From Thermosynechococcus sp. (GTDB lineage: Bacteria; Cyanobacteriota; Cyanobacteriia; Thermosynechococcales; Thermosynechococcaceae), in NCBI RefSeq assembly GCF_025999095.1, contig NZ_AP024678.1:1829527-1893526 (forward strand): DNA of 64,000 bases. Direction: 5' to 3'. Position 1 is the first letter of the stretch. Every line of letters begins with the position of its first letter. Of the stretch, positions 1-64,000 are shown piece after piece. The position numbers were made by a program, and so were the translations under genes. Below the pieces are notes generated by a model, which saw only the letters and a list, made by a program, of their open reading frames with translations, searched no databases and was not told the origin of the DNA.

Positions 1-1319
1 AGCAGATCCTTAGCGAGGGCTTGGAGTCGCGGTTTGAGATCCGCCGGTACTGCCAAGTAGGCCTCATACCCGAGGGGAGAATGCAGTCTAGGAGCGCTGC
101 GCAACAGGGAGCGATCGCGCACCGGCACTTGAGAAATCACGGAATAGGTCAGCCCCGCTGGCAAGGGCACCGGCGCCCGCAGCCCACCATCGAGATCGCG
201 GGCAATTTCACGGGTGGGAAAATAGAGTTCGCGCGGCTCATAGAGGTGGGGAATGAGGTTACTAAACTCAGAAACAATCGTGTAGGTCTGAATCACTTCC
301 TGCGTTGGCATCTGGGAGAGTTGCTGCGGCAGCAGATAGCGAAAACTCCAAGGGGAACGCTGCAGCACTTCCGCCTCATCGTTGCGACTAATGCGCCAAC
401 CCCGCCCCGTATATTGGTCAAAGGCAAGGACTCGCCAGAAGCCGGGGGCTTGCGATCGCACTCGCAGGAGCTCCTGAGGGGTCATTATGCCCCCAATGGT
501 CTGGTCAATCTCGGCACCAAAGCCATAGTAAAAGTTCGAGTCAAAAGTTTGATCGGTCAGTTCCTCCCCCAAACCGCGACCACCACGACCACTGACGTAG
601 CCCGGATTGATCACACGGGTTTGGTCAAACTCCCCTTGAACTTCAATTTCAGCACTGACGGGCAAGGTGCGAATCTGATAGCCAGGGAAACGCGGCAGCA
701 GCACAAAGACCATCATTCCCAAGCCAAGAATCAGGGCAAAGAGACCAACCCATTGCCGCCAAGGCAAGCGCAGGGACTTTAGTGTAGTGGATAGCAAGCC
801 CAGGCGTGAGCGGTAGTCGAGGACTAAAACCGGTAGGGCGATCGCCAGAAAGATTAAAAGAAACACGCCAAAGATCATGGTTTGACTGAGGGTGGCCGCT
901 ACACTGATCAAAATCAGGGCAATCACCATCGAGTAGCCCAAATCCTTGCGGCGGGGCAAGTCAAAACTGTGGAGCACTTGCAGTTGGATTAACAGTTCCG
1001 TCAGCAACACCCGTGAATCTTGGTTCAGTGCGGCCAGCCGCCCTAAAAACACCGCCAATGCCACCAACATACCGATGGCAATCACTAGCTTAGCGACAAC
1101 ATTGCTTTGCCGCCGTGCCCACCAACTCCAACCAAAACCGGCAATGGAGAGGGGAACTGCCCAAAAACTATGCGTTGTTTCTGAAGCAACATCCGTGGTC
1201 ACCAGGCCAACAATGACCATGCCCAATACCCCTAGGCGCAGCAGCAGGGAATCCTCAATATCTTTGGCCGGGGCCAGCATCGGTGAGTGGGCAAGGGGTT
1301 GCAGCCAAGACCGAAACAT
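1..1319 (-). CDS. TgpA-like transglutaminase membrane protein (3' end missing)
   Basis: Reading the minus strand from an ATG at 1317-1319 gives an open frame of 439 codons that runs off the window's left edge. The first ~200 residues hold several hydrophobic segments (e.g. VLGMVIVGLVTT, MVIALILISVAATL, WVGLFALILGLGMMVFVLL). A soluble domain follows, containing RVLAFDQYTGRGWRISRN. This is the architecture of the DUF3488/TgpA family: N-terminal membrane bundle, then an extracytoplasmic transglutaminase-like domain. The catalytic Cys-His-Asp part would lie beyond the window, so activity cannot be judged. Members are thought to act at the cell envelope; the substrate is unknown. It is not obviously in an operon with the next minus-strand gene, which ends 186 bp upstream. 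Confidence 0.8.
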   Translation of the reverse strand, partial: MFRSWLQPLAHSPMLAPAKDIEDSLLLRLGVLGMVIVGLVTTDVASETTHSFWAVPLSIAGFGWSWWARRQSNVVAKLVIAIGMLVALAVFLGRLAALNQDSRVLLTELLIQLQVLHSFDLPRRKDLGYSMVIALILISVAATLSQTMIFGVFLLIFLAIALPVLVLDYRSRLGLLSTTLKSLRLPWRQWVGLFALILGLGMMVFVLLPRFPGYQIRTLPVSAEIEVQGEFDQTRVINPGYVSGRGGRGLGEELTDQTFDSNFYYGFGAEIDQTIGGIMTPQELLRVRSQAPGFWRVLAFDQYTGRGWRISRNDEAEVLQRSPWSFRYLLPQQLSQMPTQEVIQTYTIVSEFSNLIPHLYEPRELYFPTREIARDLDGGLRAPVPLPAGLTYSVISQVPVRDRSLLRSAPRLHSPLGYEAYLAVPADLKPRLQALAKDL

Positions 1320-1505
1320 AAAGGCAGCAGGGAAAAACTGTGCCCTAATCCTAACAAATGTCTACTGGAGAGGGGGCAAATTAGCCCCTAGGGGCATGGC
1401 CTTCTAGCTCCAGCGTTTCCTTACCCTTCAATCACAGGGTTTGTCTATATTTTGCCTCTGGGCCAAGTCAGTGCAGCAGGAATCAGACCCTCCCCTGGCG
1501 ACACC

Positions 1506-1781
1506 TTAGCCGCCAGCGATCGCGGGAATGATGCTGACCTCGTCGCCATCCTTAAGGGGCGTTTCAATGCCATTGAGGAAGCGAATATCCTCATTATTGA
1601 CGTAGAAATTCACAAACCGCCGCAGCTGACCGTTTTCATCACAGAGGCGCCCTTTAATGCCGGGGCAGTCCTGCTCTAGCTTCTCTAGGAGTTCAGCGAT
1701 CGATTGGGCTTGACACTCCACCGTTGCCTGATCGCGGGTGAGTTTTTGCAAGGGAGTCGGAATCAAAACAGTAACAGCCAT
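1506..1781 (-). CDS. MoaD/ThiS-like ubiquitin-fold sulfur carrier protein
   Basis: This is a 91-residue protein ending in Ala-Gly-Gly, the hallmark of beta-grasp sulfur carriers that are adenylated and thiocarboxylated at the terminal glycine. The segment [16 protein letters not shown] at the C-terminus is typical of MoaD/ThiS proteins. The gene lies 50 bp downstream of thrC on the same strand, so the two may be co-transcribed. In actinobacteria a related carrier (CysO) works with a PLP enzyme to make cysteine. The pairing with threonine synthase suggests a sulfur-transfer role in amino-acid synthesis, but this is inference. It could instead serve molybdopterin synthesis. Confidence 0.85.
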
Positions 1782-1831
1782 AGACCTCTAAAAACCATCC
1801 ATAGATTTCAACAACGTGTTAGGAAAACTAA

Positions 1832-3130
1832 CTAGACCAATACCGGTTGCCAATCCAACCGTTCGAGGGTGCGCGATCGCTCCAAGGCGCGCTCAAAGCT
1901 GGCCAACTTGGGTTCAATTGTCAAGGGTTGACCAATATCGTTTTGTACCGCCTCTTGGGTTTTCAGGCCATTGCCCGTGATATAGACAACGGTCACCTCT
2001 TCGGGGTCAATTTTGCCCGATTCCACCAACTTTTTGAGAACAGCAATTGTGGTACCGCCAGCGGTTTCGGTGAAAATCCCTTCCGTCTCCGCAAGCAGCT
2101 TAATGCCTGCCACAATTTCTGCATCGGTGGCCGCCGCGATCGCCCCATTGGTTTTGCGGGCAATGTCTAGGGCATAGACGCCATCGGCGGGGTTACCAAT
2201 GGCAATCGATTTAGCAATGGTGTTGGGCTTCACGGGTGCCACAAAGTCCCGCCCCTCGGCATAGGCTTGGGCAATGGGGGAGCAGCCGACCGCTTGGGCA
2301 CCACTACAGCGGACAGGTTTGTCAGCCACTAGACCCACTTCCACAAATTCACGGAAGCCTTTGTAAATTTTCGTGAACAGAGAGCCGGAAGCCAAGGGGG
2401 CCACAACGTGGTCAGGAAGTTGCCAGCCCAACTGTTCAATTACCTCATAACCTAGCGTCTTTGACCCTTCCGAGTAGTAGGGGCGCAAATTGATATTGAC
2501 AAACCCCCAGCCATGGGTATTTGCCACCTCCGAGCAGAGACGGTTGACTTGATCGTAGTTGCCCTCAACCGCCATCACCGTTGGTCCATAGATGAGCGTC
2601 CCCAAGACCTTACCCGCTTCCAGATCCGCTGGAATAAACACGCAGCAGTCTAGCCCCGCATGGGCCGCGATCGCCGCCGTTGAATTCGCCAAATTGCCGG
2701 TACTGGCACAGGACACCGTCGTAAAGCCCAATTCCCGCGCCCGTGTCAACGCCACCGACACCACCCGATCCTTGAAGCTGAGGGTGGGCATATTCACCGC
2801 ATCGTTTTTGATGTACAGATGCTTGAGCCCGAGCCGCCGCCCCAGCCGCTGGGCTTTGATGAGGGGAGTCATCCCTGTGCCCACATCAATGGGGTTTGCC
2901 GAGGTCACCGGCAAAAAGGGACGGTAGCGCCAAATGGACTTCGGACCCGCCTCAATGGTGCTGCGCGTTACAACTGCCGCCAAGCGTTCCAGATCGTACT
3001 TCACCTCTAGGGGGCCAAAACAGTACTCACAGACATGAATGGCTTGGGGTTCGTACTCTGCGCCACACTCTTTGCATTTGAGGTGGGTAAAATAGGCGGT
3101 TTCGGTGGTGGAGGTCAAGGTTGCGGTCAT
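1832..3130 (-). CDS. thrC: threonine synthase
   Basis: This 432-residue protein is a fold-type II PLP enzyme that converts O-phosphohomoserine to threonine and phosphate in the cytoplasm. The PLP lysine is expected at K120 in TLSFKDR, and the phosphate-binding glycine/serine loop is STGNLANST near residue 142. The N-terminus has a zinc-ribbon-like cysteine pattern (C19/C22 and C34/C37), seen in many cyanobacterial and plant-type threonine synthases. Length fits the family. It lies upstream of the MoaD/ThiS-like gene on the same strand. No attenuator-like leader is evident ahead of the ATG. Confidence 0.95.
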   Translation of the reverse strand: MTATLTSTTETAYFTHLKCKECGAEYEPQAIHVCEYCFGPLEVKYDLERLAAVVTRSTIEAGPKSIWRYRPFLPVTSANPIDVGTGMTPLIKAQRLGRRLGLKHLYIKNDAVNMPTLSFKDRVVSVALTRARELGFTTVSCASTGNLANSTAAIAAHAGLDCCVFIPADLEAGKVLGTLIYGPTVMAVEGNYDQVNRLCSEVANTHGWGFVNINLRPYYSEGSKTLGYEVIEQLGWQLPDHVVAPLASGSLFTKIYKGFREFVEVGLVADKPVRCSGAQAVGCSPIAQAYAEGRDFVAPVKPNTIAKSIAIGNPADGVYALDIARKTNGAIAAATDAEIVAGIKLLAETEGIFTETAGGTTIAVLKKLVESGKIDPEEVTVVYITGNGLKTQEAVQNDIGQPLTIEPKLASFERALERSRTLERLDWQPVLV

Positions 3131-3298
3131 GGGTCTCAGACTGCCTCAGACAAGTTGTTGACCATCCTAGCAGGGGGCGATCGCCCTGTCAAACATATCC
3201 GACTATTTTTATCGGGATTTGAGTGACCAGCAAAAGTCTTGCTGTTGGCGATATGTTCCTAATCCTCGGTTGGCACTCTCCTGAGGCCTTTTGAGACT

Positions 3299-3601
3299 TC
3301 AACGAATGGGGGTATGGACTGTCACCAGCTTTGTGCCATCGGGAAATGTTGCCTCGACTTGCACCTCTGTGAGCATTTCTGGCACCCCCTCCATAACCTC
3401 ATCACGGGTGAGCAGCGTGGTGCCATAGTTCATCAAATCGGCAACCGTGCGCCCCTCCCGCGCTCCTTCCAAGATGGCCGCAGAAATATAGGCCACCGCT
3501 TCGGGATAATTGAGCTTGAGACCCCGGGCTTTGCGACGTTCGGCCACAAGAGCAGCCATAAAAATCAGGAGCTTGTCTTTTTCTTGCGGGGATAGTTGCA
3601 T
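3299..3601 (-). CDS. ureA: urease gamma subunit
   Basis: This 100-residue protein matches the length and pattern of Ure[15 protein letters not shown] at the start, [11 protein letters not shown] in the middle and VTVHTPIR at the end. UreA is the small structural subunit of nickel urease, which hydrolyses urea to ammonia and CO2. No ureB, ureC or accessory gene is nearby. The neighbours are thrC on one side and a divergent folate gene on the other, so the urease genes must be scattered in this genome. Scattered urease genes are known in some cyanobacteria. Confidence 0.95.
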
Positions 3602-3679
3602 CGTTGCTAGGGTTAAGCATTGGCTCTACCTCATATACTAACCTGTGGCTTGGGGGCCCAGAAAATCAATGTCAAATCA

Positions 3680-4237
3680 ATGAGCGATAAGGTCAGATTG
3701 CGAAAACACTATCTTGAATGGCGGCAGCACCTGAGCGATCGCGAGTGGCAAGAGCGCAGTCAGCGCATTTGTCAGCACTTGTTTGATCATCCCCAGTTTC
3801 AACGGGCAACCACGGTGTTGACCTACGTGCCCCATCGCCGCGAGCCTGATTTGCGCTCCCTGTGGTCACTCCCGAAACAGTGGGGCTTACCTCGTGTGGT
3901 GGACCAGGATTTACAGTGGCATTGTTTTGATGCCAAAGAAGACACTCTCCAGCAAGGCCCCTATGGCCTCTGGCAACCGTCCCCCGCAGCTCCCCCTATT
4001 GATCCCGCTTGCGTTGATCTGTGTTTGATTCCTGCGGTTGCCTGCGATCGCCAGGGGTATCGCCTCGGCTACGGCGCGGGTTTTTTCGATCGCCTCTTTG
4101 CCCACCCTGAGTGGCAGCAGGTGTGCCGCTGGGGGATTGTCTTTGAGGCAGCGGTTGTAGAAGAATTGCCCCATGATCCGTGGGATCAGCCGCTGCAAGC
4201 GATTTGCACCGAATCAGGCCTCTGGGAAATCAGCTAA
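3680..4237 (+). CDS. 5-formyltetrahydrofolate cyclo-ligase family protein
   Basis: I place the start at ATG 3680 ([16 protein letters not shown]), giving 185 residues, the usual size. An upstream in-frame ATG at 3620 would add 20 unconvincing residues. The family signature [14 protein letters not shown] is present, with an N-terminal arginine-rich helix ([12 protein letters not shown]) that normally helps bind ATP and folate. The enzyme converts 5-formyl-THF to 5,10-methenyl-THF using ATP. Plant and cyanobacterial paralogues of unclear substrate exist, so the exact reaction is inferred. It is divergent from ureA and its stop overlaps the end of the HdrB-like gene by four bases. Confidence 0.85.
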
Positions 4238-5133
4238 AGACCCAGCTTGGCCAACACTGGCTGCGTCGAGACGACGTGTTTTCTCAAACCGAGTTCCTCA
4301 GGATGCAGGCCAAGGGCGAGACCCACCAGTTGCGGCAAATGGAGAATCGGCAGATTGAGGGAAACCCCCACCTGCTGGGCAATCTCCGGTTGACGGGCAT
4401 CGAGATTGAGGTGACACAGGGGGCAGGGGGTGACAATGCAATCCGCACCCTTGGCGATCGCGCTTTGCAGTCGTTGGGCTGCCATCGCAAAACTGGCCGC
4501 CGTGGCATAGCTAGAAATTGGCCAACCACAGCACTGGGTACGTCCCTCATATTCCACAGGGGTCGCTCCCACCGCCTCAAATACCTGCTCCATCGAAGTG
4601 GGGTGAAGCGGGTGATCAAAGGGAAGTCTCTCTTGGGCACGCAGCAGGTAACAGCCATAAAAGGCAGCGCAGCGAAGTCCTGTGAGGGGACGACGGACGC
4701 GATCGCGCAACCGGTCTAGACCCACATCGCCAACAATGGCCCAGAGCAAATGCTTGACCTCCGTTGTCCCTTGGTAGGGAGCACAACCCTGGGCTGTGAG
4801 AACCTGATTAATTTCGGCCACGTACTCCGGGCGATCGCGCTGAAACGTCTTGAGGCGCTCATCCACATGGCCAATCACCCCCTGACAGGTGCTGCAATGG
4901 GTCAACAGGGGCAAGGCCAACTGTTCTGCAAGGGCAATGTTGCGGGCATTCACGGTATCTTCCAGCAGCCACGAATTTTCCTTAAATGTCCCTGAGCCAC
5001 AACAACTGGCTTCCTTCAGTGCCACAAGCTCTATATCCAACAGGGGGGCGATCGCCCGCGTTGAAAAATCTAATTCCCGACAGGCACCTTGAGCCACACA
5101 ACCGGGATAGTAGGCATAGCGCAAAGCAGACAT
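4234..5133 (-). CDS. HdrB-like CCG-domain iron-sulfur protein
   Basis: This 299-residue protein has two cysteine-rich CCG domains. The first has C12, C44-C45 and C80/C83 ([13 protein letters not shown]); the second has C161, C201-C202 and C237/C240 (CCGWP, CPLC). This duplicated pattern is that of heterodisulfide reductase subunit B and of the related anchor-type subunit (SdhC/SdhE) of some succinate dehydrogenases, where it binds an unusual 4Fe-4S cluster. Cyanobacteria lack methanogen cofactors, so a role as an electron-transfer or dehydrogenase subunit is more likely. No partner subunit is adjacent, and the substrate is unknown. Confidence 0.8.
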
Positions 5134-5208
5134 ACCACTTGAAAAGTCTAAAACCTGCCCCTAGTCTAGCCAATCATCAGATTCCTTCGTAACGTCCCGC
5201 TGCTCAGT

Positions 5209-5214
5209 TATAAT
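5209..5214 (+). promoter_or_regulatory. candidate -10 element for metK
   Basis: A perfect TATAAT lies 104 bp ahead of the metK start. No good TTGACA-like -35 is seen 16-18 bp upstream (the best is TTCGTA), so the promoter may be activator-dependent or weakly constrained at -35. A short hairpin (TTGCC-ATCA-GGCAA) occurs in the leader at about 5260-5274. No SAM riboswitch architecture was recognised. Confidence 0.4.
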
Positions 5215-5317
5215 CCTAGGACTTAGAAACAAGTGCTCAGTTTTTAGTCAAAAGTGCGTGTTGCCATCAGGCAATTTCTTGCCTTCTTTCAATCATCTAT
5301 GCCATAGGAGTGCGATC

Positions 5318-6568
5318 TTGCGTTACTTATTCAGTTCAGAGTCCGTCACCGAAGGCCACCCCGATAAAATTTGCGACCAAATTGCCGATGCCATTCTGGA
5401 TGCTTTGCTTACCCAAGATCCCCAGAGTCGTGTGGCCGCTGAGGTGGTTGTTAATACGGGTTTAGTTCTAATTACCGGGGAAATTACAACCAAGGCCCAG
5501 GTCAACTACGTTAACATAGCGCGGCAGAAAATCCATGAAATTGGCTATACCGATGCCAACAATGGCTTTGCCGCCAATAGCTGTGCCGTCATTGTTGCCC
5601 TTGATGAGCAATCCCCCGATATTGCCCGTGGTGTGGATACGGCCCAGGAAGCCCGGGAGCAGCTCAGTGACACCGAACTGGATCGCATTGGTGCCGGCGA
5701 TCAGGGGATTATGTTTGGCTATGCCTGCAATGAAACCCCGGAGTATATGCCCTTGCCCATTAGCTTGGCCCACCGCATGGCACGTCGCTTGGCCGCTGTC
5801 CGTAAAACTGGTCAGCTTCCCTACCTACGTCCCGATGGCAAAACCCAAGTCACGGTCATCTATGAGGATGGCAAGCCAGTGGGGATTGATACAATTTTGA
5901 TTTCCACCCAACACACAGCCACCATTGATGACCTTAGGGAGGAAAGCGCTGTTCAAGCCAAGATTAAAGCCGATCTCTGGGAGGCGGTTGTCAAGCCGGT
6001 TTTTGCCGATTTGACCCTCCAACCCGATGGGAACACCCGCTTTTTAGTGAATCCTACGGGCAAATTTGTGATTGGCGGTCCCCAAGGGGATTCAGGACTC
6101 ACGGGGCGCAAACTGGTGGTGGATACCTACGGTGGTTATGCCCGCCATGGCGGCGGTGCCTTTTCCGGTAAAGATCCGACAAAAGTGGATCGCAGTGCCG
6201 CCTATATGGCTCGTTACATTGCCAAAAACATCGTTGCCGCAGGGCTAGCGGACAAATGCGAGTTACAGATTAGCTATGCCATTGGCGTCGCTCGCCCCAT
6301 GAGTCTCTTTGTGGATACCTTTGGCACGGGTAAACTGGCCCCAGAACAATTGTTGGAGTTGATTAAAACCCACTTTGATCTGCGCCCCGCTGCCATTATT
6401 CAAACCTTTAACCTGCGTCAGTTACCCCAAGATCGCGGTGGTCGCTTCTACCAAGATGTGGCCGCCTATGGTCACTTTGGGCGCCATGATCTTGACTTGC
6501 CTTGGGAAAGACTCGATAAAGTCGCCGATCTGCAAGCTGCTGCCGCTCAGTTCCTAAGTGCAGTCTAG
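5318..6568 (+). CDS. metK: S-adenosylmethionine synthetase
   Basis: The protein makes S-adenosylmethionine from methionine and ATP. I choose the TTG at 5318 as start, because conserved MetK proteins begin M-R-Y-L-F-S-S-E-S and AGGAG lies 8 bp upstream. This gives 416 residues, the family length. An upstream GTG at 5258 would add 20 residues without family support. Signatures seen are GHPDK (14-18 region), [12 protein letters not shown] (125-136) and [19 protein letters not shown], which bind ATP, Mg and K. It is monocistronic: divergent from the HdrB-like gene and convergent with a small secreted protein gene. Confidence 0.95.
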
Positions 6569-6576
6569 AAAAACAT

Positions 6577-6594
6577 GGGGGGAGTTGTCTCCCC
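6577..6594. terminator. hairpin between convergent metK and a small gene
   Basis: GGGGAG (6579-6584), loop TTGT, CTCCCC (6589-6594) forms a perfect 6-bp stem. On the minus strand a run of five T follows within ten bases, so it best fits termination of the minus-strand gene that ends at 6600. For metK there is no T-tract, so its use on the plus strand is less certain. Confidence 0.5.
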
Positions 6595-6599
6595 TGTAG

Positions 6600-6929
6600 T
6601 TACTGGCTGACCCGTTGCAGGCAGGTTTGGGCGGTACTGGTGAGCATCTGGCGCACTTCCGGCTTGATATTGGTCTGCACACTTTCACCAATGGCTTGAA
6701 ACTCGGCTAAGGTCAGCGAGGATTGCAGTTCATTGATCACACAGGTGCAGTAGGCATTGCCGTATTGCGCCATTTCGGGCACTTGCTGTTCCAGGGCGGT
6801 GGTGCATTCACTGGTGAATCGAGAGACCACCTCTGGCGGATAGGGGGTGGCGATCGCCCCCCCGCCGAGAGACACTGCACCTAAAATCGTCATCGTCAAG
6901 GGGATGGATGATTTTTTTAGTAAAGACAT
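6600..6929 (-). CDS. small secreted/periplasmic protein, unknown function
   Basis: This 109-residue protein begins with a likely signal peptide: MSLLKKSS, then a hydrophobic stretch ending near GGGAIA-TPYP. The mature part contains four cysteines (SECTT, YCTCV, TCLQ), compatible with two disulfides in an oxidising compartment. It has a helical, glutamine-rich character. I do not recognise a characterised family. It converges on metK and is separated from it by a hairpin. Confidence 0.65.
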   Translation of the reverse strand: MSLLKKSSIPLTMTILGAVSLGGGAIATPYPPEVVSRFTSECTTALEQQVPEMAQYGNAYCTCVINELQSSLTLAEFQAIGESVQTNIKPEVRQMLTSTAQTCLQRVSQ

Positions 6930-7116
6930 TCTGGCGATTCCTCGTATATCAAAGCTTAATGCCCATTGTTGAGAGACTTCTCCAGTTTAGGCAAGTTCCA
7001 GAGAATGCGCCACGGTCGCGGATTCGTCCCGTGGCCAACATTTACATTCCCATAGCCAAACGATTAAACTAAAGGATTGGATTGATTGCCCCTACTTGGT
7101 TGTTACCCATCGCTCT

Positions 7117-7362
7117 ATGACCCTATACAATCCCTCTTTGTACGAAGAACCCATTTCCCAAAAGAACCTCACTGCTGTTGGCCGGGCCGATCGCTCTATT
7201 TTGGAATGGTTACAACAAACGGGTCGATTAATTCCCCGTGATGCCAATGAGGCGGACCCAATCATTGATAGCACCCTCGATGATATGGGTGAAATTGAGG
7301 AATTTGTGGGTGACTCCTTGGGCGATTACGACGAAGAAGAGGACCTAGGGCTTGAGGAGTAG
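7117..7362 (+). CDS. DUF3134 family protein
   Basis: The start is taken at ATG 7117 (MTLYNPSLYEEP), giving 81 residues. A GTG-type start 21 bases upstream is possible. The segment SILEWLQQTGRLIPRD followed by a very acidic C-terminus (DYDEEEDLGLEE) fits DUF3134, a small family I recall as restricted to cyanobacteria with no known function. It lies 47 bp ahead of mraY on the same strand and may be co-transcribed with it. Confidence 0.7.
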   Translation: MTLYNPSLYEEPISQKNLTAVGRADRSILEWLQQTGRLIPRDANEADPIIDSTLDDMGEIEEFVGDSLGDYDEEEDLGLEE

Positions 7363-7409
7363 GGCACAGATCCCCCTATTATTCGGAGTGATGTGCTAGA
7401 GCTATCCCC

Positions 7410-8528
7410 ATGCCCTCCACCAAAACCACCGCTGCCATTGAACCCCGCTGGCTGACAGGACAGCGACTTTTTCGCCTCCTCGCCCTTGGCCTCCTCATTG
7501 CTAGCATCGCTTACGACACCGGGGCAAACTACTGGCAGCGGCCGTTGCAAACCTTAACAGTGCCTTGGTTGGTGAGTTTTGCCATCGTGGCGGTTCTAGG
7601 GATGGCCGTCGTGCCCATATTGCGGCGGTTGAAAACTGGGCAAATTATCCGCGAAGATGGCCCACAATCTCACCTGCAAAAATCGGGTACACCGACGATG
7701 GGGGGAATCTTTTTTGTGCCGCCGGGGTTAGGGCTGGCGCTCCTGTGGACGGGGTTTGCTCAGGGGAAGCTATCGCCAACGGTGGTGGCGATCGCGCTGC
7801 TGGTGCTGTGGTATGCCGCCATTGGTTGGTGGGACGACTGGCAAGTTCTGCAGCGCCAATCCAACAAAGGATTATCGGCTCGGCTGCGGCTGCTCCTAGA
7901 GGGCATTGGGGCGGCTCTTTTTTGTGCTTGGCTGGTGGGTAGTGATCCTGCGGCAACGGTTGTGACGGCTCCTTGGGGGTGGGTCTGGCCTTTAGGGGTG
8001 GTATTTATCCCCTTGGCAATTTTTGTGCCGATGGCGGAAGGGAATGCCCTGAATCTTACCGATGGTCTCGATGGTCTTGCCGGTGGCACTGCGGCGATCG
8101 CCCTCCTTGCTTTAGGTATGATTCTGACTGCCCATCCCGATTTGCAAATTCTGGCCGTTGTTATGAGTGGTGCCTGTCTTGGCTTCCTCTGGCACAATCA
8201 CCACCCGGCACGGGTGTTTATGGGGGATACCGGCTCCCTGGCCCTGGGGGCAGTTCTTGCGGGCATTGGCTTGGCGAGTCACCACCTCTGGGAACTGTTA
8301 ATTGTCAGTGGTCTTTTTTTTGTGGAGTCCCTTTCAGTGATTGCCCAAGTGCTCTACTACAAGGCCACAAAAGGCCCCGACGGTGTGGGCAAGCGGCTGC
8401 TGCGCATGGCCCCGCTGCACCATCACTTTGAGTTGGGGGGCTGGTCGGAACTGCGGGTGGTGAGTACGTTTTATGGGGTGGTCGCCCTGTTGGGACTGCT
8501 CTGCTGCCTCCTGCAATGGTTGGCCTAA
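7410..8528 (+). CDS. mraY: phospho-N-acetylmuramoyl-pentapeptide transferase
   Basis: This is a 372-residue polytopic membrane enzyme that transfers phospho-MurNAc-pentapeptide from UDP to undecaprenyl phosphate, making lipid I on the cytoplasmic face of the membrane. Diagnostic motifs are SHLQKSGTPTMGGIFF, NALNLTDGLDGLAGG (with catalytic aspartates), ARVFMGDTGSLALGA and the histidine cluster APLHHHFEL. About ten hydrophobic segments are visible. Length fits the family (~360). It precedes a zinc dehydrogenase gene by 18 bp, which suggests co-transcription without an obvious functional link. Confidence 0.95.
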   Translation: MPSTKTTAAIEPRWLTGQRLFRLLALGLLIASIAYDTGANYWQRPLQTLTVPWLVSFAIVAVLGMAVVPILRRLKTGQIIREDGPQSHLQKSGTPTMGGIFFVPPGLGLALLWTGFAQGKLSPTVVAIALLVLWYAAIGWWDDWQVLQRQSNKGLSARLRLLLEGIGAALFCAWLVGSDPAATVVTAPWGWVWPLGVVFIPLAIFVPMAEGNALNLTDGLDGLAGGTAAIALLALGMILTAHPDLQILAVVMSGACLGFLWHNHHPARVFMGDTGSLALGAVLAGIGLASHHLWELLIVSGLFFVESLSVIAQVLYYKATKGPDGVGKRLLRMAPLHHHFELGGWSELRVVSTFYGVVALLGLLCCLLQWLA

Positions 8529-8546
8529 TCCAATGGGGGAAGTGCC

Positions 8547-9596
8547 ATGAAGGCCGCAGTGCTCTACGGCAAAGAAGATGTGCGCATTGAAACCGTAGCC
8601 GATCCCACACCGGGGCCGGGGGAAGTGGTGATTCGGGTACGAGCTGCCACCACCTGTGGCACCGATTTGAAGGTGTGGCGGCGCGGCGGTCATGCGCGGA
8701 TGCTGACACCGCCGATTCTCTTTGGCCATGAGGCGGCCGGGGAAATTGTTGCGCTTGGAGCCGGCGTGACGGGATGGCAGCTGGGCGATCGCGTGGTGGC
8801 CAATAATTCCGCCCCCTGTGGTCAGTGTTTCTACTGTCAGCGGCAGGCCTTTTCCCTCTGTCCCCATCTGGAATTTAACAATGGCACATTTGCCGAGTAC
8901 TTGAAAATTCCCGCCAGTATTGTTCGCCAAAACCTTTTGCCCATTCCAGAATCCCTCCCCTTTGCTTTAGCCGCCCTCACAGAACCCCTCGCCTGTGTTC
9001 TCCACGGCATTGCCCGCTCTGGCTTTGACCCGGCGATGGTGGAAACGTGGCCGAGTCCACCACAAATTGTTGTCCTTGGGGATGGCGCCATTGGCCTGAT
9101 GTTTGTCGGCGTGCTGGCCCAGCAGGGGGCACGAGTTCTTGCCTTTGGCGGTTCCGATCAGCGGCTGGCGATCGCTACCACCTTTGGGGCAGAGCAAACC
9201 ATCAATCATCACCGGTGCGGGGATATTCCCGCCGTCGTCAAAGACTGGACAGCAGGACGGGGCGCCGACATTGTCATTGAAGCCACTGGGATTCCTGAAG
9301 TCTGGGAAACGGCAATCGCCTGTGGTCGGCCGGGCGCCACAATCAACCTCTTTGGCGGTTGTCCTCGGGAAACAACTATCCACGTGGATACAGAACGCCT
9401 GCACTACGAAGAACTCACCCTCAAGGGCGTCTTCCACAACACCCCTGCCTTTGTCCGCCAAGCCCTGGCATTGATTGCCAGTGGTACACTGCCCTTTGAA
9501 AAGCTCATTAGTGGCCAAGCCCCCCTAACGGAGATTGAAAATGTTCTGCAAGCGATGAAGGCACGCCAAGTGATTAAAGTGGCACTGCAACCCTAG
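8547..9596 (+). CDS. zinc-dependent medium-chain dehydrogenase
   Basis: This is a 349-residue MDR-family dehydrogenase. Catalytic-zinc ligands are C37 and H61-E62 (TTCGTD, GHEAAGE); structural-zinc cysteines are C91, C94, C97 and C105. A Rossmann motif (VVLGDGAIGLMFVG) follows around residue 172. It groups with threonine/sorbitol dehydrogenase-like enzymes that oxidise a secondary alcohol with NAD(P). The physiological substrate cannot be read from sequence. It is just downstream of mraY and converges on mltA. Confidence 0.85.
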   Translation: MKAAVLYGKEDVRIETVADPTPGPGEVVIRVRAATTCGTDLKVWRRGGHARMLTPPILFGHEAAGEIVALGAGVTGWQLGDRVVANNSAPCGQCFYCQRQAFSLCPHLEFNNGTFAEYLKIPASIVRQNLLPIPESLPFALAALTEPLACVLHGIARSGFDPAMVETWPSPPQIVVLGDGAIGLMFVGVLAQQGARVLAFGGSDQRLAIATTFGAEQTINHHRCGDIPAVVKDWTAGRGADIVIEATGIPEVWETAIACGRPGATINLFGGCPRETTIHVDTERLHYEELTLKGVFHNTPAFVRQALALIASGTLPFEKLISGQAPLTEIENVLQAMKARQVIKVALQP

Positions 9597-10769
9597 CTAT
9601 TCCCGCAGCAGCAAATAGTACAACTGCCCTGGCGTATTAATGAGACCGGCGCGCACTTTGGCGACATCTCCCGTACCCATGAAAATATCGACACGACCGG
9701 GGCCCCGGATGGCACTACCCGTATCCTGATCCAAGACAAAACGGCTAACGGGGGTTTGCTGCCATTGACCTTGGGCCTTGAGGGGAATCTGCGTGTTGAT
9801 CACCGCCAAGGCGCCCGGTGGCATTAGAGACTTATCGGTGGCAATGGAACGCTCAGGCGTGACCGGTATCGAGAGACTACCTGTGGGGGGACGCCCTTGG
9901 GTGGGTTCAAAAAAGACAAAGCTGGCGTTGCGGGGTAAATAGTGATCTAACTCAGCGGGGTTGGCCTGAAAGTAAACGATAAGGCGGGGTAGTGTCAGTT
10001 CCCCACGGGCCATCTTGCCATCGCGAATGAGTTCTTGGCCAATACTGGTGTAGGGGTGATTCGTTTTGCCGGCATAGCCCACGGTAAAGCGGCGACCATC
10101 GGGCAGTTGCAGTTCAGCCGACCCTTGGACGTGCACAAGAAAGGCCTCTAGGCGATCGCGCAAATAGACCAGTTCCAGACCCCGTAAAGGGCCATTGCGC
10201 CACTGCTGCCCATCTGCTCCTTCCAGTTCCAAGCGGGTGGGGTGCGGCTCTGGCCACTGCTCAAAATTAGGGGGGCGACGAAATAGAGGGTAGCGGTATT
10301 CTGCTGTGGGCACCAAGCTGGCACGATAGGTCGGGGCATAATAGCCCGTGAAATCCACTCGCCCTTGGCCATCGGCGCCGATGGCCTGATAAAAAACAAA
10401 TTCTCGTTTGACGGCTGCTTGCAGTTCTGCTGCAGAGCGACAGGTTTGTACCAGATGGCGAAAGCGTTGGAGAGAGCGAATGACCCGCTGCTGGAGATTT
10501 GGCCCCAGGATTGCACCGGGCTGGCCGGGGGCGGTGTAAGTGCTATAGTCTTGACCCGCTTTAGGAGTGTGCAGGTAACGCAAACTGTGGTCAATGGCTT
10601 GCAGCAGCCGTGCTCGTTCCCTAGGAGATTGGCAGAGGGCAGTATCTAGGGCAACGGTTGGTGGGAGTTGGCTTTGGCGCATCAAGGGGGCAACCCTTGG
10701 TGCTGTGGCGATCGCGCTCGCTGCCAGGATCACGATGCCCGAAACAACGCCTGTCAACAAACCCGCCAT
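9597..10769 (-). CDS. mltA: MltA-family murein transglycosylase
   Basis: This is a 390-residue envelope protein with an N-terminal hydrophobic segment (LLTGVVSGIVILAASAIATA) serving as signal or anchor, then MltA and 3D domains. Family features include FTGYYAPTYRASL, GYAGKTNHPYTSIGQELIRDG, and a C-terminal DQDTGSAIRGPGRVDIFMGTG carrying the catalytic aspartate region. The enzyme cleaves the MurNAc-GlcNAc bond of peptidoglycan to give 1,6-anhydro products. Its start lies 5 bp after the upstream small gene's stop, so the two are probably co-transcribed. Confidence 0.92.
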   Translation of the reverse strand: MAGLLTGVVSGIVILAASAIATAPRVAPLMRQSQLPPTVALDTALCQSPRERARLLQAIDHSLRYLHTPKAGQDYSTYTAPGQPGAILGPNLQQRVIRSLQRFRHLVQTCRSAAELQAAVKREFVFYQAIGADGQGRVDFTGYYAPTYRASLVPTAEYRYPLFRRPPNFEQWPEPHPTRLELEGADGQQWRNGPLRGLELVYLRDRLEAFLVHVQGSAELQLPDGRRFTVGYAGKTNHPYTSIGQELIRDGKMARGELTLPRLIVYFQANPAELDHYLPRNASFVFFEPTQGRPPTGSLSIPVTPERSIATDKSLMPPGALAVINTQIPLKAQGQWQQTPVSRFVLDQDTGSAIRGPGRVDIFMGTGDVAKVRAGLINTPGQLYYLLLRE

Positions 10770-10774
10770 TGGTT

Positions 10775-11029
10775 TTAGGCAAAGCGATCCACACTAGAGG
10801 TAAACACAGGCTCTACCCGAATGGCAAATACCTTCGAGGGGCGCACCACCATATATTCCCCTTGGATATTCTTGATGGGAACAGAAATAAAGTCGTTGGA
10901 ATCGGCTTTGGCCGCTAACTCGTTGCTGTACCACTTCTGGAAGTCTTGAATGGTGGGGAAGCGCACCTCCTCACGGTGACCGCCCTCTAGAAATAAATGA
11001 ACCGCAAATTCAGAAGGGGTTCTGGGCAT
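10775..11029 (-). CDS. conserved small protein, unknown function
   Basis: This 84-residue soluble protein begins MPRTPSEFAVHLFLEGG. It contains FPTIQDFQKWYSNELAAK and a hydrophobic beta-rich C-terminal half (EYMVVRPSKVFAIRVEPV). I do not recognise a named domain. It sits immediately upstream of mltA on the same strand (5 bp gap), which suggests co-expression. Confidence 0.7.
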   Translation of the reverse strand: MPRTPSEFAVHLFLEGGHREEVRFPTIQDFQKWYSNELAAKADSNDFISVPIKNIQGEYMVVRPSKVFAIRVEPVFTSSVDRFA

Positions 11030-11098
11030 AGGCGCGATCGCTCATCCTTATCGTGCACATTATCTTCCTATTATCGCCGCAATTGGTGGCTTCAGGTA

Positions 11099-11695
11099 CT
11101 AGGGACCGCCCGTGAGGGGCCGGGGGGCGCGATCGTAGTACTGGGCGGTCATGGCTGGGTTGAGAGCGCGAGCACGCTCATAGTCCGCCTGCGCCAGCTC
11201 AACATTGCCACTGTCGAAGTGGGCCATGCCCCGACTATAGTAGGCAGCAACAAATTGAGGATCCCGTGCTAGGGCAGCATCAAAGTCCACAATTGCTGCA
11301 TTGTAGTTTTGTAGGGCAAGATAGGCCATGCCGCGGTTGTAATAGGCGGCAATAAACTGGGGATCGTTGTGCAGCGCGGTGGTGAAGTCCGCAATCGCCC
11401 GCTGCATATCCCCTTGGTCGTAATAGGCCAGGCCGCGAGCAAAGTAGTAGTCAGCACTGGGGTTGAGTCTGATCGCTTGGCTAAAGGCATCAATGGCAGC
11501 GGCCAGATCCCCCGTCCCTTGGTGCATTAATCCCACGTTGTAGTAGTCCTCGGCACTGCGGGGCATAAGGCGTTGCAGTTCCTGAAGTTCGGGGGGAGTC
11601 AGGGTGGCGATCGCTATGGGCTGTGCCACAACAGCACTGCTGAGACCAACAAAAGCAGCTAAGATTGTCAAAGCACGGAACAGGTGTTGGCGCAT
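11099..11695 (-). CDS. secreted TPR-repeat protein
   Basis: The start is at ATG 11695 because AAAGGAGG, a near-perfect ribosome binding site, lies just upstream; an in-frame start 123 bases further upstream lacks this. The 198-residue product starts with a signal peptide (MRQHLFRALTILAAFVGLSSAVVAQ). It is then almost entirely tetratricopeptide repeats: about four 34-residue units such as YYNRGMAYLALQNYNAAIVDF. TPR arrays mediate protein-protein contacts, here probably in the periplasm. No partner is evident from context. Confidence 0.85.
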   Translation of the reverse strand: MRQHLFRALTILAAFVGLSSAVVAQPIAIATLTPPELQELQRLMPRSAEDYYNVGLMHQGTGDLAAAIDAFSQAIRLNPSADYYFARGLAYYDQGDMQRAIADFTTALHNDPQFIAAYYNRGMAYLALQNYNAAIVDFDAALARDPQFVAAYYSRGMAHFDSGNVELAQADYERARALNPAMTAQYYDRAPRPLTGGP

Positions 11696-11960
11696 CGTCG
11701 GCCTCCTTTCGGCATTGCTCAGCCTTACTTCGATCCTAAAAGAAAATGAAGCCATCGGCCAGCAAACGATAACAGTTGTAATAAATTGCTGGCTACGACC
11801 CTTTTCGGGGTGGTACACAGTCTTGCGCTCTATAGCGGCTTTAACTCCTTGGAAAAAGGGCTGGGTGTGGATATCTTGAGGTTTTTCTGCGCCGAAGACA
11901 GTGCTCTATTTCTTGGATGAGGTGTGATCTAGGGCACTGACACGGAACTGCGGATGACGT

Positions 11961-12692
11961 TCAAAGGGGCTTGTAATTAACAATGCGCCCAAAACTCGCC
12001 GGCTGCAAACTAGCGCCACCCACCAGCACCCCATCAATTTCTGGCTGGGCCATGATCGCATCAATGTTGTTGGCATTCACTGAGCCACCGTACTGAATAG
12101 GGACATCGGGATTTTGCAGCTTACTGCGAATCAGGCCAATGACCCGGTTGGCTTCTTTTTCTTCACAGGTATCGCCCGTCCCGATCGCCCAAATGGGTTC
12201 GTAGGCAATCACCAAATTGGTCTGATCCACATCCACCAAGTCCAGCGCCAACTGCTGCAAGATGTGGTTTTCTGTTTCGCCGGCATCCCGTTGGGCCTTC
12301 GTTTCACCAACACAGAGAATCGGTGTCAGGCCGTGGCGTTGGGCAGCCTTGAGCCGTTGGTTAACCGTGGCATCCGTTTCACCAAAATACTGCCGCCGCT
12401 CACTGTGGCCAATAATCACGTAGCGCACCCCCAGCTCCGCCAGCATTGGTGGCGAAATTTCACCCGTAAACGCCCCTTGATCTGCCCAGTGGACATTTTG
12501 GGCGCCCAGCTTCACCCGCGTGCCGTGCAGATTCTTGGACAACACACTCAAACAGGTGTAGGGAACACAGAGCACCACCTCGCGATCGCTGGGGGTATCC
12601 ACCAATTCCCCTAAGAACTCCTGGAGGAAGGCCACTGCCTCCTGTTGGGTTTTGTGCATTTTCCAGTTGCCAGCAAGAACTTTTGGGCGCAC
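11961..12692 (-). CDS. tpiA: triosephosphate isomerase
   Basis: This enzyme interconverts dihydroxyacetone phosphate and glyceraldehyde 3-phosphate in glycolysis and the Calvin cycle. I place the start at GTG 12692 ([15 protein letters not shown]), because TIM proteins begin right before the AGNWKMH motif and AGGA lies upstream. This gives 243 residues, whereas the first in-frame ATG at 12776 would give a 28-residue extension. Catalytic residues are visible: K11 in GNWKMH, the histidine in IGHSERR, the glutamate in [11 protein letters not shown], and the phosphate-binding YGGSVNANN. Confidence 0.95.
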
Positions 12693-12791
12693 TCGTCCTG
12701 ACTTTCCTCTGCGAAACTTAACCTGATCAAGCGTACCACACGGGTTATCCCTAATCATTAGAGGAAGTGACTGCAAACCTCTGCTTGAGAC

Positions 12792-13109
12792 CTAGCCCAA
12801 CTTGTCCCAAACCGCCGCGACACGGGGAGATTGACCCTTGGCTTGGACGCGCGGCGTACGCCGTCCGAATTTGACTTGGTAGGTGTCATTGTCAACTGTT
12901 ACGTAGCCCCGTTGCAGAACCTCCGCGAGGGCGGCGCTGACCTCTTCGGCAGACCACTGTAACTGCTCAGCCAATTCTGGCACGGTGCAGGGCATCGGCT
13001 GGCGCATCATCAGTGTCAACAGCGATCGCTGGCGATCGGGTAAAACCAGTAAATCTGCTGGATTGAGACCCCCATTAGAACCACTGCTGGCATCTTGACT
13101 ATTCATCAT
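12792..13109 (-). CDS. winged-helix DNA-binding-like protein
   Basis: This 105-residue protein has a central region (LPDRQRSLLTLMMRQPMP..., then VPELAEQLQWSAEEVSAALAEVLQRGYV) that reads as a winged helix-turn-helix with a recognition helix and wing. The C-terminus is basic (FGRRTPRVQAKGQSPRV). It lies between tpiA and a MinD-like ATPase gene on the same strand. A regulatory role is likely but the target is unknown. Confidence 0.65.
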   Translation of the reverse strand: MMNSQDASSGSNGGLNPADLLVLPDRQRSLLTLMMRQPMPCTVPELAEQLQWSAEEVSAALAEVLQRGYVTVDNDTYQVKFGRRTPRVQAKGQSPRVAAVWDKLG

Positions 13110-13172
13110 CGGTAGTGTTCCTCAACGGCAGTGGCACCCAAGAAGATCAAAATTCCCTACTCCTAAGCTACC

Positions 13173-13937
13173 CTAATCCAACAGATGCTGCACAATACTC
13201 CTGATAACAAGACTGTAGGGATGCTCAGGATAGCGTAAACAGAAAATATCGCTGCTCCCCAGTTGAAACATCTCTTCACAAACAGGCAGGATGCCCGCAA
13301 CCGGCACACCATAGGTCGTCTCCACCTGCTGCTTGAGGGAGTCTTGATTAAAAGCACTGGGGACTTTGTTAACCACCATCACCATTTTCGGCACATCAAG
13401 CTGTCGCGCCACATCAACCGTGACCGCTGTTCCTTGAAAGTCTTGGCGATCAGGGCGCAGAATCAGTACCAAGGCATCGGAAATCGTAATCGACAGCAGG
13501 GTTTCCTCATTCAGTCCTGGGTGGGTATCAATCAGCAAAAAGTCCAGATTCAGCCCTTGCAGCAACTGCTGAAAACCATCATTCAGGAGGCCGACATCGT
13601 AGCCCTCCCGCAAGACACGGGTAATTTCACTCGTTTTGAGGCTAGAGGGAATCAGATAGATGGCTCCTTTGGCTTGCTGGCCGTGGGCAGTAATGAGATG
13701 GCTGACCTCACGCGCCACATCGGTAATTTTACAGCGTCCCCACAGGTAATCATTGAGGGCATGTTCCGTATCTTCCGACTCAAGGCCAAAGAGCACATGG
13801 ATACCGGGGGATTGAATATCGGTGTCTACGATCGCCACCCGATAGCCCAATATCGCCAAGGTACAGCCCAGATTTGCGGTTGTATTTGATTTGCCTGTGC
13901 CCCCACGAAAAGAATGCACAGAAATAATGCTCCCCAT
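13173..13937 (-). CDS. MinD/ParA-family ATPase
   Basis: This 254-residue P-loop ATPase has a deviant Walker A motif (SFRGGTGKSNTTANLG, residues 9-24), whose first glycine-flanking position carries arginine rather than lysine (FRGG instead of KGG). The Walker A' and switch-like DTDIQSPG and DTHPG follow. MinD/ParA proteins dimerise on ATP and position cell-division sites, DNA or large complexes. It lacks an obvious C-terminal amphipathic membrane-targeting helix, so it is probably not the classical MinD. A small winged-helix gene follows 63 bp downstream on the same strand. Confidence 0.8.
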   Translation of the reverse strand: MGSIISVHSFRGGTGKSNTTANLGCTLAILGYRVAIVDTDIQSPGIHVLFGLESEDTEHALNDYLWGRCKITDVAREVSHLITAHGQQAKGAIYLIPSSLKTSEITRVLREGYDVGLLNDGFQQLLQGLNLDFLLIDTHPGLNEETLLSITISDALVLILRPDRQDFQGTAVTVDVARQLDVPKMVMVVNKVPSAFNQDSLKQQVETTYGVPVAGILPVCEEMFQLGSSDIFCLRYPEHPYSLVIRSIVQHLLD

Positions 13938-14053
13938 GGCCGCCCTCGCTGATCTGAGAATTCAACGTCTATTTTCCCATTCTGCCGTCGAGGAAACATC
14001 CCATCCCAAATTCAGAAGATAGAACCCAAAGGGCCAGCCCATCAGCGAAAAGG

Positions 14054-15790
14054 TCATTCCGCGTCTGGGAAATACTGCTGGGTGTAAAACTGGGCATAGC
14101 GGGCAGACTGGGCAAGCAGTTCTTCGTGGCTACCGCTTTCAATGATCCGCCCCTGCTCTAGAACAAGAATGCGATCGGCGCGACGAACCGTGGCCAAACG
14201 GTGGGCAATAATAAAGACGGTGCGGCCCTTCATTGCCTTCTCCAAAGCATTTTGCACCAAGGTCTCTGATTCGGCGTCCAAAGCGGAGGTCGCCTCATCC
14301 AAAATTAAAATCCGCGGATCGGCATAAATGGCGCGGGCGATCGCCAGGCGCTGCCGTTGGCCGCCTGAGAGATTGATACCCCTCTCCCCGAGCCATGTCT
14401 GATAGCCATCGGGAAGGCGCGTAATAAAGTCATGGGCATTGGCAATTTTGGCTGCGTTAATCAGTTGCTCCCAATCGGGTTGAGAATCCCCAAAGGCAAT
14501 GTTGTGGGCAACGGTGCCCGAAAACAGTATCGTTTCCTGGGGCACGATGCCAATTTGCCGCCGTAAACTCTTGAGAGTGACGGTTTTAATATCAATGCCA
14601 TCAATGAGGACCTTCCCCTGCTGGGGATCATAAAAACGGAGCAACAGGTTGACAACGGTTGATTTCCCGGCTCCAGAATAGCCCACCAGGGCAATGATCT
14701 CTCCCGGCTCCACCAAAAGATTAAAGTCCTGCAGAACGGGCTGCTGGGGGTCATAGCCAAAGTAAACCTGGGCGTATTCGACTTTTCCAGAAATTGGCGG
14801 TAGGGGTTGGGCGTCGGGTAACTCCCTGACGTTGGGCTCAATGCTCAATAGACCAAAACTGCGATCTAGGGAAGCTTCGGCAATCTTGAGATAGTTATAG
14901 TTATTGGAAATTTGATTGACTGGATCGATGAGCAGGGCGGCAGCAGCGCCAAAACTCACCAACTCTGGTGCACTCAGATGCCCCAGGCCAATCTGCCATG
15001 CCCCCAGAATAAACAGAGTCATGATGCTGAGGGCCTCTAGAAACCCGACCACAGGGTACTGAATGGCCTGAATACGGGCAATTTGAAAGCGGGCGCGACA
15101 GTTCCTTTGCACCTCCTGCTCAAAATGCTGCAGGGCATTGTCTTCCGTGGCGAAGGCTTTGATGAGGCGAATCCCAGCAACGACCTCCATGAGATAGGAG
15201 GACAATCCCCCCACGGCGTCTTGGTTACGACGAGATGCTGCCCTTAGCTGACTGCCAAACCAGCCCATTAGGGCGACGACTAAGGGGGTGAGGATCAAGG
15301 CGGCAAAGGTTAACGGCCAGTTGAGATAGATCATGTAGACCAACAGGACAAGCACCGTGAGGGCAGCGGGTAGCAGTTGTTGCAAAATCCGCTGAATAAT
15401 TTCGGCGATCGCCTCCACATCTCCCGTCAGACGGTAGGTCAAGTCCCCTGTGGCTGCCCTTTGAAAATAATCGATACCAAGAGACTGAAGATGGCTATAC
15501 AAGGTCAGGCGAATGTCATAAATCGTACGTAGAACGCCGTAGGCCATCAGCATGTCTTGACCGAATTGACAGGTACTGCGCCCAACAAACACCCCCAGCG
15601 CAGCCAGACACCAGGGCAGCAACTGCTCTAAATTGCCCGCACCTACCAGTGCCGCCGTCTGACCGACTAATTGCACAATCAGGGGGGTAGTGCCGACAAA
15701 GCCCAAGGTACACAAAAGCGCCAAGAAAAATATTTGCCAATAGCGCAATACATAGGGAAGAAGAAAACGATAACTGGTTTTGCCCAGCAT
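14054..15790 (-). CDS. ABC exporter, fused membrane and ATPase domains
   Basis: This 578-residue half-transporter has an N-terminal six-helix type I exporter domain (~residues 1-310). The nucleotide-binding domain has Walker A GYSGAGKST (~370), Q-loop, signature LSGGQRQRLAIARA, Walker B ILILDEATSALD and the H-loop histidine in IIAHRLATV. It resembles MsbA/lipid or multidrug exporters and would act as a homodimer. The cargo is unknown. It lies only 3 bp after mnmE on the same strand. Confidence 0.9.
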   Translation of the reverse strand: MLGKTSYRFLLPYVLRYWQIFFLALLCTLGFVGTTPLIVQLVGQTAALVGAGNLEQLLPWCLAALGVFVGRSTCQFGQDMLMAYGVLRTIYDIRLTLYSHLQSLGIDYFQRAATGDLTYRLTGDVEAIAEIIQRILQQLLPAALTVLVLLVYMIYLNWPLTFAALILTPLVVALMGWFGSQLRAASRRNQDAVGGLSSYLMEVVAGIRLIKAFATEDNALQHFEQEVQRNCRARFQIARIQAIQYPVVGFLEALSIMTLFILGAWQIGLGHLSAPELVSFGAAAALLIDPVNQISNNYNYLKIAEASLDRSFGLLSIEPNVRELPDAQPLPPISGKVEYAQVYFGYDPQQPVLQDFNLLVEPGEIIALVGYSGAGKSTVVNLLLRFYDPQQGKVLIDGIDIKTVTLKSLRRQIGIVPQETILFSGTVAHNIAFGDSQPDWEQLINAAKIANAHDFITRLPDGYQTWLGERGINLSGGQRQRLAIARAIYADPRILILDEATSALDAESETLVQNALEKAMKGRTVFIIAHRLATVRRADRILVLEQGRIIESGSHEELLAQSARYAQFYTQQYFPDAE

Positions 15791-15793
15791 GGC

Positions 15794-17203
15794 CTATTTA
15801 CCAATACAAAAGCGGCTAAAGATTTCTGTGAGGATTGACTCGGTGACCTCTTCCCCCGTCAATGTGCCAAGGGCCCGGGCGGCCGCATGCAGGTCAATTG
15901 TCCAAAAATCCAGGGGAAGTTGGGCCTCAATGGCAGCAAGAACATGGTTGAGGGATTGGCGCACCTGCTCAAGGAGAGCAGCTTGGCGTTGATTGATGGC
16001 CAAATCCCAATTGGCGGCTGTCACCCCTTGACCCTGGACTAGGTTGAGAATGGCCGCCTCAAGGTGCTCAATTCCCTGTTGACTCAAGGCAGAGAGGAGC
16101 ACAGTGGGGATGGGGGCGATAGGCAAGGGAATATCCTTAATCGCGACGGTTTCGCTGAGGAGATCAGCTTTATTCAAAATGACCAAGACTGACTGAGGCG
16201 CTTGCTGCCGCCGCTGTTGCAGCTCGAGTTGGTCGTAAATCTCCTGATCGGCAGCTGTCCACCCTTGACTAGCATCAATGACCAGGAGGATGAGATCAGC
16301 ACTGGCGGCGGCCTGGCGCGATCGCTGGACGCCAATTTGTTCCACCAGGTTATCGGTCTCGCGAATACCTGCGGTATCAAGCACTTGGATTGGAATCCCA
16401 CCGACTACCAATTGAGACTCCACAATATCACGGGTGGTGCCCGGCAAATCGGTGACAATGGCGCGATCGCTGCGGCTCCAAGCGTTTAGCAAACTGGACT
16501 TCCCCACATTGGGCCGGCCAACAATTGCCACTTTCAGCCCTGTGCGAATGAGCGCTCCCCGCTCCGCTGTGGCTAGAAACTCTGAAACTTGCTGCTGTAG
16601 GCCGCGAATTTCCGCGGCAATGGCCGCAGGATTCAGGGGGGGCAGCTCGTCGGTAAAATCCAACCGGGCCTCAATTTCCGCCAACAGGGATAGGCAAGTT
16701 TGACGAATTTGCTTTAGGGGCCGAGCCAATTTGCCCGTCAGACCCGCCAGCGCTATTTGGGCAGCGGTGGTGGATTGGGCAGCCACCAGCTCGGCCACAC
16801 TCTCAGCTTGGGTAAGGTCAAGGCGACCGTTGAGGAAAGCACGCAGCGTAAATTCCCCCGGATCTGCCAGGCGGGCACCCGCAGCAATACACAGTTGCAG
16901 CACTCGCTGCACCGGTATCAAGCCGCCATGGCAATGAAATTCCACCACGTCTTCGCGGGTGTAGGAGCGCGGTGCCAACATTAGCAGCAGAAGAGCTTCG
17001 TCCACCCGTTCCTTGGTTTGGGGGTCTCGGACATAGCCATAGAGAATACGATGGGATTCCCAAGGCTGCTTGCCGGGAGCCTCAAATAAAGAGCGGGCGA
17101 TCGCTACCGCTTTGGCTCCGGAGAGACGGACAATACCGATACTCCCCTGCTGGGGCACAATGGCCGTGGCGATCGCCGCAATCGTGTCATGGAGATGTCG
17201 CAC
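15794..17203 (-). CDS. mnmE: tRNA modification GTPase MnmE
   Basis: With MnmG, this protein installs the 5-aminomethyl-type modification on wobble uridine 34 of certain tRNAs. The 469-residue chain has the N-terminal tetrahydrofolate-binding domain (DTIAAIATA..., [10 protein letters not shown]), a helical domain, the G domain (G1 [15 protein letters not shown]3 DTAGIRET, G4 NKAD) and the invariant C-terminal CIGK that supplies the catalytic cysteine. Length and order match the family exactly. It lies downstream of petCA on the same strand and upstream of an ABC exporter. Confidence 0.96.
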
Positions 17204-17239
17204 TACCGTTGGCGATATGACTGTTGGCGATAGGACTCC

Positions 17240-18175
17240 CTAGAAACTCATCTCCGCTGCTTGCACTTTCTCCACCTGTTTCTTCTTCAGAACCAGGAGA
17301 ATCTGCGAAAGGGTAATTGCGGCAAAGAAGACCAGCAACCACTTAATGCGGTTGGGATCCTGAAGGACAATTTCCGTATCCTTTTGGCCAAAACCGCCCA
17401 CATTGGGATTGTTGGTTAAGGCTTCGCCGGCAGTCACCGTTTGGCCTTCACGGACAATGAGCTCAGGACCGGCAGGAATGGTTTCCGTCACTGCTTCCCC
17501 GCCCTCTGGCGTGATCACCACTGCTGTGCTGCCATCGGGGTTGGCGGTAATACTAGTAATCGTGCCCGCGATCGGTGCAGTAAAGACATTGTTGTTGCTC
17601 TTTTCGCCATTGGGATAGACTTGGCCGCGACCGCGGTTGCCCCCGGCATGGACAGAGTATTTACCGAAGTGGATGGATTTATCCGTCACAGGATTGGGGG
17701 CGAGGACAGGGAAAACAATTTCCTGATACTGCTCCCCCGGTAGCGGCCCCACCAGAATAATGTTTTGCTTATCGTCACTGTAGGGTTGGTAGTAAATGCC
17801 GCTGGTTTTGGCTTGCAGCTCCTCGGGGAGGCGATCGGGGGGGGCAATTTTGAAGCCCTCTGGCAGCATGAGAACTGCACCCACGTTGAGCCCACCTTTG
17901 GAACCATCCCCCAGCACCTGTTGCACGCTGGTATCGTAGGGAATTTTCACCACCGCTTCAAAAACAGAATCGGGGGTAACGGCTTGGGGCACTTCGACTT
18001 GGATGGGCTTAGCAGCTAAGTGGCAATTGGCACAGACAATCCGACCGGTGGCTTCCCGCGGACTGTCGTATCCCTGCTGGGCATAGAATGGATAGGCCTG
18101 CGCTGGCGGTGACCAAAAAAGTACACTGGCGGCAAGGGCGATCGCCAGCGTTAAAGACTTGAAAAAGCGTTTCAT
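17240..18175 (-). CDS. petA: apocytochrome f
   Basis: This 311-residue precursor of cytochrome f, the c-type cytochrome of the b6f complex, passes electrons to plastocyanin or cytochrome c6 in the thylakoid lumen. The signal peptide ends at AQA; the mature chain starts YPFYAQQG, whose tyrosine amino group is an axial haem ligand. Haem attachment is CANCH (C48, C51, H52). A C-terminal transmembrane helix ([17 protein letters not shown]) and short stromal tail follow. The gene is 19 bp downstream of petC, the conserved petCA operon order. Confidence 0.98.
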
Positions 18176-18194
18176 ACCACTCCCTAATTTCTAC

Positions 18195-18737
18195 TTACGT
18201 CCACCAAGGTTCCTTGCCGGTACGGAAATCGGTTTCCGTCCAAGGGGTAAACACGAGTTTGTCATCTTCTGTCACCGTGGCATTCACCAATGCCAAAGAA
18301 AGGGGAGCAGGGCCGCGCACCACTTTACCCGTGCTGTCGTATTGGGAGCCATGGCAGGGGCAAATAAACTTGTTTTCACTCACATTCCAAGGCACCACAC
18401 AGCCAAGGTGGGTACAGACAGCGTTTAAGCCATAGTTGGCGATTTGGTGATCTTCGGTAACAATCACATAGGTAGGATCCCCTTTAATTCCTTGGGCAAG
18501 GGAGCGATCGCCCGGCAAATGCTTTTCGAGATACTCGGAAACCTTAATATCGTTGCCCAAGGCATCCTTGGCAACCACCCCCCCTCCTGTGCCCCCCCTG
18601 GAGGGCGGAATGAAGTACTTGACGACAGGGTAAAGAGCGCCCAACGCCGTACCGGTGATGGTACCAAACGTCAGCAGGTTCATAAATTGTCGCCGCCCCA
18701 TATCGGGCACATCGGACATTCCAGAAACTTGAGCCAT
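18195..18737 (-). CDS. petC: cytochrome b6f Rieske iron-sulfur protein
   Basis: This 180-residue Rieske protein carries the 2Fe-2S cluster that oxidises plastoquinol. Cluster ligands are in CTHLGC (C108, H110, C113) and CPCHGS (C126, C128, H129). The N-terminus has a twin-arginine motif ([14 protein letters not shown]) and one transmembrane helix, consistent with Tat-dependent insertion; tatC is about 3 kb away. It is the first gene of petCA and is divergent from a DUF3067 gene. Confidence 0.97.
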
Positions 18738-18851
18738 GGTTTGTGCTTATTTGCTAAGGAATCGAAACGGACAGCCGTAAAATAATTACGTTTGTTAACT
18801 ATTATCACACTGTCCGAGCCGTCCCAACCGCAAAGGCTGAAATTCTTGCCC

Positions 18852-19172
18852 ATGCTGACGCCCCTTACTGGTGATCAACTCCATGCCTTGCTCCTGCGCA
18901 AATGGGGGCGCTCCTTTGACCTTCAGTTTCGCCGCGTTGGCCATCGCATCTTTTTGCAGGTAATGTGGCGCTACCTTGAGCAGGCCTCTTATCCTGATAC
19001 CCCCGAAGACTATGCTGCCCACCTAGGGGCGATCGCGCAGCACCTCAATGACTGGGGCTGCGCCCAGCAGGTCTGCACCTATATTGAGACCACCCGTGAA
19101 AAGCCCCGCCTCGGCAAGGCTGTGAATATTCCCCTCGACCTTGGCACCCGCATTATCGAATGGCTGGAATAG
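18852..19172 (+). CDS. DUF3067 family protein
   Basis: I take ATG 18852 (MLTPLTGDQLHALLLRKWGRSFD) as the start, giving 106 residues; an upstream in-frame start at 18792 would intrude on the petC promoter region. The sequence fits DUF3067, a small family of cyanobacteria and chloroplasts with no established function. It contains a patterned helical region (YAAHLGAIAQHLNDWG) and ends in NIPLDLGTRIIEWLE. It is divergent from petC, which hints at a photosynthesis-related role; this is inference only. Confidence 0.75.
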   Translation: MLTPLTGDQLHALLLRKWGRSFDLQFRRVGHRIFLQVMWRYLEQASYPDTPEDYAAHLGAIAQHLNDWGCAQQVCTYIETTREKPRLGKAVNIPLDLGTRIIEWLE

Positions 19173-19270
19173 CTGCCCTTAGCAGATTTTTGAAAAAACG
19201 TTAAGAATGTTAAAAAGGATTGCAATGATGTGGGAGATGTCCCCCCTATGCCTGAGAATGTTTGCGGAAG

Positions 19271-19336
19271 GTTACGTCAGCTCCTCGGGTCAATCCCCGT
19301 ACCTCGCTCTCCTTCAGGAGTTCGGTGAGTCGTAAC
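19271..19336 (+). promoter_or_regulatory. structured 5' leader of the apc operon
   Basis: The 229-bp gap before apcA contains an inverted repeat, GTTACG (19271-19276) with CGTAAC (19331-19336), enclosing CTC/GAG and a CTCCTTCAGGAG hairpin. It ends about 65 bp before the apcA ATG, where GGAGG (about 19391) is the ribosome site. A long structured leader is plausible for this very highly expressed operon. Its effect on expression is inferred. Confidence 0.35.
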
Positions 19337-19401
19337 ATTCCAATGGCAGATGCCACATTATCAAGACCCTTGTTTTACAATTCCAACTTTGGAGGAACTC
19401 A

Positions 19402-19887
19402 ATGAGCGTCGTCACGAAATCGATCGTGAATGCAGATGCCGAGGCCCGTTACCTCAGCCCCGGTGAACTGGATCGCATTAAAAACTTTGTCAGCACGGGC
19501 GAGCGCCGTCTGCGCATTGCCCAAACCCTGACCGAAAACCGCGAGCGGATTGTCAAGCAAGCGGGCGATCAACTCTTCCAAAAACGGCCTGATGTGGTCT
19601 CCCCCGGTGGCAATGCCTACGGTGAAGAAATGACCGCCACCTGCCTGCGTGACCTCGACTACTACCTGCGGCTGGTGACCTACGGTATCGTCGCTGGTGA
19701 TGTGACCCCCATCGAAGAAATTGGTTTGGTGGGTGTGCGTGAAATGTACAACTCCCTCGGTACCCCCATTCCCGCTGTGGCCGAAGGGATTCGCGCCATG
19801 AAGAACGTTGCTTGCTCGCTGCTATCTGCGGAGGATGCCGCTGAAGCCGGTTCTTACTTTGACTTCGTGATTGGCGCCATGCAGTAG
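19402..19887 (+). CDS. apcA: allophycocyanin alpha subunit
   Basis: This 161-residue subunit of the phycobilisome core carries phycocyanobilin. The chromophore cysteine lies in [13 protein letters not shown], the standard C-x-RD-DYYLR motif around position 81. It forms alpha-beta protomers with ApcB and funnels energy to photosystem II. The ribosome site GGAGG is close upstream. First gene of apcABC. Confidence 0.98.
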
Positions 19888-19946
19888 GTCGCCTCAGCAT
19901 CCTTAGATTCATCCATCATCCAAATCGTTTTTGAGGAAAAAGAACT

Positions 19947-20432
19947 ATGCAAGACGCGATTACGGCTGTCATCAACGCCTCTGACGTGCAAGGCAAATAC
20001 CTCGACACTGCCGCCATGGAGAAGCTGAAAGCTTACTTCGCCACTGGTGAGCTGCGGGTGCGGGCTGCCAGTGTGATCAGCGCCAATGCCGCCAATATTG
20101 TCAAAGAAGCAGTGGCCAAATCCCTGCTGTACTCTGACATCACCCGTCCCGGTGGCAACATGTACACCACCCGTCGCTATGCAGCTTGTATCCGCGACCT
20201 CGACTACTACCTGCGCTATGCCACCTATGCCATGTTGGCGGGAGATCCTTCTATCCTCGATGAGCGGGTGCTCAATGGGTTGAAAGAAACCTACAACTCC
20301 TTGGGCGTGCCCATCGCTGCCACGGTGCAAGCCATCCAAGCCATGAAAGAAGTCACTGCCAGCTTGGTGGGGGCGGATGCCGGCAAAGAAATGGGCATCT
20401 ACTTTGACTACATCTGCTCTGGCTTAAGCTAA
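19947..20432 (+). CDS. apcB: allophycocyanin beta subunit
   Basis: This 161-residue partner of ApcA has the chromophore cysteine in [17 protein letters not shown]. The N-T-like site (asparagine methylation region) falls in [15 protein letters not shown]. It shares the globin-like fold of phycobiliproteins. It starts 59 bp after apcA with an A-rich ribosome site region (TTGAGGAAAAAG). Confidence 0.98.
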
Positions 20433-20574
20433 GTACAGCTCTCCAGTCGCTCATCTGTCTGGGAGTTAGGGGTTAGAGTGTCAGCCTGTCATGGCAATTG
20501 TGCTTAAACAGTCTGAATCTGGCCTTTAGCTCCCAGACGTGTAATCACCCCACACAGATTTGGAGTCCCATCCC

Positions 20575-20778
20575 ATGCGCATGTTCAAAATTACCGCCTG
20601 TGTGCCGAGTCAAACCCGCATTCGCACCCAGCGCGAACTGCAAAATACCTATTTCACGAAACTGGTGCCCTACGAAAACTGGTTCCGCGAGCAACAACGC
20701 ATCCAAAAAATGGGTGGCAAAATTGTGAAAGTGGAACTGTTTACGGGTAAGCCCGGGGTCAATACTGGCCTGGCCTAG
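20575..20778 (+). CDS. apcC: phycobilisome core linker LC7.8
   Basis: This 67-residue basic linker, MRMFKITACVPSQTRIRTQ..., belongs to the CpcD/ApcC linker family. It caps allophycocyanin trimers in the phycobilisome core and tunes their spectra. The start at ATG 20575 matches the family N-terminus; GGAG lies ~10 bp upstream. A 142-bp gap after apcB allows partial termination or processing, as is usual for apcC transcripts. Confidence 0.96.
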   Translation: MRMFKITACVPSQTRIRTQRELQNTYFTKLVPYENWFREQQRIQKMGGKIVKVELFTGKPGVNTGLA

Positions 20779-20813
20779 GTCCTTTTCTGAAGACTGTTTC
20801 CTAGATATACTCC

Positions 20814-20879
20814 GGCTTCACCGTTGAGATAGTTGATTGGGGGGCTTCCTTCTGCGGCAATTATCTAAGCGGTGAAGCT
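20814..20879. terminator. long hairpin after apcC
   Basis: CTTCACCG (20816-20823) pairs with CGGTGAAG (20870-20877). The stem extends imperfectly inwards (GAGATAGTTG with CAATTATCT) to about 20 bp around a G/C-rich loop. It lies between apcC and the convergent satellite ccmK gene, so it can stop transcription from both sides. No long T-tract follows on the plus strand. Confidence 0.5.
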
Positions 20880-20919
20880 TTGCTCATTCCAGAAGCGTTA
20901 GAGAGACTCTTGCAGGCGG

Positions 20920-21255
20920 CTAAACAAGAAAACGCTCCCAGCCATCGCCATATTGGAACCGCATTTTCGGGAAAACCGCCTCTAAATTTTCGTGGGGGCG
21001 CGGGATCACTGTTGATGATAAATAGAGCGTTTTTTCCTTGGGACTCTGGGCTGGAATTTTCTTGGCGGCTTCGACACCCGCTGCAACGGCAATTTGCACT
21101 TCAGAAACATCACCGCGCACAATAATCGTCAGGCGAGCACCACTGACCACTTCATAGCCCACAAGGGTAACACGCGCCGCTTTCACCATGACATCCGCAA
21201 CGGCTAAGGCAGGGGGATGACCCAGTACCTCTACCATCCCAAGGGCAATGGGCAT
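20920..21255 (-). CDS. satellite CcmK-type carboxysome shell protein
   Basis: The start at ATG 21255 gives MPIALGMVEVLGHPPALAVADVMV and 111 residues: a single BMC domain hexamer-forming shell protein. It has [15 protein letters not shown] and PRPHENLEAVFP, typical of CcmK3/CcmK4-like paralogues. The pore-region segment EVVSGA differs from EKIGSG of the main CcmK1/CcmK2. An unusual insertion of about six residues (PAQSPKEKTLYLSS) lies before the last strand. It is encoded away from the main ccm operon, as satellite ccmK genes often are, and could adjust shell permeability. Assignment to K3 or K4 is not certain. Confidence 0.88.
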   Translation of the reverse strand: MPIALGMVEVLGHPPALAVADVMVKAARVTLVGYEVVSGARLTIIVRGDVSEVQIAVAAGVEAAKKIPAQSPKEKTLYLSSTVIPRPHENLEAVFPKMRFQYGDGWERFLV

Positions 21256-21443
21256 GAAGACCGCTCCTAAACACAAAAAGTTGTTAAAATAGTGCCATTC
21301 TTGCGCTCGCCAAGGAACGCACTGATTGGGCAACATCAGCATATCATCTCTATTGAGAGCCTTGATAAGTTCTAGGGGCGATCGCGATAATTGATTCTTA
21401 TCACCAAAATCATCTTTCGTAATTGAGTCTTTTTTGGGCTATT

Positions 21444-22265
21444 TTAAGAACGCCCCACCCCCATTAGCTTAGCCAAGCCAATCCCCGTGAAGTAGAGGGC
21501 AAGCAGCGCACCCGCCAACAGGCCTTGAGTAATTGGGTCAATGGAGGGGGTCAAGACCGCTGCCACGGCCACGGCAATGATCACCACATAGCGCCATTGG
21601 CTGAGCATTTGCGGAATTGAGACAATGCCTAGGGCAATGAGAACGAACTGGAGAATGGGGACTTGAAAGGCGAGGCCAGTGGCCAGCAGCAGCAGCAAAA
21701 TGAAGTCTACATAGCGATCGATCGACCACAGTTGCTCAACCACATCTGCCCCATAGCTAATGAAAAAGCCGAGGGCGGCGGGAGCCAAGAGGGTATAGGC
21801 AAAGGCCAAACCGGCAATAAAGAGAAGGGATGAACCGAAAACCACCGGTGCCAGCAAGCGTTGCTCACGCCGTGTCAATCCCGGCAGAATAAAACGGATT
21901 GCTTGGTAGAGAATCATGGGCGTTGCCAGCAGGATGCCACTGTAGGCCGCTGCCTTACAGGAGACAAAGAAGTATTCCCCGGGACTCAGTTGCAAAAACT
22001 TCGCGCCCTGAGCTGGTTTTTCGAGGAACTGAATGATCCAGCGGACTTGGGTAAAGCAGAGCACCGTGGTGACAGCCACAGTACCGAGGACAACAAAGAG
22101 CCGCTGCCGCAACTCCTCAAGGTGATCCCAGAGGGACATTGCCACTTCGTTGGGCAGCTCATCCTCTGGGTCAATGGGGATGTTTTCCTCAAGCGAAGTG
22201 TCAACAATGGCTGAGGGGTTAGGAGAGGGACTCTCAATATCTGGAATATCGGGCGATCGCGTCAT
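21444..22265 (-). CDS. tatC: Tat translocase subunit TatC
   Basis: This multi-spanning core of the twin-arginine pathway exports folded proteins such as the Rieske protein. I choose the ATG at 22265; a TTG directly before it is in frame. The 273-residue chain has an acidic, proline-rich cytoplasmic N-terminus of ~40 residues, then the conserved WDHLEELRQRL and six hydrophobic helices (e.g. GSSLLFIAGLAFAYTLLAPAALGF). No tatA/B is adjacent. Confidence 0.95.
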   Translation of the reverse strand: MTRSPDIPDIESPSPNPSAIVDTSLEENIPIDPEDELPNEVAMSLWDHLEELRQRLFVVLGTVAVTTVLCFTQVRWIIQFLEKPAQGAKFLQLSPGEYFFVSCKAAAYSGILLATPMILYQAIRFILPGLTRREQRLLAPVVFGSSLLFIAGLAFAYTLLAPAALGFFISYGADVVEQLWSIDRYVDFILLLLLATGLAFQVPILQFVLIALGIVSIPQMLSQWRYVVIIAVAVAAVLTPSIDPITQGLLAGALLALYFTGIGLAKLMGVGRS

Positions 22266-22465
22266 CAAATGTCAGGAAGTCTATCTCTTCAATAATTATG
22301 AACGAAGTTTCTAGATTGCATCCCCTTGATGTATCCCCTATTTTAGAGAAGGAGTGGAGTGTCAGACTTTATTATTTGATTATTTGATTCGATTATTTGC
22401 TAATTTGCTAATGCTCCCCTAAGGGGTAGAGATTCAAGTCTAAAGTCCTAGCGCCGACACTGTCT

Positions 22466-25400
22466 ATGTCCTTGATGGCAATTCCCCGCAGTTGGGGTAA
22501 GCTGCCGCTGACGGCTGAACTGCTCAGCAAATTACAACACCAACGGGAACTGGTCCTTACGGGGATGCCCCGCCTTGTCAAGGGCTTAGTGGCCACCACA
22601 TTGGCCCAGCAGAGTCAGCAATCGCTGTGTGTAATTACGTCCACCCTAGAGGAAGGGGGACGCTGGGCGGCGCAATTGGAACTCATGGGGTGGGATGCGG
22701 TTCTCTTTTACCCGACTTCGGAGGCCTCCCCCTATGACCCCTTTGACTTGGAAGCGGAGATGGTCTGGGGGCAACTGCAGGTCTTAGTCGAGAGCGATCG
22801 CCCCAATATTGCAATTGTCACCACGGAGCGGGCACTGCAACCCCATTTGCCCCCACCAGAGCAGTTTCGTGCCGCCTGTTTAACCTGGCAGGTGGGTCAA
22901 GAGTACGCCCTAGGGAAGGTGGCCACCACCTTGGCAGCCCTAGGTTATGAGCGGGTTTCCTTGGTGGAAACGGAGGGTCAGTGGAGTCGGCGCGGTGACA
23001 TTGTGGATATTTTCCCTGTCTCGGCGGAACTGCCAGTGCGCTTGCAGTGGTTCGGCGATGAGATTGAGTCGATTCGGGAGTTTGATCCGGCCACTCAACG
23101 CTCCCTCCACACCGAGGGCGATCGCCTAGATGCCCTGGAGCAGGTGACATTAACCCCCGTTAGCTTCACACCGCTGATTGCTCAAGCCCTGCGGGCAGCG
23201 GATCACGCCCATCTGATTCCAGAGGATCAGGAGGGACTGCGGCGCTATCTTGGGTTGGCTTTTCCGGAGCCAGCTTCCCTCTTGGATTATTTGCCTGCCC
23301 AAACCCTCATTGCCGTGGATGAGCCGCCCCTGTGTGCTGCCCATGGCGATCGCTGGTATGAACACACTCACACCTACTGGCAAAGCCTTGACACACCACC
23401 GCCGGCCATCCATCGCCCCTGGTCTGCCAGTGCCCAAGCCCTCGAGCGATTTCAACGGCTGCATCTCTATGAGCTGGCCAGTGAGGGCCTAGGTCTCAAT
23501 TTGTCAGCACGGGCGGTTCCAGCGATTCCTCACCAATTTGGCCGCTTAGCGGCAATGCTGCGGGAGGAACGGGATAAGGGCTATACCGTATGGTTGGTCT
23601 CTGCCCAACCGAGTCGCTCTGTGGCGCTTTTGCAGGAGCATGATTGCCCCGCCCAATTTGTGCCCAATCCCAAGGACTTTGCCGCCATTGATAGGCTGCA
23701 ACAGCAGCGACTGCCCATTGCCCTAAAAGCCAGCGGTCTAGCGGAAATCAGTGGGTTTATTTTGCCCACGTTTCGCACGGTGTTGGTGAGCGATCGCGAG
23801 TTCTTTGGCCAGCAGCACCTTGTCAACCTGGGCTATGTGCGCAAACGCCGCCGGGCCGCTGCCAAACAGGTGGATCTCAACAAGCTGCAGCCGGGGGACT
23901 ATGTCGTCCATCGCCAACACGGCATTGGTCAGTTTTTGCGCCTAGAAACGCTGACCCTTAACAATGAAACCCGCGAGTACTTAGTTTTACAGTACGCCGA
24001 TGGCCTTCTGCGCGTTGCGGCCGATCAACTCAACAGTCTTTCCCGCTACCGCACCCAGGGAGACAGGGTCCCCCAACTCAACAAATTAACAGGCAACACC
24101 TGGGAGCGGACCAAAGCCCGGGTGCGCAAGGCCATCAAAAAAGTGGCGGTGGATCTGCTGCAACTCTATGCCCAACGTGCCCAACAACAGGGCTTTGCCT
24201 TCCCCCCGGATACGCCGTGGCAGCGGGAGATGGAGGACTCCTTTCCCTACCAGCCTACCCCGGACCAACTCAAGGCCATCCAGGAGGTGAAAGCCGATAT
24301 GGAGAGCGATCGCCCCATGGACCGGCTGGTATGTGGGGATGTTGGCTTTGGTAAAACCGAGGTGGCCGTTCGCGCCATCTTTAAGGCGGTCATGGCGGGC
24401 AAACAGGTGGCTGTTCTTGCCCCCACCACTATCCTGACGCAGCAGCATTACCACACCCTCAAGGAACGCTTTGCCCCCTATCCCATTCACGTGGGGCTGC
24501 TCAACCGCTTTCGTAGTGACAGCGAACGGCAGGACCTCCTCCGAAGGGTCAGCACAGGGGAAATAGATGTTGTAGTTGGAACCCATCAATTGCTGAGCAA
24601 GGCCGTCAGGTTTCGCGATTTGGGGCTACTGGTGGTGGATGAAGAACAACGCTTTGGCGTCCATCAAAAGGAAAAAATTAAAGCCCTCAAGCCCCAAGTG
24701 GATGTCCTTACCCTCAGCGCCACGCCGATTCCGCGCACCCTCTACATGGCCCTGTCGGGGGTTCGGGAAATGAGCCTGATCACCACCCCACCCCCCTCGC
24801 GGCGCCCGATTCAGACCCATCTAGCCCCCTACGATCCTGAAACGGTCCGCAGCGCCATTCGCCAGGAACTGGATCGGGGTGGCCAGGTGTTTTATGTGGT
24901 TCCCCGCATTGAAGGAATTGAGCAGGTGGCCACCAAACTCCAGGAAATGGTGCCCGCTGCCCGCATTCTCATTGCCCATGGCCAAATGCCGGAGGGGGAA
25001 CTGGAAGCTACGATGTTGGGGTTTAGTAATGGCGAGGCGGATATTTTGGTGTGTACGACAATTATTGAGTCGGGCCTGGATATTCCCCGCGTCAATACGA
25101 TTTTGGTGGAGGATGCGCAGCAATTTGGTTTGGCTCAACTCTATCAACTGCGGGGACGGGTCGGACGCGCCGGAATTCAAGCCCATGCCTGGTTGTTTTA
25201 CCCGCGTCAGGAGGTGCTCACCGATGCCGCCCGCCAACGGCTGCGGGCCATTCAGGAATTTAGCCAGCTCGGCTCTGGTTACCAACTGGCGATGCGGGAT
25301 ATGGAAATTCGCGGTGTTGGCAATCTCTTGGGGGTGGAGCAGCATGGTCAACTGGACAGCGTCGGCTTTGATCTCTATGTGGAGCTGCTAGAGGAGGCGA

Positions 25401-25894
25401 TCGCTGAAATTCGCGGTCAAGAGATTCCCACAGTAGACGATACCCAGGTGGATCTGAATGTCACGGCCTTTATTCCCGCCGAGTATATCCCTGATCTGAA
25501 GCAAAAGATGGCCGCCTACCGCGCTGTGTCCGCCGCAACCACTAAGGAGGAGCTGACCCAATTGGCAGCGGAGTGGAGCGATCGCTACGGCCCTCTCCCC
25601 AAATCTGTCCAACAACTGCTGCGGGTAGTGGAACTTAAACAACTGGCCCGCCAGTGTGGCATTAGTCGCATTCGTCCCGAAGGTAAGCAACACGTGATCC
25701 TGGAAACTCCCATGGCAGAACCCGCTTGGAAGCTGCTCCTAGAGCAACTCCCTAGCCACCTGCAGGGCCGCTTTGTCTATAGCCAAGGGAAAGTTACTGT
25801 TCGGGGTCTGGGGATCCAGCCGATGGAGAAACAGCTAGAGCAACTGATTGACTGGTTGAGGCACATGAAAACAACCGTTGCTACAGCCTCCTAA
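22466..25894 (+). CDS. mfd: transcription-repair coupling factor
   Basis: This 1142-residue DNA translocase removes RNA polymerase stalled at lesions and recruits UvrA. Domains in order: UvrB-like N-terminus (~1-340), CarD-like RNAP-interacting domain ([17 protein letters not shown], ~475-545), RecG-like helicase core with Walker [15 protein letters not shown] (~628) and DEEQ (~725), TRG motif region, and C-terminal domain D7. Length matches the family. Its end overlaps rfbD by four bases in convergent orientation. An AT-rich 197-bp gap separates it from divergent tatC. Confidence 0.97.
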
Positions 25895-26784
25895 AGAACG
25901 GATTGAGGATCCAATTGGTTCAAAAGCGGTTCAAGGACGACTTCCCAAGGGGGGAAGGGAGTGCCGAGCACAGCTTCTAACTTCTGACAATTCAAGGTGG
26001 AAAAGGCGGGTCGTTGGGCCAGCGTCGGATACTCGCTGCTGGAAATTGCCTCTAGGGCAGCCACTGCCCAGCCCTGGGTGCGCAGGTGGTCAAAAATTTT
26101 AGCAGCAAAGCCATACCAACTGGTGCTACCGCGGGGCGTCAGGTGATAGAGGCCACTCAGGGAACGATCCGCCTGCCAGCGCTCCAGGAGTTGATAGGTG
26201 ACTCGGGCAATAAAGGGAGCAGCAGTGGGTGTGCCAATTTGGTCGGCCACCACCCGCACCAGCGGCCGGGTTTGGGCAAGGCGAGCCATAGTGCGTAGAA
26301 AGTTCTTGCCCCGCAGATCATAGACCCAACTGGTGCGCAAAATCAGGTGGGCAGGGTTGTGGATGGCGATCGCCTGCTCTCCTAGCCACTTACTGTAGCC
26401 ATAGGCATTGAGGGGGGCAGGGGGATCGGTTTCGCGATAGGGCAGCGACTGAGTGCCGGCAAAGACATAATCGGTGGAGTAGTGAATCAGCAGCCCGCCT
26501 AGGTCAGCCATGGTTTCTGCCAAACGGCCAACGGCTGTGCCATTAATCCGCTGGGCCCGCTCGGGTTCCTGTTCCGCCTGGTCCACGGCCGTGTAGGCCG
26601 CCGCATTGATGACCACATCGGGGCGAAAGGTTTTCAGTAACTGAGGAATGGCATCTAAATCTTCCAAGTCCAGGGTTACGGCGGTACCTTGGCGAGCCAC
26701 GGGAATCACTTCAATGCTAGGCGGGGCCTGCCGCACCAATTGCCAACCCACCTGGCCCGTTGCCCCCAAAATGACTAGCCGCAC
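25891..26784 (-). CDS. rfbD: dTDP-4-dehydrorhamnose reductase
   Basis: This 297-residue extended SDR enzyme reduces dTDP-4-keto-L-rhamnose to dTDP-L-rhamnose with NADPH, for surface polysaccharide synthesis. The Rossmann motif is [10 protein letters not shown] near the N-terminus; the catalytic Thr/Tyr/Lys set lies in YSTDYVFAG and YGYSKWLGE. No other rhamnose-pathway gene is adjacent. It is divergent from the ABC1 kinase gene. Confidence 0.92.
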
Positions 26785-26846
26785 TTTCCCTACTCCTTGG
26801 TGATGAACTGATTGTTAAAATACTTTAAGAGTTTGCGCCACTGCCC

Positions 26847-28781
26847 ATGAATACGGCCATTGTCCCCAGCGATTCCGCGCCCCAAGAGATTGCGATCGCC
26901 GCTGAACCCCTTCCCAATGATCCAGATACCTTTCAACCCTACGATCCAGTGGCCATTGATGCCTACTATCGGCAGCGCCCTTTACTGGTGTTTAGCCGCT
27001 GGCTGCGGATTCTCTGGCCGGTGTTTTGGCTGCTTTTTAATCGTTGGTGGGATAGGATCACAGGCCAAGCTCAGCAAAATCAGCGCAAGCGGGCGATCGC
27101 CCTGCGGGAAACCCTAACCCGCCTTGGCCCTGCTTATATCAAAGTGGGACAAGCCCTCTCCACCCGTCCAGATCTCCTTCCTGCCGTCTATCTAGAGGAA
27201 TTGACAAAACTCCAAGATCAGTTACCCCCCTTCCCCAATGAAGTGGCCTTTCAGTTTATTGAGGAGGAACTGGGCGCCCCCCCCAGGGAACTCTTTGCTG
27301 AACTCAGTGATCATCCCATTGCCGCGGCTTCCCTGGGACAGGTCTATCGCGGCAAACTCCCCAATGGCGAAGAGGTGGCCGTTAAAGTGCAGCGCCCCGG
27401 CTTGGCAGAGAGTATCACCTTAGATATTTACATTCTGCGGGGGGTGGCCTATTGGGCAAAACGCCTGATCAAGGAAATTCGCAGTGATTTAGTGGCCATT
27501 CTCGATGAATTTGCCAGTCGCCTCTTTGAGGAAATGGACTATACCCAAGAGGCGCGGAATGCCGAACGCTTCGCCCGTCTCTATGGTCACCTGACCGATG
27601 TCTATGTGCCTAAAATTTATTGGCAATACACGCGGCGGCGGGTGCTGACGATGGAGTGGGTAACGGGGGTCAAACTGAACCAACTGCCGCAAATTCAGGC
27701 CCTGGGAATTGACCCGCGCTACATGGTGTACGTGGGGGTGCAGTGCTCCCTACGGCAGTTGCTCGAACATGGTTTTTTCCATGCAGATCCCCATCCGGGA
27801 AATCTGTTGGCCATGCCCAGCGGCAAACTGGCCTATCTCGACTTTGGCATGATGAGTGAAATTGCCCCGGAGCAGCGCTATGGACTTCTGAATGCAATTG
27901 TTCATATTGTCAACCGTGAGTATGAGAGTTTGGCCTACGACTATGTGAAATTGGGGTTTCTGTCGCCAGACACCAATCTGGAGCCGATTATTCCCGCTTT
28001 GGCCTTAGTTTTTGAGGATGCCCTGGGGGCCAGCGTCTCAGAACTGAATATCCAACGCATTTTCGATCGCCTCTCAGAGGTGATGTATGAGTATCCCTTT
28101 CAAGTGCCCGCCTATTATGCCTTGATTGTGCGATCGCTCCTGACCATGGAGGGGATTGCCATGGGCGTTGACCCCAACTTTAAGGTGCTCAGTGCTGCCT
28201 ATCCCTACATTGCCAAGCGACTGCTCACGGATCCTGCCCCGGAGCTGCGTACGAGTCTCACGAACCTGCTCCTCAAGGATGGTCAGTTTCGCTGGACGCG
28301 CCTAGAAAATCTGCTGCGCAATGCCCGTGAGAGCCGTGACTATGACTTTAATGTAGTCCTGGAACAGGCTTTGGATTTTCTCTTTTCGGAGCGGGGAGCC
28401 GAGTATCGCGATCGCCTAGCGGATGAAATTGTCAAGAGCCTTGACACTTGGGCACGGACGACGATGGGGCAATGGAACCTTGCGCAACTCTTACCCCTAG
28501 TCGGCCGCCCAGTACCCGCAACGGCCAGTTCCAACATCATCAGTGAAGCCAATGCCCTAGAGCATTTGCGCCGCATTTTCAGCATTTTGCAGGATACCCC
28601 CGGTTTTGATTGGGGCAAAGTTATCCCTGCGATTCTGCGGATTATTGTGCGCCCAGAGGTGCAGCAAATGGGTCAGCGCATTGTCAACGGCCTCCTGCAA
28701 CGGGCGATCGCTCGCTTGATCCGGGAGATGTTGCTGGCGGACTCGCAGCCGGCGCTACAGACGACGACTCTGTCTCGCTAG
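26847..28781 (+). CDS. ABC1/UbiB family atypical kinase
   Basis: This 644-residue protein has the ABC1 family fingerprint: KxGQ extension (YIKVGQALSTRPDLLP, ~95-110), AAASLGQVYRG replacing the usual P-loop, EMDYTQEARNAERF, and kinase motifs HADPHPGNLL and LDFGMM. These atypical kinases/ATPases support quinone or tocopherol metabolism in plastids and cyanobacteria; the specific role here is unknown. The C-terminal ~200 residues are helical. Its last ~98 bp overlap the convergent TonB-like reading frame. Confidence 0.9.
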   Translation: MNTAIVPSDSAPQEIAIAAEPLPNDPDTFQPYDPVAIDAYYRQRPLLVFSRWLRILWPVFWLLFNRWWDRITGQAQQNQRKRAIALRETLTRLGPAYIKVGQALSTRPDLLPAVYLEELTKLQDQLPPFPNEVAFQFIEEELGAPPRELFAELSDHPIAAASLGQVYRGKLPNGEEVAVKVQRPGLAESITLDIYILRGVAYWAKRLIKEIRSDLVAILDEFASRLFEEMDYTQEARNAERFARLYGHLTDVYVPKIYWQYTRRRVLTMEWVTGVKLNQLPQIQALGIDPRYMVYVGVQCSLRQLLEHGFFHADPHPGNLLAMPSGKLAYLDFGMMSEIAPEQRYGLLNAIVHIVNREYESLAYDYVKLGFLSPDTNLEPIIPALALVFEDALGASVSELNIQRIFDRLSEVMYEYPFQVPAYYALIVRSLLTMEGIAMGVDPNFKVLSAAYPYIAKRLLTDPAPELRTSLTNLLLKDGQFRWTRLENLLRNARESRDYDFNVVLEQALDFLFSERGAEYRDRLADEIVKSLDTWARTTMGQWNLAQLLPLVGRPVPATASSNIISEANALEHLRRIFSILQDTPGFDWGKVIPAILRIIVRPEVQQMGQRIVNGLLQRAIARLIREMLLADSQPALQTTTLSR

Positions 28782-29586
28782 GTTCTGGGGATACAGCCGG
28801 TGGTGTTGCCTCAGGGGGCGGGGAAGTTGGTGCAGGGGTCACTTCTCCAGCGGCTGGGGGTGAAGCCTGATGAGCCTCAGAGGGGTTAGGCTCTCCTTGA
28901 GGGAATGCTGCTGGCGGGGGCGTTGAAGGGGCTGGCGCGGGGGATTGCTGGCGGGGGGGTGAAGCAGCGGGCGGGCACACCTCAGGACGATACTCAAAGG
29001 CAAAGGTGATTGCCAGGGCTTGATATTTGCCTGTGGCCTCAAAAGCTTGCTTTCGTACCTGCTCTAGGGCCGCCTGATCCAAAAGGGCAGAGCCACTACT
29101 GCGAATAATCTGGGGATTGCGGGTGAGCAAGCCCGTTTCTGGGGCGGCATTTGCCGGAAGCAATTCACCTTGGGGAGTGACTACCACTGCAACCGTTGTT
29201 TCCCCTTGTAGGCGATCGCCACAGGCCTCCTGAGGATAAAAGTCCGCAATCCGCTGCGCAAAATTCACTTGGATATCTGTCGTATTCAGCGTTGAGCGCG
29301 TTTCATTAAACCAGCGGGACAAAGCTGCTGCTGCTGCCGCTGTTGTACGGGCGATCGGCTCATTCGGTGGGGATGTAGGAGTCGGTGAGACCAGTTCTGG
29401 AGCAACGGCAACATCTTCATTGGGGCTGGTGGGGATAACCGGTAAGGGGCGGGTGGGCGGGGGCAATTGCCACAGGGGGGGCAAAGGCTGCACAGGAGTT
29501 GGATTCGGTAGCGGTGGGAGTGCCGTCAATGGCGGCAAAGGGGGGTAGCGGCGCCAAGGGGGCAAAGGAGAGGGGAGGAGGCTCAA
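28684..29586 (-). CDS. TonB-like protein, C-terminal part (frameshifted from 5' part)
   Basis: This 300-codon frame carries a proline-rich linker, then a TonB C-terminal-like domain (TTVAVVVTPQGELLP..., SSGSALLDQAALEQVRKQAFEATGKYQA), and ends in a long Pro/Ser/Ala-rich tail. Its first ATG lies inside the proline-rich repeat and has no ribosome site, so it is not a natural start. Removing one C from the six-C run (minus strand; 29540-29545) joins it in frame to the upstream half, which has the membrane anchor. The intact protein would span the periplasm and may energise outer-membrane transport. Its end overlaps the ABC1 kinase gene. Confidence 0.7.
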   Translation of the reverse strand: MSLLPSPLPPWRRYPPLPPLTALPPLPNPTPVQPLPPLWQLPPPTRPLPVIPTSPNEDVAVAPELVSPTPTSPPNEPIARTTAAAAAALSRWFNETRSTLNTTDIQVNFAQRIADFYPQEACGDRLQGETTVAVVVTPQGELLPANAAPETGLLTRNPQIIRSSGSALLDQAALEQVRKQAFEATGKYQALAITFAFEYRPEVCPPAASPPRQQSPAPAPSTPPPAAFPQGEPNPSEAHQASPPAAGEVTPAPTSPPPEATPPAVSPEPSETESSSVAPAASPPATSPGSSERSPVAGGR

Positions 29587-29872
29587 TGGCTGTGAATGGC
29601 AACGGCGGTGGTGTGGTTGTGGCCAGGGGCGGCAGTTCTGTAGGCAAGAGGGGTTCGATAGACGGTAAATCCGCTTCTAGTTCTGGAGAAAGACTGACCA
29701 AGGGCACCAGTCGATCATTGGCCAACTCTGGGGGTGTGGGTTCGGGGACACGCACAAAGGAGAGGATAACGGCGTGCAAAAGAATTGAACCGGCGATCGC
29801 CAGCCGGTTTGACTCCCACACTGGCCATTGAGAAACCCTCTGCCAAATCGGTTGAATGGGTAACCGCAACAT
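29417..29872 (-). CDS. TonB-like protein, N-terminal part (frame broken)
   Basis: From ATG 29872, MLRLPIQPIWQRV is followed by one transmembrane segment (LAIAGSILLHAVILSFVRVP) and a proline-rich periplasmic stretch, as in TonB energy transducers. After the C6 run at 29540-29545 the frame loses its proline-rich pattern (AIDGTPTATESNSC...) and stops at 29417. Meanwhile the +1 frame continues the Pro-Leu-Pro pattern. This is a frameshift in the gene, a sequencing error, or slippage. A GTG at 29887 is an alternative start. No ExbB/ExbD genes are nearby. Confidence 0.7.
   Translation of the reverse strand: MLRLPIQPIWQRVSQWPVWESNRLAIAGSILLHAVILSFVRVPEPTPPELANDRLVPLVSLSPELEADLPSIEPLLPTELPPLATTTPPPLPFTAIEPPPLSFAPLAPLPPFAAIDGTPTATESNSCAAFAPPVAIAPAHPPLTGYPHQPQ
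29540..29545 (-). other. six-base homopolymer at the TonB-like frameshift
   Basis: This run reads CCCCCC on the coding (minus) strand. Upstream codons CTA CCC CCC lead to the terminated frame; with five C the reading becomes CTA CCC CCT TTG CCG and continues into the TonB-like domain. Short homopolymers are common places for indels and for transcriptional slippage. Confidence 0.6.
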
Positions 29873-30008
29873 ACAAGAACTCCACACCCGTGAATATCCA
29901 TGACGATTTTATCTTGGCTGATTATTCCTAATGCCAAGGGAAACTTGCTACGATAAGCGAATAATGCTGTCCCAATATGGCTGGCTGCCAATACTGGCCC
30001 TATCAGTG

Positions 30009-32198
30009 ATGTCCACCCAATTTCAAGAAGTTGAAGTTATACTCAATCGTTTTTTTGTAAAAAATCTCACTCAACTAGATCTTACGTTTCATGAATACCA
30101 ATGCCAATTTACTCAAGTGCCAGAACAAGGTAGCGAGCAGAAAGCTATTTCCAGCGTTTGCTACAAACTAGGAGTTACTGCTGTTCGACTAGGGAGCCGC
30201 ATTATCACGAGGGAGCCCATTGACCCTAGGAGAATGCAAACTCAGGATTGGCAGTTACAGCAAATAGGATATAGAGAACTGAGCTGTCAAAACTATCACG
30301 AAAGGCAGGCTATGGAATCCTTTGAAAGAAAAATCCTAGAGGAAAAGTTAAAACGATTTAATAAAACCGCAATCGAAAAAGACTATGAATTAGGGTTGAT
30401 TTGGTGGATTTCTAGTCAAGAAGGATTAGAAAAAATAGGTCATGGCTGGCAAGTACATAGAGGCAGACAAATTGATCTTATAATAGAAACAGATGGAAAA
30501 TTATACTTACAAATTGATATTCATCATCGGTTTTATACTCCATTCACACTTGAGTGGTGGCTAACTGAATATCCTGATATTCAACTCAAGTACGTGCGGA
30601 ATACTTACGAAAACAAGACAAACTGGCTCTTTGAAGGCCTTTCGGACAAACGTCCAAATGAAATAAAAATAGAAGAGCTAGGAGTGAGTGTAGCAGAGTA
30701 TCACCGTAAAAAGGGAGCAACTGAACAAGAAATAAATGAGTCACATGTTGTAATTGTTAAGAAAACTAGCGGCTACACGGCTAAGCCAATACTTCATTTG
30801 TCTCAAAGATTATCACCGATTCTGACAATGGAAATATTGGCGCAAATTGCTGCGCAAAGAGGAGAAGAAAGTGAAATTCAAAATGTTTTTGACTACATCA
30901 AGAAAGATATTAACTCGCGTTTACAAGAATCGCAAAAAACAGCGAAATTTATTTTCGAAAATATCTATAATCTCAGTAGTCAACCAGAGATAATGAAAGT
31001 TAATGGCTTTGTCATGCCTCGGGCAAAACTATTAGCTCGAAATAACAAAGAAATCGATAAAACAGCTAAAATCAGAATTCTCGGCTGTGCTAGGATTGGT
31101 GAAACCCAATTTGGTTGCCTAAATCTTTTTGAGAATCAACCTGAATGCCCAGCGGAAGTACGCAAATGCCTGCTGGACATAGCAAGAAGCAGTGGCACGC
31201 AGATACAAATAGACTCCTGTTTTACAGGAAGTGACTATCCAAAAGATGATCTAGCTCAACAAAGATTCTGGCAACAATGGGCTGCTCAAGGAATTAAAAC
31301 CGTTTTAGTAGTGATGCCTTGGTCACCCCATGGGGAGAAAACAAGGCTACGAATTCAGGCATTAAAGGCAGGAATCGCTACTCAGTTCATGATACCAACA
31401 CCCCAGGCTAATCCCTACAAAGCTCTCAATGTTGCCTTGGGACTGTTGTGTAAAGCTAAGTGGCAGCCTGTCTATCTAAAACCATTAGATGATTCTCAAG
31501 CTGCGGACTTAATTATTGGTTTTGACACAAGTACAAACCGAAAGCTGTACTATGGTACGTCTGCTTTTGCAATTTTAGCCAATGGTCAAAGCTTGGGTTG
31601 GGAGTTACCAGATATACAACGGGGAGAAACTTTCTCTGGTCAATCAATTTGGCAAATTGTATCTAAGCTAGTGCTTAAATTCCAAGATAACTATGGTTCC
31701 TACCCTAAGAAGATACTACTGATGCGCGACGGGCTTGTTCAAGAAGGGGAGTTTGAACAAACAATCAAAGAACTGACTCACCAGGGGATTGATGTCGATA
31801 TTCTAAGTGTCCGTAAAAGTGGCTCAGGGAGGATAGGACGTGAATCTAATTCAGGCAATACCGAAATAACCTATCATGACGCTGAAGTGGGCACTGTAAT
31901 TTTTTATTCTGAAAGTGACTCATTTATATTACAAACCACCGAGGTCATCAAGACAAAAACTGGCCCCCTTGGCAGTGCTAGACCTCTGCGGGTTGTGCGT
32001 CACTATGGCAATACACCTTTAGAGCTACTGGCTTTGCAGACCTATCACTTGACTCAGTTGCATCCTGCCAGCGGATTTAGCTCCTGCCGACTGCCTTGGG
32101 TACTGCACTTCGCCGATAAAAGTAGTAAGGAGTTTCAGCGGATAGGTCAGATCAGCCTTTTGCAGAATATTGATCGAGAAAAGTTAATTGCTGTTTGA
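30009..32198 (+). CDS. long prokaryotic Argonaute, catalytically complete
   Basis: This 729-residue protein (ATG 30009) has the N-PAZ-MID-PIWI layout of a long pAgo. The PIWI tetrad is intact: D506 (LIIGFDTST), E540 in the glutamate finger (RGETFSG), D574 (LLMRDGLVQEGEFE) and D703 (VLHFADKSSKE). The MID region includes VVMPWSPHGEKTRLRIQ and YKALNVALGLLCKAKW. I recall close similarity to the DNA-guided Argonaute of Synechococcus elongatus, whose N-terminus supports start 30009 over ATG 29964 or 29931. Such enzymes use small DNA guides to cut DNA and help with plasmid defence or chromosome decatenation. The gene is AT-rich, has no HIP1 site, and stands alone. Confidence 0.93.
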   Translation: MSTQFQEVEVILNRFFVKNLTQLDLTFHEYQCQFTQVPEQGSEQKAISSVCYKLGVTAVRLGSRIITREPIDPRRMQTQDWQLQQIGYRELSCQNYHERQAMESFERKILEEKLKRFNKTAIEKDYELGLIWWISSQEGLEKIGHGWQVHRGRQIDLIIETDGKLYLQIDIHHRFYTPFTLEWWLTEYPDIQLKYVRNTYENKTNWLFEGLSDKRPNEIKIEELGVSVAEYHRKKGATEQEINESHVVIVKKTSGYTAKPILHLSQRLSPILTMEILAQIAAQRGEESEIQNVFDYIKKDINSRLQESQKTAKFIFENIYNLSSQPEIMKVNGFVMPRAKLLARNNKEIDKTAKIRILGCARIGETQFGCLNLFENQPECPAEVRKCLLDIARSSGTQIQIDSCFTGSDYPKDDLAQQRFWQQWAAQGIKTVLVVMPWSPHGEKTRLRIQALKAGIATQFMIPTPQANPYKALNVALGLLCKAKWQPVYLKPLDDSQAADLIIGFDTSTNRKLYYGTSAFAILANGQSLGWELPDIQRGETFSGQSIWQIVSKLVLKFQDNYGSYPKKILLMRDGLVQEGEFEQTIKELTHQGIDVDILSVRKSGSGRIGRESNSGNTEITYHDAEVGTVIFYSESDSFILQTTEVIKTKTGPLGSARPLRVVRHYGNTPLELLALQTYHLTQLHPASGFSSCRLPWVLHFADKSSKEFQRIGQISLLQNIDREKLIAV

Positions 32199-32608
32199 GA
32201 AGAGAATAGATTTTAATCTATCAAAATATAGGAAAAAATTGAAATACCCTATGCAGTCTACCCAAGGGCAAGCAGAAGCCTCTTAAGCGGGCAATTAGCC
32301 TCTGGGGAGATGATTATCTTTAGATAAAGTTCTATGAATTAAGCGATTTGTATTGATCTATCTTGAGTTGAAAGGGGTATCAGGCACTTAAAATTAGATT
32401 TGATAATACGATAAACTAGAAAATATTATCAATCGTTATATTGTCAAAAGAAACCCCTCACCCTATGCTTGTTTTAGAGATAAAGAGACGGTGATTAACG
32501 TCACGATAACAATCGGCTATCCCGTCATTATTTTCTGTAGCGATCGCCCTGATTGCAACTCTAGCTTGTGTACTGCTTACCCTTATTCTAATTTAGGAGA
32601 GCTGACTC
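32199..32608. other. AT-rich gap between Argonaute and ccm operon
   Basis: This 410-bp stretch has no credible ORF. It starts with a weak AT hairpin (ATAGAT/ATCTAT, 32206-32221) just after the Argonaute stop, and must hold the ccm operon promoter further right. The first HIP1 octamer after the Argonaute gene is at about 32540. The ribosome site AGGAGA for ccmK2 is at 32595-32600. No clear -35/-10 pair could be assigned. Confidence 0.5.
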
Positions 32609-32917
32609 ATGCCAATTGCTGTGGGAATGATTGAAACGCGCGGATTTCCCGCCGTTGTCGAAGCCGCAGACGCAATGGTAAAAGCCGCTCGGGTCACCCT
32701 TGTGGGCTATGAAAAAATAGGGAGTGGTCGGGTCACCGTGATTGTCCGTGGCGATGTTTCTGAAGTGCAGGCCTCAGTGGCTGCCGGGGTTGATTCTGCC
32801 AAACGTGTCAATGGCGGAGAGGTGCTGTCCACCCACATTATTGCCCGTCCCCACGAAAACCTTGAGTACGTCTTGCCCATTCGCTATACCGAGGCAGTGG
32901 AGCAATTCCGAAACTAA
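32609..32917 (+). CDS. ccmK2: carboxysome shell protein CcmK2
   Basis: This 102-residue single BMC domain protein is a major hexameric tile of the beta-carboxysome shell. It begins [23 protein letters not shown]; the pore loop is EKIGSG; the final strand region has [21 protein letters not shown] lies 8 bp upstream of the ATG. It is the first gene of ccmK2-K1-L-M-N. The K2/K1 names follow the usual operon order and the shorter C-terminus; the two differ by few residues. Confidence 0.93.
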
Positions 32918-33012
32918 AGGGTTTGGCAGTTTGGTAGAGTTTTCAGTTGCATCGCTTATCAATCCTCTCGTCCTTTTAGTTCTTGACTTTTTGACGTTTA
33001 GGAGTTATTGCA

Positions 33013-33354
33013 ATGGCAATTGCCGTCGGTATGATTGAAACCCTTGGTTTCCCCGCAGTGGTAGAAGCCGCAGACGCAATGGTGAAAGCTGCTCGCGTTA
33101 CCCTTGTGGGCTATGAAAAAATCGGGAGCGGTCGGGTCACCGTGATTGTCCGTGGTGATGTTTCTGAAGTGCAGGCTTCGGTGGCGGCGGGGGTCGAAAA
33201 CGTGAAACGTGTCAATGGGGGCCAAGTGCTCTCCACCCACATCATTGCTCGTCCCCACGAAAACCTTGAATACGTGCTGCCGATTCGCTACACCGAAGCG
33301 GTGGAACAATTCCGCGAAAGCGTTAGCGGTATCCGCCCGATGGGTCGCCCATAG
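33013..33354 (+). CDS. ccmK1: carboxysome shell protein CcmK1
   Basis: This 113-residue BMC shell protein is nearly identical to the preceding CcmK2 through residue ~100, with an extra C-terminal tail ([13 protein letters not shown]). The pore loop EKIGSG is the same. It would form hexamers, possibly mixed with CcmK2, in the shell facets. GGAG precedes the ATG at 12 bp. Its stop codon shares a base with the GTG start of ccmL, which suggests translational coupling. Confidence 0.93.
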
Positions 33355-33653
33355 TGAAGATCGCGCGAGTGTGCGGCACCGTTACCAGTACTCAAAAGGA
33401 AGACACCTTAACGGGAGTCAAGTTTCTCGTCTTGCAATATTTGGGTGAGGACGGCGAATTTTTACCCGACTACGAAGTGGCTGCGGATACGGTTGGTGCA
33501 GGGCAGGATGAGTGGGTATTGGTAAGCCGAGGCAGTGCCGCCCGCTGTATTATCAATGGCACCGACAAACCCATTGACGCAGCCGTTGTCGCCATTATTG
33601 ACACCGTAAGTCGGGATAATTATTTGCTCTACAGCAAACGTACCCAGTATTAG
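33354..33653 (+). CDS. ccmL: carboxysome vertex protein CcmL
   Basis: This 99-residue BMC-vertex (EutN/CcmL) protein forms pentamers that close the icosahedral shell. The start is GTG at 33354 (MKIARVCGTVTSTQK), overlapping the ccmK1 stop by one base. Conserved features are LTGVKFLVLQYL, VGAGQDEWVLVSRGSAAR and AAVVAIIDTV. Length is standard. Confidence 0.96.
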   Translation: MKIARVCGTVTSTQKEDTLTGVKFLVLQYLGEDGEFLPDYEVAADTVGAGQDEWVLVSRGSAARCIINGTDKPIDAAVVAIIDTVSRDNYLLYSKRTQY

Positions 33654-35630
<1,977 letters not shown>

Positions 35631-35652
35631 CTCCTCCCCGTGAGGTGCCCCC

Positions 35653-36312
35653 ATGCCCCTGCCGCCCTTAGTCCTGCCCCCTTCACCTGCGGTTCGCATT
35701 GTGGGTGATGTGGTGGTGGATCCCCAAGCCGTTTTGGCACCGGGGGTGTTGCTTTGGGCAGAAGCAGGGGCTTCGATTCGGATTGCCGCAGGGGTCTGCA
35801 TTGGCATGGGTAGCGTCATTCATGCCCACGGCGGCACCATCGCAATTGGTGAAGGGGTCAACATCGGTGCGGCAGTGCTACTGATTGGGGCGGTGACCGT
35901 TGAACCCCATGCCTGTATTGGCGCCAGTACCACGGTGATGCAAACAACGATTCCGGCTGGTGCTGTGGTGGCCGCCGGTTCTCTGCTTGGGGATCGGAGT
36001 CGTCGTTGGCCCCCCCCCGCAGCAACGAGTCAGCCCCAACAGAGGGCTGTTTTCCCTGAAGATCCTTGGCAAGAGCCACCAACAACTGCCCATCCTGCAG
36101 AGAATTCCCCCCCAGAGCAGCAGGATTCTACCGCCTCTCCCCCTAGCCATCAGGAAGGTCCGGCCGCTACCCCACCAGAGACAAGCACGGCGACAAGGCC
36201 TAAGGCCAGCGTGGTCTATGGTCAAGCCTATGTGAGTCAGATGTTTGCCAAGATGTTTCGGGTAGCGCCCATCCCCCCCACGGGGGATAATCCTGCCCTA
36301 GGAAGTCAGTAA
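35653..36312 (+). CDS. ccmN: carboxysome assembly protein CcmN
   Basis: This 219-residue adaptor links the CcmM-RuBisCO core to the CcmK shell. The N-terminal ~120 residues are hexapeptide repeats (e.g. IAIGEGVNIGAAVLLIG). A long Pro/Ser/Gln-rich linker follows. The C-terminus has the amphipathic encapsulation peptide VYGQAYVSQMFAKMFRV, which binds shell proteins. Last gene of the ccm operon; its final 15 bases overlap the convergent methyltransferase gene. Confidence 0.95.
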   Translation: MPLPPLVLPPSPAVRIVGDVVVDPQAVLAPGVLLWAEAGASIRIAAGVCIGMGSVIHAHGGTIAIGEGVNIGAAVLLIGAVTVEPHACIGASTTVMQTTIPAGAVVAAGSLLGDRSRRWPPPAATSQPQQRAVFPEDPWQEPPTTAHPAENSPPEQQDSTASPPSHQEGPAATPPETSTATRPKASVVYGQAYVSQMFAKMFRVAPIPPTGDNPALGSQ

Positions 36313-37644
36313 CGCAATGGTTTCTACATGAGCCGTTTGCGGAAACATATCGAGGGGCTGAATTTTTGCCAGTTGATAGGTACCGCTACCGCAGAGGTGA
36401 GCCAGATCCCGTGCCAAGGTGGCGGGGTGACAACTGACATAGAGAATGCGTGGCGGACGGTTGTGGAGAATGGCGTCAAGAACGGCGCGATCGCACCCTT
36501 TACGCGGTGGATCAAGAAGCAGCACATCCCCGGCCTGATCGTACTGGGGCAGCCACTCCTCTGCCTTGGCACAGACAAAGTGAGCATTGTTAATGCCATT
36601 GTGTTGGGCGTTGGCGATCGCCTGCTGTACCGAGGCAGAATGCACTTCCACACCAATGACTTCAGCCACAGCGCCCGCAAGGGGTAGGCTCAGGGTCCCC
36701 ACACCACAGTAGAGATCCACCAGTCGTTCCCGACCCGTTGGGGCAATCCAGTCTCGCAGGGTGGTGACCAGTTGCTCCGCTTGGGCTGTGTTGACTTGAA
36801 AAAAGGTGGTCGAGGCAATCTGAAACCTCACCCCTGCCATTTCTTCCCAAAGGTAGGGCCGCCCGGCCAGCACCTGTGTCTCGTCGCCAAAGATGCGATT
36901 CCCCCCTTGATGATTGAAGTTGACACAGACCCCCACCACCCCTTGAAACTGCTGTAACCAACCTTCTGCCTCTGCCTGTAAACCAGCGGGCAATGGCCCG
37001 GCAAGCACAAGGGTAATGAGCTGCTCCCCTGTGCGCTGACCGATGCGCAAACCAAGGTGGCGCAACCCCGGTTCATGGGTCTGTTCGCTGTAGATCGGCC
37101 AGGGTTGTAATGCTTGCTTCAGGGCAGCCAGGAGGGGATTGAGGCGGGGATCCTGCACCGGACATTGATTGAGGTTTACAAGACGGTGGGAACCTTTTTG
37201 GTAATAACCAGCAATGACCTTTCCCCGCCGCCGACCGAGGGGGTAGGTTACTTTGTTGCGATAGCCAAAGGGATGAGGGGCAGGGACAATGGGCAGGAAG
37301 GCCTGTGGTTCTAGATGGCCAATGCGGGCGATCGCGTCCTTCACTAGTCGTTCTTTGGCCGCCAATTGAGCTGCATAGGCCACACACTGCCACTGACAGC
37401 CGCCACACTTATCGGCAACAATACAGCTTGGGCGCACCCGCTGTTCTGAAGGCTGCACCACCTCCAAAACTTTGCCGTGGGCATATTGTCGCTTGACGTG
37501 GGTCAGTCGCACCCGCAGGCGATCGCCCGGAACCGTATCGGCCACAAAGACCACCCGATCCTGCCAGCGTCCTACCCCCTCCCCCGTGTGGCTTAAGGAG
37601 TCAATCCCGAGCTCAATAGTGGCACCCTGCTGCCAAACGCTCAT
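36298..37644 (-). CDS. 23S rRNA (uracil-5-)-methyltransferase, RlmD/RumA family
   Basis: From ATG 37644 (MSVWQQGATIELGID) the protein has 448 residues; an upstream in-frame start would add 18. Order: TRAM RNA-binding domain, 4Fe-4S cysteines (DKCGGCQWQC with an upstream Cys), SAM-binding LVDLYCGVGTLSLPLAG, LLDPPRKGCD, and the catalytic cysteine in ILYVSCHPATLARDL. It methylates uracil C5 in 23S rRNA; the exact site (747 or 1939) is not decidable here. Confidence 0.9.
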   Translation of the reverse strand: MSVWQQGATIELGIDSLSHTGEGVGRWQDRVVFVADTVPGDRLRVRLTHVKRQYAHGKVLEVVQPSEQRVRPSCIVADKCGGCQWQCVAYAAQLAAKERLVKDAIARIGHLEPQAFLPIVPAPHPFGYRNKVTYPLGRRRGKVIAGYYQKGSHRLVNLNQCPVQDPRLNPLLAALKQALQPWPIYSEQTHEPGLRHLGLRIGQRTGEQLITLVLAGPLPAGLQAEAEGWLQQFQGVVGVCVNFNHQGGNRIFGDETQVLAGRPYLWEEMAGVRFQIASTTFFQVNTAQAEQLVTTLRDWIAPTGRERLVDLYCGVGTLSLPLAGAVAEVIGVEVHSASVQQAIANAQHNGINNAHFVCAKAEEWLPQYDQAGDVLLLDPPRKGCDRAVLDAILHNRPPRILYVSCHPATLARDLAHLCGSGTYQLAKIQPLDMFPQTAHVETIALLTS

Positions 37645-37714
37645 CAATTTAGGTCTAAAATCACTAAACGTTAGGGATAAGTTAAGGAGAACCAGCAAGC
37701 TCTATTTTCGCTGC

Positions 37715-37720
37715 TATACT
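37715..37720 (+). promoter_or_regulatory. extended -10 promoter upstream of the DUF1400 gene
   Basis: TGC-TATACT is an extended -10 element 66 bp before the ATG at 37786. No -35 match is seen at the expected distance, which fits extended -10 promoters. Confidence 0.4.
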
Positions 37721-37785
37721 GCTAGCGGTGCAATCCGACGTTTGTACCGACGTTTCTACTGAAGTGATTTTGGAGTCGATCCCCT

Positions 37786-38310
37786 ATGCTGAAGCGCCTT
37801 TCACCGTGGTTACTGGCACTGGCCCTCCCCGTAGGTGCCCTTTTCACCCCCCCTGCCAAAGCAGCTAACGTGGTTTCCCTCACCTATGGTCCTTTTCAGC
37901 GCTCCTTCCCCATGTCAGAGCTAGAGGAATTTGTGTCCACCCAAGAAGCAACAGGTCAATTGCGAGGATTGATGCGGCTGGTTCCCAAAGATAACCAAGC
38001 CAAGCTCCTTGAACTCTTGAGTATGCGGCTGCCCTTTAATGTTGTGCAAACCGATCAAATTCTAGCCAGTCCCATTGGCAAAGATTTACTCAAACAATTT
38101 TCTCAGGTCACAATTCGCCGTGATCAAGCCGGGGAAGTTGCCCTGCGGGGTGCTCTGCTCACTGCCGCTGCTTCCCCAGAAGGATTGAGCATGATGTCGT
38201 TTTTGAAAAACTATCCTGGTGAAACCATTAACTTGGATTTGCGCAAGCTCAACCAAATGCTCACGAAACAAGATGGCATTATGAGCATGCTCGGGAAATT
38301 ACGCCCATAG
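37786..38310 (+). CDS. secreted DUF1400 protein
   Basis: This 174-residue protein has a signal peptide (MLKRLSPWLLALALPVGALFTPPAKA). It is followed by a DUF1400-type domain: VVSLTYGPFQRSFPMSELEEFV, then a helical region ending FLKNYPGETINLDLRKLNQM. In cyanobacteria this domain often precedes an alpha/beta hydrolase domain, but here it stands alone. Function unknown; location probably periplasmic. A Rho-independent terminator follows. Confidence 0.8.
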   Translation: MLKRLSPWLLALALPVGALFTPPAKAANVVSLTYGPFQRSFPMSELEEFVSTQEATGQLRGLMRLVPKDNQAKLLELLSMRLPFNVVQTDQILASPIGKDLLKQFSQVTIRRDQAGEVALRGALLTAAASPEGLSMMSFLKNYPGETINLDLRKLNQMLTKQDGIMSMLGKLRP

Positions 38311-38350
38311 CGCCAAAGCACTGACTGAGATTCAAAATTAACAATTCAGG

Positions 38351-38380
38351 TGCAGGGGTAAGGAGACTCCTGCATTTTTT
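38351..38380 (+). terminator. Rho-independent terminator
   Basis: TGCAGG (38351-38356) pairs with CCTGCA (38369-38374), extended by a GG/CT part of the loop, and is followed by TTTTTT. It is placed 40 bp after the DUF1400 gene and just before the convergent mreD end. Confidence 0.8.
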
Positions 38381-38386
38381 CATGAG

Positions 38387-38914
38387 CTACTCCTGTTCTC
38401 GCAGCCACGTCCACCAGCGATTCAAGGGGGCATAGAGCAAGGGTGCCCAAAGACTACTCATAATCGCTGAGCTAAGCGCTACTTGCCGATGGTGCTGCCA
38501 AATCTCCTCTAGGGGAAAGCCACTGCCAAGGGTCATTTGGATTGCGATGATGGTTTGCTGCAGGATGGCCATGGCAAAGGTAATCAGAGCAACGGAAATA
38601 AAATCCTCAGAAACAAAACGCTGCTTTTGCATCAGGGCAGTCAGCCCCCCCACCAAAGCTAAGCTGACTGCGTGGCTAGGATGAGCACTGACCAAGCCAT
38701 CTTGAATCCAGCCGAGGGCAATACCCGCCAGTACCCCTTGACTCCAGGGTCGCTTGACACTCCACACCACCACCCAGATTAAAAACCAGTCCGGCACCAA
38801 TAGATGCAAGTTAGGTAAGTGAATAAAGCTCAGCAGGGCACAGAGTCCCACAGAGCCAAGGGTAATCAGCCAGTTGAGACTAGTTCGGGGTAAACGTGTC
38901 TGTCGGTTCAGCAT
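38387..38914 (-). CDS. mreD: rod-shape protein MreD
   Basis: This 175-residue multi-pass membrane protein (about five hydrophobic segments, e.g. WLITLGSVGLCALLSFI, WFLIWVVVWSV) is the third gene of mreBCD. MreD works with MreC and MreB to guide sidewall peptidoglycan synthesis. Its 5' end overlaps mreC by 35 bp, which suggests translational coupling. Length is typical. Confidence 0.88.
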   Translation of the reverse strand: MLNRQTRLPRTSLNWLITLGSVGLCALLSFIHLPNLHLLVPDWFLIWVVVWSVKRPWSQGVLAGIALGWIQDGLVSAHPSHAVSLALVGGLTALMQKQRFVSEDFISVALITFAMAILQQTIIAIQMTLGSGFPLEEIWQHHRQVALSSAIMSSLWAPLLYAPLNRWWTWLREQE

Positions 38915-39644
38915 AGGGAATGACGGTCACCCATTCAAGGCGATCTAAAGGGGCACCGAGAATGACGGTGGCATGGGGACGGGTGGGATCGCTGAGTTCC
39001 ACCGATTGCACCTCACCAATGGGGATGCCTGCTGGATAAAGACTACTCAGGGCGGAGGTGTAGAGAACATCCTTGGGCTGTACCTTCGGGTCTTTCTCTA
39101 AAAACTCGACAATCACCTGCTGGTTGAGTTGTCCCCGCAGAATCCCCATCTGCCGCGTTCGACCAACCACGACCCCCACGCGACTGGCGGGATCTGTCAG
39201 TAACATCACTCGGCTGGTATTGGGAGTGATGCTCGTGATGCGGCCAACAAGACCACCGTTGCCCACCACCACTGAGCCAAGGGTTAAGCCCTGACGAGTG
39301 CCTTCCCCCAAAAGGAGCGATCGCCACCACTGATCGGAACTGCGACCAATCACCGGCACAATGCGGCCCTGCAAATGGGGGAGCATCGGTGCATTCAGCA
39401 TTTGCCGCAACCGTTGGTTTTCCGCCTGAAGCGCAGCTAATTGCTGCTCCAGTTGCCATGTGCGGGCTTGAATCAGGGCTTGCTGATTGTCCACTGCGCC
39501 TTGAAAGGGCAAACTGAGAAGGCGGTAGAGTTCACGAATCGCTGCCCCATTGGTCTCGCGCAAAATCCAAGCAGTTGTGAGTACTAAAGCGACAAGGCCA
39601 AGGCTACCTGCATATCGTCCCCACCAGCGCAGCAGAAAAGCCAT
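38880..39644 (-). CDS. mreC: rod-shape protein MreC
   Basis: This 254-residue protein has a single N-terminal membrane helix (LGLVALVLTTAWIL), a coiled coil (ALIQARTWQLEQQLAALQAENQRLRQ) and a beta-rich periplasmic domain with GNGGLVGRITSITPNTSRVMLLTDP. MreC scaffolds the elongasome between MreB and penicillin-binding proteins. It lies 6 bp after mreB. Confidence 0.95.
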   Translation of the reverse strand: MAFLLRWWGRYAGSLGLVALVLTTAWILRETNGAAIRELYRLLSLPFQGAVDNQQALIQARTWQLEQQLAALQAENQRLRQMLNAPMLPHLQGRIVPVIGRSSDQWWRSLLLGEGTRQGLTLGSVVVGNGGLVGRITSITPNTSRVMLLTDPASRVGVVVGRTRQMGILRGQLNQQVIVEFLEKDPKVQPKDVLYTSALSSLYPAGIPIGEVQSVELSDPTRPHATVILGAPLDRLEWVTVIPYAEPTDTFTPN

Positions 39645-39650
39645 AGCTCC

Positions 39651-40691
39651 TTAACCAATCACTGCCGGTTGTGTAGAAAAGACCCGAGCCAAGTCCTTGA
39701 AATTTTCCAGGACGCGACCAGTTCCCATGACCACACACCGCAGGGGATCCGCTGCCACATGGACGACAATGCCCGTTTCATGGCTAATCAGGGTATCGAG
39801 ACCCCGCAGCAGGGCACCACCGCCCGCCAACATAATCCCGCGATCCACAATGTCTGCCGCCAGTTCTGGGGGTGTGCGCTCAAGGGTACGCTTAACGGCT
39901 TCAACAATGGCTGAGAGTGGCTCCGCCATGCTTTCGCGAATCTCCTCTGCTTTGACTACAACTGTGCGTGGTAGGCCAGAGAGCTGGTGCAGGCCCCGCA
40001 CTTCCATGGATTCCGAGTCATAGCTGTCATTGGGATAGGCAGAGCCAATGCGAATCTTGATCTCCTCAGCCGTGCGTTCGCCAATAATCAAGTTGTGTAC
40101 TTTTTTCAAATATTGGACAATCGCGTCAGAAATTTCATCCCCAGCCACCCGGACGGATTCACTCAAAACGGTACCCTGTAAACTGAGAACCGCCACTTCA
40201 GTCGTGCCACCGCCAATGTCGACAATCATGTTGCCCGTTGGTTCTTCCACTGGTAAACCTGCCCCAAAGGCAGCGGCGACGGGTTCATCAATCAAATACA
40301 CCTCCCGCGCCCCCGCACCCCGAGCAGCATCCTCAATGGCACGACGTTCGACACCGGTAACACCACTGGGAATACCAATCACCACACGGGGGGCAAACAG
40401 ATTCTTGCCGCCGTGCACTTGGCGCATAAAGTGCTTCAGCATCAGTTCGGCACGTTCAAAATCGGCAATCACACCATCCCGCAGTGGACGTACGGCCACG
40501 ACATTCCCGGGTGTCCGACCCAGCATTCGCTTCGCTTCAGCACCAACGGCAAGGGGTTGTTTGGTGTTTTGGTCAATGGCGACAACGGAGGGTTCCTCTA
40601 AAACCACACCGCGTCCGGATACATAAACCAGTGTGTTGGCTGTCCCCAAGTCAATGCCAATATCTCGTGATAGCCGACTAAATAATCCCAC
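39651..40691 (-). CDS. mreB: actin-like cell shape protein MreB
   Basis: This 346-residue actin homologue has phosphate 1 motif DIGIDLGTANTLVYV, phosphate 2 MIVDIGGGTTEVAVLS and the adenosine motif IMLAGGGALLRGL. It polymerises under the inner membrane to direct cell-wall elongation. First gene of mreBCD. The 187-bp gap upstream presumably carries the operon promoter. Confidence 0.97.
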   Translation of the reverse strand: MGLFSRLSRDIGIDLGTANTLVYVSGRGVVLEEPSVVAIDQNTKQPLAVGAEAKRMLGRTPGNVVAVRPLRDGVIADFERAELMLKHFMRQVHGGKNLFAPRVVIGIPSGVTGVERRAIEDAARGAGAREVYLIDEPVAAAFGAGLPVEEPTGNMIVDIGGGTTEVAVLSLQGTVLSESVRVAGDEISDAIVQYLKKVHNLIIGERTAEEIKIRIGSAYPNDSYDSESMEVRGLHQLSGLPRTVVVKAEEIRESMAEPLSAIVEAVKRTLERTPPELAADIVDRGIMLAGGGALLRGLDTLISHETGIVVHVAADPLRCVVMGTGRVLENFKDLARVFSTQPAVIG

Positions 40692-40878
40692 GATGGTGTA
40701 CCCCTTCTTTGAATCCTGTTGGTTTTAGCAGTGCTGTTACCAAAAAACGTGATGGCAAGATTGTATTATGTTTTGTTTGGAAAATCTCGGTGGGTTCTCC
40801 CTCTGTCGCGATTGTTGGCTAAGGGGATGACTCTTAATTTCTTGGCTCATATTCCTTAGCTGACGACCCCAAAGTAAG

Positions 40879-41238
40879 CTATTGATTGACAGCATCTTCT
40901 TCATCAGGGTCACTCAAGGCCATGCCATTGGCTTCACGCCGAAAGGTTTGCTGCTGCTGCTGGGTGACTTCGATACCGACGGCGATCGCTTCCTTGAGCC
41001 GTTCTAGGGTCGCCTGCCAGCGCTCCTGGGTGGTCTCTGAGAGGCGATCGCGATATTGCTCAAAACTGGCAGTCATGTCTTCGAGCAGTTCGGGTAGGGC
41101 ATCAGCGGATTTGCGGAGCAGTTGTCGGGTTTCTTTACCAGAGCGGGGAGCAATCAATAGTCCCACGACTGTGCCGATCGCACTCCCTAGGAGCAGACCT
41201 CCCCAAAAGGCACCACCGCCACCCTGTTGCTGACTCAT
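40879..41238 (-). CDS. YtxH-like membrane-anchored small protein
   Basis: This 119-residue protein has an N-terminal glycine-rich hydrophobic helix (FWGGLLLGSAIGTVVGLLIAPRSGKETR) typical of YtxH/gas-vesicle-like general stress proteins. A long charged coiled-coil-like segment and an acidic tail (DPDEEDAVNQ) follow. Function is unknown. Its start overlaps the stop of the preceding gene by four bases, so the two are translationally coupled. Confidence 0.8.
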   Translation of the reverse strand: MSQQQGGGGAFWGGLLLGSAIGTVVGLLIAPRSGKETRQLLRKSADALPELLEDMTASFEQYRDRLSETTQERWQATLERLKEAIAVGIEVTQQQQQTFRREANGMALSDPDEEDAVNQ

Positions 41239-41558
41239 CGCTTTCTCCTTCGTAGGCGGCTACCATACCACCCTATCCAGCTTATCAAGGTTAAAAATAG
41301 ACGGACATTGCGCCGTTGCTGATTCCATTTTGGCAATTGCGATCGCAGGTCGGCGACACCCCGCTGACCAATGATAATCACTTCAGGCGCACCGCCTAAA
41401 ACCCTATGGGTACTGCGTTCTGCATTGAGTAGGGCACGGGACACCCCCCGTAGGATTTGCCGCAACTTCACCAGCTGCCATGCCAGCCATAGGGCGCCCA
41501 GGGCAATCAGGCAATTGCAGCCAATCACAATCCAAACCATGCGCGGTGTCGGGGGCAT
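41235..41558 (-). CDS. small membrane protein, unknown function
   Basis: This 107-residue protein has an N-terminal transmembrane helix (WIVIGCNCLIALGALWLAWQLV), a middle amphipathic segment, and a second hydrophobic patch (FLTLISWIGWYGSRLRRRKR) ending in a basic tail. It is coupled (ATGA-type overlap) to the YtxH-like gene, as in DUF948/YtxH pairs elsewhere. No motif identifies an enzymatic function. Confidence 0.7.
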   Translation of the reverse strand: MPPTPRMVWIVIGCNCLIALGALWLAWQLVKLRQILRGVSRALLNAERSTHRVLGGAPEVIIIGQRGVADLRSQLPKWNQQRRNVRLFLTLISWIGWYGSRLRRRKR

Positions 41559-41708
41559 TGACGTTCACAATGATGGAATGATGGGTTGATCTTTTCATAG
41601 CACCTGCGCAAGGAAAAAGGAAACCTGTAACTTTAGTCGCGGGTGCTTTGCAGATGGCCACACCGTAGTTTACTAAAGACAGCAGGGTTGCTGGCTGAGG
41701 GCACCGCG

Positions 41709-43817
41709 ATGGTCAAATTCCTCTCCAAAGCAAAACGTTGCCAACGGATAGGGCCTTGGCTGCTGTCGCTGTTGCTGGCGACTCTCTTCCTCGGGGCTGG
41801 GCTGGGCTGGTGGCACTACGGGCGATCGCCGGCGCCTCCCTATAGTCTCAATGGAGAGGCCCCGCCCAAAAGTGGGCCGGCGTTGTTGCCGTGGGCGCGC
41901 TCTGGAGATCCCCTCAGGCGCGATCGCGCCCGTTATCTGCTGGCGGCTGACAGTCTGCGTCGAAATCAGCCCCAAGGGGCTCTCCAGTGGCTTAAGGGTC
42001 TGGAGCAGACTTACCGGCCTATGGCTGCACCGATTCTGCTCCTTCGGGCTCAGGCCTATCAGCAACAGGGAGATGACCGCAGGGCAAAGGCAACGTGGCA
42101 ACAGTTGCTGCGGGAGTATGGCACGGAACCGGAGGCAGCGGTAGCCCTGTTGAATCTGAACCGGCCAGAAGAGGCGATCGCCCGCTTTCCACAGCATCCT
42201 GCTGTCGTCAACTATGTGGCGCAACAGTTAGCGAAAAATCCCGATCAAGTCCCTTACCTGAAGCTGGTGGCACGCCACGGTCTTTTTCTTCAGGCGTACG
42301 GCACCTACCTGGAAATTTTGCGCCAGCGCTATGGCGACCAACTGACGCCAGCCGATTGGGAAGCGATCGCCTTTGGCTATTGGGAAAAAATGCAGTACGG
42401 TGCTGCGGCAGCTGCCTACGCCAAGGCACCGCCCACACCTTTGAATCTCTATCGTGTGGGACGAGGGCGGCAATTGAGTGGGGATACCGCTGGGGCGATC
42501 GCTGCCTATGAAGCCCTGATCCAACGCTTTCCCAACAGTTCAGAAGCCCCCCTTGCCCAACTGCGCCTTGCCCACTTAGCCAAAACGCCGGCGGAACGTC
42601 TCCCTTTGCTGGCCAAGTGTCTTCAGTTAGCCACCCAAAATCAAGCGCCAGCGATCGCGGCTGATGCCCTTCTGGCACAGTACCAAGCTTATAGGGAACT
42701 GGGGAATACCAAAGGGGCACACCAAAGCCAGCAACAGCTCTTTAAGATCTATCCCCAAAGCAGCGCTGCAGCAGAACTGCGCTGGCAACTGGCCCAAGGA
42801 GCTGCCCAAAAACGGCAGTGGTCTCAGGCACAACAGTGGGTTAGGGAGATTCTCAAGTTTAACCCTGAGAGTGAGCTGGCCCCCCAAGCCGCCTTTTGGC
42901 AAGGAAAATGGCAGGGGGAGGCAGGACAACCCCAAGGGCAACGCCAAAGCTGGCAACTGGTTACGGAGCGCTATCCCCACACCTACTATGCTTGGCGAGC
43001 TGCCAGTCTGCTTAAGAAACCAGTGGGCACCTTTACAACCCTGCGACAGCAGCGCCCCTCAGTGGCGGGCGATCGCCAAACCCTGCTCCCTTTAGCGACG
43101 GGCAGCCCAACCCTGCAAGAACTGTATCTGCTGCGGCAATTTCCGGAGGCTTGGCAGCGCTGGCAGTGGGAATTCCAGAACCGAGTGACACCAACAGCGG
43201 CAGAGCAACTCACTGATGGCCTGATTCGCCTTGGTGTGGGGGAATACCTCGATGGCATCTTTATGCTGCAAAACTTGTTTACGCGGGCCGCCAGGGAACC
43301 GCAGGTGGCCACATTCTTGGCGCCCCTTCGCCGTGATGTTCGCTTCTGGTATGCCCTTTACCCCTTGCCCTACTGGGAATTGGTCAAAAAGTGGTCACTG
43401 GCCCACAACTTAAATCCCCTGTTGGTGATGGCCCTGATTCGCCAAGAATCTCGCTTTGAAAAGGACATCCGCTCAGTGGTGGGGGCAACGGGGTTAATGC
43501 AGTTGATGCCAGAGACGGCCGCTTGGATTGCCGAGCAGTTGAACCTAGAGGACTATTCCCTCGTGGATCCGGAGCACAATATCCGTTTGGGCACGTGGTA
43601 CTTTGACTACACCCACAATCAGTACAATCAAAACACGCTCTTAGCCTTGGCCAGTTACAATGCCGGTCCTGGCAATGTCAATCAGTGGCTAGAGCGATTC
43701 GACATTGGCGATAGCGATCGCTTTGTGGAATCGATTCCTTTTCCTGAGACCTATGGCTATGTCAAGAGTGTCTTGGAAAACTACTGGAACTACTGGCAAC
43801 TCTATGCCCAGCCCTAG
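41709..43817 (+). CDS. Slt-type soluble lytic transglycosylase
   Basis: The start is at ATG 41709 (MVKFLSKAKRCQRIGPW), giving 702 residues; an in-frame start 66 bases upstream is weaker. A signal/anchor helix (LLSLLLATLFLGAGLGWW) is followed by a long TPR-like helical superhelix (~70-550). The C-terminal goose-lysozyme SLT domain has the catalytic glutamate in ALIRQESRFE (~residue 581), GATGLMQLMPETA and LASYNAGPGNVNQW. It cleaves peptidoglycan glycan strands in the periplasm. Confidence 0.93.
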   Translation: MVKFLSKAKRCQRIGPWLLSLLLATLFLGAGLGWWHYGRSPAPPYSLNGEAPPKSGPALLPWARSGDPLRRDRARYLLAADSLRRNQPQGALQWLKGLEQTYRPMAAPILLLRAQAYQQQGDDRRAKATWQQLLREYGTEPEAAVALLNLNRPEEAIARFPQHPAVVNYVAQQLAKNPDQVPYLKLVARHGLFLQAYGTYLEILRQRYGDQLTPADWEAIAFGYWEKMQYGAAAAAYAKAPPTPLNLYRVGRGRQLSGDTAGAIAAYEALIQRFPNSSEAPLAQLRLAHLAKTPAERLPLLAKCLQLATQNQAPAIAADALLAQYQAYRELGNTKGAHQSQQQLFKIYPQSSAAAELRWQLAQGAAQKRQWSQAQQWVREILKFNPESELAPQAAFWQGKWQGEAGQPQGQRQSWQLVTERYPHTYYAWRAASLLKKPVGTFTTLRQQRPSVAGDRQTLLPLATGSPTLQELYLLRQFPEAWQRWQWEFQNRVTPTAAEQLTDGLIRLGVGEYLDGIFMLQNLFTRAAREPQVATFLAPLRRDVRFWYALYPLPYWELVKKWSLAHNLNPLLVMALIRQESRFEKDIRSVVGATGLMQLMPETAAWIAEQLNLEDYSLVDPEHNIRLGTWYFDYTHNQYNQNTLLALASYNAGPGNVNQWLERFDIGDSDRFVESIPFPETYGYVKSVLENYWNYWQLYAQP

Positions 43818-43857
43818 GAAAAATCGTCTATTCTCTACAAAAGAACAGGGTTGAATC

Positions 43858-44574
43858 ATGGATCAAGATATTCCTGTTGCGGAGCGGCTACAACCCATTA
43901 CCAAGGATAAGGAGGAGCCTCGGCGAGGGGGAGGGGCAATCGCCAGCGCCATTGCCCTCATGGCTTTCATGGGGGTAGGAGCAGCGTGGTTCCTGAATCG
44001 TTCCGCGGAATCACCCACGGGAACGGCGGCAACGGTAATGCCAACCGAGAATCTGCTGGGACATCTGCCCTATGAAGAGGCTCCCCTCGCCGAACTGGAA
44101 CCGGTGAGCGCCGATGGCCAAATCAAGTTACGGCGCGCCGCAGCAGAGCGGTTTCGGGCAATGGTGGCCGCCGCGCAGCAGGAGGGGGTGGTGTTGATAC
44201 CGCTTTCTGGATTCCGTTCCAAACAGGATCAGGACTATCTTTTCTTTGAGGTGAAGGAGCAGCGGGCACAACGGGCCAGTGAGCGGGCATTGGTGAGTGC
44301 GCCCCCGGGCTATAGCGAGCACCATACGGGCTATGCCATTGATATTGGTGATGGCGCCCGGCCACAGACCCATCTTAAGGAAGCCTTTGAGGACACCCCT
44401 GCCTTTCGCTGGTTGGGAAAGAATGCGGCTCGTTTTAGTTTTGAACTGTCCTTTCCCCGTAATAATCCTCAGGGAGTGAGTTATGAGCCTTGGCACTGGC
44501 GATTTGTTGGCGATCGCCACAGTTTGCAAACCTTCTACAGAGCCCGACAACTGACATTGAGGAATAATCCATGA
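43858..44574 (+). CDS. VanY-type D-alanyl-D-alanine carboxypeptidase
   Basis: This 238-residue protein has an N-terminal membrane anchor (ASAIALMAFMGVGAAWFL). The LD/DD-carboxypeptidase domain has zinc ligands in SEHHTGYAIDIGD and YEPWHWRF, with SGFRSKQDQ upstream. These enzymes trim stem peptides of peptidoglycan. It follows the Slt gene by 40 bp and overlaps the next gene by four bases, so a small cell-wall operon is likely. Confidence 0.88.
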   Translation: MDQDIPVAERLQPITKDKEEPRRGGGAIASAIALMAFMGVGAAWFLNRSAESPTGTAATVMPTENLLGHLPYEEAPLAELEPVSADGQIKLRRAAAERFRAMVAAAQQEGVVLIPLSGFRSKQDQDYLFFEVKEQRAQRASERALVSAPPGYSEHHTGYAIDIGDGARPQTHLKEAFEDTPAFRWLGKNAARFSFELSFPRNNPQGVSYEPWHWRFVGDRHSLQTFYRARQLTLRNNP

Positions 44575-45275
44575 GGGGATTTACCCATCGGGCGGTTTTG
44601 GTGACCGGCGGCACCGGCGGGCTGGGCCAAGGGGTAGTGCCAGTTCTGCTGAGCCACGGCTACACCCTGACGATTCCCTACATTGATGGGGCTGCCCGTG
44701 CTGCTCTCGAAAAGCAATTGGCGGCGGCGGAATTGGCCAACGTGCGCTTTGTGGCGGCGGACTTGAACAATGAAAGTGAAGTGGCAGCTCTGGTGGAGCG
44801 CATGCCGCAATTGGATGCCGTGGTTCACCTCGTGGGTGGCTTTAGTATGGGGGCAACAGCACAATTTGCCCTCAGTGATTGGCAGCAGAGTTTTCGCCTC
44901 AATGTGGAGACGACCTTCCTGGTCTGTAAGCACGCCCTGAAACGCATGCAGGCACAGCGGTATGGACGCATTGTCACCATTGGCTCACGGGGTGCAGTTG
45001 AACCGGCGGCTGAACTGGCTGCCTATTGTGCCGCCAAAGCTGCAGTCGTGGCCTTGACGCGGGCAATCGCTGCTGAAACCAAAGGCCAAAATATCACTGC
45101 CAATGTGATCCTGCCCAGCATTATTGATACCCCCGCCAATCGAGCGGCGATGGGGGAAGCCCAAGCCGCAAATTGGGTGAGCCCTGCGGCGATCGCTGAA
45201 CTGATTGCCTACCTCATTTCCGAAGGAGCGGCGGCCGTGAGTGGCGCCGTGATTCCCATCTATGGCAATGCCTAG
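44571..45275 (+). CDS. short-chain dehydrogenase/reductase
   Basis: This 234-residue classical SDR has the cofactor motif TGGTGGLGQGV near residue 13, the catalytic serine in TIGSRGAV, and YCAAKAAV with the Tyr and Lys of the active site. The substrate is unknown. Its ATG overlaps the stop of the peptidase gene (ATGA), which implies translational coupling. Confidence 0.85.
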   Translation: MRGFTHRAVLVTGGTGGLGQGVVPVLLSHGYTLTIPYIDGAARAALEKQLAAAELANVRFVAADLNNESEVAALVERMPQLDAVVHLVGGFSMGATAQFALSDWQQSFRLNVETTFLVCKHALKRMQAQRYGRIVTIGSRGAVEPAAELAAYCAAKAAVVALTRAIAAETKGQNITANVILPSIIDTPANRAAMGEAQAANWVSPAAIAELIAYLISEGAAAVSGAVIPIYGNA

Positions 45276-45286
45276 GGCAAGTTGCC

Positions 45287-45448
45287 ATGCTCTTTATCAT
45301 TTTGCTAGCTCTTCTTTGTACGATCACCAATCTCTTTACCAAGGTGCTGATTTTAACTCCCCTAGAACTGTTGCGCGCCATTCATATTCCTGCAGTCGTC
45401 CTTTGGGGCGGTCTGATCCTGCTCTTGGCATGGGTCATGGGAGACTAG
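45287..45448 (+). CDS. small two-helix membrane protein
   Basis: This is a 53-codon frame: MLFIILLALLCTITNLF, a short loop LILTPLELLRAIH, then PAVVLWGGLILLLAWVMGD. It reads as two transmembrane helices. It starts 11 bp after the SDR stop with weak ribosome-site sequence (GGGCAAG), and the aminotransferase gene ends 4 bp beyond its stop. The hydrophobic pattern and tight packing support a real gene. No homology claim can be made. Confidence 0.5.
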   Translation: MLFIILLALLCTITNLFTKVLILTPLELLRAIHIPAVVLWGGLILLLAWVMGD

Positions 45449-45452
45449 AGCC

Positions 45453-46634
45453 CTACACCTGCAGGACTGTCTGGCTAAATTCGGCAATTTGGGCAGCGGC
45501 CACCTCTAAACAGGGGCGATCGCGCACGAGGGCAAAGCGCACATAGCCCTCTCCCCCCTCACCAAAACCCGATCCGGGAGCCGCGGCAATCCCAGTTGCC
45601 CGAACAAGGGCTTGACAAAAGCCCAGGGAATCCCGTTGCCAAGGCGCCGGCAGTTGCGCCCACACATACATCGTTGCTGGCGGGAGGGGCACCGGCCAGC
45701 CATGGTCGCCGAGGGCTTGGACAAAGGCATCGCGCCGCTGCCGAAAAATCTCCCGCGTCTGCTGGACACAGGTTTGATCCCCCGTGAGGGCAGCAATGGC
45801 CCCCCGCAAGATGCCGGCGTATTGGTTAAAGTCAATCACCGATTTGATTTGGCGCAGGGCAGCAATGATGTCGGCACGACCAATGGCAAAGCCAATGCGA
45901 AACCCGCCCATATTGTAGGACTTGGAGAGGCTATAGAATTCAATCCCCACTTGGCGATCGCGATCCACTTCAAAGATCGAGGGTGCCCGCTCCCCGTCAA
46001 AGACCAGATCAACGTAGGGAAAATCATGCACCAGTAAAATCCCGTAGCGATCGCAAAACTTAACCGCTGTCTTGAAAAAGTCCAAGGGCGCAACTGCCGT
46101 GGTGGGATTGTGGGGATAGCTGAGAATCAAAAGTTTGGCCTGCTCCCGTACCCTCAGGGGAATCGCCGTCAAATCTGGCAAAAAGTGATCTTCTGAGCGC
46201 AGGGGTAGTGGATACACTTGTCCACCCGCAAGATAGACCCCACCCGCATGGGAGGGATACCCCGGATCGAGCACCAGTGCGTACTCTTGGGGGTTCATCA
46301 CCGCAAGGGGCAAGTGCGCTGTCCCCTCCTGAGAGCCAATGAGCGTCAGTACCTCCCGCTCGGGATCTACCCTGAGGCCAAAGCGGCGTTCAAACCAAGT
46401 GGCTACTGCCTGTCGAAAGGCCGCCGTACTAGCAAAGAGTTGATAGCCATAGGTACTGGCATCGCGCACCGACGCTTCAATGGCCGCAAGAATGTGATCG
46501 GCGACGGGCAAATCCGCAGAACCAAGGGAGAGATCCACAATCGGCCGCCCCGTGGCCGCCACCGCTGCCTTTGCCCAATCCATGGCATCAAAAACATTGC
46601 CTTGGAAATACCGCAGGCGATCGGCCAGCCTCAT
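45453..46634 (-). CDS. class I/II aminotransferase (DapL/aspartate type)
   Basis: This 393-residue fold-type I PLP enzyme has the lysine in FYSLSKSYNMGGFRIGFAIG, with SYPHNPTTAV and an aspartate (HDFPYVDL) for the cofactor ring. It resembles LL-diaminopimelate aminotransferase and related LL-DAP/aspartate aminotransferases. A typical cyanobacterial DapL would start differently, so the substrate is uncertain. Its start overlaps the ftsY stop by four bases. Confidence 0.85.
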   Translation of the reverse strand: MRLADRLRYFQGNVFDAMDWAKAAVAATGRPIVDLSLGSADLPVADHILAAIEASVRDASTYGYQLFASTAAFRQAVATWFERRFGLRVDPEREVLTLIGSQEGTAHLPLAVMNPQEYALVLDPGYPSHAGGVYLAGGQVYPLPLRSEDHFLPDLTAIPLRVREQAKLLILSYPHNPTTAVAPLDFFKTAVKFCDRYGILLVHDFPYVDLVFDGERAPSIFEVDRDRQVGIEFYSLSKSYNMGGFRIGFAIGRADIIAALRQIKSVIDFNQYAGILRGAIAALTGDQTCVQQTREIFRQRRDAFVQALGDHGWPVPLPPATMYVWAQLPAPWQRDSLGFCQALVRATGIAAAPGSGFGEGGEGYVRFALVRDRPCLEVAAAQIAEFSQTVLQV

Positions 46635-48010
46635 GCTGCCACCTCCACATCACTGGAGAGTAAGGCCTCGACAAATTCAAAACTGGAGAAGGGGCGCAGA
46701 TCTTTAATGCCCTCGCCAGCACCAATGAAGCGAATCGGTAGCCCCAATTCCTGTACCACCGCCAAGGCCACCCCCCCCTTGGCCGTCCCGTCCAACTTGG
46801 TCAGGATGACTCCAGTCAGTTGCGCTGCTTCTGCAAAGATCTGCGCTTGCCGCAAACCATTTTGGCCGAGGGTAGCATCGAGAACGAGGAGCGATTCAAT
46901 TTGAGCATCGCCCGCCTTTTTATCAATGATGCGGCGGATTTTCTTGAGTTCCTCCATCAGGTTGGCTTTATTTTGCAGACGGCCAGCGGTATCCACCAGC
47001 AGCAATTCTGTACCTCGAGCTTGGGCAGCCCCAATAGCATCAAAGACCACAGCAGCGGGATCGGTATTTTTGCCGGGGTTGGCAATCACCTCAACATTGG
47101 AGCGCTGTCCCCAAATTTTCACCTGTTCGGTGGCGGCTGCCCGAAAGGTATCTGCCGCCGCAATCAAACAGCGATAGCCCGACTGGGTGGCAATGTGGGC
47201 AAGTTTGCCGATGGTCGTGGTTTTCCCCACGCCATTGACACCTGTAATCAGCCAGATATTGAGTGTTCCTTTTTTGGGAGCAAATTCACGTTGGTAGCCC
47301 TCTTGAAACGGGCGATCCAAAATCTGCTGCAGAATCTCCTTGAGGGAGGCGATCGCCTGATCGGCAGGAAGTGTCTCTTGGCGAATTTTTGTTTGCAGCG
47401 CCGCAATAATTTGATCTGTGGCCTTGACCCCCACATCCGCCTGCAACAGCAGCATCTCAATTGCTTCGACGGCATCCCGACTTAAGGGGCCTTGGCCGAC
47501 GATCGCCCGCAGTTGATGCACCAGTCCACGACGAGTTTTGCCCAGACCTTGGCGCAGGCGTTGTAACCAGGTAATTTCCTCAATATCCACCTCCTCTGGG
47601 CGCCGGCCTTGGGCGGCAAGTACCGCCGCCGACCACAAAAAGCCCTCATCCAGGATAGGGGAGGGGTCTGGTTCCCCAGGCTCAGCGGCAACAATGGGCT
47701 GGACAGCAGCAGGTTCATCAGCAACAGCGGCCTGGGCAGACTCTATAGAGACGGGAAGGGGGGCATCAGCGGCCGCTGGTTCAGCAGTTGCTGTGCCCTG
47801 AGTTTCTGCAGTGGTTTCAACGGTTGGAGAACGCTGCGCTTGCTGTCGCGCTTGAATGGACTGGAGTGCCGTTTTGGCCCAGTTGAGGATGCTGGGGGAA
47901 GCAGCCGCTTCGGTGGATTCTGGGGGTGGCGCTTCCGTTGGGCTTTCGGCAGCGGGCGATGGCTCCTCGCCACTGCCGCCAAACTTGCGTCGAAACCAAT
48001 TAAAAACCAT
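46631..48010 (-). CDS. ftsY: signal recognition particle receptor FtsY
   Basis: This 459-residue SRP GTPase delivers ribosome-nascent chains to the membrane. The first ~150 residues are an acidic, Ala/Pro/Glu-rich A domain. The NG domain follows: N-terminal helices, G1 [16 protein letters not shown]3 [16 protein letters not shown], and [10 protein letters not shown]. Length is normal. It is coupled to the aminotransferase gene downstream and lies 28 bp after the CysQ-like gene. Confidence 0.96.
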
Positions 48011-48038
48011 GCCCTGTCCTTTATCCGACTGAACTTGC

Positions 48039-48899
48039 CTATTTTCCAGAATAGCCTTGATTTTCCTGTAAAAAGGCTTGCAGGCGATCGCCCACCCAAC
48101 GGCTCAAGGCAGGATGACATACCACCAGAGGTTGCCAGTGCTGCACATCGGCGCGATTGTAGCGGGGTAACTCGCCATTGGCATAGGTAAAGGCGCCCGC
48201 CGCCTCCTGCATGATCAAATCCGGTGCCGCCAAGTCCCAATCTTTGGGGGCACTGCCCCCTGGGAGGCTGACGTACAGATCCGCATCCCCTTGGCAAATA
48301 CTCGCCGTTTTACAGCCCATACTGCCCATCGGCATTAGCTGCACTGATCCCAAGCTGGTTAGAAATGCCTCTAAGCGATCCCCCCCATGGCTACGGCTCA
48401 TCACCACCCGCAGGGGCTGGTCAGGGGTGGGGGGCTGAACTTGCAGGCGTGTTGACCGGTGGCGCGTCTCTCGATAGGTGCCGCCACCGGCAATGGCGGT
48501 GTAGATCACCTCCTGTTCAGGCCAGACCACAGCAGCTAAACAGGGGCGGTGTTTATAGACAAGGGCAACGTGAATTGCGTACTCTCCCGTCTGTTGCAGA
48601 AAGTCATAGGTGCCGTCCAAAGGATCAATGATCCAGGCATAGGGCTGCGATAGGGACTGACCTGCTGTGTAGGTTTCTTCTGTGAGATAGCCAAACGCCG
48701 AGGCCGGAAAATGCTCTTGGAGGGCATGGCGCAAAAAGGCATCAATTTGCTGATCCGCGAGGGTGACGGGATCACCGCCTTTATCCTGCACCGTTAGATC
48801 CTGCACCTGGCGGTAAAACTGGCGCAGTTGCTCTAGGGCCCGCCAAAGAATGGGGCGTAGGGTGGCAAGGGTATTTTCAAGATCAAGGGCGGGGGACAT
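48039..48899 (-). CDS. CysQ/inositol monophosphatase-family phosphatase
   Basis: This 286-residue metal-dependent phosphatase has the diagnostic WIIDPLDGTYDFLQ metal site and DPVTLADQQIDAFL (upstream acidic site). A C-terminal aspartate region is in PKDWDLAAPDLIM. The family dephosphorylates 3'-phosphoadenosine 5'-phosphate (CysQ) or inositol phosphates; CysQ-like is the more likely assignment. The gene begins at the base just before the ABC ATPase stop codon, so the two are adjacent with no gap. Confidence 0.85.
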   Translation of the reverse strand: MSPALDLENTLATLRPILWRALEQLRQFYRQVQDLTVQDKGGDPVTLADQQIDAFLRHALQEHFPASAFGYLTEETYTAGQSLSQPYAWIIDPLDGTYDFLQQTGEYAIHVALVYKHRPCLAAVVWPEQEVIYTAIAGGGTYRETRHRSTRLQVQPPTPDQPLRVVMSRSHGGDRLEAFLTSLGSVQLMPMGSMGCKTASICQGDADLYVSLPGGSAPKDWDLAAPDLIMQEAAGAFTYANGELPRYNRADVQHWQPLVVCHPALSRWVGDRLQAFLQENQGYSGK

Positions 48900-50630
48900 C
48901 TAGGCTGCCTCAAGGGAAAGACCACGGGGAATCGCGGCAATTAATGTGCGGGTATAGTCGTGCTGGGGCTGCTGGTAAACAGTCTCCGCCTCACCCATTT
49001 CGACAATTTCGCCATTGTACATAACCATCAGGCGATCGCTCATAAATTTAACAACACTGAGGTCGTGGGAAATAAAGAGGTAGGTCAGTTGAAATTCCCG
49101 CTGCAGTTCCTTGAGTAGATTCAGCACCTGCGCCTGAACCGACACATCCAAAGCGGACACCGACTCATCACAGACAACAAACTCGGGATTCAAGGCCAAG
49201 GCACGGGCAATGCAAATTCGCTGTCGCTGACCCCCCGAAAATTCATGGGGATAGCGATTCTGAGCTTGGGGGTCAATGCCCACCCGTTCAAGGAGATAGG
49301 CCACCCGCTCCTGGTGTTGCCGCTTAGACTGATGGGGGCGATGGATGCGCAGGGGTTCGGCCACCAACTCGCCAATGGTCATGCGGGGGTTCAAGGAACT
49401 GTAGGGGTCCTGGAAAATCAGTTGCATGCGTTGCCGCAGGGGACGCAATTGGCGAGGCGATAAATGGCTAATGTCGCGATCGCCAAAAAAAATCTTGCCC
49501 TGGGCGGGTTCTAGGAGGCGCAAGAGGGTGCGTGCCAAGGTGGTCTTACCACAGCCCGATTCCCCCACAAGGCCTAAGGTCTCCCCTGTGCGAATCGTAA
49601 ATGAGACATCCCTGACTGCGGTTAGGGAGCGCTGTCCCCCCGCAACCGGATACTTAACCCAGAGGTGCTCCACCCGCACCAAGGGGGGTTGGCTGGCCAA
49701 ATGGGCGAGACGTTCCTGCTGCTGCACTGGGGAAATCACTTCTAATCGCGGGGGAGTGGCCCCTAGAAAATCCGCCACAGTTGGCAGAATCGCCAGACGC
49801 TGATCCAAGCGGGGACGACAGGCCAGTAGCCCCTTGGTATAGGGATGTTGGGGGTGGCGAAACACCTGCTGAACGGTCCCCGATTCAACAATTTGCCCTT
49901 GGAACATGACAACGACCTGATCCGCCAATTCCGCAATCAGATTCAAATCATGGGTCACAAAAATCAATGAGAGAGGGTACTGCTGCTGTAATTCTCGCAA
50001 CAGCCGTAGGATCGCCGCCTGTACAGTAACATCGAGGGCAGTGGTGGGTTCATCAGCAATTAAGAGCGCTGGCGAAGCGGCCATAGCCATGGCAATCATC
50101 ACCCGCTGAATTTGCCCCCCGGAGAGTTGATGGGGATAGCGACCGAGAAACCGCTTTTTCTCCTCAAGGGGGTCTTCCGGTTTGAGGAGATGTACCTGCT
50201 CAAGGAGGGCGATCGCCCGCTGTTGACATTGCCGTTGGGAAAGTCGTTGCTGCGGATCAATGGCCTCTGCCACTTGAAAGCCAATAGAATACACGGGATT
50301 GAGGGAACTCATCGGTTCTTGGAAGACCATACCGATTTGGCGACCCCGAATCTGCTGCATTTGGCGGGGGGAGCAGCGCAGCAAATCAATGGCTGTCCCC
50401 TCTGGTTCTGGCTGAAACCAGGCTTGGCCGTGGCTGATCTGGCCCGGCGGCAACAGCAACTGCAAGAGTGCCAAACAGGTCACTGATTTCCCTGAACCCG
50501 ACTCGCCGACAATGCCAAGGGTCTGGCCACGCTCCAAGCGAAAGGAAATCCCATCCACTGCCCGTAGGGTTTGATCGCCTTGACGAAAGTCAACGGTGAG
50601 GGCTTCGACACACAAAAGAGGTGGGGACAT
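48900..50630 (-). CDS. peptide-type ABC transporter ATPase, two NBDs
   Basis: This 576-residue protein contains two tandem nucleotide-binding domains of the oligopeptide (Dpp/Opp/GsiA) type. NBD1 has [14 protein letters not shown] and [17 protein letters not shown]2 has [14 protein letters not shown] and [14 protein letters not shown]. Both have Walker B DE. Such fused ATPases drive import of peptides, glutathione or nickel. No permease or binding-protein gene is in the window, so the partners must be elsewhere. First gene of an apparent minus-strand operon. Confidence 0.9.
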
Positions 50631-50683
50631 AGGGCAAACAACTCGGAATAATCCTAGAATAGAGGCGATTTTGACACTCAGAT

Positions 50684-51946
50684 ATGGAGTTTATCCTTTT
50701 CGGCCTTGGCTTGTTGGTGGGGCTGGCCTTTTGCTTTTGGCAGCGGTGGCAGGTTGGGACATTGCTAGAAACGCTACTGCAAGAATATGGCGTGCCCCAC
50801 GGCAATTCCTCACCATGGCTAGGGTTGAAAACTTTACTCCGGGAACAGGGGAAGCAGTTAGAAAGTTGCCAGCAGCAAATAACCCAATCGCAAATTCGCG
50901 TTGAGTATGCCCCCATTGCCTATTTAGAGGTGGATGAGGCGAACCGTGTGGTCTGCTGTAATGCGGCAGCGCGATCGCTATTTGGCTTAAGGTCTCCTGA
51001 AGGCCGCCTTTTTCTAGAACTGGTGCGCTCCTATGAACTGGACTGTCTCATTGAGGAGGTGCGCCAAGAGCAAACCATAACCGAGCAGGAATGGCTTTAC
51101 GCTTACGTCACCCCAACGGGGCAAACCAAGCGCAAACCCCTGCGGGCACGGGGACTTTTCCTTGGGGAAGGACATGTGGGTGTATTCATTGAGGACTGCG
51201 CAGAGGTCGTGCGGCTGCGGGATGAGCGCGATCGCTGGGCAGCAGATGTGGCCCATGAACTGAAAACGCCCCTAACTTCGCTGCGCCTGGTAACTGAAAC
51301 CCTGCAGCAACGGGTACCGGAGTCCCTGCGGCATTGGGTCGATCGCCTCCTGGGAGAAATTATTCGCCTTAGCCTTCTGGTGCAAGAACTCCTTGAACTC
51401 AACCGCCTCAGCCATACTCCTGCCGATAGTTTGGAGCGGCACCCTCTGGATCTGGTTCAAGTTATTCGCACCGCTTGGCAATCCCTTGCTCCCTTAGCTC
51501 AGGACAAAAACATCCAGCACGAGTACACCGGTCCAGACAAGGTTCCCTACTGTGGGAATGAATCGCAACTGTTGCGCCTACTGGTGAATCTTTACGACAA
51601 TGCCATTAAACACGGCCCCGTAGGCGGTCAAGTCCTGACGCGGTTGCGGCGCGATCGCGAGGGGGGGTATCTCTGTCTTGAAGTCATTGATACTGGTAGT
51701 GGTTTTCCCCCCAAGGACTTACCCCATGTCTTTGAGCGGTTTTATCGGGCACAGGTACGGCGGCATCGCTTTGTCATCCCCATGGATCATGAAGGGCGGC
51801 TGCCTCCTGTGGGCAGTGGCAGCGGTTTGGGGTTAGCCATTGCCCGCCAAATTGTTGAGTGCCATGGGGGCTATATCCAAGCGGCCAATCATCCTGACTA
51901 TGGGGGAGCGTGGCTACGAATTTACCTTCCCCTAACTCAGGGATAA
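50684..51946 (+). CDS. SphS/PhoR-like sensor histidine kinase
   Basis: This 420-residue kinase has an N-terminal hydrophobic segment ([17 protein letters not shown]), then a PAS-like domain ([21 protein letters not shown]), HisKA with phosphoacceptor [14 protein letters not shown] (~H190), and HATPase_c with [18 protein letters not shown] and GSGLGLAIA. This layout matches the phosphate-starvation kinase SphS. No response regulator gene is adjacent, so the identity is tentative. Its end overlaps sesA by 15 bp in convergent orientation. Confidence 0.85.
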
Positions 51947-54259
51947 CTCCCTAGCCACCCAGCGATCGCGCCCGCGGGTTTTGGCTTCATAGAGACACTG
52001 ATCCGCGAGATGCAACAGCATTTCCGGGGGATGGTCAGGGCTAGGGACGGTTGTCGCAATCCCAAAACTGGCCGTTAATTTCGGCCCCACTGTACTTTTT
52101 GCATGGGTAATATTGGCGGCAGCCAGTGCTGCTTGGATATTCTCAACAATATGAATAGCTCCCCTTTGATCGGTATTGGGTAAGATCAGGGCAAACTCTT
52201 CCCCACCAAAGCGGGTGGCCAAATCCCCCGCCCGCTGTAAATGGCTTTCCAAAATTTGTGCCACCTGCTTGAGAATCTGATCCCCTTGCAAATGACCGTA
52301 GTGGTCGTTGTAGGCCTTAAAACAATCAATATCCACCATGATTAAACTTAAGGGTCTTTGCTCCCGTTGGCAGCGTCGCCATTCCTTTAGGAATAATTCA
52401 TCAAAACAGCGGCGATTGCCAATATCTGTGAGACTGTCAATATACACCATTTGCTGGAGATTGGCATTGGCCTGCTCTAGGGCTTCGTACATCTCCGCCT
52501 GTTGTAGGGCGACCGTCAAGGGTTCAGCAATCCGCTGCAGTAGGAACAGCTCCTCCCGCTGCCAGAGGCGAGGGCTGCGACAATGGTGAGCAATGAGGAG
52601 TCCCCACAGGTTCTGGCCCTGCAGCAAGGGCACCACCAAATTGGCCTGCACCTGCAAGCGAGTCAGTAACTCACGATAGCAATCCTGGAGTTGCGCTTGG
52701 TTGACATCGCTAATCGTCAGCGTGCGCCCTTCCAAAAACCGCTGCGCTGTTTCTTTGGTAAAACAGGGATCGTGGATTACTTGACCCAAAATTGAGTACT
52801 GGGGTAGGGCGGTCGCCTCCACGGCAACTATGCCACTGCCATCGGCTAAAAAGCGGTAAATCAGCACGCGATCGCTCAACAGCAGTTGTTGGATGCTGGT
52901 TACCGCCCGCTGCAAAATCTCCTCTAGGCGAATGGACTGGCGAATGTCCTGAATGATGGTGCTGACAATCATTTCCCGCTCTAGGGAAGTTTTCAGTCGC
53001 TCCTCTGTACGCTTTTGATCCGATACATCCACAAGGACGCCATGGAGCATTTGACTGTAGGGGTCAAACTGGCCGCGATCGCTCAGGTAGCGGAAACGGC
53101 CATCCCGATGTCGAATGCGGTAGGTGGTACTGTAGGGCCGCTGTTGCTGAAGGGCCTGCTCAATCTCCCGTTCAGCCAGGATCAGATCCGGGGGTGGCAC
53201 AAGTTGCCGCCAGTCGGGTAAATCCTGGGGAAAGTAACCCGTGAGCTGGTAAATTTGGTCGCTGACATAGTTGAATTGCCACAGGCGATCGCGATCGCGC
53301 CGATAGAGGGCAACAGGTAAGTGACTAATGAGAGTGTTATAGCGCTGTTCACTCTCCGTAATTGCCGCCGTAATTGCCTGTTGCCGCGACAGCTGCCAGC
53401 GCAATTCCGCCGTTGCCTTGCTGAGTTCCTGTGTTAGCACCTGAATCACCCCTTGAGCCTCAGTGATGTCAATGGCTGCCAAAAGATTGCTCTGGGTTAC
53501 AATTCCCACCATCTGGCCATCATCATCCACGACCACGACGCGACGCACTTGATGCTCCTGGAGCAGATGATTCACCTGCCACAAACTTTGATCGGGCTTT
53601 ACGGTCAGTACGGGCTGGGACATCATACTGCCGACGGTTCCTGTGAGCACTCCTCCTTGGCGATGCAGTGCCTGAAAAATATCCTTTTCCGTAATAATGC
53701 CGCGCGGCAGCACACCACGGGAGGTTTCTTCAGGAATCACCAAACTGGTGACACCCCGTTCGCTCATCAGAACAACCGCCTCCTGTAACGAAGCCTCAGC
53801 CGCAATGGTGGCCACATCACATACCATCACCTCTGCTACCCGCTTGATCCGCAGCAGATCCGCAGGACGCAAGCGCTCACGCAGCCTTTGGCGGGTCAGC
53901 AGTCCTTCAACCCGTTGAGATTCATTGACCACTGCCAGGGCATCCACCCCCAGGTGACGAAAACGCCCTAGAACCCCCAGGAGATCATCGAGATCCTTGA
54001 GGCTCAAACAGTAGTCCGATGGCAGCATGATCCGCTCAGCAGTTATCTCCTGGGGAGAGTAGCCCTTGCCAAGGGCGCGGATCACTTCCCGTTGGGTGAT
54101 CAATCCCCGAAACTGCCCCTGCTCCTCGACAACGAGGCCAGAACCCTGATTTTCCTGTAAGCCTTGGAGAATATTATTGAAGGAATCCCCTGGAGCAATT
54201 GCAACAAAGTGCGTTTGCACTAAGGCTTGCAAATTTAAGCCTGAACTCAATTGCTCCAT
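51932..54259 (-). CDS. sesA: SesA-type cyanobacteriochrome diguanylate cyclase
   Basis: This 775-residue light sensor has, in order: CBS repeats (~1-265), PAS (~300-420), a GAF domain (~435-595) and GGDEF (~600-775). The GAF is a DXCF cyanobacteriochrome: D497-P-C499-F500 supplies the second cysteine, and C527 (DCYREL) is the canonical bilin cysteine. I recall the same two numbers for Tlr0924/SesA, a blue/green photoreceptor that makes c-di-GMP under blue light. The cyclase site is GGEEF (685-689), with an RxxD inhibitory site (RAGD, 676-679) five residues before it, so feedback-inhibited activity is expected. It promotes aggregation in the known organism. Confidence 0.93.
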   Translation of the reverse strand: MEQLSSGLNLQALVQTHFVAIAPGDSFNNILQGLQENQGSGLVVEEQGQFRGLITQREVIRALGKGYSPQEITAERIMLPSDYCLSLKDLDDLLGVLGRFRHLGVDALAVVNESQRVEGLLTRQRLRERLRPADLLRIKRVAEVMVCDVATIAAEASLQEAVVLMSERGVTSLVIPEETSRGVLPRGIITEKDIFQALHRQGGVLTGTVGSMMSQPVLTVKPDQSLWQVNHLLQEHQVRRVVVVDDDGQMVGIVTQSNLLAAIDITEAQGVIQVLTQELSKATAELRWQLSRQQAITAAITESEQRYNTLISHLPVALYRRDRDRLWQFNYVSDQIYQLTGYFPQDLPDWRQLVPPPDLILAEREIEQALQQQRPYSTTYRIRHRDGRFRYLSDRGQFDPYSQMLHGVLVDVSDQKRTEERLKTSLEREMIVSTIIQDIRQSIRLEEILQRAVTSIQQLLLSDRVLIYRFLADGSGIVAVEATALPQYSILGQVIHDPCFTKETAQRFLEGRTLTISDVNQAQLQDCYRELLTRLQVQANLVVPLLQGQNLWGLLIAHHCRSPRLWQREELFLLQRIAEPLTVALQQAEMYEALEQANANLQQMVYIDSLTDIGNRRCFDELFLKEWRRCQREQRPLSLIMVDIDCFKAYNDHYGHLQGDQILKQVAQILESHLQRAGDLATRFGGEEFALILPNTDQRGAIHIVENIQAALAAANITHAKSTVGPKLTASFGIATTVPSPDHPPEMLLHLADQCLYEAKTRGRDRWVARELSLS

Positions 54260-54595
54260 AGTCTATCCCTCTCAACTCCACGATTCCTTAAGACTTTATT
54301 TATGCGTTTATTGATAAGCGCTGTAGCAAATAACATTAAAATTCACAAAAACTTGCACCCCTGGTTTTGAGGCGCTTGCCTAAAGATTGACTTTATTCAA
54401 TTCTATCTTGGGGCTGCGGTAGCCACCTATAGGCTTGACCCACAATTCCGCTGTTGCCGCACAAAGGCTAGGATAGGGAATTGAACGTATGCTCTTGGCC
54501 GCTGCTATGGACGAGTGAATACTGGTTCAGTAACTTCTTGATGCATACCTGCTGCGGGTGATTATGACTGCGGCGGCCATCTCAGGATTGAAGCG
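54260..54595. other. 336-bp gap between divergent sesA and PP2C gene
   Basis: There is no ORF of note. The left part is AT-rich (TTATTTATGCGTTTATTGATAAGCG) and probably carries sesA's promoter on the minus strand; the right part is mixed. TTGACT occurs at about 54388 and TTGACC at about 54436, but neither has a -10 element at proper spacing. I assign no site. Confidence 0.4.
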
Positions 54596-56467
54596 ATGAA
54601 TCCACCTGCCCCTAATCTTATTTGCCCGGAGTGCGGCACGGCCAATTCCATTCATCAAGTTGAGTGTTGCCACTGTCAGGTGCCACTCCTAAAACGCTAT
54701 TTGTGGGCCATTGGCTCCGCTTTGGATCACTATCGCGTCGGTGAGCTGATGGGCGATCGCTATTTAGTGCAAGGCAAACACTTGCTCTTAGACTTATTGC
54801 CGGGGGAACCAGCCCCCAATGTGGACAATACTGCCCAATTCTACCGTCCCTACCTGCGCCTATTTCCCAAGCGTCCCCATGTTCCAGAACTCTTTGGCGC
54901 GCTTTCCCTCCCAGAAGGAGAACTGTTGCTCCTTGAGCATGCCCCCGTCAGTTGCATTGACATTGCCGATGCCAAAGTTGTCCCCGGCCTGACCCATGCC
55001 GCTCCCCTCACCACCATCTGGGACAAAGCCAATTTAGTGCGCCGCCTCAACTGGTTATGGCAAATCATCTCCCTTTGGCCAGCGCTGGTGGCAGAAAATG
55101 TGGCTCTCACACTCCTCAATCCCCAGCTTTTGCGAGCCGAGGGTTCCCTGGTGCGGCTTCTGCAACTGCAAGCAGGCAATAATCCTACCTTGGCTGACCT
55201 TGGCCAATTCTGGCAAACCCACTTCAGCTTTACCGATCAAGGGGAAAACTTTCAGCAGGCCTTCACAATCCTGTGTCAACAAATGCAGGATCCTCGGGAA
55301 GCCGCCCCTGAATCTGTGCGCCAAACCCTAGAGGTCCTCTTTCAACAGGCTCTCGATGACCTTGGTTATGAGTACCACTACGATATTGCCAGCCGCTCCG
55401 ACCAGGGGCCTAGTCGCAGTCGCAATGAGGATAAGTGCTTGCCCCAGACTGACCTTGCCGATCAGTCACGGGTTTTGGCCTTGGTGTGCGATGGTGTGGG
55501 GGGCCATGAAGGCGGCGATGTGGCCTCAGGCTTGGCCATTGACATCCTGGCGGAAACCCTCAAATCCCTTAATCTTCTAGAGACCCCTCCCGCCACAGTG
55601 GAGCAAGCGATTCAAACAGCCATTCACGCCACTAATGATGCGATCAATCAACGCAATGATACGGAGCAGCGCCACGAGCGCCAGCGCATGGGAACCACGG
55701 TTGTCGGTGCCCTGATTGAACACGCCCATCTTTACCTTGCCCACATTGGGGACAGCCGCGCCTACTGGATCAATCGCTGGGGCTGCTACCAACTCACCCT
55801 CGATGACGATGTGGCCAGCCGCGATGTGCGCTTGGGAATGAGTACCTACCATCAAGCCCTGGAGTTGCCCTATGGTGGCTCCTTGGTGCAAGCTTTGGGC
55901 ATGGCACCCTCCCAGCATCTCCACCCCACGGTTGAGCGCTTTTTGCTGGATGAAGAGGGAATTCTGCTGCTGTGTTCCGATGGTCTCAGCGACTTTAACC
56001 GCGTGGAAACCTACTGGCGACAGTACCTGCTGCCTGTACTCCAAGGTCGGGTTTCCCTTACTGTTGCTGCTGAACAACTGATTGATCTTGCCAATCGCCT
56101 CAATGGCCATGACAATGTAACGGTGGTGCTGATTCACTGTCGGGTAAAGAATACAGCCGGTGTCCTTGACTTGGACTATAGCGACATTGTCTGTCAAGGG
56201 GAGCTGCCAGAGGTGACAGACATTACAATGAGCTACGTCCCTCCACCCGAGCCATCAGAACTCAATCTGACGGTTTCCCCAGTTGTGGAATCCCCTCAAC
56301 CCCAACGGCAGCAAACCCATAAACTTGGTTCCCAGGGGTGGCTGCTCCTGCTGATTGCTGTGGGTGTTGCCACTGCTGCCTTTAGCTTTCTGGCTGTTAT
56401 GACTTCTATGAATCGGTCTAATACTGTAGAAAATCCCCCATCCTCACCGTTGATCAGCCCCAAGTGA
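54596..56467 (+). CDS. PP2C protein phosphatase with zinc ribbon and C-terminal anchor
   Basis: This 623-residue protein starts with a zinc-ribbon-like motif (CPECGT..., CCHC, residues ~10-27). An uncharacterised ~200-residue domain resembling a degenerate kinase or regulatory region follows. The PP2C catalytic domain (~residues 260-520) has SRNEDKC, VCDGVGGHEGGDVAS, GDSRAYWIN, LCSDGLSDF and GHDNVTVVL, the metal-binding aspartates of the family. A Pro-rich linker and one C-terminal transmembrane helix (WLLLLIAVGVATAAFSFLAVM) complete it. It would dephosphorylate Ser/Thr proteins at the membrane. The stop overlaps queA's start. Confidence 0.88.
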   Translation: MNPPAPNLICPECGTANSIHQVECCHCQVPLLKRYLWAIGSALDHYRVGELMGDRYLVQGKHLLLDLLPGEPAPNVDNTAQFYRPYLRLFPKRPHVPELFGALSLPEGELLLLEHAPVSCIDIADAKVVPGLTHAAPLTTIWDKANLVRRLNWLWQIISLWPALVAENVALTLLNPQLLRAEGSLVRLLQLQAGNNPTLADLGQFWQTHFSFTDQGENFQQAFTILCQQMQDPREAAPESVRQTLEVLFQQALDDLGYEYHYDIASRSDQGPSRSRNEDKCLPQTDLADQSRVLALVCDGVGGHEGGDVASGLAIDILAETLKSLNLLETPPATVEQAIQTAIHATNDAINQRNDTEQRHERQRMGTTVVGALIEHAHLYLAHIGDSRAYWINRWGCYQLTLDDDVASRDVRLGMSTYHQALELPYGGSLVQALGMAPSQHLHPTVERFLLDEEGILLLCSDGLSDFNRVETYWRQYLLPVLQGRVSLTVAAEQLIDLANRLNGHDNVTVVLIHCRVKNTAGVLDLDYSDIVCQGELPEVTDITMSYVPPPEPSELNLTVSPVVESPQPQRQQTHKLGSQGWLLLLIAVGVATAAFSFLAVMTSMNRSNTVENPPSSPLISPK

Positions 56468-57531
56468 TGCCTAACCCTGCGGATTTTTCCCTGGATGCCT
56501 ACGACTATTTTTTGCCAGCGGAGCGGATTGCCCAACAGCCGGTTTTTCCCCGCGATCGCTCCCGCCTGATGGTGGTGACCCGCGACACAGCCGCAGATCA
56601 CTACTTCTATGAGCTACCGCAACTGTTAGAGCCAGGGGATCTGCTGGTACTCAACGATACGCGGGTGATTCCAGCGCGGCTGATGGGTCAAAAAGTGGGC
56701 GGCGCCGGCAGCACCGTCGAGGTGTTTCTCCTTGAAGAGTTGAGCGATCGCCAGTGGTTGGCCTTGGTAAAACCCGGTCGAAGAGTGCGCCCTGGGGCAG
56801 TGATTCAAATCGGTTCACTGCGGGCAATAGTACAGTCCATTGATGAGGCTACGCGGGGACGGGTGATTGAATTTGACCTGCCGCCGGGCGATCGCCTGTG
56901 GGCCTACTTAGACCAACTGGGGGAAGTGCCCCTACCTCCCTACATTAACTGCCCCATTGCCGATACCGAGCAGTACCAAACCGTCTATGCGCGCCGTCCC
57001 GGTGCCGTGGCTGCACCAACCGCTGGCTTGCATTTTACTCCCGAACTCCTTAGCAAGTTGGCCTATCGCGGCATTGATCACTGTTTTCTAACGCTCCATG
57101 TGGGCATTGGTACCTTTCGTCCGGTGGAGGCCAAGGATATTCGTCACCACCATCTCCACGAAGAATGGATTGAGGTACCGGCTGCCACCGTCGAACGGAT
57201 TCAGGCTACCAAAGCCGCCGGCGGACGAATCATTGCTGTCGGCACCACCGTTATTCGCTCCCTAGAAACCGCTGCCCAGTCAGGCACCCTGCAGCCCTTT
57301 TGCGGCAAGAGCGATCTTTATATTTATCCGGGGTATCAGCCCAAGATTGTTGAGGGGTTCATTACCAACTTTCATCTGCCCCGCTCTAGCTTGATGATGC
57401 TCGTCAGTGCCTTTATTGGCCGTGAACGGTTGCTGCAGTTGTACCAACAGGCCATCGATCGCCAGTACCGCTTTTATTCCTTTGGCGATGCCATGCTAAT
57501 TTTGCCCAGCGCTTGCCACAATACCGTCTGA
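56467..57531 (+). CDS. queA: tRNA preQ1(34) S-adenosylmethionine ribosyltransferase-isomerase
   Basis: This enzyme converts 7-aminomethyl-7-deazaguanine in tRNA to epoxyqueuosine using the ribosyl of SAM. I choose ATG 56467 over the GTG three bases earlier; it overlaps the PP2C TGA (TGATG). The 354-residue chain shows FDYFLP-like YDYFLPAERIAQQP, DLLVLNDTRVIPARL, AAPTAGLHFTPELL and LHVGIGTFRPV, all conserved. Length is standard. Confidence 0.95.
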   Translation: MPNPADFSLDAYDYFLPAERIAQQPVFPRDRSRLMVVTRDTAADHYFYELPQLLEPGDLLVLNDTRVIPARLMGQKVGGAGSTVEVFLLEELSDRQWLALVKPGRRVRPGAVIQIGSLRAIVQSIDEATRGRVIEFDLPPGDRLWAYLDQLGEVPLPPYINCPIADTEQYQTVYARRPGAVAAPTAGLHFTPELLSKLAYRGIDHCFLTLHVGIGTFRPVEAKDIRHHHLHEEWIEVPAATVERIQATKAAGGRIIAVGTTVIRSLETAAQSGTLQPFCGKSDLYIYPGYQPKIVEGFITNFHLPRSSLMMLVSAFIGRERLLQLYQQAIDRQYRFYSFGDAMLILPSACHNTV

Positions 57532-57547
57532 GTGTGCTATTCTAAAC

Positions 57548-57773
57548 CCAGTTGTTGTGCAAATTACCGTTCAGGGAGATGGAGGTGATGCCCATGGCAG
57601 ATAGTAGTAAACGCTTGGGTCGTCGTTTCGGAGTAGCTCAACTCTAGGGAAGAGTTGTTCTCCATCTGTTGATTTTAAATCAGCATCTAGGAGGCCGCTT
57701 CTCCTAGGAGTTGATACCCACGATAACCACCAGACCGCTCCCGAGGCCTTCCTGGGGAGCGGATGGCTTTTTA
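57548..57773 (+). ncRNA. structured RNA or leader with a tiny ORF, candidate
   Basis: This 226-nt stretch of a 442-bp gap is packed with hairpins: AGATGGAG/CTCCATCT (57577-57584 with 57660-57667), CAACTCT/AGAGTTG inside it, CTAGGAG/CTCCTAG near 57687, and a strong final stem CCGCTCCC/GGGAGCGG (57735-57762) followed by ATGGCTTTTT. An SD-like GGAGGT (57581-57586) precedes ATG 57594 by 7 nt and opens a 17-codon frame (MADSSKRLGRRFGVAQL). The structure resembles an attenuator or a discrete small RNA. I do not recognise the family. It ends before the next gene by about 200 bp; that remainder (57780-57973) has only a small CCTCTA/TAGAGG hairpin. Confidence 0.55.
57735..57773 (+). terminator. Rho-independent terminator of the candidate RNA
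   Basis: An 8-bp GC-rich stem CCGCTCCC (57735-57742) / GGGAGCGG (57755-57762) with a 12-nt loop is followed by ATGGCTTTTTA. It is clear of any gene on the plus strand, so it ends a separate short transcript starting after queA. Confidence 0.75.
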
Positions 57774-57973
57774 GGGGTACCTTGGCATGTCTGACAATAA
57801 TGTAGTTTTATGATCAACCATTAAAAGACATTTCAGATGCAGCGTTGCCCCTGAAGCAGCCTCTATAGTAGAGGCAACCGGAACTTCGCCATTGTTGGCC
57901 ACAGCAGACAAATTGAGAGTGAGCAACAACTAATAATGGTGGACTCTGGAACTGCTGCGTTCTGAGAGTAGCC

Positions 57974-58159
57974 ATGGCCGTCCAGTTTCTACCCCAAAAA
58001 ACGCCGCGCTTACATCCCATTAGTAGTACCAAGCTACTGCTAGTTGTGCTGTTGAACCTCTTTATTGCCGGCTATGTCTTTTGGGCCTATCGCAGCGCCC
58101 ATGAGCATCAGCTCCCTACCCAACGCAATCCGATCTTGCGGAACCTGCGTTCTCACTAG
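57974..58159 (+). CDS. small single-helix membrane protein
   Basis: This 61-residue protein, MAVQFLPQKTPRLHPISSTKLLLVVLLNLFIAGYVFWAYRS..., has one transmembrane helix (~residues 20-42) and basic flanks. No characterised family is recognised. It lies 60 bp before the nitrilase gene and ~200 bp after a structured RNA that could influence it. Confidence 0.55.
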   Translation: MAVQFLPQKTPRLHPISSTKLLLVVLLNLFIAGYVFWAYRSAHEHQLPTQRNPILRNLRSH

Positions 58160-58219
58160 ACTTGCCCTAGGTAGATTGCAGCGCTAGAATGAGGGATTGC
58201 TGTCTTTTTTGCAACAGGC

Positions 58220-59032
58220 ATGAAATCCTATCTCGCTGCCGCAGTTCAAATGACGAGCCAACCCAATCTTGAGGCAAATTTGGCTCAGGCAGAAGAACTC
58301 ATTGAATTGGCGGTGAGACGAGGGGCAGTCCTCATTGGGTTGCCAGAAAATTTTTCCTTTCTGGGGGACGATCGCGAGAAAGTTGCCCAAGCGGCAACGA
58401 TCGCTGAGCGGACTGAGGCCTTTTTGAAACGAATGGCCCAGCGGTTTCAGATTACGCTGGTGGGGGGTGGCTACCCGGTGCCGGCAACGGAAGGCAAGGT
58501 TTATAACACAGCGGTATTGATTGGGCCGACGGGGGAAGAATTGAGCCGCTACCAAAAAGTGCATTTATTTGATGTCGATTTGCCCGATGGCAATATTTAC
58601 CACGAATCGGGCACAGTGCTCGCCGGACGGCAGTTGCCCTCCGTCTATCCCAGTAAGGAACTGGGCAATATTGGCTTGTCGGTGTGCTACGATGTCCGCT
58701 TTCCCGAACTTTACCGTGCCCTCTCCCAAGCGGGGGCAACGGTGTTGTTTGTGCCGGCTGCCTTTACCGCCTTCACGGGTAAGGATCACTGGCAAGTTCT
58801 ACTGCAAGCTCGGGCAATCGAAAATACCTGTTATGTGATTGCACCGGCCCAGACGGGGATTCACTATGCACGGCGGCAAACCCACGGCCATGCACTGATT
58901 GTGGATCCTTGGGGAACCATCCTCGCCGATGCGGGCGATCGCCCCGGCCTCGCGATTGCGGCCATTGAACCCAGCCGCCTTGAGCAAGTGCGTCAACAGA
59001 TGCCTTGCCTGCAACACCGCGTCTTTTTCTGA
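58220..59032 (+). CDS. nitrilase-superfamily amidohydrolase
   Basis: This 270-residue carbon-nitrogen hydrolase has the Glu-Lys-Cys triad at E43 (LPENFSFLG), K113 (RYQKVHLFD) and C156 ([15 protein letters not shown]). It resembles Nit1/Nit2-type omega-amidases and deaminated-glutathione amidases, which clean up damaged metabolites. Substrate is inferred. It probably acts in the cytoplasm. Confidence 0.9.
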
Positions 59033-59152
59033 TGCTTGGCTAAATTGTGAAATAAATCGTAACATCCCATACAGACGGGGGGAGTTTCCTAGGCTATCGT
59101 AGAACCATAACTGCATCCTTCCTCTCACTCCAAACCGACTAGGAGAGTATCT

Positions 59153-59350
59153 ATGGAAAGCGTTACGGTTCCCAACCCGCAGGCCTCCGCCGAGGTTTGG
59201 AACTCCCTAAAGCGAGCGATCGCCCACAGCTCGGGTTTTCAACGGTGGCTGAGCGAAAAGCAAGCGGCTGTTGTCATTGAGCAGCCCACGGATCTTGATG
59301 CTTGCGTTACCGCTTACCTGCGTCAGGCCCTCGAAACCCTTGCCTATTAA
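59153..59350 (+). CDS. small conserved protein, unknown function
   Basis: This 65-residue protein is helical and soluble (MESVTVPNPQASAEVWNSLKRAI...), with a second half reading IEQPTDLDACVTAYLRQALETLAY. No named domain is recognised. GGAG is the ribosome site (59141-59147 region). The last codons and stop (GCC TAT TAA) form the first unit of a short tandem repeat. Confidence 0.65.
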   Translation: MESVTVPNPQASAEVWNSLKRAIAHSSGFQRWLSEKQAAVVIEQPTDLDACVTAYLRQALETLAY

Positions 59351-59386
59351 AACGCCTATTAAATGCCTATTAAAACGCCTATTAAA
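59342..59386. repeat. four tandem 11-12 bp repeats
   Basis: GCCTATTAAA occurs at 59342, 59354, 59365 and 59377, with spacers of AC, T and AC, giving periods of 12, 11 and 12 bp. The first unit contains the stop of the preceding gene, so duplication of the gene's end by slippage is the simplest explanation. Each unit contains an in-frame-independent TAA. Confidence 0.75.
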
Positions 59387-59463
59387 ACTGGGTAGGAATT
59401 GTAAGCTCTGCCTCCATAACTAGGAGCATTCCAACTCCTTGGTCACATATTACCCGCAATATT

Positions 59464-59500
59464 ACCCCCACAGGGCATTCCATTTGGGGGTTCTTATTTT
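59464..59500 (+). terminator. Rho-independent terminator
   Basis: ACCCCCA (59464-59470) pairs with TGGGGGT (59485-59491), a perfect 7-bp stem with a 14-nt loop, followed by TCTTATTTT. It ends the transcript of the small gene ending at 59350. Confidence 0.7.
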
Positions 59501-59571
59501 CAAGGCTAGGGTAACCCCCTCCTTCGGAGCTCCCTTGGCTATAGTGGAAGGTGCCAGCCCCCAAGGTGCAT

Positions 59572-60438
59572 ATGATTGAAGGCCCGTGGATCCATAAGTT
59601 TATTGTTTCCAATGGCATCCGTCTCCACTATGTGACCCAAGGAGAAGGGGAGCTGGTGCTACTGCTCCATGGCTTTCCCGAGTTTTGGTACTCTTGGCGA
59701 CATCAAATCCCAGTATTGGCGGAAAAGCGCAAAGTCGTTGCCCTAGATTTGCGGGGCTATAATCTCAGCGATAAACCCCAAGATACCGCCAGCTATGTTC
59801 TCGATGAGTTAATTCTTGACATGGTCGGTGTCATTGACGGCCTTGGCTATCGGCGCTGTCACTTGGTGGGGCACGATTGGGGAGGAATGGTGGCTTGGGG
59901 AGTCGCCTATGCCGTACCTGAGCGGATTCAAACCCTGAGTGTGCTGGCTTGTCCCCATCCTGCCAAGTTTCAACAGTTAAGTTTTGAGCAATGGTTGCGC
60001 AGTAGCTATATGCTGCTCTTTCAGCTGCCGTGGCTACCAGAGATACTCTTGGAGTGGGGAGGCTATGGGGCGATCGCCCAAATCTTTCGCTGGGCAGCTG
60101 TGAACCAGCAGGCCATCCGCCCCCTGGACATTGCCCGCTATCAGGATGCCGCCGCGCAGCGGGGGGCTCTCTCGGGAATGCTCAACTACTACCGTGCGGG
60201 GTTACAAAGTCTTTACAGTCGCGAGTGGGGCCTACTCGAAGTCCCGACACTGATGCTCTGGGGGCGCCAAGACCCCACCTTGGGCATAGAACTCACCTAT
60301 GGCACGGAAGCCTACGTTAAGGAGCTGAAAATTCAATACTTGGACTACTGTGGCCACTTTGTGCAGCAGGAGCAACCCGACTTGGTGAATGAGTATCTGC
60401 TGGAGTGGTTAGAAACCGTTTCTGCCCCCCTCAATTAG
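59572..60438 (+). CDS. epoxide-hydrolase-like alpha/beta hydrolase
   Basis: From ATG 59572 the protein has 288 residues (a GTG 21 bases upstream is possible). HGFPE (33-37) forms the oxyanion hole. D102 in GHDWGGMVAWG is the nucleophile position of epoxide hydrolases and haloalkane dehalogenases. The acid and histidine follow in RQDPTLG and CGHFVQQEQP. The aspartate nucleophile favours an epoxide hydrolase-type reaction rather than an esterase; the substrate is unknown. Confidence 0.85.
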   Translation: MIEGPWIHKFIVSNGIRLHYVTQGEGELVLLLHGFPEFWYSWRHQIPVLAEKRKVVALDLRGYNLSDKPQDTASYVLDELILDMVGVIDGLGYRRCHLVGHDWGGMVAWGVAYAVPERIQTLSVLACPHPAKFQQLSFEQWLRSSYMLLFQLPWLPEILLEWGGYGAIAQIFRWAAVNQQAIRPLDIARYQDAAAQRGALSGMLNYYRAGLQSLYSREWGLLEVPTLMLWGRQDPTLGIELTYGTEAYVKELKIQYLDYCGHFVQQEQPDLVNEYLLEWLETVSAPLN

Positions 60439-60440
60439 AC

Positions 60441-60974
60441 CTAAATCAAACGACGTAACTGCGTAATTTGGTCAGCGATCGCCAGCAGTGATTCTGGCAT
60501 TTCAGGCCCCGTCAACATGACATCGAGGGTGCGGGGGCGACTCTTGAGAAAGTCCAGTACTTCCCCTTCAGTTAGCAGCCCCAGTTGCATGGCCACACTG
60601 ACCTCATCTAAAACCACCAAACGGTGCTGTCCCTCCTGAACTTTGGCTTGCAAATGCTGCCACAGCTCACGCACTGCTGCCTTTTCTTGGGGCGTGATCG
60701 AATCTCCTTGGCCTAAACAGCGTTGCAGCGCCGGTCGCCACCAAGTGAGATGCTGCCCCAACTGAATCGGGTGCTCGACCCCCGTTTGAATGCCGCCCTT
60801 GAGGAATTGCACAATCATGACGCCACTGCCCTGGGCAGCAACCCGCAAGGCCTGGGCCATGACTGTGGTGAAAAAGTGCCGCTGCGGACAGGTAAACACC
60901 TGCACCACTCCCTCAATGCCATAGGCTAGGGGCAAGCTTGCCTCAGAAGCGGAAACCGAGAGTTGTGCCACCAT
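60441..60974 (-). CDS. CobA/CobO-like protein with degenerate P-loop
   Basis: This 177-residue protein matches the fold pattern of cob(I)alamin adenosyltransferases of the CobA/BtuR type: IVQFLKGGIQTGVEH, LVVLDEVSVAMQLGLL and LTGPEMPESLLAIADQITQL. The Walker A loop, normally TGNGKGKTT, reads VFTCPQRHFFTT and has lost the glycines and lysine. ATP binding of the usual kind is therefore doubtful, and the protein may have another role. It is divergent from the DUF3386 gene across a palindromic promoter region. Confidence 0.75.
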   Translation of the reverse strand: MVAQLSVSASEASLPLAYGIEGVVQVFTCPQRHFFTTVMAQALRVAAQGSGVMIVQFLKGGIQTGVEHPIQLGQHLTWWRPALQRCLGQGDSITPQEKAAVRELWQHLQAKVQEGQHRLVVLDEVSVAMQLGLLTEGEVLDFLKSRPRTLDVMLTGPEMPESLLAIADQITQLRRLI

Positions 60975-61018
60975 CGTGTTTCTGTCCAGTCAAAAAGGAG
61001 AACAATCCCCTAGGGGTA

Positions 61019-61068
61019 TACATCTAGTGTAGTACGCTGTGATTTAACCCTAGTGAACACTAGATGTA
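61019..61068. promoter_or_regulatory. perfect 12-bp inverted repeat in a divergent promoter
   Basis: TACATCTAGTGT (61019-61030) and ACACTAGATGTA (61057-61068) are exact reverse complements separated by 26 bp. They lie between the divergently transcribed CobA-like gene (start 60974) and the DUF3386 gene (start 61136). Size and spacing fit either a two-site operator bound by a dimeric regulator or a cruciform/RNA hairpin. No known cyanobacterial box was recognised. Confidence 0.6.
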
Positions 61069-61135
61069 CGTGGCCGTCAAGGGGGGTGAGAATCAGTTAT
61101 CTTAAAACACAGTAACTGTTACCGAGGATGCACCG

Positions 61136-61783
61136 ATGCCAGCAACACAGGCCCTTGATGCGCAGGCGCTCTTTCGCGCTGCCTACGAAAATCGTTACAC
61201 CTGGGATGAAAATTTTCCCGGCTTTACGGCAAAGGTCACACTCATTGAGGGCGATCGCACCTACCAAGGGCAGGTCAAGGTTAGCCGTGATTACAGCGTT
61301 GAGGTGAGCGGGATAGAAGACGAAGCCATCCGTGAATCCCTTTACAATCAACTGCGGGATGTGATTGTCCACCGCAAGCGTACCAGTTTTGAAGCTGCCC
61401 ACGGCAAAAACACGTTTCAAATTGGCCAAACCGATGCCAGCGGTGCCGTGGAGATCCTAGTCAGTGGCGATGCCATGGGCTCCAACTACAAAGTCAGGGA
61501 CAATCAAATTGTCTATGTTAGCCGTGTCATGGGCCGGGTCGCCTTTGCCATTACCCACCGTGAAGCCCTTGACACTGGTTCAGGCTACATTTCCACCAAC
61601 TATGTGGCTGTCTTCCGCAATCCCCAGACGAACGAAGTGGTGCGGCAAATGACGTTTGAGGATACCTATGTGCCCGTGGGCAACTACTACCTGATGAGTC
61701 GGCAGGTGGTACACACCCATGAACATGGCCAAACCAGCACCGTAGAAATTCGTTTTGACGATCTGCAACTCCTAGACGACTAA
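61136..61783 (+). CDS. DUF3386 family protein
   Basis: This 215-residue protein has the cyanobacteria/plastid DUF3386 pattern: ALFRAAYENRYTWDENFPGF, GDRTYQGQVKVSRDYSVEV, VYVSRVMGRVAFAI and MSRQVVHTHEHGQ. It looks like a lipocalin- or START-like soluble beta-rich protein, function unknown. It precedes the RNase Z gene by 2 bp, so the two are probably co-transcribed. Confidence 0.85.
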   Translation: MPATQALDAQALFRAAYENRYTWDENFPGFTAKVTLIEGDRTYQGQVKVSRDYSVEVSGIEDEAIRESLYNQLRDVIVHRKRTSFEAAHGKNTFQIGQTDASGAVEILVSGDAMGSNYKVRDNQIVYVSRVMGRVAFAITHREALDTGSGYISTNYVAVFRNPQTNEVVRQMTFEDTYVPVGNYYLMSRQVVHTHEHGQTSTVEIRFDDLQLLDD

Positions 61784-61785
61784 GC

Positions 61786-63015
61786 GTGGAAATCACATTT
61801 CTAGGCACGAGTTCTGGGGTGCCCACCCGCACCCGCAATGTTTCCAGTGTGGCGCTGCGGCTGCCCCAACGTAAGGAAATTTGGCTCTTTGACTGCGGTG
61901 AAGCCACCCAGCACCAATTGCTGCGCAGCGACCTGCGCCCCAGTCAGATTCGCCGGATCTTCATTACCCACATGCACGGCGATCACCTCTTTGGCCTCAT
62001 GGGCTTGCTGGCCAGTTGTGGCCTTGCGGGAACGGTGAGTCAAATTGATGTCTATGGCCCACCGACCTTGGATCGCTACATTGCCAGTTGTTTGCGCTGG
62101 TCAGTGATGCGGCTTCCCTACAAGTTGCAAGTGCATACAGTGGAGCCCGGGGAAGTCTTTAGCGATGGCGAGTTTACGGTGACCTGTCGGCTGCTGCATC
62201 ACCGTGTTCCCGCCTTTGGCTACCGGGTGACTGAGGGCGATCGCCCCGGTCGGTTTCATGTGGAAAAAGCCCAAGCCCTGGGGATTCCCTTTGGCCCGCT
62301 GTATGGTCAACTCAAGCAGGGAAAAACCATCACTTTAGAGGATGGCCGCACCTTTGATGGTCGCGACTTCTGCGATCCACCGCAGCGAGGACGCAGTATG
62401 GTCTATTGCACCGATACCGTCTTTTGTGATAGTGCCGTCGAGTTGTCCCAGCAGGCGGATGTCCTCATTCACGAAGCCACCTTTTCCCATCAGGAAGCGA
62501 ATCTGGCCTTTGCCCGCCTCCACTCCACCTCCACCATGGCGGCGCAGGTAGCAGCGTTTGCCCAAGTGAAATTGCTCTTTCTCACCCACTTTAGCGCCCG
62601 CTACGCCCCCGGCAACCCTGTGCAGGTGGAGGATCTGTTGGCAGAAGCCCAAGCCATTTTCCCTAATACCCGCTTGGCGCGGGATTTTCTCCACTACGCG
62701 ATTCCCCGCGCTGGCCAAATCCGTGAGGACATGCCCCCTAGCCATCAGGACAGTCCTGCTGTGGCTCATACAGACACTTTGGATGCAACCCTAGAGCCAC
62801 TTGCGGCGCAAACCGTTGCTCCCGATCCAAAAAATGGGCCGGCGATCGCCATCAACCGTGCTACTCGCCACCAGATGCAACAAAAGCTAGGAATTGACGC
62901 CACCACAGCCAACGCGATTTTAGAGCGACGGCGGCGGCAAAAGTTTACCTGCCTTGAGGAATTGGAACGCCTCTACCCCCAGGTGGCCTGGGCGACTCTC
63001 AATGTGCAGTTCTAA
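61786..63015 (+). CDS. rnz: ribonuclease Z with C-terminal helix-hairpin-helix-like tail
   Basis: This metallo-beta-lactamase tRNA 3'-endonuclease starts at GTG 61786. The zinc motif is HMHGDH (H62, H64, D66, H67), with further histidines in LLHHRVPAFGYR and LTHFSARYA. The RNase Z core should end near residue ~305; about 100 more residues follow. The last ~55 (INRATRHQMQQKLGIDATTANAILERRRRQKFTCLEELERLYPQV) have the pattern of ComEA-type helix-hairpin-helix DNA/RNA-binding motifs. The tail may help bind substrate. Confidence 0.88.
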   Translation: MEITFLGTSSGVPTRTRNVSSVALRLPQRKEIWLFDCGEATQHQLLRSDLRPSQIRRIFITHMHGDHLFGLMGLLASCGLAGTVSQIDVYGPPTLDRYIASCLRWSVMRLPYKLQVHTVEPGEVFSDGEFTVTCRLLHHRVPAFGYRVTEGDRPGRFHVEKAQALGIPFGPLYGQLKQGKTITLEDGRTFDGRDFCDPPQRGRSMVYCTDTVFCDSAVELSQQADVLIHEATFSHQEANLAFARLHSTSTMAAQVAAFAQVKLLFLTHFSARYAPGNPVQVEDLLAEAQAIFPNTRLARDFLHYAIPRAGQIREDMPPSHQDSPAVAHTDTLDATLEPLAAQTVAPDPKNGPAIAINRATRHQMQQKLGIDATTANAILERRRRQKFTCLEELERLYPQVAWATLNVQF

Positions 63016-63165
63016 AGACTGGGCCCCTTCCTCTACCAGCCTGTTGCCCCCTATTTCCCAAATGCAGCAGCTCAGCAGCACAAAGGCCCTACACCGCATC
63101 ATTGGCTACAATAGCTCTAGGGAGTTCACCATTTTGCCGTTGATTCTTGGGAGCGGCGCCTGCCC

Positions 63166-64000
63166 ATGCAACTGTATTTTGACTATGGAGCGACAACCCC
63201 CTGTCGGCCTGAGGCGATAGCGGCGATGGTGGCCGCCTATGAGCAGCAGTGGGGCAACCCCGCCAGTATTCATGAGTGGGGGCAGCGATCAGCGATCGCC
63301 CTGGAACAGGCACGGATGCAGGTGGCGGCGCTGATTCATGCCCAAGCCGATGAGATCATCTTTACCTCTGGGGGCACAGAAGCCGATAACCTTGCCCTGT
63401 GGGGAGTGTGCCAGCGCTACCGCCAACCTCAGCATTTAATTATTTCAGCGGTTGAGCATGCGGCGGTGGCTAAACCGGCTGCTGCCCTTGAAGCCCAAGG
63501 CTGGCAGGTGACGCGCTTGCCGGTGAATCACTGGGGACAGGTGGAACCTGCTCAACTGCGGCAGGCACTTCAACCGAATACGGTTTTGGTCTCCATTATC
63601 TACGGCCAAAGTGAGGTGGGCACCCTCCAACCCATTGCCGAGCTGGCAGCCATTTGCCAAGAGGTAGGGGTGCTTTTCCATACAGATGCGGTGCAAGTGG
63701 CGGGGCGAGTTCCCTTGGATGTGCGACGCTTGGGGGTGGATTTACTCTCGCTGTCTAGTCATAAAATTTATGGCCCTCAGGGGGCGGGGGCGCTCTATGT
63801 GCGATCGGGGGTGGCCTTAGAACCGCTCTTGCGCGGTGGTGGACAAGAACTTGGCCTGAGGGCAGGAACGCAGGCAGTGCCGACCCTCGTGGGTTTTGGG
63901 GTGGCGGCGGCGTGGGCAGCCACTGAACTCGCAGTAGAACCAATGCGCCTTGCCCAATTGCGCGATCGCCTGTGGCAGCAGTTACAGGATCATCCCCAAG
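63166..64000 (+). CDS. cysteine desulfurase (3' end missing)
   Basis: This is the first 278 residues of a NifS/IscS-type PLP enzyme that takes sulfur from cysteine for Fe-S and thio-modification. The start MQLYFDYGATTPCRPEAI is classical, with GGAG upstream. H98 (VEHAAV), D174 (HTDAVQ) and PLP lysine K200 (SLSSHKIYGPQG) are visible; the region usually reading NNEVGT is QSEVGT. The catalytic cysteine loop would lie beyond the window, so IscS versus SufS/NifS type is open. Confidence 0.9.
   Translation, partial: MQLYFDYGATTPCRPEAIAAMVAAYEQQWGNPASIHEWGQRSAIALEQARMQVAALIHAQADEIIFTSGGTEADNLALWGVCQRYRQPQHLIISAVEHAAVAKPAAALEAQGWQVTRLPVNHWGQVEPAQLRQALQPNTVLVSIIYGQSEVGTLQPIAELAAICQEVGVLFHTDAVQVAGRVPLDVRRLGVDLLSLSSHKIYGPQGAGALYVRSGVALEPLLRGGGQELGLRAGTQAVPTLVGFGVAAAWAATELAVEPMRLAQLRDRLWQQLQDHPQ

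What the first reader, a model, noticed from the sequence alone, without database searches (positions are those of the whole stretch)
30009..32198. Stand-alone thermophile Argonaute with intact DEDD tetrad
The protein has a complete PIWI active site (D506, E540, D574, D703), a MID region and full long-pAgo length, so a working guide-directed nuclease is expected. From memory it is close to the Synechococcus elongatus DNA-guided Argonaute. A version from a thermophile with natural growth near 50-60 C would be of interest for mechanism. No helicase, nuclease or guide-generating partner is adjacent, so it may source guides from the replicating or invading DNA itself.
Basis: partly seen in the sequence, partly recalled or inferred. 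Interest (0 to 1): 0.85.

Follow-up and report, generated by a model that had tools for sequence, protein, structure and literature searches.

The report
Thermophilic cyanobacterial DNA-guided Argonaute nuclease
The gene encodes a complete, probably working Argonaute nuclease of a known type (like those of Thermus thermophilus and Synechococcus elongatus); more unexpectedly, every sampled species of its hot-spring genus carries such a gene at one of several sites, lost copies leave scars and have been replaced, and close relatives of the gene travel as integron cassettes.

Summary
Window 30009-32198 (+) encodes a 729-aa long-A Argonaute with tetrad D506/E540/D574/D703 aligned to TtAgo D478/E512/D546/D660, an intact PAZ, a 5'-phosphate pocket (K444/R448/Q459/K482) and a TtAgo-like predicted fold. 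It has no conserved partner gene. The protein is a new member of a known kind; predicted active Argonautes in Thermosynechococcus were already noted in 2023.

What is new lies in its relatives. (1) All 11 genus genomes carry a catalytic-type Argonaute, against 18 of 379 other genomes of the class, but at different loci. Where the window's site is empty (G006, G008, G009) the 3' end of the lost gene remains upstream of ccmK2; most other genomes keep a short probable tail of a second ago upstream of recO, where G003 and G010 hold it intact. Each genome that lost one copy has another. (2) A related ago in Thermosynechococcus G003, two Gloeomargarita-type genomes, UBA999 and Chlorogloea is an integron gene cassette with its own attC site (decayed in G008). 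The window's copy is not: no attC lies near it.

Likely role: DNA-guided cleavage of incoming or replicating DNA. That role, and indispensability, are inferred, not shown.

The parts
30009..32198 (+). ago: long-A prokaryotic Argonaute, 729 aa
   Evidence: Open frame; PADLOC pAgo E 9e-304; TtAgo best PDB match E 8e-71; model matches TtAgo full length
30555..30818 (+). PAZ domain (residues 183-270)
   Evidence: Pfam PAZ_3, 112 bits, cut-off 27
31059..31391 (+). MID region (residues 351-461); 5'-phosphate pocket residues K444, R448, Q459 (K482 lies just beyond)
   Evidence: Weak Pfam Ago_Mid match below cut-off; pocket columns invariant or nearly so in relatives, aligned by spacing with TtAgo R418/K422/Q433/K457
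31524..31526 (+). catalytic D506 codon
   Evidence: Aligned with TtAgo D478; invariant in 29 homologues
31626..31628 (+). catalytic E540 (glutamate finger) codon
   Evidence: Aligned with TtAgo E512; invariant
31728..31730 (+). catalytic D574 codon
   Evidence: Aligned with TtAgo D546; invariant but for one partial MAG copy, G289
32115..32117 (+). catalytic D703 codon
   Evidence: Aligned with TtAgo D660; D, or H in the recO/leuB-site clade
32140..32198 (+). 3' end of ago whose homologue survives as a scar upstream of ccmK2 in G009 (and longer in G008, shorter in G006)
32199..32608 (+). ago-ccmK2 intergenic region, conserved in ago-bearing and ago-less relatives
32609..32917 (+). ccmK2, first gene of the carboxysome operon; right border of the ago site
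   Evidence: ORF; upstream region matched in all genus genomes; present without ago in G008
28684..29887 (-). TonB-like gene (frameshifted here); left border of the ago site

Best explanation
The gene encodes a catalytically competent long-A Argonaute of the TtAgo/SeAgo branch. By homology it binds short 5'-phosphorylated DNA guides in its MID pocket and cuts complementary DNA with the DEDD site. It sits alone on the chromosome between a TonB-like gene and the ccm operon, without a dedicated guide-making partner, so guides most likely come from general DNA processing and the enzyme's own cutting, and targets are incoming DNA (transformation, plasmids) and replication intermediates. Shown here: identity, full domain set, intact tetrad, purifying selection, lack of a conserved partner, presence of such an Argonaute in all 11 genus genomes, and loss at one site with possession of another copy elsewhere. 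Inferred: guide and target chemistry, the in vivo role, and that replacement reflects a lasting need.
For: Profile, PDB-sequence and fold matches along the full length; tetrad and pocket aligned and conserved; dN/dS 0.14-0.41; no recurrent neighbour; Cas4 absent here and in 5 of 10 congeners; 11/11 genus genomes against 18/379 others (Fisher 5e-14, which ignores shared ancestry); ago 3' scars at the window's site in G006, G008 and G009, and at recO in six genomes. Function of the branch: SeAgo and TtAgo papers (PMC10653904, PMC10269773).
Against: No biochemistry exists for this protein. Identity to TtAgo is only about 29%. Deleting or overexpressing SeAgo did not alter growth (stated in PMC10269773), which speaks against an essential role in at least one relative. 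Three of the eleven genomes are MAGs and G006's Argonaute is cut by a contig end. Genus-wide presence may partly be shared ancestry.
Confidence: 0.8

Rival explanations
1. An ordinary defence gene that comes and goes: its presence in all genus members is chance plus common descent, with no special need for an Argonaute.
For: pAgos are spread by HGT (PMC6299218, PMC10653904); relatives move as integron cassettes; several site-A copies simply descend from one ancestor.
Against: At least three inferred losses (recO copy in the nine-species clade; window's site in G008; window's site in the G006/G009 line) each occur in genomes that hold another intact-looking Argonaute, against about 5% of genomes outside the genus.
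Confidence: 0.4
2. A chromosome-maintenance enzyme (decatenation, replication termination, break processing) kept as near-core in these thermophiles, as proposed for TtAgo.
For: TtAgo aids completion of replication and SeAgo rescues E. coli from gyrase inhibition (PMC10269773); genus-wide retention through replacement.
Against: [quoted passage not shown] nothing here links the gene to replication genes, and its flanks are tonB-like and ccm.
Confidence: 0.2
3. The window's copy arrived as a single integron cassette at a non-integron site and has since lost its attC.
For: Related agos are cassettes, including isolated ones (Chlorogloea, UBA999); a lone attC cassette sits in the ccm region of G001 about 3.5 kb from its ago.
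Against: No attC signal in the 64-kb window, nor with filters off around the gene; the site-A clade is not nested among the cassette agos.
Confidence: 0.12

Closest known systems
Thermus thermophilus Argonaute (TtAgo; PDB 3dlb, 4ncb)
   Same: Domain order, tetrad, 5'-phosphate pocket positions, predicted fold; thermophile host
   Different: About 29% identical; pocket is K-R-Q-K here and R-K-Q-K in TtAgo; TtAgo is plasmid-borne, this one chromosomal
Synechococcus elongatus Argonaute (SeAgo)
   Same: Same cyanobacterial active long-A cluster, stand-alone; the 58% identical homologue in G058 is probably SeAgo (genome identified from chromosome length, from memory)
   Different: Mesophile; S. elongatus has a Cas4-like gene that this genome lacks
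Integron gene cassettes (attC-flanked single genes)
   Same: Homologous agos in G003, G044, G088, UBA999 and Chlorogloea have cassette borders and attC sites
   Different: The window's ago has neither attC nor cassette borders

Membership tests
Long-A prokaryotic Argonaute | PAZ, MID and PIWI domains in one long protein | tested here: met
   PAZ_3 over cut-off; MID weak in Pfam but covered by full-length PADLOC, TtAgo sequence and fold matches
Long-A prokaryotic Argonaute | DEDX catalytic tetrad | tested here: met
   D506, E540, D574, D703 aligned with TtAgo tetrad
Long-A prokaryotic Argonaute | 5'-phosphate guide pocket motif | tested here: met
   K444/R448/Q459/K482; the KR variant is listed for long-A pAgos in PMC6299218
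Long-A prokaryotic Argonaute | Guide-directed cleavage | not testable with these tools
   Needs purified protein
Integron gene cassette (window copy) | attC site directly 3' of the gene | tested here: not met
   No pattern or covariance-model match in the window
Integron gene cassette (G003, G044, G088, UBA999, Chlorogloea copies) | attC directly 3' of the gene and cassette start complementary to its R'' box | tested here: met
   attC matches of 67-108 bits within about 40 bp of the ago stop; start GTTATCTC(TAC) pairs with (GTA)GAGATAAC
Integron gene cassette (relatives) | Integron integrase in the genome | tested here: inconclusive
   Over cut-off in UBA999-type G231, G016, G031, G248; none in G003; fragments only in G044 and G088; Chlorogloea not searched

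The most novel reading that the evidence does not exclude
Catalytic long-A Argonautes in cyanobacteria form a pool of genes that moves partly as integron cassettes, and Thermosynechococcus depends on having one: resident copies are lost only where another has been acquired, so the function is near-core in this thermophile genus although no single locus is.
Probability: 0.4. Interest if true: 0.75.

Novelty: new member of a known kind. Interest (0 to 1): 0.55.

Why it matters
A thermophile from a genetically tractable cyanobacterial genus with an intact, partner-free Argonaute is a good model for how such enzymes obtain guides. The loss-and-replacement pattern makes the open question 'defence or chromosome maintenance?' testable by deletion, and the integron cassettes give a concrete route by which Argonautes spread; I found no paper in the held library that reports an Argonaute as an integron cassette (subscription papers and preprints were not searched).

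Tried and rejected
Phage and viral carriage: none found. Plasmid carriage of close relatives: best plasmid hits are Thermus Argonautes at about 29%. A conserved operon partner: no family recurs beside ago in unrelated loci. Cas4 as an obligate partner: absent from 6 of 11 genus genomes. attC near the window's copy: rejected. leuB-site scars in other genomes: none, so G006/G009 gained ago there. Promoter and terminator scans around ago were at chance level.

Full report
Observation. Window 30009-32198 (+) is an open frame of 729 aa, with no coding alternative on the minus strand. It is an Argonaute by PADLOC profile (E 9e-304), by Pfam PAZ_3 and by full-length similarity to TtAgo. The 5'-phosphate pocket is K444/R448/Q459/K482, the KR variant known among long-A pAgos (PMC6299218). 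The predicted structure (pLDDT 83.8, pTM 0.83) matches TtAgo full length (Foldseek E 2e-52; VIA Z 28.1 with 654 residues aligned to 4ncb, Z 33 to 3dlb). The rmsd of 6-7 A may reflect domain motion; the four side chains were not superposed. dN/dS among five orthologues is 0.14-0.41.

Surroundings. The gene lies between a TonB-like gene, frameshifted in this genome, and ccmK2. G001 and G002 show the same order, and G004, G005 and G007 have their tonB and ccmK2-upstream matches next to ago. No gene family recurs beside ago in 23 named cyanobacterial loci. Cas4 (PF01930), implicated alongside SeAgo in S. elongatus (PMC10653904), is absent from this genome and from G003, G005, G006, G008 and G009.

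Distribution. All 11 held genomes of the genus have an Argonaute with the first three catalytic residues and D or H as the fourth; three are named Thermosynechococcus. Outside the genus I count 18 of 379 class genomes with a match of E below 1e-100. Fisher's test gives 5e-14 but ignores shared ancestry. An earlier survey found 20 predicted active pAgos among 160 cyanobacterial homologues and named Thermosynechococcus among them (PMC10653904).

Loss and replacement. The Mfd tree splits the genus into G010+G003 and a nine-species clade. Within the nine, G000, G001, G002, G004, G005 and G007 hold ago at the window's site. G008 holds only the last codons there, with a frameshift (SSKELQRIGQISVLEN..IERERLIAV*), on one contig from the TonB-like gene to ccmK2. 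G009 and G006 keep shorter tails (IDREKLISV*, DREELIGV) upstream of ccmK2. At recO, G010 and G003 hold an intact DEDH-type ago. G001, G002, G004, G008 and G009 keep 22-23 of the last 27 bases of that gene, and G007 18 of 27, in line with the conserved recO upstream region; G000 and G005 keep none, and G006 could not be judged. These recO tails are short, so I call them probable. G006 and G009 have a DEDH ago beside leuB, where no other genome has a trace. So at least three inferred losses fall in genomes that own another copy. Whether gain came before loss is not known. G003, with two Argonautes, shows that two can coexist.

Integron cassettes. The second type of ago in G003 is 97% identical in DNA to that of G044, and the shared stretch covers little beyond the gene. 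Its flanks are attC sites: the gene is followed by GTAGAGATAAC...CCGTTA, and the stretch before it begins GTTATCTCTAC, complementary to that R'' box, as a cassette's start should be. The same borders occur in G088 (Gloeomargaritales VI4D9, where an insert carrying a transposase-like ORF interrupts ago), in G231 and, with GTTATCTC/GAGATAAC, in Chlorogloea CCALA 695. G008's two copies keep one full and one truncated attC; the left border is missing in the copy I read. A covariance model built from seven such sites finds 32 matches in the loci searched, none of them in the window; refined matches show compensatory changes in 45 cells against 15 in shuffles, though the alignment was fitted to the structure. 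attC sites are not rare in this family: two occurred in 30 control loci; the argument rests on position and borders, not on mere presence. An integron integrase over the family cut-off was found in G231, none in G003. I equate G231 with the named record UBA999 because their ago-adjacent attC matches are identical in score; this was not tested further.

Window copy. No attC is near it, so it is not a cassette now, and how it reached this site is unknown.

Verdict. The protein is a new member of a known kind. The genus-wide replacement pattern and the cassette relatives raise its interest; the function in the cell remains inference from TtAgo and SeAgo.

Noticed in passing
window 28684-29887 (-): The TonB-like gene next to ago is split into two overlapping frames here but is a single ORF in most relatives; pseudogene or sequencing error.
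   Followed up: partly
L034:13266-14190 (G001): A lone attC cassette with a DUF305-like gene (by eye) lies between rlmD and the ccmM/ccmN end, and most of ccmN appears deleted; could be an assembly error.
   Followed up: partly
L038 and L039 (G008, C10:18383-20545 and 32147-34309): Two identical ago copies 13.8 kb apart in a MAG, near a Cmr2-like fragment and a restriction-enzyme-like gene (by eye).
   Followed up: partly
L048:6342-7503 (G088): The ago cassette of Gloeomargaritales VI4D9 is interrupted by an insert carrying a 343-aa transposase-like ORF.
   Followed up: partly
L036:836-4873 (G003): A large type IIG-like restriction-modification ORF (by eye) lies a few kb before the cassette array that holds ago.
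   Followed up: no
G010:C1:1355057-1355858: Integron integrase relic with an internal TAG in a genus member whose ago is not a cassette.
   Followed up: no
L131:5066-5160 and L132:90-182 (G012, G013): attC-like sites near mfd in other genomes of the family, so such sites are scattered in this family.
   Followed up: no
L070:6001-8122 (Pleurocapsales LEGE 06147): An ago reading frame with three stop codons over the matched stretch; likely decayed or frameshifted.
   Followed up: no
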